Positions 1-34,886 of a stretch of DNA of 34,886 bases are shown piece by piece. Source of the stretch: Natrinema thermotolerans DSM 11552 (GTDB taxonomy: Archaea; Halobacteriota; Halobacteria; Halobacteriales; Natrialbaceae); contig AOIR01000034.1 of assembly GCA_000337115.1 (NCBI GenBank), positions 26,131-61,016 on the forward strand, read 5' to 3'. Each line of letters begins with the position of its first letter. Positions within the stretch are counted from its first letter, which is position 1. The notes under the pieces are model-generated. The model was not told the DNA's origin. It saw only the letters and a program-made list of their open reading frames with translations, and made no database searches. Both the position numbers and the translations under genes were made by a program.

Positions 1-1
1 C

Positions 2-46
2 CCCGAGCCGGTCTTCTACGATCGCCTGCTCGAGAAGTTCGACTAG
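2..46 (+). CDS. 3' end of an unidentified CDS (partial)
   Basis: An open frame enters from the left edge and ends in TAG at 44-46. The 14 visible residues read PEPVFYDRLLEKFD. Codon use (GC-rich third positions) fits a real haloarchaeal C-terminus, but the segment is too short to identify. The next gene is on the opposite strand, so this end is convergent with it. Confidence 0.5.
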   Translation, partial: PEPVFYDRLLEKFD

Positions 47-94
47 TACAGCGGGACGAACCGGCGACGTGAGCAGTCGGTCACCCGGCTCACC

Positions 95-433
95 CTACTT
101 CTGCGGGCTCCCGCCGTGCCACTCGAGGATGTTCTTGTGCCCCCACTTCTCGCCGTCATCCCCGTCGTCGGTCAGCGCCGCGAGCGACTCGGCGTCGTTC
201 ATCTCGAGGAACTCGGCGAGGTCGTCGACGTAGGCGGCGACGGCGGCGATCGTCTCGTCGTCCTGGAGTGCGAACGCCTCCTTCACCGAGTCGGGCATCC
301 CGTCGGGTGCGATGTACGTCTCCGAGCGGGCGTACTCGCCGATTCCCCGTAGGGTCTCGGGCGAGCAGTCCTCGAACTGCTCGAGCAGGAAGTCGGGGAT
401 CGCCTCGGGTGGGTCCGGTCCGATCATATCCAT
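95..433 (-). CDS. Small acidic protein of unknown function
   Basis: About 112 residues, very acidic, with no signal peptide, membrane segment or cysteine cluster apart from one Cys. The middle looks helical (runs such as VKEAFALQDDETIAAVAAYV and DDLAEFLEMNDAESLAAL); the C-terminus is polar and ends GGSPQK. I do not recognise the family. The frame stays open to a TTG at 463, but the leading residues are atypical. In-frame ATGs lie at 442, 433 and 427, just downstream of AT-rich DNA that holds TATA-like boxes, as expected for a leaderless haloarchaeal gene; I chose 433 as a compromise. It is divergent from the Orc1/Cdc6 gene. That the gene is real is fairly likely from its codon composition; the function is unknown. 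Confidence 0.65.
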   Translation of the reverse strand: MDMIGPDPPEAIPDFLLEQFEDCSPETLRGIGEYARSETYIAPDGMPDSVKEAFALQDDETIAAVAAYVDDLAEFLEMNDAESLAALTDDGDDGEKWGHKNILEWHGGSPQK

Positions 434-452
434 GATACCCATCCATATGGTG

Positions 453-472
453 AATATTAACAATTATGTATT
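453..472 (-). promoter_or_regulatory. AT-rich promoter of the small acidic protein gene
   Basis: The stretch contains TACATAAT and TTAATATT on the minus strand, 20-40 nt before the candidate ATGs at 442/433/427. It is the only AT-rich patch nearby and fits TATA boxes of a leaderless archaeal gene. Which of the two boxes is used decides the start codon. Confidence 0.5.
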
Positions 473-556
473 GTTACACAGGGGCATGATTGGTATCGAC
501 CGAGCGTGTGAGCCGGTCACCAACCCTTAAGACGCTGCGGAAGCAGGGTGAAAGTG

Positions 557-1687
557 ATGGGTGACGACCCCGAAGAGGGGATGTTGTCGTGGGACGAATC
601 CGTGTTCAGGGACGAACACGTCTTCGAGATCGACTACGTCCCCGAGACGTTCAAGCACCGCGAGGGCCAGACCGAGAGCCTGACCTATGCCTTGCGCCCG
701 GCGGTGCGGGGGTCGCGCCCGCTGAACGTCGTCGTCCGCGGCCCGCCCGGGACGGGCAAGACGACGGCGATCCAGAAGCTGTTCGACGAGGTCGGGGCCC
801 AGACGAGCGACGTGCGGACGATTCGGGTCAACTGTCAGGTCAACGCGACCCGCTACTCCGTGTTCTCGCGGCTCTTCGAGGGTACCTTCGACTACGAACC
901 GCCCTCCTCGGGCATCTCCTTTAAGAAGCTGTTCGGCCAGATCGCCGAGAAACTCGTCGAGGAGGACAAGGTCCTCGTGGTCGCCTTGGACGACGTTAAC
1001 TACCTCTTCTACGAGAACGAGGCGAGCGACACGCTCTATTCGCTGTTGCGCGCCCACGAGGAGTACCCCGGCGCGAAGATCGGCGTCGTCGTCGTCTCCT
1101 CCGATCCCGCACTCGACGTGATCGACGAACTCGACTCGCGGGTCCAGAGCGTCTTCCGCCCCGAAGACGTCTACTTCCCGGTCTACGATCAGCCGGAGAT
1201 CGTTGACATCCTCGCGGAACGTGTCACACGGGGCTTCCACGAGGGCGTCATCGACCGCGATACCCTCGAGTACGTCGCCGAACTCACCGCCGAGAGCGGC
1301 GATCTGCGGGTCGGGATCGACCTGCTGCGCCGGGCCGGACTCAACGCCGAGATGCGGGCCAGCCGTACCGTCGAGCGCGAGGACGTCGAGACGGCCTACG
1401 AGAAGTCCAAATACATCAACCTCTCGCGGTCGCTGTCGGGGCTGACCGACACCGAGCAGGCGCTGCTCGAGGTCATCGCCCACAACGACGGCGAGCAGGC
1501 CGGCGCGGTCTACGAGGCCTTCCACGAGCGGACCGATTTGGGCTACACGCGCTACTCCGAGATCGTCAACAAGCTCGACCAGCTCGGGCTGATCGACGCG
1601 GACTACGCCGACGTCGAGGGGCGGGGCCGCTCCCGGTCGCTCTCGCTGTCCTACGAGAAAGACGCGGTACTGGAGCGACTCGAGTAG
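557..1687 (+). CDS. cdc6: Orc1/Cdc6 family replication initiator
   Basis: A 376-residue AAA+ ATPase of the archaeal Orc1/Cdc6 family, which binds origin repeats and loads the MCM helicase. Walker A GPPGTGKT lies at about residues 62-69 and a Walker B strand VLVVALDDV at about 139-147. A sensor-1 region (GVVVVSSDP) is near 178, and a sensor-2 helix with GDLRVGIDLLRRA is near 248-260. The C-terminal 80-90 residues (LTDTEQALLEVIAH onward) form the expected winged helix. The frame could begin at GTG 548, but ATG 557 follows a GGTGA ribosome-binding motif and a CTTAAG TATA-like box near 527, so it is preferred. Haloarchaea carry many Orc paralogues; I saw no inverted origin repeats beside this one, so it may not mark an active origin. 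Confidence 0.93.
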   Translation: MGDDPEEGMLSWDESVFRDEHVFEIDYVPETFKHREGQTESLTYALRPAVRGSRPLNVVVRGPPGTGKTTAIQKLFDEVGAQTSDVRTIRVNCQVNATRYSVFSRLFEGTFDYEPPSSGISFKKLFGQIAEKLVEEDKVLVVALDDVNYLFYENEASDTLYSLLRAHEEYPGAKIGVVVVSSDPALDVIDELDSRVQSVFRPEDVYFPVYDQPEIVDILAERVTRGFHEGVIDRDTLEYVAELTAESGDLRVGIDLLRRAGLNAEMRASRTVEREDVETAYEKSKYINLSRSLSGLTDTEQALLEVIAHNDGEQAGAVYEAFHERTDLGYTRYSEIVNKLDQLGLIDADYADVEGRGRSRSLSLSYEKDAVLERLE

Positions 1688-1714
1688 CACCTGTCCGCGG
1701 TCGATACCGCCAGC

Positions 1715-1984
1715 TCAGACCTGGTCGATGGTCCTGCGGTAGTCCTCGGCCGCCTCGATGGCCGACTCGAGTTTCGCCTCCGTGTCGCCGTCGGCCCGCT
1801 CGCGGGCCTGCCGGAGGGCGTTGAGCCGCTCGTCGAGGACGGCGTGGTCGGGTTTCGTGTCGCTCATCGCGTAGTCGGCGAACGCGTCGGTCGTCTCGCG
1901 GATGTCCTCGCGGACCTCGTCGCTCTCGGCCGACTTCGCGGCCGCCTCGAGGGCGTCTCGGGCCTGCTGGAGTTGCTCCGTCAT
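1715..1984 (-). CDS. Short helical haloarchaeal protein (DUF7553-like)
   Basis: An 89-residue, highly charged, almost wholly helical protein without cysteines, beginning MTEQLQQARDALEAAAKSAE and ending RRTIDQV. Its heptad-like helical pattern and the central KPDHAVLDERLNALRQA segment recall a short haloarchaeal family that I remember as DUF7553; this assignment is from memory and uncertain. The frame extends upstream to 2035, but ATG 1984 is preferred because a TATA-like CGTTATGAC lies about 27 nt upstream (near 2012), giving a leaderless transcript. It is convergent with the Orc1/Cdc6 gene, with only 27 nt between the stops. The function is unknown. Confidence 0.75.
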   Translation of the reverse strand: MTEQLQQARDALEAAAKSAESDEVREDIRETTDAFADYAMSDTKPDHAVLDERLNALRQARERADGDTEAKLESAIEAAEDYRRTIDQV

Positions 1985-2234
1985 GGGCGGACCGACGGTG
2001 ACTCGAGTCATAACGATTGGGCGGGCAATCGCCACGTGGGGGCAAACGAGCGGCCGCTCGAGGTGAGACTGGGAGTGCTGTAGCCGTCCGCTACGGACTG
2101 GCGCGTCTCGAATACGAGGGCCCTACCGACGACAGGGGCCGGATACGCGCGGGTCGTCCCGTGGAAACGGCGACACTACTCGTGATACTGACTGCGGGCT
2201 TTTTTCGGTCCCAGTCCCCGGATCCGGTTGCATC

Positions 2235-3005
2235 ATGCCAGTATCACGACGAACGGCCCTGAAAACGATGGGCATCGCGGGCGGACTGACTGCGGCGAGT
2301 GGCACCGCGTTCGCCGTCGGCGAATATAAAGACGACGAGCGATCGGTCGACGGGAAATCCGACGGCGATGGCTCGACGGGCACGCAGGGAGCGGCCGTCC
2401 GGATCGCACACTTCTCGCCGGACGCACCGAACGTCGACGTCTACGTCGCGGGCGACCGCGTCCTCTCGGACGTGGCTTACGGTGACGTCTCGCCCTATCT
2501 CGAGATCGACCCGGGAACCTACACGGTGATGATCACGGCCGCAGGCGATCCGGAGACGGTCGCGTTCGAGGGCGACGTAACGTTCGGTGCCGCCTTCTAC
2601 ACCGTCGCCGCGATCGGCGAACTCGAGGCCGACACCTTCCAGCCGGCGGTTCTGGTCGACGCCGGCTCGGCGCTCGTCCGGCTCGTTCACGCGTCGCCGG
2701 ACGCGCCGGCCGTCGACGTCTACGCCGACGGCGAGCCGGTCTTCGAGGACGTGGCATTTACCGACGCGACCGACTACGTCCCGGTGCCGGCCGGGGCACG
2801 CACCGTCTCGGTCCGACCGGCCGGCGGCGAGGCGGCCGTCGCCTCGTTCGACGTGACCCTCGAGCGGGGCACCGCCTACACCGCCTACGCGATCGGCTAC
2901 CTCGAGCCGCCGACCGCGGACGATCCCATGTTCGCCGTCGAGCCGACGGTCGACGGGCCGATGGCCGACGCCGACGAGGACGACGGGATGGACACGTCCC
3001 ACTAA
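2235..3005 (+). CDS. Tat-exported DUF4397 (two-repeat) protein
   Basis: A 256-residue secreted protein. It starts with a twin-arginine signal ([14 protein letters not shown], residues 4-17) followed by a hydrophobic run to about residue 28; there is no lipobox cysteine, so it is probably released or anchored otherwise. Two homologous beta-rich DUF4397 units follow, starting at about residues 55 ([19 protein letters not shown]) and 148 ([19 protein letters not shown]), each with the family signature H-x-SPDAP-x-VDVY. An acidic tail ends in [12 protein letters not shown]-run (CTTTTTTCGG) near 2200 could be the TATA region. DUF4397 proteins are cell-surface proteins of unknown role. Two hairpins follow the stop. 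Confidence 0.9.
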
Positions 3006-3011
3006 CGGGAG

Positions 3012-3059
3012 CGCGCCACGAACGGCGCGGTCGTTTCAGTGGTGGCGCACCACCGAAAC
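3012..3059 (+). terminator. Tandem hairpins after the DUF4397 gene
   Basis: Two stem-loops follow the stop codon. CGCGCC (3012-3017) pairs with GGCGCG (3024-3029). GTTTC-A-GTGGTG (3033-3044) pairs with CACCAC-C-GAAAC (3048-3059), one mismatch and a 3-nt loop. They lie in the gap before uvrB and probably act in termination or 3'-end processing. Confidence 0.45.
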
Positions 3060-3192
3060 CGGCGGGCCGGTCGACCAACTGGGTGCTGGAAGCCGACCGA
3101 CGGCTCCGGCGGTTGCCGCGGTCGCCACGACCCGCGGCCGATCCGACGCGACATGCGAGCGGGTCAAGTGGCTCGAGCCCCTGATCCCGCTA

Positions 3193-5250
3193 ATGAGCGA
3201 CGCGCAAGGACCCCTCCAGCCGGACCGTCCCGACGTCGACCGGCCGTTCTCGGTCGACGCGCCGTTCGATCCCGCGGGCGACCAGCCCGAGGCGATCGAA
3301 CAGCTGGCCGCGGGTTTCCGCGAGGGGATGGACAAACAGACCCTGCTGGGCGTGACCGGCTCCGGGAAGACAAACACCGTCTCGTGGGTCGTCGAGGAGA
3401 TCCAGAAACCGACGCTGGTGATCGCCCACAACAAGACGCTGGCGGCCCAGCTCTACGAGGAGTTTCGGAACCTCTTCCCGGAGAACGCCGTCGAGTACTT
3501 CGTCTCCTACTACGACTACTACCAGCCCGAGGCCTACGTCGAGCAGAGCGACACCTACATCGACAAGGACGCCTCGATCAACGACGAGATCGACCGATTG
3601 CGCCACTCCGCGACCCGCTCGCTGCTCACCCGGGAGGACGTCATCGTCGTCGCGAGCGTCTCCGCGATCTACGGCCTCGGTGACCCGCGCAACTACGTCG
3701 ACATGTCCCTGCGCCTCGAGGTCGGCCAGGAGATCGGCCGTGACGAGCTACTCGCCCAACTGGTCGACCTGAACTACGAGCGCAACGACGTCGACTTCAC
3801 GCAGGGCACGTTCCGGGTCCGAGGCGACACCATCGAGATCTACCCGATGTACGGCCGGTACGCGGTGCGGGTCGAGCTGTGGGGCGACGAGATCGACCGC
3901 ATGGTCAAGGTCGATCCCCTCGAGGGCAAGACGCAGGGCGACCAGCAGGCGGTGCTGGTCCACCCCGCCGAACACTACTCCATCCCGGAGACGAAACTCG
4001 AGCGGGCGATGGACGAGATCCGCGACGATCTCGACGACCGGATCGCCTACTTCGAACGGCAGGGCGACATGATCGCCGCCCAGCGCATCGAGGAGCGGAC
4101 GACGTTCGACCTCGAGATGATGGAAGAGACGGGCTACTGTTCGGGGATCGAGAACTACTCGGTCTACCTCTCGGACCGCCGGTCGGGCGAAGCGCCCTAC
4201 ACCCTGCTCGACTACTTCCCCGACGACTTCCTCACCGTCGTCGACGAGTCCCACCAGACGCTGCCTCAGATCAAGGGCCAGTACGAGGGCGACAAGTCCC
4301 GCAAGGACTCGCTGGTCGAGAACGGCTTTCGACTTCCTACCGCGTACGACAACCGCCCGCTGACCTTCGAGGAGTTCGAGGAGAAAACGGATCAGACGCT
4401 GTACGTCTCGGCGACGCCGGCCGACTACGAACGCGAGGAAAGCGAGCAGATCGTCGAACAGATCGTCCGACCCACGCATCTGGTCGACCCCGCGATCGAA
4501 GTCGCGGACGCGACGGGGCAGGTCGAGGACCTGCTGGACCGCATCGACGACCGCATCGACCGCGGCGAGCGGACCCTCGTGACGACGCTCACCAAGCGCA
4601 TGGCCGAGGACCTGACCGAGTACCTCGAGGAGGCGGGCGTCGACGTGGCCTACATGCACGACGAGACCGACACCTTGGAGCGCCACGAGATCATCCGCTC
4701 GCTCCGGCTGGGCGAGATCGACGTCCTCGTCGGCATCAACCTCCTGCGGGAGGGACTCGACATCCCCGAGGTCTCGCTAGTGGCGATCTTGGACGCCGAT
4801 CAGGAGGGCTTCCTCCGGAGCGAAACGACGCTCGTCCAGACGATGGGCCGAGCCGCGCGAAACGTCAACGGCGAGGTCGTCCTCTACGCGGACGAGCCCT
4901 CGAACGCCATGGAGTCGGCGATCGAGGAGACCCAGCGCCGCCGGGAGATCCAGCAGCAGTACAACGAGGACCACGACCTCGAGCCGACCACCATCGAGAA
5001 GGCGATCGGCGAGACGAACCTCCCCGGAGCCAAGACCGACACTACCGAGGTCTCCGGCCGGGAACTCGAGGGCGAGGACGACGCCGCCCGCTACATCGAC
5101 GAACTCGAGACCCAGATGCAGGAGGCCGCGAACAACCTCGAGTTCGAGCTGGCCGCCGACATTCGGGACCGGATTCGGGAGGTCCGGGAGGAGTTCGACC
5201 TCGCAGGCGAGGAAGACGAGGGGATCGCGCCGCCGACCGAGGAGTTCTAG
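3193..5250 (+). CDS. uvrB: UvrABC excinuclease subunit B
   Basis: A full-length 685-residue UvrB, the helicase-like damage-verification subunit of bacterial-type nucleotide excision repair, handed DNA by UvrA and cut together with UvrC. The Walker A motif GVTGSGKT is at residues 53-60. The beta-hairpin region with [11 protein letters not shown] is at about 106-116. A helicase motif II VVDESH and the helicase C domain ([19 protein letters not shown]) follow. The C-terminal UVR domain that contacts UvrC is at about 635-675 ([19 protein letters not shown]). The start ATG 3193 precedes the usual short polar N-terminal extension. uvrC lies 5.5 kb away on the opposite strand. Haloarchaea acquired uvrABC from bacteria. 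Its TAG overlaps the stop of the convergent next gene within the shared CTAG. Confidence 0.97.
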
Positions 5251-5456
5251 CGATTCGATTTCGTGCCGTTCTCCCGCTCGAGGCTACCCGGCACCACGGG
5301 ACAGCCACAGGGCGAAGCGGTGCCGACGCCGGGGCCGGTGACGGTCATGACCCAGACGGGGCGACCGCAGCGGGGGCAGTCGGGGACCGACCACTCGTCG
5401 GCCGGATCGTCGGCCGGTTCGGAGTGGACCGGCCTCGAGTCGGGGGCGTCGCTCAT
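5247..5456 (-). CDS. Zinc-ribbon-like miniprotein
   Basis: A 69-residue protein ([16 protein letters not shown] start) with a disordered acidic N-terminus and one four-cysteine site: CPRC at about residues 27-30 and PCGC about 20 residues later. This is the spacing of a small zinc ribbon. Haloarchaea have many such zinc-finger miniproteins, often regulatory; the role here is unknown. The frame extends to a GTG at 5528, but ATG 5456 gives the cleaner N-terminus. A TATA-like GATATAAAC on this strand at 5542-5550 could drive it with a leader, although the same box fits the plus-strand RNA better. Its TAG and the uvrB TAG overlap in one CTAG. Confidence 0.7.
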
Positions 5457-5540
5457 CGGTTCCTCCGCGGGGGGCGTGGCCGATCCCCGCGATCGGGTGC
5501 CGTCGCTGGTCGCTGGGGTTGATTCCACCGTCGTGCGGGA

Positions 5541-5550
5541 CGTTTATATC
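5541..5550 (+). promoter_or_regulatory. TATA box for the 5571 transcript
   Basis: CGTTTATATC contains TTTATA centred about 25 nt before position 5571, where both an ATG and a stem-loop begin. The spacing is that of a haloarchaeal TATA box to its transcription start. The box reads GATATAAAC on the other strand and could also serve the zinc-ribbon gene. Confidence 0.5.
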
Positions 5551-5570
5551 CCGGTAGAATGTACGATTTC

Positions 5571-5690
5571 ATGGCTTTGAATCCCTCGTGGGATTGGAAG
5601 CCAGTCTCGGGTGGTTCCAGCACCCGGGGCGTTTCGACGGCCGCCCCCAACCGGTCGGGCGTTCGGAGACGGGCTTCCGGTTGAATGTTG
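5571..5690 (+). ncRNA. Candidate structured RNA (alternatively a 37-aa leaderless ORF)
   Basis: Four hairpins follow one another. Hairpin 1: GGCTT (5573-5577) pairs with AAGCC (5598-5602) and AATCCC (5580-5585) with GGGATT (5590-5595), around a TCGT loop. Hairpin 2: a 10-bp stem 5604-5613 with 5621-5630 and a 7-nt loop. Hairpin 3: CGGCCG (5638-5643) with CGGTCG (5652-5657). Hairpin 4: CGGA (5664-5667) with TCCG (5676-5679). Three U.G/G.U pairs (two in hairpin 2, one in hairpin 3) pair only on the plus strand, which favours that strand. Hairpin 1 begins 2 nt after the start predicted from the TATA box. The same stretch also reads as a 37-codon frame from ATG 5571 to TGA 5684, so a leaderless miniprotein is the main alternative. 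The 3' end is approximate. Confidence 0.4.
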
Positions 5691-5833
5691 GCACACTGTG
5701 ACTTATAACTACTGTTAACTGTGTGGAAACTACTGCGGACACCTCGAGCGCTCCCGTCCGTCGTCGACGAACACGATTCGTCTCGTTCTCCGCCGCCGAG
5801 CGCTCTCGAGCGACAAATACCGGCAGTGAAGGC

Positions 5834-6295
5834 CTACTGTCCGGGTACCGAGACGGGTTCGCCGGCCTCGTTCAGGTTCGTCCAGACGTCGCCCGATCCC
5901 GTGATCACGACTTCGAACTGGTGGGGTCCGCTCCCGACGGCGTCGCCGTACGAATTGAACGACACCACCGCGACAGTGTCGTGGGTAACGGACCGAGCGG
6001 TCAAACTGTAGACGCCCGGCGCGCCGTCGAAATCGCTCACCGTCAGTGCCTTGCCGGACGCCGGAACGGTGTACTCCCCCCAGACTGGACGGCTCGTCGA
6101 GTCGTCTCGGGGCGCATAGACGAGGGTCAGCGCCATCTGCTCCGCTTGGCCCGTCTCGGTCTCGAGGACGATGCGCTCGAGCGTCGCGCGGTCGCTCCGC
6201 TCGGGCCCGGTGTTCGTCGACGGCAGGGCGCACCCGGCGAGCCCGACGATGCCCGCTGTACTCGCAGTGTGACCGAGGAGGGCGCGGCGGTGCAT
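5834..6295 (-). CDS. Tat lipoprotein of unknown function
   Basis: A 153-residue exported lipoprotein. It starts MHRRALLGHTASTAGIVGLAGC: a twin-arginine motif (HRRALLG) and a hydrophobic stretch ending in the lipobox LAGC, whose cysteine would be lipidated. The mature part is beta-rich (VLETETGQAEQMALTLVYAP, VYSLTARSVTHDTVAVVSFN) and resembles small immunoglobulin-like or surface domains; I do not recognise a family. The frame continues upstream to 6349, but the Tat signal fixes the start at ATG 6295. It runs in the same direction as the metal exporter upstream (103-nt gap) but probably has its own promoter. Likely anchored outside the membrane. Confidence 0.85.
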   Translation of the reverse strand: MHRRALLGHTASTAGIVGLAGCALPSTNTGPERSDRATLERIVLETETGQAEQMALTLVYAPRDDSTSRPVWGEYTVPASGKALTVSDFDGAPGVYSLTARSVTHDTVAVVSFNSYGDAVGSGPHQFEVVITGSGDVWTNLNEAGEPVSVPGQ

Positions 6296-6398
6296 ACCCG
6301 TCGTATGAGCGACCGTCAGCAAATACTTTCCGACGAGAGAAGGCAACAATCAGTCGATCGGAACACGGAGTCGATCGGCGTCTCTGATCGCAGGAACC

Positions 6399-7625
6399 TC
6401 ACAGCACGCCGAACCCGAACTCCGCCATCCCGAAGACCGGCCCCCACAGCAGGTGGAGCGCAACGCCGACGACGACCGCCGGCAGGAAGTTGTATATCGT
6501 GGCGACGATGGCTGCTTTGGCGTCGACGGCCAGCAGCGGGAACAGGGCATCGCCGTCCTGTGCGATCGCGTTCGCGGTCAGCGCCGAGAAGGGCAGTCCG
6601 CCTTCGGCGTAGACGCTGGCCAGCAGGATCTGGGGACCACAGCCGGGAATGAGCCCAACCGCCGCGCCGCCGATCGGGGCCAGCACGCCGGCCGTCGCCG
6701 CGAGCGTCGCGACGTTGACCCCGCTGAAGAGGACGACGTACTCGTAGACCAGGAAGGCCACCAGCACCCAGACGGTGACGAAACTCGTCTCCATCGCCGC
6801 GTGGGTGAGCGTATCGTAGGCCGACTTGAAGGAGTCTCGAGCCCGCGCGATCTCCCCTTCACCGACGTAGTGACGACCGATCAGGTAGAGGTACAGCGAC
6901 AGGACCGCGCCGGTGATCCCGACGATGGTAAAGAGGCCGTCGAAGCCGAGGCCGGTTGTGAGTGGGATTTCGGGCCCGCCGCGGAACAGATAGAGCGAGC
7001 CGAGGACGAGCCCAGCCGCGGCGGCGATCCACCACACGACGTGCGCGAGGTGTGACAGCGGCGTGAGGATCCGTGACTCCCGGTCGGGGCCGCTCTCGTG
7101 GGCGTGAGTCGGGGCCGGACCGCCGTAGTCGTGGGCCGGGTTCGGTCCGACGCCGCCGTTGACGACGGTGCCGCCGTCCGGCGTCGCGGCGGGCGAGAGC
7201 TGGGCCACTGCGGCGTCGATCCGGGAGACGCCGAGGCCGTACGAGTCGACGAGGTAGCCGGTCGCGACCGATGCGGCGAACGCGATGGCATAGGAGTACA
7301 GCGCGGCTTCGGGCGCGAGCGCGAGGATGACGAACGCCGAGTCGCCGGCGGTGGCACCCAGCGTCGCGACCACCGTCCCGAAGCTGACCGTCCCGCGGAC
7401 GTACAGCGGCATCACGACGATCGCGCCGCCACAGCCCGGCGTCAGTCCCAGTAATCCGCCGAAGGCGACTTGTAGCCGCTCGTTGTCCTCGATGGCACTA
7501 ATCACGGCCCCGCCGGTCCAGTACTGGACCAGGCCGAACGCCAGCACCGTGACCGCGACGAACGCGCTCACCTGTACGTAGCCGTCCCGCAGCGACCCGA
7601 AGAGGACCGTCAGGACCTCGTTCAC
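6399..7625 (-). CDS. Putative 10-TM metal exporter (ArsP_2-like, probable manganese)
   Basis: A 408-residue polytopic membrane protein made of two homologous halves, each with a proline-glycine-cysteine signature: GLTPGCGGAIV at about residues 60-70 and GLIPGCGPQI in the second half. This pattern is that of the putative 10-TM heavy-metal exporter family (ArsP_2, often annotated as putative manganese transporter). A cytoplasmic or surface loop at about 162-178 is rich in histidine and acidic residues (HDYGG, THAHE) and could bind metal. The start is GTG 7625, preceded by GGGTGAGG at Shine-Dalgarno distance. A perfect 16-bp palindrome resembling DtxR/MntR operators sits 50 nt upstream, supporting control by metal. 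The substrate is inferred, not shown. Confidence 0.85.
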   Translation of the reverse strand: MNEVLTVLFGSLRDGYVQVSAFVAVTVLAFGLVQYWTGGAVISAIEDNERLQVAFGGLLGLTPGCGGAIVVMPLYVRGTVSFGTVVATLGATAGDSAFVILALAPEAALYSYAIAFAASVATGYLVDSYGLGVSRIDAAVAQLSPAATPDGGTVVNGGVGPNPAHDYGGPAPTHAHESGPDRESRILTPLSHLAHVVWWIAAAAGLVLGSLYLFRGGPEIPLTTGLGFDGLFTIVGITGAVLSLYLYLIGRHYVGEGEIARARDSFKSAYDTLTHAAMETSFVTVWVLVAFLVYEYVVLFSGVNVATLAATAGVLAPIGGAAVGLIPGCGPQILLASVYAEGGLPFSALTANAIAQDGDALFPLLAVDAKAAIVATIYNFLPAVVVGVALHLLWGPVFGMAEFGFGVL

Positions 7626-7674
7626 GCGACCTCACCCCTACTGTGAGGCCGATCGACCGAAAGATTAGACATCT

Positions 7675-7690
7675 CTAAACCTAGGTTTAG
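7675..7690 (-). promoter_or_regulatory. Palindromic DtxR/MntR(SirR)-like operator
   Basis: CTAAACCTAGGTTTAG is a perfect 16-bp palindrome, 50 nt before the GTG of the metal exporter. The core resembles the TTAGGT/ACCTAA half-sites of DtxR-family metalloregulators, which haloarchaea use (Idr, SirR). Its right half contains a TATA-like TTTAGA, so a bound repressor would cover the promoter. The regulator is inferred from motif resemblance only. Confidence 0.6.
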
Positions 7691-7716
7691 CACCATCAGG
7701 TAAATAGCTGCTGGTG
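7691..7716 (-). terminator. Hairpin behind the NrfD gene
   Basis: CACCATCAG (7691-7699) pairs with CTGCTGGTG (7708-7716) with one mismatch and an 8-nt AT-rich loop. It lies about 100 nt downstream of the NrfD-family stop and directly abuts the operator of the next gene, so it probably ends the NrfD transcript. Confidence 0.35.
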
Positions 7717-7814
7717 GCGACAGTCGGGCTAGGATGGGCGTTCGAGGCGGCCGCTGAGTGCGAAGACGGGCGCGGAAGGGGTCACGACGGTGGCGGTCGA
7801 AAACGGCGTCGTCG

Positions 7815-9146
7815 CTATTCGCGGTCGTCCCGGTGGTGGTCGTCCCGGAGGTGTTCGATCGCGTGGAGTTCGACGACGGGGAAGACCTTGGAGACGGTCA
7901 GGAAGATGAGCGCCACCATGCCGATCGTCCCGAGGATCGACAGGACCTCGATCAGTCCCGGGACGTAGACGCCCGGGACGGCCTCGTAGATGTCGAAGGT
8001 GGGGTGAAGGAACCCCTCGACGACGAACAGCACCTTCTCCATGATCGTCGCAGTGAGGACGGCGAGGCCGGAGACGATCGCTCGTCGCTTGGTAAACAGC
8101 GTCGGGCGAATCGCCTGGGCGAAGATGTACGACAGCGTCAGGAAGACCAACGACATCGACGTGAGGTAGATGGGGTTCGTGGCTCTGGCGAACGCTGCGA
8201 TCGTCAGGTCGGTGGGGGCCTGGAACAGGCCGGTAATGTTCTGCTGGAGTTGCAGCCACAGGAAGAGCAGACAGAAGAAGCCGAGCCAGAGGAGCAGTCC
8301 GCGGAAGATGTCGTCGGTGATGATGTGATCCCAGTCGTACGCGCGTCGGAACGAAAAGGCGAGGATAATGACGCCGCTGATGGCCGACGTGAGTGCGATG
8401 GTAAGGAACTGGGGCCCCTGTACGCCGCCGAACCAGGTCGGATAGTTCGGCAACACGGCGAACAGCCACGGGATCACGCCGCCATGGAGGAGCAGCGGGG
8501 CCATGATGATGATCGCGAGCGCGAGCCACCAGACCATCCGCTCGACGATCGCGTCCTCTTTTTCGGTGTAGCCGATCGTCATGAACCGGTAGATCGGATC
8601 CAGACGATCCGGAAGGTCATCACGGAGCCGACTGACGTCGTACCGCAGCGTCAGCGAGAGATAGGTCGCCGTCAACACGAAATAGGCCGTGATGACGGTC
8701 ACGTCCCACACCAGCGGCGAGCCGTGGATCGTGATGTGGTAGTGACCGATGACGCTCGTGACCATCCGGTCCGGCCGACCGAGGTGGACGATGATATAAA
8801 AGCCAGCTGCGGAGAGCCCGGCGATGGTCAGCAGCTCGGCGAGGCGGGCGACCGGCATGTACCGATCCATCCCCAACAGGCGGACGGCGGCCGAGAGGAT
8901 GATTCCGCCGTGGGCGATGCCGACCCACCAGATGAACGCACCGATGTAGATCCCCCACGTGGCGCCACCGCCGCTTCCCCAGTCACCGAGGGCAGTGACG
9001 ATTAACCCCTCTTGGAGCTGGTAGGCCCACCCGATGAGGAAGGCGAGAAACGCCAGCCCAGCGATGGCAACCATGATGAAATACGTTGTCGATACCGACC
9101 CGATCGGCCGCAGAATGTCGGCCTCGCTCGGCGTTTTCGTCCCCAT
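7815..9146 (-). CDS. NrfD/PsrC-family 10-TM membrane protein (orphan)
   Basis: About 443 residues with ten predicted membrane helices, the first near residue 25 (FIMVAIAGLAFLAFLIGWAY) and the last near 415. The conserved segment IWWVGIAHGGIILSAAVRLL and the HLGRPDRM region identify the NrfD/PsrC/HybB/ActC superfamily, the quinone-interacting membrane subunits of molybdopterin oxidoreductases, hydrogenases and alternative complex III. With ten helices it resembles ActC/HybB rather than 8-TM PsrC. The partner iron-sulfur and catalytic subunits that normally sit beside such genes are absent here. The frame opens at GTG 9155; ATG 9146 three codons later is preferred. The C-terminal HLRDDHHRDDRE tail is charged and cytoplasmic by the usual topology. 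Confidence 0.88.
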   Translation of the reverse strand: MGTKTPSEADILRPIGSVSTTYFIMVAIAGLAFLAFLIGWAYQLQEGLIVTALGDWGSGGGATWGIYIGAFIWWVGIAHGGIILSAAVRLLGMDRYMPVARLAELLTIAGLSAAGFYIIVHLGRPDRMVTSVIGHYHITIHGSPLVWDVTVITAYFVLTATYLSLTLRYDVSRLRDDLPDRLDPIYRFMTIGYTEKEDAIVERMVWWLALAIIIMAPLLLHGGVIPWLFAVLPNYPTWFGGVQGPQFLTIALTSAISGVIILAFSFRRAYDWDHIITDDIFRGLLLWLGFFCLLFLWLQLQQNITGLFQAPTDLTIAAFARATNPIYLTSMSLVFLTLSYIFAQAIRPTLFTKRRAIVSGLAVLTATIMEKVLFVVEGFLHPTFDIYEAVPGVYVPGLIEVLSILGTIGMVALIFLTVSKVFPVVELHAIEHLRDDHHRDDRE

Positions 9147-9175
9147 GTGCGACACTATCTCTCACTAGCGGCCCA

Positions 9176-9202
9176 CTTGCATCCGTGCTATGAATTTGCA
9201 AG
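9176..9202 (-). promoter_or_regulatory. Inverted repeat upstream of the NrfD gene
   Basis: CTTGCA (9176-9181) and TGCAAG (9197-9202) form an inverted repeat with a 15-nt AT-richer spacer, 30-56 nt before the NrfD start. The position fits an operator around the promoter. No regulator is identified, and a 6-bp arm can occur by chance. Confidence 0.3.
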
Positions 9203-9244
9203 GACACTGTCGATCATCGCGGTCTCACCGGCCAAGCGGTGTGA

Positions 9245-9727
9245 TCACAGCTCGAGCGTGTAGACGACTTCGCGCCGCTGCTTGCCGCCGATCTCGACGT
9301 CGTCTTCGCCGGTCGGCTCGAACCCGTGATCCTCGTAGAACTCGCGGCCGCCCTCGTTCGAGGCGAGGTCGATCGCCCGCATCCGCTCCATGTTGAAGTC
9401 CTGGAGGTCCTCGCGTAGCCGCTCGTAGAGTCCGGTGCCGATCCCCTCGCCTTGGTGGTCGGGGTGGACGGACATCCGCAGAACATCGCCCTCGTCCTCG
9501 GTGACGACGCCGTGGGTGAAGCCGACGATGTCTCCGTCTTTCTCGGCGACGAGGAACGCGGTGCCGGGTTTCGACAGCGCCATCTCGAGGGCCTCGTCGC
9601 CGTACCACTCGTCGATGGTCTCGTCGATGGTGTCGGCGTCGAGTTCGTCGTAGGTGTCGTGCCACGTCGCCCGGGCGACGCGTCTGATCGCCGATCGGTC
9701 CTCGCGGGTGGCTGGTCGGAGTTCCAT
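9245..9727 (-). CDS. GNAT family N-acetyltransferase (copy 1)
   Basis: A 160-residue single-domain GNAT enzyme that transfers an acetyl group from acetyl-CoA to an amine; the substrate is unknown. It starts MELRPATREDRSAIRRVARA, and the acetyl-CoA-binding motif VHPDHQGEGIGTGLYERL lies near residues 87-104. The C-terminal NEGGREFYEDHGFEPTGE region is the usual beta6-alpha4 segment ending in the closing strand EVVYTLEL. It has a paralogue immediately upstream (next entry) with the same ends (WHDTYDELDA and YTLEL), separated by 78 nt, so this is a tandem duplication. Confidence 0.93.
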   Translation of the reverse strand: MELRPATREDRSAIRRVARATWHDTYDELDADTIDETIDEWYGDEALEMALSKPGTAFLVAEKDGDIVGFTHGVVTEDEGDVLRMSVHPDHQGEGIGTGLYERLREDLQDFNMERMRAIDLASNEGGREFYEDHGFEPTGEDDVEIGGKQRREVVYTLEL

Positions 9728-9805
9728 ACCGGGACTACAATAGCGAGTAACAAAGCCCTTCCACCCGCTCAGTTAGGTCCCCTCGTCGATCGGCTCGGCG
9801 GGTGG

Positions 9806-10282
9806 CTACAGTTCGAGCGTGTAGACCGCTTCGGGGTAGTACTCGCCGTCGATCTCGACCTCGCCCTCGTCGGTCTGCTCGAAGCCCAGCCCCTCGTAGA
9901 ACCGGCGGCTGGCGTCGTTGAACGCGAAGTCGAACGAGCGGACCTCCTCGGCTTCGGTCTCCTCGAGGGTCGCCATCAGCCGCTCGTGAAGCGCCGAGCC
10001 GACCCCCTCGCCCTGGTGGTCGGGGTGGACGTACATCCGGAGGACGTCGGCGGTCTCGCCCTGTGCGACCGCATGGGTGAAGCCGACGAGTTCGTCGTCG
10101 CGTTCGCAGACGAGAACGACCGTTCCGGGGGCCTCGAGCGGCATCGAGTCGTCGGTGTACCACGCGTCGACGGTGTCGTCGATGGTCTCGGCGTCGAGTT
10201 CGTCGTACGTATCGTGCCACGTCGCGCGAGCGACGGCGGTGATCGCGTCGAAATCGTCTTCCGTCGCGGATCGAACGTTCAT
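9806..10282 (-). CDS. GNAT family N-acetyltransferase (copy 2)
   Basis: A 158-residue paralogue of the neighbouring GNAT protein, starting MNVRSATEDDFDAITAVARA. It shares ARATWHDTYDELDA, the coenzyme-A loop VHPDHQGEGVGSALHERL and the terminal YTLEL. The middle has diverged (short acidic loop DDSMPLEAPGT in place of GDEALEMALSKPGT; FDFAFNDASRRFYEGLGFE in place of IDLASNEGGREFYEDHGFE), so the copies may differ in acceptor. ATG 10282 follows an AT-rich upstream segment on this strand. Both copies are on the minus strand and may be co-transcribed; the copy order is consistent with unequal duplication. Confidence 0.93.
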   Translation of the reverse strand: MNVRSATEDDFDAITAVARATWHDTYDELDAETIDDTVDAWYTDDSMPLEAPGTVVLVCERDDELVGFTHAVAQGETADVLRMYVHPDHQGEGVGSALHERLMATLEETEAEEVRSFDFAFNDASRRFYEGLGFEQTDEGEVEIDGEYYPEAVYTLEL

Positions 10283-10358
10283 ACCGCATCATCGAACGTG
10301 AGACATAAATAACTCGCTGACATGGCCGGGCCGGCGAATATTGCCATCGCGACCGATT

Positions 10359-10664
10359 TCACTCCCGCACGTCGAACCCCCGCTCGCGAAGCAGTTCCGG
10401 CACCCGATCGCGGTGGTCACCCTGAAGTTCGATACGTCCCCCGTCGGCGACCGTCCCGCCGGTTCCCAGCGCGCTCTTCAGGTCCGAGGCGGTCGATTCG
10501 ATCTCCGCTTTCGAGAGGTCGAACCCCTCGACGATCGTCACCGGCTTGTCGTACCGGCGGCTCTCGGTCCGGATCGACAGCACCTGCTGGGACGTCTCGA
10601 GGTCGCCCTGACTGTCGAGTTCGTCGAGCAGGTCGTCGAGGTCGTCGTCGTCGTTGCCTGCCAT
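10359..10664 (-). CDS. SUI1/eIF1-family translation factor
   Basis: A 101-residue protein of the SUI1 (eIF1, bacterial YciH) family, which acts in start-codon selection on the small ribosomal subunit. An acidic, disordered first 20 residues (MAGNDDDDLDDLLDELDS) precede the alpha-beta core. The core contains the family hallmarks IRTESRRYDKPVTIVEGFD and LKSALGTGGTVADGGRIELQ, with the closing helix RDRVPELLRERGF. Length and layout match the archaeal orthologue. ATG 10664 is the natural start. It is followed 80 nt upstream on the same strand by uvrC, so the two may be neighbours in one transcript. Confidence 0.95.
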   Translation of the reverse strand: MAGNDDDDLDDLLDELDSQGDLETSQQVLSIRTESRRYDKPVTIVEGFDLSKAEIESTASDLKSALGTGGTVADGGRIELQGDHRDRVPELLRERGFDVRE

Positions 10665-10744
10665 ACGGTATCATGGGGTCCGGCCGGGGGATAGCCCTGT
10701 CCTTGCCCTCGCAACGGGGTCGACGCGACCGCCGACGCGCCGGC

Positions 10745-12499
10745 CTACAGCCGCGATTTGATCGTCTCGGCCGTCTTCTCGCCGACCCCCTCGACGCTCC
10801 GGAGGTCCTCGAGGCTCGCCTCGCGGACGTTTTCGACGCTGCCGAACCGCCCCAGCAGCCGTTTGCGCGTCTCGGGACCGACTCCCTGCACGTCGTCTAA
10901 CACCGTCGAGACCTCGTCGCGGACGGTCTGGTGGTACTGCACGGCAAAGCGGTGAGCCTCGTCGCGGACCCGCTGGAGCAGGTGAAGGTGCGGCGCGTCG
11001 CTGGGCCACGAGAACGACCGCTCGGGCGTGACCACGCGCTCCTCGGCCTTGGCCAGCGCGATCGCCGGTACGTCCCAGCCCGCCTCGGCGAGCGCGTCGC
11101 GGGCCGCTTCGAGCTGACCCGCGCCGCCGTCGATCAGCAGGAGGTCGGGATCGGGCCGGTCGTCCCGCCCCTCGACGGCGCGGGTCGCGCGCCACTCGAG
11201 CAGGGCCCGCATGTTGTCGTAGTCGTCGTTCTGATCGGTGAGTTTCTTCCGGCGGTAGTCGCTCTTCTCGGCGCTCCCGTCGACGAAAGTGACGTCGCTG
11301 CCGACCGCGGCTTTCCCCTGGGCGTGGCTCACGTCGAACCCCTCGATCCGGCTCGCCGACTCGATCTCGAGGGCGTCGGCGAGCATGCCACACTCGTCGC
11401 GCCGACCCACGTTGCGCCGGGCGTTCTTCAGCGCGAGTTCGACTAGCTTGGCCTCCCGGCCCGCGCCCGGCACCCGGACCGAGACGCCCTCGGTTGCGAG
11501 CCAGTCGGCGACCTCCTCGTCGCCGTGGCGCTCGGGTAGGAGAAGGGCGTCGGGCAGTTCGCGCTCGGCGTAGTACTGGACGAGAAACGCCGACAGCACC
11601 GCGGGAACGCCCCCGCCGATCGCGCTATCGCTTCCCGCGGAGCCGGGGGCCTCGAGCGTGTGGCGGTCCCGGTCGACCAGCTTGCCGTCCTCGGCACGCA
11701 GGCGGGCGACGGTGGCGTCCTCGCCCTCGATAGCGACGCCCAGCACGTCGACGCCGCGCTCGTCGCCGACCGACTGGACGGCCTCGCCGCCCTCGCCGTG
11801 GAACGCCTCGACGGTCTCGAGTCGGTCCCGCAGGTTCGCCGCGCGCTCGAAGTTCTGACTCTCGGCGGCGGTCTCCATCTCGCGGCGCAGCGGGTCCGCG
11901 AGGATCCCAGTCTCGCCCTCGAGGAACCGCTCGACGGCGGTGACGTCCTCGCGGTAGCTCTCGATATCGATCTCGCGGGTGCAGGGTGCGGTACAGAGCC
12001 CCATCTCGTAGTCGAGACACGGGCGGTCCCGACCCGAGTACTTGTGATCCGAACACCCGCGGATCCCGTAGGTCTCCCGCAGGGCCTTCACGACCGTCTC
12101 GACCTGCGTCTTGCTGGTGTAGGGCCCGAATACCGTCGCCGACTCGCTGGGATCGCGGGTGATCTCGATCCGGGGTGCGTCGTGGTCGGTCAGTTGGACC
12201 ATCGGGTAGGACTTGTCGTCCTTGAGCCGGACGTTGTAGCGGGGCTGGTGGCGCTTGATCAGGTTCGCCTCGAGCAGCAGGGCCTGCGTCTCGGTGTCGG
12301 TGACCGCGATCTCGACGTCGTCGGCCCGATCGACCATCCGCCGGATCCGCGCGCTGCGGGGGTCGGCGTAGGACCGCACCCGGTCGCGCAGATCGACGGC
12401 TTTCCCGACGTAGAGTGTGGTCTCCCCGTCCCGGAACTGGTAGACGCCGGGCTCGCGGGGCAACGATCCGGCGCGCTCGCGAACCCCATCGGCTTCCAT
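10745..12499 (-). CDS. uvrC: UvrABC excinuclease subunit C
   Basis: A 584-residue UvrC, the endonuclease that makes both incisions in nucleotide excision repair. The N-terminal GIY-YIG-like nuclease appears as [20 protein letters not shown] at about residues 15-34. A zinc-binding-type cysteine cluster ([23 protein letters not shown]) follows near 140-165, then the UVR motif ([20 protein letters not shown]). The C-terminal RNase-H-like catalytic half holds [14 protein letters not shown] and [12 protein letters not shown], and the tandem helix-hairpin-helix ([31 protein letters not shown]) closes it. The open frame continues upstream out of register with any known UvrC, so ATG 12499 is the start. 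It follows a membrane-protein gene by 26 nt on the same strand. Confidence 0.97.
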
Positions 12500-12525
12500 C
12501 GGCGGCCCTATGGAGGCAGGGAATT

Positions 12526-13182
12526 TCAGCCTGACTCCTCGCCGTCCGCTTCGTGTCCCTCGCTCCGACCGCCGCCCCTGTCGATCGGCTCCGGTCGGAT
12601 CGCGGCCTCGAGGTCGGCGACGACGCCGTCCTCGACCGCTGTGTCGGTGACGGGAACCGCGAGATCGGCCCCGCCGCTGACCCGAATCACCAGCCGCCGC
12701 GACCGCGAGCGGACGTAGGCCACGGCGAAAACGACCGCAAAGAGCAGCGCGGTGAGGGCGAGCGCGACCGCGCCCCACTCGAGGACGAGCAGCGCCGTCC
12801 CGACGCTCTCGCGGACGGCTCCAGCGAGGTCGGACACCGGCGGGAGGCCCGGTGCGGACGGGAGCCCGACCGGCACGAGACCGCCGAGGGTCGCCTGCGA
12901 CGCCTCCAGCAGGCCGACGCCGACGACTGCCGCGGCAAGCGACAGGACGAGCCACGCGAGTCGGTCGGTCGACTCGACGGTCACCGTGCCGACGTTCGGT
13001 CGATCGACGGCGCGGAAGTTCCGGCCGTCTCGGTCGGGAGTGAACGCCAGCAGCCGACGGTTCGTGACGACGAGCGTCGCCGCCTCGAGATCGGCGCGGT
13101 GGTCGATCCGCTCGCCCTCGTCACACAACTGCTCGACGCGCTCGGTCCACGCGGTGGCCCGATCGCCCTGCGCTCTGGCCAT
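12526..13182 (-). CDS. Membrane protein with PH-like N-terminal region
   Basis: 218 residues. The first 70 ([20 protein letters not shown], then [20 protein letters not shown]) resemble the short PH-like domains seen in bacterial and archaeal membrane proteins. Two membrane segments follow, at about residues 75-97 ([19 protein letters not shown]) and 138-162 ([20 protein letters not shown]). The C-terminal part is a soluble beta-rich segment ending in a glycine/acid-rich tail. The family assignment is by resemblance only. ATG 13182 is chosen because upstream sequence has a divergent promoter region. It precedes uvrC by 26 nt in the same direction, so the two are probably co-transcribed; a functional link to repair is not evident. 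Confidence 0.7.
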
Positions 13183-13302
13183 CGGTCGCCGCTCCCAGCC
13201 CGCGGCCCAAGTACGTCGGGCTCCGTTCACGCGAGTAGGGAGCGCCTTCCGAGCCGCTCGAACACGGTACATTCTCGGTCGTCGGGGGACAATCCGACGC
13301 GT

Positions 13303-13572
13303 ATGAGTGACTCGACGGTACAGTGCTGGCTCGTCGAACGGGAACTGGGCGACCGCGACTTCGTCACGCTCGTCTACGCGACGCCGGACGGCTCGCGCTA
13401 CCAGCAACGACAGCGCTCCTCGACGGCGCTGCGGACCGGCGCGACCGTCACCGCGGCCACCGAGGTCCCCGAGGACGAACTCGAGCCGGTGCCCGACGAG
13501 GAGACCCGCACGCGTTACGCAACGGAGGTCGACCGGACTGCGGACAAATACGATCCCGACGACCCGATCTAG
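13303..13572 (+). CDS. Small acidic protein of unknown function
   Basis: An 89-residue protein starting MSDSTVQCWLVERELGDRDF, predicted beta-rich in the first half (VTLVYATPDGSRYQQRQRSS) and acidic and helical at the end (EVDRTADKYDPDDPI). It looks like one of the small haloarchaeal proteins of unknown function; I do not recognise the family. ATG 13303 is preferred to earlier in-frame starts, since upstream residues are arginine-rich and unprotein-like. It is divergent from the PH-like gene, with a 120-nt shared intergenic region, and leads into the ABC transporter pair. Confidence 0.75.
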   Translation: MSDSTVQCWLVERELGDRDFVTLVYATPDGSRYQQRQRSSTALRTGATVTAATEVPEDELEPVPDEETRTRYATEVDRTADKYDPDDPI

Positions 13573-13695
13573 GAAACATTCTCCGTTTTGAAGGGAGAAA
13601 TAACGACTCTCGCGGGCTGTAACGGTGTATATGGCCGATCGTAACCGTCTCGATGATGCACAAACCTTATCGGCAAACGCTGCGACCACACGCCC

Positions 13696-14628
13696 ATGCC
13701 CGCTATCACAGTCGACGAGCTGACCAAACGATACGGTCAGACCCTCGCGCTCGAGGACCTCTCCTTCGAGGTCGAAGAGGGCGAGGTGTTCGGCTTCCTC
13801 GGTCCCAACGGTGCTGGCAAGTCGACGACGATCAACGTCATCCTGGACTTCGCCCGGCCGACTGCGGGCGAGGTCAGCGTCCTCGGTATGGACGCCCAGC
13901 ACAACAGCCGCGAGATCCGGCGTCGAACCGGCGTCCTCCCCGAAGGCGTCGAACTCTACGACCGCCTGACCGCCCGCCAACACCTCGAGTTCGCCATCGA
14001 ATCGAAAGACGCCGACGACGACCCCGAAGCGCTGCTCGAACGCGTCGGTCTGGTCGACGCGATCGACCGGAAGGCCGGCGGCTACTCGAAGGGGATGGCC
14101 CAGCGGCTCATGCTCGCGATGGCGCTGGTCGGCGAGCCTGATCTCCTCATCCTCGACGAGCCCTCCACCGGCCTCGACCCCAACGGGGCCCGCGAGATGC
14201 GCGAGATCGTCCGCGAGGAAAACGAACGCGGTGCGACCGTCTTCTTCTCGAGCCACATCATGGAGCAGGTCGAGGCGGTCTGTGACCGCGTCGGCATCCT
14301 GCGCGACGGCCGGATGGTCGCCGAAGACTCCGTCGAGGGGCTGCGCGACTCCGTCGAGGGCGGCACGACGCTCCGCGTCACCGTCGATCGGATCGACGAC
14401 GACGCCCTCCAGGCGGTCCGCTCGCTACCCGACGTAAGCGACGCCACCGTCGACGGACACGAGCCGCCGACGGTCGTCGTCACCGTCGACGGCTCGAAGA
14501 CGGCCGTCCTCTCGGCGCTCGAGGACCGCGGCATCGAGATCACGGACTTCGAGACGACCGAGGCGTCGCTCGAGGACGTCTTCCAGTCGTATACGACCGA
14601 CGCCGGGACGGAGGTGCATGCTCGATGA
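13696..14628 (+). CDS. ABC-2 transporter ATP-binding protein
   Basis: A 310-residue ATPase for an ABC-2 type exporter. Walker A GPNGAGKSTT is at about residues 36-45, the Q-loop region at RRTGVLPEGVELYDRL, the signature GGYSKGMAQRL near 131, and Walker B LLILDEPSTGLDP near 151, followed by the switch histidine in FSSHIMEQ. The last 90 residues form the usual C-terminal domain. A TATA-like CCTTAT near 13670 lies about 27 nt before ATG 13696, giving a nearly leaderless transcript. Its stop overlaps the start of the permease (ATGA), so the two form an operon; the substrate is unknown. Confidence 0.95.
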   Translation: MPAITVDELTKRYGQTLALEDLSFEVEEGEVFGFLGPNGAGKSTTINVILDFARPTAGEVSVLGMDAQHNSREIRRRTGVLPEGVELYDRLTARQHLEFAIESKDADDDPEALLERVGLVDAIDRKAGGYSKGMAQRLMLAMALVGEPDLLILDEPSTGLDPNGAREMREIVREENERGATVFFSSHIMEQVEAVCDRVGILRDGRMVAEDSVEGLRDSVEGGTTLRVTVDRIDDDALQAVRSLPDVSDATVDGHEPPTVVVTVDGSKTAVLSALEDRGIEITDFETTEASLEDVFQSYTTDAGTEVHAR

Positions 14629-15599
14629 GTTCCGAAACCGGGACGCCGGCGGAGTCGGCAGGCACGAGCGGGTCGGCCTCGAGTTCGATCAACCCAGAGA
14701 GCGTTCGTGCGGTCGCGAAGAAGGACTTTCAGGACGCCGTCCGCTCGTGGCTGTTCTGGGGGCTGTCCGTATTCTTCTTCACGATCCTCGTCGTCGTGAC
14801 CGGGGCGCTCTCGTACTTCGGCGACGACATCGCAGCGCAGGGAGCGACGACGGACATGCTGGTCGTCTTCGTCAGCCAGATCACGAAAGTCATCGTCCCC
14901 CTGATCGCGCTGGTACTGGGCTGGAAGTCGATCGCGGGCGAGCGCGAGTCCGGGAGCATCAAAGTCCTCCTCTCGCTGCCCCACTCCCGAAAGGACGTCC
15001 TGCTCGGGAAGCTGCTCGGACGGTCGGCCGTCCTCTCGCTGTCGCTGACGGTCGGCTTCGTACTCGCAGCCGTCGTCGTCGCCGCGTTGCTCGGCGGCTT
15101 CGATATCGCCGACTACGCCGGACTGCTCGTGATGTCGATCATCTACGGCGTCGCCTACATGAGCATCGCCGTCGCGCTCTCGTCGCTGACGCCCTCGACG
15201 ACCATCGCCGGAGCCGCGATGGGAAGCGTCTTCCTCATGTTCTACGGCGTCTGGAACGGTCTGGAGGGGGTCTTCAGACTGCTCGGCGAGCGCGACATCC
15301 TCTTTTTCGATACCGTCACGTACACGGTTGAGTCGGGGGGACGGACCTTCGAACTCACCCGGCCCGAAGATTGGGCGTACTTCGTCCTGAATCTCGATCC
15401 CGGACAGGCGTACAGTAACGGATTGACGCTGCTGACGGACGTCGAGGCGCTCGAGCAACAGTCCGCGGTCAGCGCCGAGATGTTCGGCGGCGAGTTGCCG
15501 ATCTTCCTCCAAGACTGGTTCTCGTTCCTGATCCTGCTGTTCTGGGTCGTCGTGCCGACCCTGATTGCGCTCTACCGGTTCGACCGCGTCGACATCTGA
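14625..15599 (+). CDS. ABC-2 type transporter permease
   Basis: A 324-residue integral membrane protein. A serine-rich 25-residue start (MSSETGTPAESAGTSGSASS) precedes an amphipathic lead (RAVAKKDFQDAVRSWLFWG) and six to seven hydrophobic segments, typical of the ABC-2 (NosY-like) permease family. The motif GERESGSIKVLLSLPHSRKD, near residue 105, is the conserved cytoplasmic coupling loop of this family. It overlaps the ATPase gene by 4 nt, indicating translational coupling. Between the last segments lies an insertion facing outside (QAYSNGLTLLTDVEALEQQ). The substrate cannot be inferred. Confidence 0.92.
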   Translation: MSSETGTPAESAGTSGSASSSINPESVRAVAKKDFQDAVRSWLFWGLSVFFFTILVVVTGALSYFGDDIAAQGATTDMLVVFVSQITKVIVPLIALVLGWKSIAGERESGSIKVLLSLPHSRKDVLLGKLLGRSAVLSLSLTVGFVLAAVVVAALLGGFDIADYAGLLVMSIIYGVAYMSIAVALSSLTPSTTIAGAAMGSVFLMFYGVWNGLEGVFRLLGERDILFFDTVTYTVESGGRTFELTRPEDWAYFVLNLDPGQAYSNGLTLLTDVEALEQQSAVSAEMFGGELPIFLQDWFSFLILLFWVVVPTLIALYRFDRVDI

Positions 15600-15683
15600 T
15601 CGACGGACGGCATCGATCCGACTTTCGCGTTCGGCTCCCGTTCGGCAGGGCGATTTACGGTACCCGCCGTGATACCCCCGCCC

Positions 15684-16658
15684 GTGACCGACTGCATCTT
15701 CTACGGCGGCAAAGGCGGCGTCGGGAAGACGACGTGTGCGGCCGCGACGGCCCTTCGGCTCGCCGACGCGGGCCGTGAGACGCTCGTCGTCTCGACCGAC
15801 CCCGCCCACTCGCTGTCGGACTCGCTCGAGACCGATCTCGGTCCCGAGCCACGCGAACTCGAGGCCGAGGCGGCGGGGATCGACGCGGCGAGCGGGAGCC
15901 TCTGGGCCGTCGAGATCGACCCCGACGCGCGAAAGGAGCGTTACGAACGGCTGGCGCGGGCGCTGGCCGCCGACCTGCGCAGCGCCGGTATCCGGCTCGA
16001 CGACGAGGAAGTCGGCCGGCTGTTCGCCGGCGGCGCGCCGGCCGGTAGCGACGAGATCGCGGCGCTGGATCTGCTTGTCGAGTACGTCGACGACGGCGAC
16101 TGGGACGTCGTCGTCTTCGACACCGCGCCGACGGGCCACACTCTCCGGCTGTTCGACACCCCCGAGGTGATGGGGCTGGCCCTCGAGACGGCCGAGTCTC
16201 TCCGGGGACAGGCAAAGCGGGTCGGCGACGCCGCCCGGACGGCGGTGCTGGGCCCGATGTCGATGTTCGGGAGCGGCCGCGACGACGAAGAGAGCCTCGA
16301 GTCGTTCCGGGGTCGCCTCGAGCGCGCACGCCAACTACTGACCGATCCCGAGCGCACCGAGTTCCGGGTCGTCTTACTGCCGGAATCGATGGCGATTGCC
16401 GAGTCCGTGCGACTGGTGGCGACGCTGCGGGAGGCCGACGTGCGGGTCGACCGGCTCGTGGTCAATCGGGTGTTCGAGGACCCCGAGGACGGCTGTTCGC
16501 GGTGTCAGTCACGTCACGAGCGACATCTCGAGCGGGTCGCGGAGATTCGAGCGACCTTCCCCGATCTCGAGGTCGTGACGCTGCCGGAGCGCGAGGGCGA
16601 GGTACAGGGCCTCGAGACGCTGCTTTCGGTCGGAGACCGACTCCGAAGCGAACGGTGA
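15684..16658 (+). CDS. arsA: ArsA/Get3-family ATPase
   Basis: A 324-residue deviant-Walker ATPase of the Get3/ArsA family. The P-loop FYGGKGGVGKTTCAAATAL is at about residues 5-23 and the A-loop/switch DTAPTGHTLRL near 142. A CSRC motif late in the protein (GCSRCQSRH) matches the zinc-coordinating cysteines of Get3 dimers, which deliver tail-anchored membrane proteins; no arsenite operon partners are nearby, so Get3-like is more likely than arsenic resistance. The frame opens at GTG 15669, but a TATA-like TTTACGG near 15654 lies about 28 nt before GTG 15684, so the later GTG is preferred. Single ArsA domain, not the duplicated bacterial form. Confidence 0.9.
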   Translation: MTDCIFYGGKGGVGKTTCAAATALRLADAGRETLVVSTDPAHSLSDSLETDLGPEPRELEAEAAGIDAASGSLWAVEIDPDARKERYERLARALAADLRSAGIRLDDEEVGRLFAGGAPAGSDEIAALDLLVEYVDDGDWDVVVFDTAPTGHTLRLFDTPEVMGLALETAESLRGQAKRVGDAARTAVLGPMSMFGSGRDDEESLESFRGRLERARQLLTDPERTEFRVVLLPESMAIAESVRLVATLREADVRVDRLVVNRVFEDPEDGCSRCQSRHERHLERVAEIRATFPDLEVVTLPEREGEVQGLETLLSVGDRLRSER

Positions 16659-16664
16659 CCGGCA

Positions 16665-16691
16665 CACCAGTCGCGGACTCACTCACTGGTG
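16665..16691 (+). terminator. Inverted repeat after the Get3/ArsA gene
   Basis: CACCAGT (16665-16671) and ACTGGTG (16685-16691) form a 7-bp stem with a 13-nt loop immediately after the ArsA stop, in the gap to a convergent gene. The position fits bidirectional termination; no U-tract follows. Confidence 0.4.
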
Positions 16692-16751
16692 GGCTCGTCG
16701 TTCGAGTGATCTCGATCGCTGGAGGGACTGAACCAAACCGGTGTCCGCGGG

Positions 16752-16973
16752 TCACACCAGTGAGATATTCTCGAACGTTTCCGGGGCTAGTATCGCAACT
16801 CCAAGCATGAAGAGGCCCATACCCAATGCGGACCCCACAGCGATGTAAATCGTAAACCGGAGATCGACCCAGCCTTCGATAACCCCGGTAACCAACGGAA
16901 CGAGCAGGAGTGCAAGTATGCCGGGAACAGCTGCAAACAGAAGGAGGCGTTTTACGATCTCTATTTTCTTCAT
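16752..16973 (-). CDS. Two-TM miniprotein, partner of the Tat protein (unknown)
   Basis: A 73-residue membrane protein: a basic N-terminus (MKKIEIVKR), a hydrophobic helix at about residues 10-32 (LLLFAAVPGILALLLVPLVT), a short polar turn (EGWVDLR) and a second helix at 40-63, then APETFENISLV. The start ATG 16973 has GGAG about 7 nt upstream. It lies 31 nt downstream of the Tat-protein gene on the same strand, so the two form one transcription unit. Codon use and base composition are more AT-rich than in the neighbourhood. Such small membrane proteins next to secreted proteins can be immunity or processing partners, but nothing in the sequence proves this. I recognise no family. Confidence 0.75.
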   Translation of the reverse strand: MKKIEIVKRLLLFAAVPGILALLLVPLVTGVIEGWVDLRFTIYIAVGSALGMGLFMLGVAILAPETFENISLV

Positions 16974-17004
16974 ATTACTCCATGTCCGCGGTTGGTAAAG
17001 TCTA

Positions 17005-17742
17005 TTACGGGAGGTCTTCGTGACACTCGTAGACGTGCCGGGCTCGACTTTGGATCACAGTTTGGTGTTGGCCTGGATTCGCGTCCCAACTGTTCGCTAC
17101 GCCAGCACTCACCCTCGGAAATACCCATCCATCACGGTCATACTCGGTTATTGTATAGTTCCGTCCGGTTCCAAGGGTAAGCATTGTCGCTACAATGACG
17201 CCAACGACCCCGCCCAAGATCGCACTTTTCGTAACGGCGACGAGTCCACCGATGACTTCGGTTAGCGTCGCTTTGCCTATCACATCAGCAGGTTTGCTTA
17301 ATTTAATCGCTGTCCCCTCCTGGTAGTGTGGCCAGTTATCCGTCTTACAATAATTGAGGCCACATGATCCGATTTTCCTCGAAATGGATTTCCTCTTCTC
17401 GATGACTGCTGAATACCCGTCCACATTCGCAGCTATTTCGGTCAAACCATCCCGTTCGGTAGAGGCTGTAATCCTGTCACTGATTACCGTATGTTCGACG
17501 ACCCCTTCCTTTTCTCCCTCGGTGAAAATTTTGACTCCTGCTACTCGATCAGCCGATTCTACGACGACGATCCGGTGATTTTCCCTCTCGCTTTTGCCTA
17601 CCACATCGTAGTCTTCAGGCGTAGTATCCCTTCGACCGTGTTCGGATCCTGCAGCAACACCGACGGCACCGATGCTTACAGTTGTTGCTGCTGTTGTTTG
17701 TAGAATTCTTCTACGATTGTAATTGGATGCTTTATCTTTCAT
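17005..17742 (-). CDS. Tat-exported protein with hydrophobic glycine-rich core
   Basis: A 245-residue protein with a twin-arginine signal (NRRRILQTTAATTVSIGAVG, residues 9-28). An acidic and basic mixed segment (about 35-120) is followed by a region with two cysteines (SCGLNYCKTDNWPHY, Cys127 and Cys132). A hydrophobic glycine-rich stretch at 162-190 (EVIGGLVAVTKSAILGGVVG...) precedes a C-terminal tail ending in ECHEDLP (Cys240). There is no lipobox. The hydrophobic glycine-rich stretch and paired cysteines resemble membrane-active peptides released from a precursor, as with archaeocins (halocins), but I cannot match a known halocin. Base composition is clearly lower in GC than the flanks, suggesting acquisition. 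It is followed 31 nt later by a two-TM miniprotein. Confidence 0.8.
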   Translation of the reverse strand: MKDKASNYNRRRILQTTAATTVSIGAVGVAAGSEHGRRDTTPEDYDVVGKSERENHRIVVVESADRVAGVKIFTEGEKEGVVEHTVISDRITASTERDGLTEIAANVDGYSAVIEKRKSISRKIGSCGLNYCKTDNWPHYQEGTAIKLSKPADVIGKATLTEVIGGLVAVTKSAILGGVVGVIVATMLTLGTGRNYTITEYDRDGWVFPRVSAGVANSWDANPGQHQTVIQSRARHVYECHEDLP

Positions 17743-17770
17743 ACCGTAACTAAATGCAAATCACACTAGG

Positions 17771-17780
17771 TTAAATACCA
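17771..17780 (-). promoter_or_regulatory. TATA box of the Tat protein gene
   Basis: On the minus strand GGTATTTAAC lies about 32 nt before ATG 17742, preceded by an AT-rich BRE-like stretch. It gives a leaderless or near-leaderless transcript and marks the start of the two-gene unit. Confidence 0.5.
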
Positions 17781-17968
17781 TTCTAAAAGTAGACATATGA
17801 ATGTAATAAGATGGGACGAACTGTAGTACTGCCTCGTTCCGCAGGACATCGACGGGTCACATCAACTATCAAGAGAGATATACTCGGATCCAGTCCGCCT
17901 ACGAGCGCGTTCAATGCGGTGTCGGCTTTCCCAACAGGCTTATGATGTCAACCGTTCTTCATTCGACC

Positions 17969-18157
17969 ATGGCACGCTCGCTCGGACGGAACTCGTCCCC
18001 GCTGCTCACGGCGATCGGCGTTGCCGTCGCGCTCATTGCGATCGTCGGCACACAGTTCCTCGGCTGGGAGTGGGGAGACGGCCGACTCGTGCCGACGGTC
18101 ATCGGCGTCGTCGCCGTCGCGATCGCGGTCGTCGCGGTCCTCGCTCGTCGCGAGTGA
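17969..18157 (+). CDS. Small two-TM membrane protein
   Basis: A 62-residue protein starting MARSLGRNSS. One hydrophobic segment is near residues 11-31 (LLTAIGVAVALIAIVGTQFL), then a short loop (GWEWGDGRL), and a second near 42-58 (TVIGVVAVAIAVVAVLA), ending in ARRE. The frame is open from ATG 17942, but a TATA-like GCTTATGA at 17938-17945 lies about 27 nt before ATG 17969, so the later start is favoured. It resembles short haloarchaeal membrane proteins of unknown function. GC content is back to the high local level, so it lies outside the AT-rich patch. Confidence 0.7.
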   Translation: MARSLGRNSSPLLTAIGVAVALIAIVGTQFLGWEWGDGRLVPTVIGVVAVAIAVVAVLARRE

Positions 18158-18235
18158 GACGGACCTCGTCGCCTCGAGGGACCGCTTGCTCGGTTCCGTC
18201 AGCACCGAGTTCAGCGCCCATCGAACCGGCGGCGC

Positions 18236-20443
<2,208 letters not shown>

Positions 20444-20585
20444 TCACTCGAGTGTCCTTCGACTATGCGTTCGTTCGATCACGACGGTGGTGGAAGCAGT
20501 TCCGTGAACTCGCTATCGTTTGTCTCATTACGATATCGATCGATCACTTCGAACGGTCAGTATAGAAGCGCTGTCCGACAATCCG

Positions 20586-21011
20586 TTATGATGCGTCCGC
20601 GTTGGTCGTTCGTCGGGAGCCAACGGTGTTTGCTACCCACCCACCGACACGACCGGATCCGAGGCCGAATAGGGGTGCAACACACACCACCAATCCACTG
20701 GCGAAGACGACGAACACGACCCTCTGTAGCGACCATGTTGCCGTCGTCCCTGCCGTCACGATGAATACGAGCAGTCCGAGGGCGCCACCAATGAGACCAG
20801 CGCGGAGTCCAGCAGCACCTGGGTCCGACGAGCGGATCGCAGCGATGACTCCTGCGACGAACGCTCCGATTATCATTATACCACCGCCGATGGTCGCCTC
20901 CGAATTCGGTAGCCAGTTTAGCACGGCGATGACGGGTAGCGAAGCTATTGAACCGATGAGCGCGAACCGCCATGCCGGAGGAAGAGTGTGGACGAGGGGA
21001 GGTGACACCAT
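20586..21011 (-). CDS. DUF5518-like membrane protein
   Basis: A 141-residue protein with four hydrophobic segments (about residues 15-31, 42-60, 68-88 and 94-115) and short loops. The glycine-rich GGGIMIIGAFVAGVIAA followed by DPGAAGLRAGLIGGALGLL matches the haloarchaeal DUF5518 family as I remember it; the function is unknown. The C-terminus is polar (RRTTNADAS). A strong AT-rich TATA element (AAAATATATACT on this strand) lies about 25-35 nt before ATG 21011, and the region around it is visibly AT-richer than average. It runs in the same direction as ligA but is separated by 270 nt. Confidence 0.75.
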   Translation of the reverse strand: MVSPPLVHTLPPAWRFALIGSIASLPVIAVLNWLPNSEATIGGGIMIIGAFVAGVIAAIRSSDPGAAGLRAGLIGGALGLLVFIVTAGTTATWSLQRVVFVVFASGLVVCVAPLFGLGSGRVGGWVANTVGSRRTTNADAS

Positions 21012-21033
21012 ATTCGTTTCTCCGTTCTAATAG

Positions 21034-21045
21034 TATATATTTTCG
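21034..21045 (-). promoter_or_regulatory. TATA box of the DUF5518-like gene
   Basis: On the minus strand the sequence AAAATATATACT lies about 25-35 nt before the ATG at 21011, a near-ideal haloarchaeal TATA box for a leaderless mRNA. Confidence 0.6.
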
Positions 21046-21074
21046 CCGGGATAGACAATGGAAGGTCTACTGAA

Positions 21075-21407
21075 TTACTTCCACGGGTTGTCCACCAGTT
21101 CCGTGTGAACGCTCGAGCCGACCGCGATCCGACAGTCGGCCCGCGGCGCGGCGAGACACAGCAGGACGTAGCCGTTCGACAGGTGTCGATCCTTCAGGGC
21201 TCGAGGCCGTCGGCGGTGCGCGAGGGCATCGTCGGCGGCACCCTCGAGTAGCCGCCCCGTACAGGTCCCGCAGGCACCGGTGCGACAGCCGAACGGAAGT
21301 CCGATATCGTTCCGTTCGGCCGCCTCGAGGACCGTCTCGCCCTCGCGAACCTCGATGGTTCGAATGCGGCCGTCGGGCCACTCGAGGGTCACGTCGTGGC
21401 TCGTCAT
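21075..21407 (-). CDS. 2Fe-2S ferredoxin (copy downstream of SBP56)
   Basis: A 110-residue plant-type [2Fe-2S] ferredoxin. Cluster ligands are Cys41, Cys46, Cys49 (CRTGACGTC) and Cys84 (VLLCLA). The beta-grasp opens MTSHDVTLEWPDGRIRTIEV and ends with SVHTELVDNPWK. It is the last gene of a same-strand triplet with SBP56 (16-nt gap) and a paralogous ferredoxin upstream, and the closing ...PW[K/A] end is shared by both copies. Likely an electron carrier; the partner enzyme in this cluster is presumably SBP56 or an enzyme elsewhere. The tail is shorter than in the long halobacterial ferredoxins, with no acidic insertion between the cluster and the last ligand. Confidence 0.93.
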   Translation of the reverse strand: MTSHDVTLEWPDGRIRTIEVREGETVLEAAERNDIGLPFGCRTGACGTCTGRLLEGAADDALAHRRRPRALKDRHLSNGYVLLCLAAPRADCRIAVGSSVHTELVDNPWK

Positions 21408-21423
21408 CTGCCGGCGCGGTGAG

Positions 21424-22836
21424 TCACTGCCAGACGTCGCTCGTGCAGTCGCCGTCGGGCCACCGGATCTCGTGGGCGCGGGCCGGTCCCTCGGGACAGT
21501 CGCCCCAGTCGACGAGGAAGTCCTCGTCGAGTTCCATCGTCCCTTTGCGGGGGTCGACGTCGGCTTTCAGCATCACCGAGCCGCGCTCGGCCTCCTCGGG
21601 GTAGAACTGGTCGTCCCACGAGGAGAACAGCGAGGTAGTCCAGTAGAGGCGCTCGCCGTCCAGCGAGAGCTGGAGCATCTGCGGGCCGCCGGCGAGTTCC
21701 CGGCCCTGGACCTCCTGGATCTCGCCGAAGGTGCCCCCGACCGACAGCGAGTCGGCCCGCCGCGGGTTCGAGGGGTCCGAGATGTCGTACATCCAGACCT
21801 CGCCGTGGAGCCAGTTCGAACCGAACAGGTACCGGTCGTCCATCGAGATCAGGATGTCGGTCGTCAGCCCCGGCACGGGCATGTCCCAGTCCTCGTGGTC
21901 GCGTGCCTCGAAGTCGATCACTTTCTCCGCGCGGTACGCTCCCTGCCCGTCATCCGCGCTCTCGTCCCGCCAGAAGTGGAACATGTTCGAAGAGAGCGCG
22001 GCCCCGACGAACCCGTGGGTCGATTCGGGCGTGTGAAGGAATCGCACCTCGAGCGGAATCTGTCCCTCCTCGCCGAGGTCGATCGTCTGCTCGACGGTGC
22101 CGTCTTCCCAGTCCCAGAAGTGGAGCTTCCGGCCGTAGTTACCCGCCTCGACGTCCTCGAGGTCAAAGCCCGGATAGTACGTCTTGGGTGCGGCCCACTC
22201 GCTCGAGACCATCACGTTCTGGCGGGGCTGGTACCAGTAGTCGTAGTTCATCTCGATCTCGCCCGGCGGCTCCCAGCGCCCTTCGATCTCGAAGTCCTCG
22301 TTCAGCTCGAGGAACCCGCCCGGAAGCTCGCCGTCGGCGTCGCCGAGCATGCTGATCAGGATCTGCCCGTCGGGGATACAGTGGACGGTATGGGGTGCCG
22401 AGAGGTCGTACTCGAAGACGTCCTCGGGTTCGATCACTGTCTCGAGTTCGGGATTCCGCCGGTCTTTGGCGTCGAGGACGTGGATTCGCGAGGAGCGTTG
22501 GCCGGGGACGATCAGGTGTCGCCGCTCGAGTTCGTCCACGTGACAGGACGACGAGCAGGCGTTCCACCCGAAGTGGTGGAGTTCGTCCCCGCGCTCGGGC
22601 ATCTCGACCCGGTCAACGATCTCGCAGTAGGTCTCGGAGTCGGGATCGAGATCGACGACCGCGACGAAATCCGGCGCGTCGACGTCCGTACCGACGTAGA
22701 GGCTCATCACGTACGCCAACTGTTCCCGCTCGCTCTCCTCGATCGCGGCCTGGGGCGTCGTGTAGCCGGGCCCCTCGTGGTGGTGTTCGTGGTCGTGGCC
22801 GGGTTCGACGTCGTCTGGCGTGCTAGCGTCACTCAT
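21424..22836 (-). CDS. Selenium-binding protein SBP56 family (methanethiol oxidase-like)
   Basis: A 470-residue SBP56/SELENBP1-family protein, a beta-propeller; characterised members are methanethiol oxidases that turn methanethiol and O2 into formaldehyde, H2S and H2O2. The hallmark HHFGWNACSSSCHVDE holds the reactive cysteine, with CSSSC instead of the usual CSSC. SRIHVLD, IEPEDVFEYDLSAPHTVHC and ISMLGDADGELPGGF follow, then ESTHGFVGAALSSNMFHFWR. The N-terminus is histidine-rich (GHDHEHHHEGPGY), a possible metal-binding lead; the family binds copper. The frame starts further upstream but ATG 22836 (MSDASTPDD) is more natural. It is flanked on both sides by paralogous ferredoxins on the same strand, which suggests a redox unit. 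Confidence 0.9.
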   Translation of the reverse strand: MSDASTPDDVEPGHDHEHHHEGPGYTTPQAAIEESEREQLAYVMSLYVGTDVDAPDFVAVVDLDPDSETYCEIVDRVEMPERGDELHHFGWNACSSSCHVDELERRHLIVPGQRSSRIHVLDAKDRRNPELETVIEPEDVFEYDLSAPHTVHCIPDGQILISMLGDADGELPGGFLELNEDFEIEGRWEPPGEIEMNYDYWYQPRQNVMVSSEWAAPKTYYPGFDLEDVEAGNYGRKLHFWDWEDGTVEQTIDLGEEGQIPLEVRFLHTPESTHGFVGAALSSNMFHFWRDESADDGQGAYRAEKVIDFEARDHEDWDMPVPGLTTDILISMDDRYLFGSNWLHGEVWMYDISDPSNPRRADSLSVGGTFGEIQEVQGRELAGGPQMLQLSLDGERLYWTTSLFSSWDDQFYPEEAERGSVMLKADVDPRKGTMELDEDFLVDWGDCPEGPARAHEIRWPDGDCTSDVWQ

Positions 22837-22896
22837 GGTACTCCCGACCACGAGCGGGTAGATAAATCTGGTCGGGGATGACGCGAGCGGACGGAC

Positions 22897-23268
22897 CTAC
22901 GCCCAGGGGCTGTCGCCGACCTCGGCGCGCACCCGCGGCCCGACCTCGATGCGACAGTCGGCCTGCGGCGAGGCGATACACAACAGGACGTAGCCCTCAC
23001 CTTGCTCGTCGTCGGTCAGCGCCCGCGGCTGCCGGCGATACGCGAAGGCATCTCTCACGTCCGGCCGCGCCCCGTCCTCCGCGTCCGTCTCGCCGTCTTC
23101 GAGCCCGAGCAGTCGGCCGACGCAGGTGATACAGGTCCCGCTCCGGCAGTCGTAGGGCAGTCGCGCGCCGACCCGCTGGGCCGCCTCGAGGACCGTCTGG
23201 CTCTCGGCCACGTCGAGCGTCCGCGTCCGGCCGTCGGTCCACTCGAGGGTTACCTCGTGGCTCGTCAT
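22897..23268 (-). CDS. 2Fe-2S ferredoxin (copy upstream of SBP56)
   Basis: A 123-residue [2Fe-2S] ferredoxin paralogous to the copy downstream of SBP56. Cluster ligands are Cys41, Cys46, Cys49 (CRSGTCITC) and Cys97 (VLLCIA). An extra acidic insertion (LEDGETDAEDGARPDV) between the cluster loop and the last ligand explains the longer length. The 60-nt gap to SBP56 and the shared direction point to one operon. A 15-codon frame upstream overlaps its ATG (see separate entry), so translation may be coupled. The start MTSHEVTLEW is the same as its partner's MTSHDVTLEW. Confidence 0.93.
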   Translation of the reverse strand: MTSHEVTLEWTDGRTRTLDVAESQTVLEAAQRVGARLPYDCRSGTCITCVGRLLGLEDGETDAEDGARPDVRDAFAYRRQPRALTDDEQGEGYVLLCIASPQADCRIEVGPRVRAEVGDSPWA

Positions 23269-23312
23269 CGGTCCGTTCCCGCTATCGTCCGTCGTGCGTA
23301 CAGTTCGTCCAT
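23265..23312 (-). other. Possible 15-aa leader ORF before the ferredoxin
   Basis: ATG at 23312 opens MDELYARRTIAGTDR and stops in a TGA at 23265-23267 that overlaps the ferredoxin ATG (ATGA). The 4-nt overlap would couple the two reading frames. No clear TATA box or Shine-Dalgarno was seen; the frame may be chance. Confidence 0.25.
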
Positions 23313-23404
23313 GACACTGTGTACCGTTACGAGGGCCGAGAGGAAAAAGTCGGTTCCGGTTCGATGACCGGTGCCGCGACGGTCCGGCCGTGCGACGAGT
23401 CGGC

Positions 23405-24865
23405 TCAGTCGACGGACGGCGTCGCCGTCTCCGCCGTCGGTTCCGCCTCGGCGGACTCCTTGTAGACGATTCCCCAGCCGGTCACGCCCATCGCGATGAG
23501 GACCAGCGGCGAGAGGATCCCGAAGAAGTAGTACGGCGCGTATTCGATGACCGGCACGCCGAGCGTCGACGCCATGAAGACGCCGCCCGATCCCCAGGGA
23601 ACGAACGCCGACGTCGTCGTCCCGGCGGCTTCGACCGCCCGCGAGAGGTTCTGGCTCTCGAGGTCGTACTCGTCGTAGAGGTTCTGTAAGGTCATTCCGG
23701 GCACGACGATCGCCATGAACTGTTCCGCGGCGAGGAAGTTCATCGCGATCGTCCCGGCGGCCGTCCCGGCGGTCAGCCCGGCGACGCTACTGACGGCCTG
23801 GCCGATGTGGTACGCGATCGATGCCAGCACGCCGATCTCCTGCAGGATCCCGCCGAGTGCCAGCGCGGCGACGATGATCGTAATGACCCACACGGAGCCC
23901 GAGAGGCCGCCGCTCGCGAGCAGTTCGTTCGTGAGTTCGAGGCCGGTCTCTGGGCTCGTTCCGTTGTGGACGGCTTCCCAGGCGGCGGCGAAGCTCGCTC
24001 CCTGAACGGTGGTGCTGATCCCGACGCCGGCGAAGATGCCGACGCCGAGCGACGGCAGCGCCGGAAACCCATAAAACGCGAGCGCGAACGTGATGATCAG
24101 TGGGAGGAGCGTGATCGGTGAGACGACGTAGCTGTTCGCGAGGCCGGCTTGCATCTCGGCGACGCGGTCGACGGGGATCGTCCCGCTCGTGTTCAGTCCC
24201 AACACGACGAACAGGACCAGCGAGACGGTAAATGCGATCATCGTTCCGGGACGCATCGCCCGAATGTGGTCCATCAGATCCGTGTTCGTGACCGCGGCGG
24301 CGAGGTTCGTGGTGTCGGAGAGCGGGGAGTTCTTGTCGCCGGTGTAGGCCCCCGACAGCACGGCACCGGCCGTCATCGCCTCCGGGATCCCGAGCCCGGA
24401 GCCGATTCCGATCATCGCGACGCCGAGGGTTCCGGCCGTCGTCCAGGAGGACCCGATCGCGAAGGCGACGACCGCCGAGAGGACGACGGTAAAGGGGAGG
24501 AATATCCCCGGCGACAGGAACTCCAGTCCGTAATACATGAGCGTGGGGATCGTTCCGGCATCGATCCACGACGAGATGAGCATGTAGATGACGAACAGGA
24601 TGAGAATGGCCTGCAGTCCGGTCAGAATACTGCGACTGATGCCATCGTAGAGCCGCTCCCAGGAATAGCCGAAGTAGTACCGCCCGAGCAGCCCCGCGAA
24701 GGCGATCCCCCACAACAACGGCATCTGTGGGTCCATCTCGAGCCAGATCATCCCGACCGAGAGGAACAGTATCATGCCCGCGATCGGGACGAGCGCTTCC
24801 CCCAGGCTCGGTCGCTCGTCCTCGGGAATGTCGTCGTAGGCTTTTGGTGTGAAGTCAACTCCCAT
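23405..24865 (-). CDS. nhaC: NhaC-family Na+/H+ antiporter
   Basis: A 486-residue, about 12-TM secondary transporter exchanging Na+ for H+. The family signature lies around residues 136-182: a helix IGSSWTTAGTLGVAM followed by AYTGDKNSPLSDTTNLAA, where the Gly-Asp-Lys and Ser-Asp-Thr-Thr motifs are typical of NhaC. The N-terminus (MGVDFTPKAYDDIPEDERPS) is cytoplasmic and acidic, and the C-terminus is a polar tail (KESAEAEPTAETATPSVD). A TATA-like ATTTATAC on this strand near 24902 lies about 35 nt before ATG 24865. It is divergent from rio1. The antiporter fits a high-salt organism that must hold cytoplasmic Na+ low. Confidence 0.95.
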   Translation of the reverse strand: MGVDFTPKAYDDIPEDERPSLGEALVPIAGMILFLSVGMIWLEMDPQMPLLWGIAFAGLLGRYYFGYSWERLYDGISRSILTGLQAILILFVIYMLISSWIDAGTIPTLMYYGLEFLSPGIFLPFTVVLSAVVAFAIGSSWTTAGTLGVAMIGIGSGLGIPEAMTAGAVLSGAYTGDKNSPLSDTTNLAAAVTNTDLMDHIRAMRPGTMIAFTVSLVLFVVLGLNTSGTIPVDRVAEMQAGLANSYVVSPITLLPLIITFALAFYGFPALPSLGVGIFAGVGISTTVQGASFAAAWEAVHNGTSPETGLELTNELLASGGLSGSVWVITIIVAALALGGILQEIGVLASIAYHIGQAVSSVAGLTAGTAAGTIAMNFLAAEQFMAIVVPGMTLQNLYDEYDLESQNLSRAVEAAGTTTSAFVPWGSGGVFMASTLGVPVIEYAPYYFFGILSPLVLIAMGVTGWGIVYKESAEAEPTAETATPSVD

Positions 24866-24995
24866 GTGCGAGTCTCGTCCGTGTTTGCGAAACCGGGTAT
24901 AAATAGATCTTCTTTCGGACGCCGGGCCCAGTGCCCGGCGACGGCCGTCGGCCGGACCCGGTACTTTACCCGTTGGGGCGCCTAGGATCGAGCAG

Positions 24996-25871
24996 ATGGG
25001 TCAGGGAACGGAGTTCGGATTGGTCGACCTCGAGGACGTCGATTCGCCCGGCGACGAGTGGGAGGAGATCGACGTCTCGGATACCGAAGCCGACCGGATC
25101 GCCCGCAAGCGCGACCGCGAGTTCGAGCAGTTCGAGGAGCGGATCAAGGACGCCGAGCAGTTCAAGGTCGAGCAGTCGGTCTTCGACGACGCGACCTTCG
25201 CGGCGTTGTACAAACTCGTCCAGGACGGCTACGTTGAGGCCTTCGGCGGGCCGCTCTCGACCGGCAAGGAGGCAAACGTCTACCACGCGCTGGGCGACGA
25301 CCGCGAGGTCGCGGTCAAGATCTACCGGATCAACGCCTCGAACTTCCGGCAGATGCGCGACTACCTCGAGGGTGACCCCCGGTTCGAGGGCCTCGGTGGG
25401 AAAAAGAAAGACGTCGTTCTCGCGTGGACGAAAAAGGAACTGGCGAACCTCCGGCGAGCGCAGGCGGCTGGGGTCCGAGTCCCCGAACCGCTCGCCACCG
25501 AGCGCAACGTGTTGGTCATGGAGTACATCGGCACCGACGATGGCCGCGCGAAACGGCTCGGCGAGGTCCACATCGAGAACCCACAAACCGCCTACGAGGT
25601 CATGCGCGAGTACATGCGCCGGCTCTACTCGGCCGGCCTGATCCACGGCGATCTGAGCGAGTACAACGTCGTCTTCGACGAGAGCGAGGGCCAACTGGTG
25701 CTGATCGATCTGGGACAGGCCGTCACGGTCCACCACCCCAACAGTCGCGAGTTCTTAGAGCGGGACTGCCGGAACGTCGCGGGCTATTTCTCCCGACAGG
25801 GACTCGAGGTGACCGAAGACGAGTTACTCGAGTTCGTCACGAGCCCGGAGCCGGATCCCTCGCGGAACTGA
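24996..25871 (+). CDS. rio1: RIO1-type serine/threonine kinase
   Basis: A 291-residue atypical kinase that acts in late small-subunit ribosome maturation. The N-terminal winged-helix-like segment is at about residues 50-80. The P-loop STGKEANVY (88-96), catalytic Lys108 (VAVKIYRI), the catalytic loop HGDLSEYN (217-224) and the metal loop IDLGQA (237-242) are all intact. The protein is rich in acidic residues like its neighbours. ATG 24996 follows a TATA-like TACTTTACC near 24964 and a short leader. It opens a plus-strand set with a phosphoesterase and a Dim2-like KH protein, a gene pairing linked to ribosome biogenesis in archaea. Confidence 0.96.
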   Translation: MGQGTEFGLVDLEDVDSPGDEWEEIDVSDTEADRIARKRDREFEQFEERIKDAEQFKVEQSVFDDATFAALYKLVQDGYVEAFGGPLSTGKEANVYHALGDDREVAVKIYRINASNFRQMRDYLEGDPRFEGLGGKKKDVVLAWTKKELANLRRAQAAGVRVPEPLATERNVLVMEYIGTDDGRAKRLGEVHIENPQTAYEVMREYMRRLYSAGLIHGDLSEYNVVFDESEGQLVLIDLGQAVTVHHPNSREFLERDCRNVAGYFSRQGLEVTEDELLEFVTSPEPDPSRN

Positions 25872-25926
25872 TCGCGTTCGCGCGGTCGTCCAAACGCCTT
25901 AGTGGATCGCTATCGCGGAAACGCGT

Positions 25927-26427
25927 ATGCACATCGGTATCGTCTCCGACACCCACGACAACGTCGAGGCCATCGAACGCGCCACCGAGATCTTCGCTGA
26001 GGAGGGCGTCGAAATCGTCGTTCACTGCGGCGATTTCGTCGCACCCCTGATGGTCGACTACTTCGAGGGGTTCGAACTCCACGGCGTCCTCGGAAACAAC
26101 GACGGCGATGTCCGGAACCTCCAGCGCGCGTTCGACTCGCTGGGCGGCGAGAGCCAACTCCACGGCCGCTTCGCCGACCTCGAGTTCGACGGGCTCTCCT
26201 TTGCCGTTCTCCACGGCGAGAGCAAGGCGGAGGTCGACGCCATCGCGGCCGGCGACGGCTACGATTTCGTCTGTTACGGCCACCACCACGAGCGCGAGCT
26301 ATCGGCGGACGGCCGGACGACGGTCCTCAACCCCGGCGCACACGTACTGGCGGCCGACGACGACCGGACGGTCGCGATCGTCGATACCCGATCGCAGTCG
26401 GTGCGGTTCCGCTCGCTTCTCGAGTAG
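25927..26427 (+). CDS. MJ0936/YfcE-type metallophosphoesterase
   Basis: A 166-residue calcineurin-like phosphodiesterase. All metal-ligand blocks are present: SDTHDN (about residues 7-12), HCGDF (36-40), GNNDGD (56-61), LHGES (96-100) and YGHHHER (near 117-123), plus the terminal NPGAH. Members of the YfcE/MJ0936 group hydrolyse phosphodiester model substrates; the natural substrate is unknown. The size is the full family length. It has its own TATA-like element (CCTTAGTG, about 25898-25905) before ATG 25927 and sits between rio1 and the KH-protein gene. Confidence 0.93.
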   Translation: MHIGIVSDTHDNVEAIERATEIFAEEGVEIVVHCGDFVAPLMVDYFEGFELHGVLGNNDGDVRNLQRAFDSLGGESQLHGRFADLEFDGLSFAVLHGESKAEVDAIAAGDGYDFVCYGHHHERELSADGRTTVLNPGAHVLAADDDRTVAIVDTRSQSVRFRSLLE

Positions 26428-26534
26428 GACCGTTCGGCCGCGCGACGACTCGAGACGGCGCGCGTGACGGTGGCACGGAACACCCGGTACTCGCGGACCA
26501 AGCGCTTAACCTCGCCCAGTGAGTATCGAACAGT

Positions 26535-27092
26535 ATGCAGCACGTGAAGATTCCGCAGGACCGCATCGGCGTTCTCATCGGTGAAGGTGGCGAGACGATG
26601 CGCGAGATCGAGGCGGCAGCCGAAGTGCGACTCGACATCGACTCGGAGAACGGCTCCGTCGCCGTCGAAACCGTCGGCGACCCCGTACTCGGCCTCAAAG
26701 GTCCCGAGATCGTTCGCGCGATCGGCCGCGGGTTCGCGCCCGAGGATGCCCTGCGACTGCTCGAGGACGACATGATGTTGTTCGACGTCGTCGATATCGA
26801 CGCCGCGTCGCGCAACAAAAACGACATGAAACGCAAGAAGGGCCGGCTCATCGGCGAGGGCGGCCGGACCCGCGAACTGATGGAGGAACTGACCGGGGCC
26901 GACGTCGTCATCTACGGCTCGACGCTCGGGGTCATCGGCGCACCACAGGAGGTCGACGCCGTCCGCACCGCCGCCGAGATGCTCCTCGATGGGGCCCCCC
27001 ACGGCGCGGTGTACTCGTTCCTCGAGGAGAAGCACAACGAGATGAAACACAAGGGGATGGAGTACCACCGGTTCCCCGGCGGTCAGTCCTGA
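26535..27092 (+). CDS. KH-domain RNA-binding protein (Dim2/Pno1-like)
   Basis: A 185-residue protein of two KH domains. The GxxG loops are at about residues 16-19 and 107-110 (each in LIGEGG), the second followed by RTRELMEELTGADVVIYG. In archaea and eukaryotes this family (Dim2/Pno1, Krr1-like) binds 18S/16S rRNA in small-subunit maturation. Linkage to rio1 is conserved in archaea and supports that role. A TATA-like CGCTTAACC near 26504 lies about 30 nt before ATG 26535. The C-terminal HKGMEYHRFPGGQS is a conserved tail. Confidence 0.95.
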   Translation: MQHVKIPQDRIGVLIGEGGETMREIEAAAEVRLDIDSENGSVAVETVGDPVLGLKGPEIVRAIGRGFAPEDALRLLEDDMMLFDVVDIDAASRNKNDMKRKKGRLIGEGGRTRELMEELTGADVVIYGSTLGVIGAPQEVDAVRTAAEMLLDGAPHGAVYSFLEEKHNEMKHKGMEYHRFPGGQS

Positions 27093-27337
27093 TCCCTGCG
27101 GTCGGTCGGTTGGCTTCAGTCGGCGGCCCTGCGAACGAGCGGTCGAGTCCGTCCACCGTCGCCGTTTTCGTCGAACCGCTTTTCTATCGTTAGTCACGGC
27201 CCGTCGGAATTCCACGCGATAGCCCGTCTCCGCGCTGGTTCTCAGCGAGTGTGAGTATATATACCCCTACGTCGTTCGGACCGAAACCGCCGTACGGGGG
27301 CATCTTCAGCCGTCCCTGTTCGTCGGATAGGAAAAGG

Positions 27338-27346
27338 CTTATATAG
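27338..27346 (+). promoter_or_regulatory. Thermosome promoter TATA box
   Basis: CTTATATAG lies about 30 nt before ATG 27373, preceded by a purine-rich GGAAAAGG at BRE position. The leader would be only a few nt. A second TATA-like AGTATATATACC at 27254-27265 is further upstream on the same DNA; it could serve either strand. Confidence 0.7.
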
Positions 27347-27372
27347 AATCACAATCAATCCTTCGACTGACT

Positions 27373-29052
27373 ATGGCTCAACAGCAGATGGGCAACCAGC
27401 CCCTTATCGTACTCTCGGAGGACAGCCAGCGCACCTCCGGGGAGGACGCGCAGTCGATGAACGTGCAGGCCGGGAAGGCCGTCGCCGAGTCGGTTCGGAC
27501 GACGCTCGGCCCGAAGGGGATGGACAAGATGCTCGTCGACTCCTCGGGCAACGTCATCGTCACTAACGACGGTGTCACGCTGCTCTCGGAGATGGAGATC
27601 GACCACCCCGCGGCCGACATGATCGTCGAAGTCGCCGAGACCCAGGAAGAGGAAGTCGGTGACGGCACGACCAGCGCGGTCGTCATCGCCGGCGAACTCC
27701 TCAGCCAGGCCGAGGACCTGCTGGACCAGGACATCCACGCCACCACCCTCGCCCAGGGGTACCGAGAGGCCGCCGAGGAGGCCACCGAGGCCCTCGAAGA
27801 AGTCGCCATCGACGTCGACGAGGACGACACTGATGTCCTTGAGCAGATCGCCGCGACGGCGATGACCGGCAAGGGCGCGGAGAACGCCAAGGACCTGCTC
27901 TCGGAACTCGTCGTCGAGGCCGTCCGCGCAGTCGCCGGCGACGACGGCGTCGACACGGACAACATCAAAGTCGAGAAGGTCGTCGGCGGCTCCATCGAGA
28001 ACTCCGAACTCGTCGAGGGCGTCATCGTCGACAAGGAACGGGTCTCCGAGAACATGCCGTACTTCGCCGAGGACGCCAACGTGGCGATCATCGACGGCGA
28101 CCTCGAGATCAAAGAGACCGAGATCGACGCCGAGGTCAACGTCACCGACCCCGACCAGCTCGAGCAGTTCCTCGAACAGGAGGAACAGCAGCTCAAGGAG
28201 ATGGCCCAGGGAGTCGCCGACGCCGGTGCCGACGTCGTCTTCGTCGACGGCGGCATCGACGACATGGCCCAGCACTATCTCGCACAGGAGAACATCATCG
28301 CGGTCCGTCGCGTCAAATCCAGCGACCAGTCCCAGCTGGCCCGCGCGACCGGCGCGACGCCCGTCTCGAGCGTCGACGACCTGACCGAGGACGACCTCGG
28401 TGCCGCAGGTAGTGTCGCTCAGAAGGAGATCGCCGGCGACCAGCGCATCTTCGTCGAGGACGTCGACGACGCCCAGGCCGTCACCCTGATCCTCCGTGGT
28501 GGCACCGAACACGTCATCGACGAGATCGACCGCGCCATCGAGGACTCGCTGGGCGTGGTCCGGACGACCATCGAGGACGGCAAGGTGCTTGCCGGCGGCG
28601 GCGCACCCGAGATCGAACTCTCGCTCGCGTTGCGTGACTACGCCGACTCCGTCGGCGGCCGCGAACAGCTCGCCGTCGAGGCTTTCGCCGACGCGCTCGA
28701 GGTCATCCCGCGCACGCTGGCCGAGAACGCCGGGCTCGACCCCATCGACTCGCTGGTCGAACTCCGCAGCGCCCACGACGGTGGCGACACCGGCGCCGGG
28801 CTGGACGCCTACACCGGCGACACCATCGACATGGACGCCGAGGGCGTCTACGAGCCGCTGCGCGTGAAGACCCAGGCCATCGAGTCCGCTACTGAAGCCG
28901 CAGTCATGCTGCTGCGCATCGACGACGTCATCGCCGCGGGCGACCTCGCGGTCTCCCACGACGACGATGACGACGACATGCCCGCCGGCGGCCCCGGTGG
29001 CATGGGCGGCGGCATGGGCGGTATGGGCGGTGGCATGGGCGGCATGATGTAA
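27373..29052 (+). CDS. Thermosome (group II chaperonin) subunit
   Basis: A 559-residue group II chaperonin subunit, which folds proteins in a two-ring ATP-driven complex. The N-terminal [24 protein letters not shown] (about 44-67) and [15 protein letters not shown] (96-110) are the ATP-binding blocks. The apical and intermediate domains with [14 protein letters not shown] follow, then [19 protein letters not shown]. The acidic C-terminus ends in a methionine-glycine repeat (GGMGG units) typical of thermosomes, which lies inside the ring cavity. The upstream region shows a strong TATA box and BRE-like element. A long hairpin follows the stop codon. Confidence 0.97.
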
Positions 29053-29054
29053 AC

Positions 29055-29103
29055 CTAAATTTTGCTCTGCGGGGCGGCGAAGCCGCCCCTCGGCAAAATT
29101 TAG
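29055..29103 (+). terminator. Two-part hairpin behind the thermosome gene
   Basis: CTAAATTTTGC (29055-29065) pairs with GCAAAATTTAG (29093-29103), an 11-bp outer stem. GGGGCGGC (29071-29078) pairs with GCCGCCCC (29082-29089) around a GAA loop. An asymmetric internal loop separates the stems. It follows the thermosome stop by 2 nt and probably terminates or protects this abundant transcript. The tip GCGAAGC is an unusually stable DNA/RNA mini-hairpin. Confidence 0.6.
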
Positions 29104-29414
29104 TATAAAAGCACTCCTCCCTCCGTTCGCTCCGCTCACATCGGTCGTCGGCCCGAGCGCGGCAAAGCCGCGCTCGGTGAACGGCGTCGTTCGGGTTCTC
29201 CGAACCGCTCACTCGCCGACGCTCGACGTCGGGGCGAGATCAACGGGCGTCGATCCGTTCGAGTCGCCCACTGCAGTCGGCCCATCTGATCACTTTCTCT
29301 TTCGGTAGCGCTCCCGGAACCCCTACTCCCGCAGTTCGCGCTCCCACGAATCGCTCGAGACTCGAGCGCCGGCGCCTCCCAACTCCCATGTATATTTAGA
29401 GACAAGAAGTAGTC
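29104..29414. other. Gene-free, hairpin-rich stretch
   Basis: No frame here is protein-like. Besides the hairpin at 29153-29177, GTTCGG (29189-29194) pairs with CCGAAC (29200-29205), and CGCTCGA (29352-29358) with TCGAGCG (29362-29368). A TATA-like TATATTTAG at 29390-29398 lies just before the next gene. The stretch separates the thermosome unit from a decayed gene and probably holds the terminator region of one and the promoter of the other. Confidence 0.5.
29153..29177. repeat. Perfect 11-bp inverted repeat with 3-nt loop
   Basis: CCGAGCGCGGC (29153-29163) and GCCGCGCTCGG (29167-29177) pair fully around AAA, 50 nt beyond the thermosome hairpin in a gene-free stretch. Confidence 0.5.
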
Positions 29415-29738
29415 GTGACGAACGACGCCGACAGAAAGCGAGACGTAGCGACCGTCTTCAGCGGCGCGACGGACGGCTACCGGGACGGGGCCGTCCTCAA
29501 GGCGGGCGCAGACCTCGAGCGCCTCGCCGACTGGACCGCGGGCGCGACGCGGACACTCGACGTGGCCACCGGCGCGGGCCACGTCGCCGGTGCCGTCGCC
29601 GACCGGGACGTTCCGCGGGTCGTCGCGGCCGACCTCTCCCCCGAGATGGTCGCGACGGCGACCGCCGACGACGGCGGAGACGAGCGCCGACTCGAGTCGT
29701 ATCGGACCGGCATGGTGTTGGTTCGGGCGACGGGCTGA
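29415..29738 (+). pseudogene. Truncated SAM-dependent methyltransferase
   Basis: The frame starts at GTG 29415 (107 residues). It carries the N-terminal lead VFSGATDGYRDGAVLKAG and motif I of class I methyltransferases (LDVATGAGHVAGAVADRD, then VVAADLSPEMVATATA), but it ends at about residue 107, whereas relatives are about 240-270 residues. After motif II the sequence switches to DDGGDERRLESYRTGMVLVRATG, so the central and C-terminal catalytic parts are missing, probably by an internal deletion. The promoter TATA (near 29394) is intact. The last residues may be from the original C-terminus or from elsewhere; I cannot tell. It is therefore likely non-functional. Confidence 0.6.
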
Positions 29739-29866
29739 GGCCCCGAAACCGGACCTGTTACTGTGGGAATGGAAGCAGGGGCCCTACCGGGAGATCCCGT
29801 CCGACATGGCGGCCTCGAGTTACCGTCTGACACGGTGGCCTCGAGTCACGACGAACTAAGTACGAG

Positions 29867-29883
29867 CCCGCAATATTCGCGGG
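29867..29883 (+). promoter_or_regulatory. Inverted repeat immediately before the start codon
   Basis: CCCGC (29867-29871) and GCGGG (29879-29883) flank AATATTC directly before ATG 29885. A TATA-like CTAAGTA lies near 29857, about 27 nt before the ATG. In a leaderless gene this position would overlap the transcription start, so it could be an operator. The arm is short. Confidence 0.3.
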
Positions 29884-29884
29884 T

Positions 29885-30883
29885 ATGAACACACTTCTAC
29901 TCGACAGCGATGACGTCGACGAACACGCTGTACTCGCGGCCGTCATCGATGCCGTCGAGGAGGCGTTCGGGGCCTTCGAACGCGGTGATACGCAGATGCC
30001 GGCCAAGTCCTACATTGATCTACCGCAGTACAACGGTGACTTCCGGTCGATGCCGGCCTACCTCGATACCGGCGACTGGGACGCTGCCGGGCTCAAGTGG
30101 GTCAACGTCCACCCCGACAACCCCGCGGACCACGACCTGCCGACCGTTCTGGGGACGATGATCTACTCCGACCCCGAGACCGCGTTCCCGCTGGCGATCA
30201 TGGACGGGACGACGCTCACGATGAAACGGACCGGTGCCGCCGCGGCCGTCGCCACCGACTACCTGGCCGTCGAGGACGCCACGAGTCTCGGCCTCGTCGG
30301 GGCCGGCGTCCAGTCTTACACCCAGCTCGAGGCGATCAGCGAGGTGCGCCCCATCGAGGAAGTCGTGGTCTCGGATCCCGACGACGAGCGTGTCGAACGG
30401 TTCGTCGAGACCTACGAGGACCGGTTCGACGTTCGCGGCGGCTCGATCTCGGAGGCCGGTCACTGCGACGTGCTGTCGACGGTGACGCCCGTCGAGGACC
30501 CGATCGTCGGCCCCGACGACGTCGGCGACCACACGCATATCAACGCCATCGGGGCCGACGCCGAGGGGAAACACGAACTCGAGGACGCTCTGCTCGAGGC
30601 GGCGCGGATCGTCATCGACGACCACGAACAGTGTACCCACTCGGGCGAGATCAACGTCCCGTACCACGAAGGAGTGCTGACCGACGCGGACATCCACGGC
30701 GAGATCGGCGAACTCGTCGTCGGGTCGAAAGCGGGACGGACGGCGGAGACGGGCAACACGGTCTTCGACTCGACCGGACTCGCGATCCAGGACGTCGCCG
30801 CCGCACGGGTCGTCTACGAGCGGGCGTCGGCGGACGGTGACGGCCACCCCTTCGATATCGTCGGTGTCGACGACTCGGCGTAA
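29885..30883 (+). CDS. Ornithine cyclodeaminase / alanine dehydrogenase family protein
   Basis: A 332-residue NAD(P)-dependent enzyme of the ornithine cyclodeaminase / mu-crystallin family. The substrate-binding part holds GLKWVNVHPDNP (Lys71) and TMKRTGAAAAVATD (Arg115, 112-125). The Rossmann glycine-rich loop is LGLVGAGVQSYTQLEA (135-150), followed by the helix VERFVETYEDRF. Archaeal members include alanine dehydrogenase (AF1665), which makes alanine from pyruvate and ammonia, and ornithine cyclodeaminase; the motifs do not decide between them. ATG 29885 is leaderless-compatible. It stands alone, between a methyltransferase remnant and a convergent DUF2071 gene. Confidence 0.9.
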   Translation: MNTLLLDSDDVDEHAVLAAVIDAVEEAFGAFERGDTQMPAKSYIDLPQYNGDFRSMPAYLDTGDWDAAGLKWVNVHPDNPADHDLPTVLGTMIYSDPETAFPLAIMDGTTLTMKRTGAAAAVATDYLAVEDATSLGLVGAGVQSYTQLEAISEVRPIEEVVVSDPDDERVERFVETYEDRFDVRGGSISEAGHCDVLSTVTPVEDPIVGPDDVGDHTHINAIGADAEGKHELEDALLEAARIVIDDHEQCTHSGEINVPYHEGVLTDADIHGEIGELVVGSKAGRTAETGNTVFDSTGLAIQDVAAARVVYERASADGDGHPFDIVGVDDSA

Positions 30884-30925
30884 GGGACGTCCGTTCTCGA
30901 CGTCGCCGGCCGACCGGTCGACGGC

Positions 30926-31690
30926 TCACCGACCGCGCAACCGCCGCGGAATCGACCCCGTCATCGACAGTTCGTCGGCGTAGTGGACCACCGGGTCGCC
31001 GGTCGGCGTCGGCAGGCCGGCGGCCTCGAGCAGCGTGTTTTCGTGGATCGTCACGGCGGCGGGCTGGAGCGGCCACGGGTCGTGTGCGATCTCGCCGGTC
31101 AGGACGCCGGTGGGATCGGGCGCGTAGAACCGCCGGCGTTCCGCAAGCCAGTACGCGAGCGTGCCGGGGTCTGCGGTGAAGACCTCGCCGTCCGGCCGGT
31201 AGGTCGCGGCGAACCGGGCGGGGGATCCGTCTCCCTCGCGTCTCACCCGCTCGCTCTCGAAGGCCACGTGGTTTTGGTCGGTTGCCCCGACCCGCATCCG
31301 TGCGCGGGAGACCGGTAACCGGGTCGTCCGCCCGACCGTCGCCGCGACCAGCGCGTTGTCGACATCGATGTTGAAGAAGTACAGGCCGGGATCGCCCCGG
31401 TAGCGGACGTAGGTTCGGACGTTGAGTTCCGGAAAGGCGAGTCGCAGCACCGACGGGGTCCCGCGCAGTCCGACCTTCGTCAGGACGAACGGGAGAACGC
31501 TTAGCCAGGCACGGCCGTCCCGCGTCTCGAGGGGCAGCCGGTCAGGTACGTGCTGGCGCAGTCGGTCGGGATCGACCGGCCAGTGGACGAACAGGCCGTC
31601 TCGCCAGGTCATCGAGACAACGTGTGGTGCGTTCGGCGACGAGCCGTTCGCAAACGACCATCGAACGGGGTCCGTGCGTTGTTCGGTCAT
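30926..31690 (-). CDS. DUF2071 (YqjF-like) protein
   Basis: A 254-residue soluble protein of the DUF2071 family. It starts MTEQRTDPVRWSFANGSSPN, followed by the family-typical MTWRDGLFVHWPVDPDRLRQHVPDRLPLETRDGRAWLSVLPF. The beta strands NVRTYVRYRGDPGLYFFNIDVDN and the closing HYADELSMTGSIPRRL also belong to it. Bacillus YqjF is the named relative; the function is unknown. The open frame reaches TTG 31702, but ATG 31690 is the better start. A TATA-like AGTTTATAC on this strand near 31740 gives a leader of roughly 20 nt. It is convergent with the alanine dehydrogenase-like gene. Confidence 0.9.
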   Translation of the reverse strand: MTEQRTDPVRWSFANGSSPNAPHVVSMTWRDGLFVHWPVDPDRLRQHVPDRLPLETRDGRAWLSVLPFVLTKVGLRGTPSVLRLAFPELNVRTYVRYRGDPGLYFFNIDVDNALVAATVGRTTRLPVSRARMRVGATDQNHVAFESERVRREGDGSPARFAATYRPDGEVFTADPGTLAYWLAERRRFYAPDPTGVLTGEIAHDPWPLQPAAVTIHENTLLEAAGLPTPTGDPVVHYADELSMTGSIPRRLRGR

Positions 31691-31810
31691 CCTCGAAACC
31701 AACAGGTCTGTAGCGACCCGTACGACTGCGTGGCGTATAAACTAGATAGCAAGCTGTCAGTTCCGATGGCAGTCGTCGGCGGCTCCGAGGAGCGAAGCCG
31801 CTCCTCGGCG
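31691..31810. other. Intergenic region between leuS unit and DUF2071 gene
   Basis: It holds the GCGAAGC-tipped hairpin (31785-31808) and the TATA-like element near 31740 of the DUF2071 gene. No coding frame of note was seen in it. Confidence 0.5.
31785..31808 (-). terminator. Hairpin after the leuS unit
   Basis: CCGAGGAGC (31785-31793) and GCTCCTCGG (31800-31808) form a 9-bp stem. The tip again contains GCGAAGC. It lies just after the stop at 31811-31813 of the small gene downstream of leuS and before the DUF2071 promoter, so it probably terminates the leuS transcript. Confidence 0.55.
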
Positions 31811-31977
31811 TCAGTCGGCCGGGTCGATGACCGACTCTTCGGGCGACTCGAGCCAGGACACGGTAATGTCGGTCGGTTGATACAGTGGTCCTCGGCCGCC
31901 GGGCCGACCGTTCCCGAGCGTCCCAGAAAGAGCGCGGAAACGACGAGCAATGGGATCGCGACCGCCCTGCGTTCCAC
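31811..31977 (-). pseudogene. Possible frameshifted miniprotein downstream of leuS
   Basis: Two protein-like frames abut. The first, from GTG 31977, reads MERRAVAIPLLVVSALFLGR then SGTVGPAAEDH, a basic start and one hydrophobic helix, as in a signal or anchor. At about 31883-31887 the protein-like signal moves one frame to LYQPTDITVSWLESPEESV and IDPAD, ending in TGA at 31811. A single extra C at the junction (EDH-LYQ) would join them into one roughly 54-residue exported protein. Both halves have GC-rich third positions. The start lies 17 nt after the leuS stop, so it would be co-transcribed. It may be a decayed gene or a base-calling error. No family is recognised. Confidence 0.4.
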
Positions 31978-31994
31978 CGGTACGGCAACCGGTA

Positions 31995-34643
31995 TCAGTC
32001 GTCGATCTCGATCGTCGGTCGTCCGGGTTCGGCGTTGGCGAGGGTGCCCTCGTCGGCGTCGACGGCGTGGACGACGTCGACGGGGGCGTCGAATTCGCGT
32101 TCGATCAGCCACGCCGCCGACTCCAGTGCCGCGTGTTCCTCGTCGGGGCCGAGCGTCATCGAGAGCGCTTCCCGTTCGACCTGCAGGTCCTGGCCGTAAT
32201 CGGCCGCGGCGTCGCCCTGCTCGCGGATGTGGGACTCGCTCATGAGTTCGCCGATCAGGTTGTCGGCGTCGCTCTCGATCGCGATCTCCAAGGCGTCGTA
32301 CTTCCAGTCGGGGGCGACGACGACCTCGATCCCCGTCGGGTCCTCGATCCCGGCGACCTCGACGATGTCGCGGATGTCCTCGCGGGTGTTCTCGACCAAC
32401 TGCCGGCGCTTTTCGACCCGGTCGCGGTCGATCTCGGCGGTCGGCCACTCGGCCTCGGCGACGAACCCGTTGCCGCCCAGTTCGTCGTACAACTCCTCCG
32501 CGATGTGGGGTGCGACCGGCGCGAGCAAGCGGACCACGGCCGACAGCCCGCGCTCGTAGGTCTCGGCGTGGGGCTCGGTGTAATCGACGTACTGGCGCAG
32601 CGTTCGCACGAGGTCCTGCGTTTCACGCAACGCCTTGTTGAACGTCAGGTCGTCGTACTCCGCCGTGGCGATGGCGACCGTCGCGTCGATCTCCGCGTCG
32701 ACGTAACTCGCGATCGCGTCGTCGTCTCCGTCTGGTTCCTCAGCCGCGTACTCCTCGACCATCCCCTGCAGGCGCTCGAGGAAGGCGTAGGTCGACTGGA
32801 CGCCCTCCTCGCTCCAGTCGAAGTCGCGCTCGGGCTGGGCGGCCTGCATCATGAACAGCCGCGCGGTGTCGGCCCCGTACTCCTCGACGATCCGCTGGGG
32901 CGAGACGACGTTGCCCTTGGACTTGGACATCTTCTCGCCCTCGAGTTGGACCATCCCCTGTGCCAGCAGGTTGGTAAAGGGTTCGCGGTGGTCGAGTCCC
33001 TCGTGGTCGGCCAGCACCTTGGTGAAAAAGCGGGAGTACAGCAGGTGCATCACGGCGTGTTCGATGCCGCCGACGTACTGGTCGACGGGCATCCAGTCGT
33101 TGGCCCGCTCGAGGTCGAAGGGCGCGTCCTCTAAGTCCGGCGAGACGTAGCGCAGGAAGTACCACGAGGAGTCGACGAAGGTGTCCATCGTGTCCGTCTC
33201 GCGGGTCGCCTCGCTGCCGCAGTCGGGACAGGTCGTCTGCTTCCACTCCTCGGCGGCGTCCAAGGGATTGCCGGTCGTGTTGATGAACTCCGGTAGTTCG
33301 ACGGGCAGGTCCGCCTCGGGGACCATGACCGGGCCGCAGTCGTCGCAGTGGACGACCGGGATCGGCGTCCCCCAGTAGCGCTGGCGGGAGATCCCCCAGT
33401 CACGCAGTTGATACTGTGTGGCCTCCGCAGCGCCCTCGATGTCCGCAGTGAGTCGCTCGCGAGCGCTCTCGCTCTCGAGGCCGCTGTATTCGCCGGAATC
33501 GATCAGGACGCCGTCCTCGGTGAACGCCTCGTCTTCGACGTCGGGCACAGTAGGCTCCTCACCGTCGTCGGGGTCGGGTGCGACGACGGGTCTGATCTCG
33601 ATTCCGTTCTTCTCGGCGAAGGCATGGTCGCGCTCGTCGTGGGCCGGGACGGCCATCAGCGCACCGGTCCCGACGTCCGAGAGGACGAAGTCGGCGACGT
33701 AGACTGGGATCTCCTCGCCGGTGGCGGGATTCGTAGCGGTCAGCCCCGTCTCGACGCCGTTGGGTTCGTCGCCGTCGGGGTCGGCCTCCTCCTCGATGAA
33801 CCGGCGGATCTCCTCGTCCTCCTCGGCCAGTTCCTCGCTGATCGGGTGGTCCGGTGCGAGCGCGAAGAAGGTCGCGCCGTGGATGGTGTCGATGCGGGTC
33901 GTGAAGGCCGTGACCGGTCCGTGGCTCTCGATCTCGAAATCGACCTCCGCCCCGTACTGGCGGCCGATCCAGTTGCGCTGCATCTGCCGGACCGAGTTGG
34001 GCCACCCCTCGAGGTCGTCGATCGCCTCGAGCAGGTCGTCGGCGTACTCGGTGATGCGCAGGAACCACTGCTCGAGTTCGCGCTGTTCGACCGGCGTGTC
34101 ACAGCGCCAGCAGAGTTCGGCCTCGCCTTCGACCTGTTCGTCGGCCAGGACGGTCTCGCAGTGGGGACACCAGTTGACCTCGGCGTCGCGGCGTTCGACC
34201 AAGTCCTCCTCGTAGAACCGGGAGAAGAGCCACTGGTTCCACTGGTAGTAGTCGGGCGTGCAGGTGGTGATCTCCCGATCCCAGTCGTAGCCAAAGCCCA
34301 TCGATTCCATCTGGTCGGTCATCGTCTCGATGCAGTCGACGGTCCAGTCGCGCGGGTTCGTATCGCGTTCCTTGGCCGCGTTCTCCGCGGGGAGGCCGAA
34401 CGCGTCCCACCCCATCGGATGGAGGACGTCGTCGCCCTGCATTCGTCGGAAGCGAGCGTACGCGTCCGTGATCGTGTAGTTGCGGACGTGGCCCATGTGG
34501 AGTTTGCCCGACGGGTACGGATACATCCCGAGGACGTACGTCGGATCCTCGACGTCGTCGGGCGTCCGGTAGACGTCCGCCTCGTCCCACGCCTCTTGCC
34601 AGCGCCGTTCGACCGTCGCGTGGTCGTATCCCGCGTCGCTCAT
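31995..34643 (-). CDS. leuS: Leucyl-tRNA synthetase (bacterial type)
   Basis: An 882-residue class I aminoacyl-tRNA synthetase that attaches leucine to tRNA-Leu. The HIGH-type motif is HMGH at residues 49-52 (YPYPSGKLHMGHVRNYTITD), and KMSKS is near residue 572 (EGEKMSKSKGNV). A CP1 editing domain with GTGALMAVPAHDERDHAFA lies between. Two zinc-type cysteine pairs (CPHC..CWRC near 157-178; CDDC and CPDC later) are present. Sequence around HPMGWDAFGLPAENAA and YVGGIEHAVMHLLYSRFFTK is that of bacterial LeuRS, not the archaeal/eukaryal type; haloarchaea are known to use this acquired form. The start ATG 34643 lies after an AT-rich inverted repeat. The stop precedes the frameshifted miniprotein by 17 nt. 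Confidence 0.97.
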   Translation of the reverse strand: MSDAGYDHATVERRWQEAWDEADVYRTPDDVEDPTYVLGMYPYPSGKLHMGHVRNYTITDAYARFRRMQGDDVLHPMGWDAFGLPAENAAKERDTNPRDWTVDCIETMTDQMESMGFGYDWDREITTCTPDYYQWNQWLFSRFYEEDLVERRDAEVNWCPHCETVLADEQVEGEAELCWRCDTPVEQRELEQWFLRITEYADDLLEAIDDLEGWPNSVRQMQRNWIGRQYGAEVDFEIESHGPVTAFTTRIDTIHGATFFALAPDHPISEELAEEDEEIRRFIEEEADPDGDEPNGVETGLTATNPATGEEIPVYVADFVLSDVGTGALMAVPAHDERDHAFAEKNGIEIRPVVAPDPDDGEEPTVPDVEDEAFTEDGVLIDSGEYSGLESESARERLTADIEGAAEATQYQLRDWGISRQRYWGTPIPVVHCDDCGPVMVPEADLPVELPEFINTTGNPLDAAEEWKQTTCPDCGSEATRETDTMDTFVDSSWYFLRYVSPDLEDAPFDLERANDWMPVDQYVGGIEHAVMHLLYSRFFTKVLADHEGLDHREPFTNLLAQGMVQLEGEKMSKSKGNVVSPQRIVEEYGADTARLFMMQAAQPERDFDWSEEGVQSTYAFLERLQGMVEEYAAEEPDGDDDAIASYVDAEIDATVAIATAEYDDLTFNKALRETQDLVRTLRQYVDYTEPHAETYERGLSAVVRLLAPVAPHIAEELYDELGGNGFVAEAEWPTAEIDRDRVEKRRQLVENTREDIRDIVEVAGIEDPTGIEVVVAPDWKYDALEIAIESDADNLIGELMSESHIREQGDAAADYGQDLQVEREALSMTLGPDEEHAALESAAWLIEREFDAPVDVVHAVDADEGTLANAEPGRPTIEIDD

Positions 34644-34654
34644 TTGCTTATATA

Positions 34655-34682
34655 GCTATAGGCGGGGACGCCGCCCTATAGC
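34655..34682 (-). promoter_or_regulatory. Inverted repeat and TATA elements upstream of leuS
   Basis: GCTATAGG (34655-34662) and CCTATAGC (34675-34682) form an 8-bp inverted repeat 12-40 nt before the leuS ATG. The distal arm contains a GCTATAG TATA-like box about 35 nt from the ATG. A second, TATATAAG, overlaps the proximal arm and lies only about 10 nt from the ATG. The repeat could be an operator over the promoter. Confidence 0.45.
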
Positions 34683-34773
34683 TTTCCATACCGTACCCCC
34701 GTCGACCGGTCGAACGCCCGCGGGTCGGTCGTCGAGAGCAACGTTTACGACGCCCCGCGGCCAGCTCCAGCTC

Positions 34774-34886
34774 GTGGGCGAACTCGCACGCGAGACGCAG
34801 GGACGGCTCCGGGACGCCCTCGCCGCCCGGCATCCCGCCCTCGAGTGGCAGGTCGAACACCGGCTGGCCGGCACCCCCGTCGACAT
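34774..34886 (+). CDS. 5' start of an unidentified gene (partial)
   Basis: A frame from GTG 34774 runs off the right edge; the visible 37 residues begin MGELARETQGRLRDALAARH and continue PALEWQVEHRLAGTPVD. A TATA-like GTTTACG at 34743-34749 lies about 28 nt before the GTG, so a leaderless start is natural. Charged, helical N-terminus. It is divergent from leuS, with a 130-nt shared promoter region. The family is not recognised; the fragment is too short. Confidence 0.55.
   Translation, partial: MGELARETQGRLRDALAARHPALEWQVEHRLAGTPVD

What the first reader, a model, noticed from the sequence alone, without database searches (positions are those of the whole stretch)
21075..23268. SBP56 (methanethiol oxidase family) gene between two paralogous 2Fe-2S ferredoxins
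On one strand the order is ferredoxin (longer, with acidic insertion), SBP56, ferredoxin, with gaps of 60 and 16 nt. Both ferredoxins share start (MTSH[DE]VTLEW), cluster motif and the terminal ...PW[K/A], so they are duplicates placed around SBP56. Characterised SBP56 enzymes are oxygen-using methanethiol oxidases that need no known ferredoxin, so a dedicated pair of electron carriers would be a new feature: perhaps an electron sink, a reactivation system, or a variant reaction. The active-site loop reads CSSSC, one residue longer than the usual CSSC.
Basis: partly seen in the sequence, partly recalled or inferred. Interest (0 to 1): 0.6.

Follow-up and report, generated by a model that had tools for sequence, protein, structure and literature searches.

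The report
Selenium-binding thiol oxidase paired with ferredoxin
The gene for a copper-type methanethiol-oxidising enzyme sits beside a small electron-carrier gene not only here but in nearly every salt-loving archaeon that has it and in some of the ocean's most abundant bacteria, which suggests that this enzyme family, a relative of human SELENBP1, has a dedicated electron partner that I could not find described.

Summary
In detail: on the minus strand lie FdA (2Fe-2S ferredoxin, 123 aa), SBP56 (470 aa) and FdB (2Fe-2S ferredoxin, 110 aa), with gaps of 60 and 16 nt. In 391 class genomes, every genome with an FdB-type ferredoxin also has SBP56 (122 against 0). All 80 bacterial relatives fetched (SAR11, SAR116, Rhodobacteraceae, Acidimicrobiales) have the same two-gene unit; the Sulfolobus-like SBP56 clade and Rubrobacter-like actinobacteria do not. 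FdA is a later duplicate, mainly in Natrialbaceae, with its own leader, and survives where SBP56 is gone. The copper-site residues of SELENBP1 are invariant; the CSSSC loop is haloarchaea-wide, already published, and not shown to be catalytic. Most likely FdB delivers electrons to a SELENBP1-type copper thiol oxidase (reductive activation or monooxygenase-like turnover). Partnership is strongly supported; the direction of electron flow is inferred. I found no paper describing the pairing.

The parts
21424..22836 (-). SBP56 / SELENBP1-like thiol (methanethiol) oxidase, 470 aa, no signal peptide apparent by eye, His-rich N-terminus, CSSSC loop, counterparts of all six SELENBP1 copper-site residues
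   Evidence: Pfam SBP56 1.5e-200; 2ECE 8.6e-105; invariant copper-site columns
21075..21407 (-). FdB: 2Fe-2S plant-type ferredoxin, 110 aa, 16 nt downstream of SBP56; the conserved partner
22897..23268 (-). FdA: 2Fe-2S ferredoxin with acidic insert, 123 aa; mainly Natrialbaceae duplicate of FdB, separable from SBP56
22861..22866 (-). TATA-like element (TTTATC within AGATTTATCTA) about 25-30 nt upstream of the SBP56 ATG; probable leaderless promoter of SBP56-FdB
   Evidence: conserved position in the FdA-SBP56 gap of relatives; no such motif before any FdB, 0 of 119
22843..22876 (.). Inverted repeat CCCGACCA ... TGGTCGGG (arms 22843-22850 and 22869-22876) bracketing the TATA-like element; possible operator
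   Evidence: exact 8-nt arms also in L058, L151, L050, L060
23265..23312 (-). Conserved 15-codon leader ORF (MDELYARRTIAGTDR*) whose stop overlaps the FdA start (ATGA)
   Evidence: equivalent mini-ORF in 21 of 29 FdA loci, this one included

Best explanation
SBP56 and FdB form a two-component redox system: a cytosolic, SELENBP1-type, copper-dependent methanethiol/alkyl-thiol oxidase and its dedicated 2Fe-2S ferredoxin, co-transcribed and often translationally coupled. Most likely the ferredoxin donates electrons to the SBP56 copper centre, either to reduce Cu(II) to Cu(I) before O2 binding (priming and reactivation) or stoichiometrically, giving CH3SH + O2 + 2e- + 2H+ -> HCHO + H2S + H2O instead of H2O2-forming oxidase turnover. 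FdA is a later duplicate that provides a second, separately expressed carrier in Natrialbaceae. Shown here: conserved pairing, co-occurrence, co-inheritance, conserved copper-site residues, and bacterial gene context of sulfur, formaldehyde and copper handling. Inferred: physical interaction, direction of electron flow, and substrate in haloarchaea. My step estimates: functional partnership 0.85; SBP56 acting as thiol oxidase 0.75; ferredoxin as electron donor 0.5, acceptor 0.2, other role 0.3.
For: Adjacency: 120/132 haloarchaeal loci, 42/43 genera, 8 families, 106 of 120 gaps at most 25 nt, 27 with a 4-nt overlap; no other neighbour conserved. Phylogenetic profile: 122 of 136 SBP56-positive and 0 of 255 SBP56-negative genomes have FdB at E<1e-35 (cut-off chosen afterwards). 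Paralogues: in four genomes with two SBP56-Fd pairs, each Fd's best relative belongs to the same SBP56 clade as its neighbour. Co-divergence: Mantel r=0.93 for all pairs, 0.48 in haloarchaea, 0 of 9999 permutations as high. Bacteria: 80/80 SELENBP1-like loci in SAR11, SAR116, Rhodobacteraceae and others carry the downstream Fd; in phylum samples the Sulfolobus/MTOX-like clade has none. Fd presence needs only 3 changes on an 85-row SBP56 tree against 26 shuffled. Context: rhodanese, persulfide-dioxygenase-like and enoyl-CoA hydratase genes (L177), formaldehyde dehydrogenase and PpoB2 copper chaperone (L176). All six SELENBP1 copper-site residues have invariant counterparts. Direction: plant-type ferredoxins are low potential (own knowledge), and the profile neighbours of these include oxygenase electron-transfer domains (BenC, MmoC, PaaE).
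Against: Human and nematode homologues work in vitro with no ferredoxin, forming H2O2 (PMC10362175). A haloarchaeal SBP56 subclade (11 loci) and Rubrobacter-like actinobacterial SBP56s have no adjacent ferredoxin, so it is not obligatory for all relatives. No SBP56-Fd gene fusion was found. The linked-chain AlphaFold model was uninformative. No ferredoxin reductase is conserved at the locus. The substrate in haloarchaea is not shown by context. Whether archaeal and bacterial Fds had one origin is unresolved (AU p=0.25).
Confidence: 0.6

Rival explanations
1. FdB is the electron acceptor: SBP56 works as a thiol dehydrogenase (CH3SH + H2O -> HCHO + H2S + 2e- + 2H+), passing electrons to ferredoxin rather than O2, avoiding H2O2 and saving electrons.
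For: Same pairing evidence. Would suit oxygen-poor brines and electron recovery.
Against: From approximate textbook free energies (own rough estimate) the CH3SH/HCHO+H2S couple lies near 0 mV, far above typical plant-type ferredoxins (about -350 mV), so transfer would be uphill. Characterised relatives use O2 (PMC10362175, PMC5739008).
Confidence: 0.2
2. FdB serves maturation, repair or supply rather than turnover: it reduces a disulfide or copper during assembly, or is a spare ferredoxin made where copper, sulfide or H2O2 damage iron-sulfur proteins.
For: SBP56 loci elsewhere carry copper chaperone or transporter-like neighbours: PpoB2, ZIP-like proteins, SCO1 and MauG (PMC5739008). The Fd-less subclade has a ZIP-like membrane protein at the same position.
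Against: A cluster that is itself copper- and peroxide-sensitive is an odd spare; the co-divergence and one-to-one pairing fit a specific partner better.
Confidence: 0.15
3. No functional link: SBP56 and Fd are merely co-inherited as a mobile pair.
For: Some copies are plasmid-borne and the pair is patchily distributed (136 of 391 genomes).
Against: Persistence across two domains, in many genera with all other neighbours changed, frequent ATGA overlap, and absence of FdB from all 255 SBP56-negative genomes.
Confidence: 0.05

Closest known systems
Human SELENBP1 and C. elegans SEMO-1 (copper-dependent thiol/methanethiol oxidases; PMC10362175)
   Same: Same SBP56 family and motif pattern; the six copper-site residues (H73 H74 H137 H140 D189 E252 in human) have invariant counterparts.
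   Different: No ferredoxin partner is known for them; the human loop is CSSC, the haloarchaeal one CSSSC.
Hyphomicrobium and Ruegeria MtoX (PMC5739008; PMC10936201)
   Same: SBP56 superfamily, copper, methanethiol.
   Different: Distant clade (NCBIfam MtoX equivalog score 114 against a cut-off of 650); operon partners SCO1 and MauG instead of ferredoxin; CCP_MauG family absent from this genome and 20 relatives.
Sulfolobus tokodaii SBP56, PDB 2ECE
   Same: Whole-length homologue of solved structure (E=8.6e-105).
   Different: Has the CSSAL-type loop of a clade whose sampled bacterial members have no adjacent ferredoxin.
Ferredoxin-dependent oxygenase systems (e.g. BenC/MmoC/PaaE electron-transfer components)
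   Same: A 2Fe-2S plant-type carrier encoded beside an O2-using enzyme.
   Different: No fused or adjacent flavin reductase; the catalytic component is a copper-type SBP56 protein, not an iron oxygenase.

Membership tests
SBP56 / SELENBP1 family (PF05694) | Full-length match to the Pfam SBP56 model | tested here: met
   E=1.5e-200, 667 bits, positions 2-452 of 453
SELENBP1-type copper thiol oxidase | Six residues required for activity (H73 H74 H137 H140 D189 E252 in human) | tested here: met
   Counterparts H71 H72 H135 H138 D185 E249 (Phaeobacter numbering) are invariant in A1 and in A4, both of which hold the window protein. Equivalence to the human positions is by motif and spacing, not by an alignment with the human sequence.
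SELENBP1-type copper thiol oxidase | Copper content and thiol oxidase activity | not testable with these tools
   Needs protein
MtoX equivalog (NCBIfam NF052453) | Score above the curated cut-off of 650 bits | tested here: not met
   113.8 bits
MtoX operon type | Adjacent SCO1/SenC and MauG genes | tested here: not met
   Not among the neighbours identified; CCP_MauG absent from the genome; SCO1-like genes exist on other contigs
Plant-type 2Fe-2S ferredoxin (Fer2, PF00111) | CX4CX2C plus distal Cys and Fer2 match | tested here: met
Main halobacterial ferredoxin Fer (NF041393) | Score above 150 bits | tested here: not met
   43.6 (FdB) and 34.6 bits (FdA)

The most novel reading that the evidence does not exclude
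Prokaryotic SELENBP1-type methanethiol oxidases are not simple H2O2-forming oxidases but ferredoxin-dependent copper monooxygenases, fed by a dedicated 2Fe-2S ferredoxin and used by haloarchaea and by SAR11, SAR116 and Rhodobacteraceae bacteria.
Probability: 0.3. Interest if true: 0.85.

Novelty: new variant of a known kind. Interest (0 to 1): 0.66.

Why it matters
How SBP56/SELENBP1 enzymes oxidise methanethiol, with what electron flow and products (H2S plus H2O2, or sulfane sulfur), is disputed. A conserved ferredoxin partner in archaea and in abundant marine bacteria gives a direct, testable reason why enzymes purified alone may behave differently from those in the cell, and would change how methanethiol turnover is understood in the marine sulfur cycle.

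Tried and rejected
1) AlphaFold of an SBP56-ferredoxin read-through chain (L191, TAA read as Gly): mean pLDDT 61, ferredoxin part mostly under 40; the alignment held only two linked rows, so nothing can be said about docking. An alignment with separate Fd rows was misaligned and dropped. 2) Search for natural SBP56-Fd fusions among fetched loci: none. 3) One versus two origins of archaeal and bacterial Fds: undecided. 4) Other conserved neighbours in haloarchaea: none; the repeated ones (DNA ligase, RIO1 kinase, antiporter, NDK, L7Ae, TmcA) are clade-specific synteny. 5) CSSSC as a marker of ferredoxin use: rejected, because ferredoxin-linked bacterial enzymes have CSSC and the haloarchaeal Fd-less subclade has CSSSC. 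7) The paralogue test timed out after four of seven genomes. 8) PpoB2 copper chaperone as a general partner: absent from this genome.

Full report
What is there. The minus strand encodes FdA (22897-23268), SBP56 (21424-22836) and FdB (21075-21407), separated by 60 and 16 nt. Pfam confirms SBP56 (1.5e-200) and Fer2 for both ferredoxins. The window lies in a draft genome (G000) that has one SBP56 and seven Fer2 places. Its genus is probably Natrinema: the congeneric genome G142 has a 400,082-base contig whose length and SBP56 position match the Natrinema salinisoli plasmid NZ_CP084470.

Is the adjacency conserved? SBP56 occurs in 136 of 391 sampled class genomes and 44 of 86 genera. I surveyed 132 loci with flanking DNA. 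A ferredoxin on the same strand directly follows SBP56 in 120 of 132 loci, in 42 of 43 genera and 8 families; 106 of these 120 gaps are at most 25 nt, and 27 are the 4-nt ATGA overlap (start codons were chosen by rule). No other gene family is conserved beyond clades, so the pair has outlasted the surrounding gene order.

Co-occurrence. A profile of SBP56-linked ferredoxins run on the same 391 genomes gives a hit better than 1e-35 in 122 of 136 SBP56-positive genomes and in 0 of 255 SBP56-negative ones (Fisher p about 4e-86, though the cut-off was chosen after seeing the data and genomes are not independent). In four genomes with two pairs, each ferredoxin's nearest relative belongs to the same SBP56 clade as its neighbour. 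Patristic distances of the two proteins correlate (r=0.93 for all 53 pairs, 0.48 for 40 haloarchaeal pairs, 0 of 9999 permutations as high).

Beyond archaea. Plasmid records showed SBP56 followed by an annotated 2Fe-2S protein in Paracoccus seriniphilus and Phaeobacter inhibens. A scan of genome contigs led by the Phaeobacter protein gave 80 loci (SAR11, SAR116, Rhodobacteraceae, Granulosicoccaceae, Acidimicrobiales MAGs); 80 of 80 have the downstream ferredoxin. This scan favours close relatives of its query, so I also sampled phyla: in Pseudomonadota the SELENBP1-like (CSSC) places have Fd, and the Sulfolobus/MTOX-like clade and the more distant ones have none; in Actinomycetota the two copies of G704 (an Acidimicrobiales MAG) have it, while the Rubrobacter-like and two other SELENBP1-like ones do not. 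On an 85-row tree the label 'ferredoxin adjacent' needs 3 changes (26 in shuffles). The bacterial Fds share with the haloarchaeal ones the cluster motif and a C-terminal [NS]P[FW], but a single origin is neither shown nor rejected (AU p 0.25).

Exceptions. One haloarchaeal SBP56 subclade (11 loci with no Fd, some of them plasmid-borne second copies) has instead a ~260-aa protein with several apparent membrane spans and ZIP-like HRxxEG/HAxxET motifs (the transporter reading is by eye). The ferredoxin is therefore not required by every family member.

FdA. FdA is immediately upstream in 27 of 132 loci, 26 of them Natrialbaceae. It also exists without SBP56: at the same DNA ligase-FdA-RIO1 site in L319 and L320, near SBP56 remnants in L321, L326 and L329, and beside an IscU/SufU-like gene in L322-L325 (these neighbours are named from the start of their sequences). 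In the window the 60-nt FdA-SBP56 gap holds AGATTTATCTA about 25-30 nt before the SBP56 ATG, bracketed by CCCGACCA/TGGTCGGG; relatives keep the AT element, and no such motif precedes any FdB. SBP56-FdB is therefore probably a leaderless two-gene transcript, and FdA a separate unit with its own 15-codon leader ORF (similar ORF in 21 of 29 loci). Transcription itself was not tested.

What the enzyme is. The window protein has counterparts of all six SELENBP1 residues whose mutation nearly abolishes methanethiol oxidase activity. In that work Cys80/Cys83 of the CSSC loop and Cys57 were dispensable, so the loop is not shown to be the active site; a study of Rhodobacteraceae enzymes does give conserved cysteines a substrate role (PMC10936201), and the matter is open. 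CSSSC in Halobacteria is already reported (PMC10277263).

Context for function. In bacteria the unit continues with a CoA-binding protein (80 of 82 loci), and, by lineage, with an enoyl-CoA hydratase, IclR regulator, rhodanese and sarcosine-dehydrogenase-like protein. In Phaeobacter it is SBP56-Fd-CoA-binding-rhodanese-persulfide-dioxygenase-like-enoyl-CoA hydratase-acyl-CoA synthetase; in Paracoccus, SBP56-Fd-PpoB2 copper chaperone with a class III formaldehyde dehydrogenase nearby. These fit an enzyme that releases formaldehyde and sulfide or sulfane sulfur and needs copper. An enoyl-CoA hydratase could supply methanethiol (DmdD-like), but NCBIfam gave no DmdD assignment, so this is only suggestive.

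Mechanism. The partnership is well supported by genomics; the direction is inference. My rough estimate puts the methanethiol couple near 0 mV (own knowledge, not computed with a tool), so giving electrons to a plant-type ferredoxin near -350 mV is unfavourable, whereas giving electrons from ferredoxin to Cu(II) is easy. I therefore favour donor: reductive priming, or full monooxygenase-like turnover. The CCP_MauG family, used by bacterial MtoX operons, is absent from this genome and 20 relatives.

Novelty. Searches for SBP56, SELENBP1, mtoX or methanethiol oxidase together with ferredoxin showed, in titles and abstracts, no paper describing the pair, and the key SBP56, MTO and SAR116 papers that I searched do not mention ferredoxin. 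The library lacks many subscription papers, so this is not proof of absence.

Noticed in passing
window 23265-23312 (-) and equivalent sites in 20 other FdA loci: Conserved 12-17-codon leader ORF whose stop overlaps the FdA start codon, usually as ATGA; sequence varies but length and overlap are kept, suggesting translational coupling from a leaderless transcript.
   Followed up: partly
L047, L055, L056, L062, L066, L069, L076, L091, L097, L103, L141: Ferredoxin-less haloarchaeal SBP56 paralogue is followed by a conserved ~260-aa membrane-like protein with ZIP-like histidine motifs and no Pfam family.
   Followed up: partly
L179, L180, L181 downstream of SBP56: Sulfolobus/MTOX-like bacterial SBP56 genes are followed by a ~210-aa protein without a Pfam family (membrane-like, HGMNPGMGWP motif, in L180); a Streptomyces copy (L182) is followed by a weakly ZIP-like protein.
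   Followed up: partly
L321, L326, L328, L329: Decaying SBP56: fragments or a split gene near ferredoxin genes of the FdA or FdB type, showing repeated loss of SBP56 in haloarchaea.
   Followed up: partly
L322, L323, L324, L325: FdA-type ferredoxin in another haloarchaeal family (f9) lies beside a RadA-like gene and an IscU/SufU-like gene, away from SBP56: probable transfer and a second role.
   Followed up: no
window 22843-22876: Inverted repeat CCCGACCA/TGGTCGGG around the TATA-like element before SBP56, exact in several relatives: candidate operator for an unknown regulator.
   Followed up: partly
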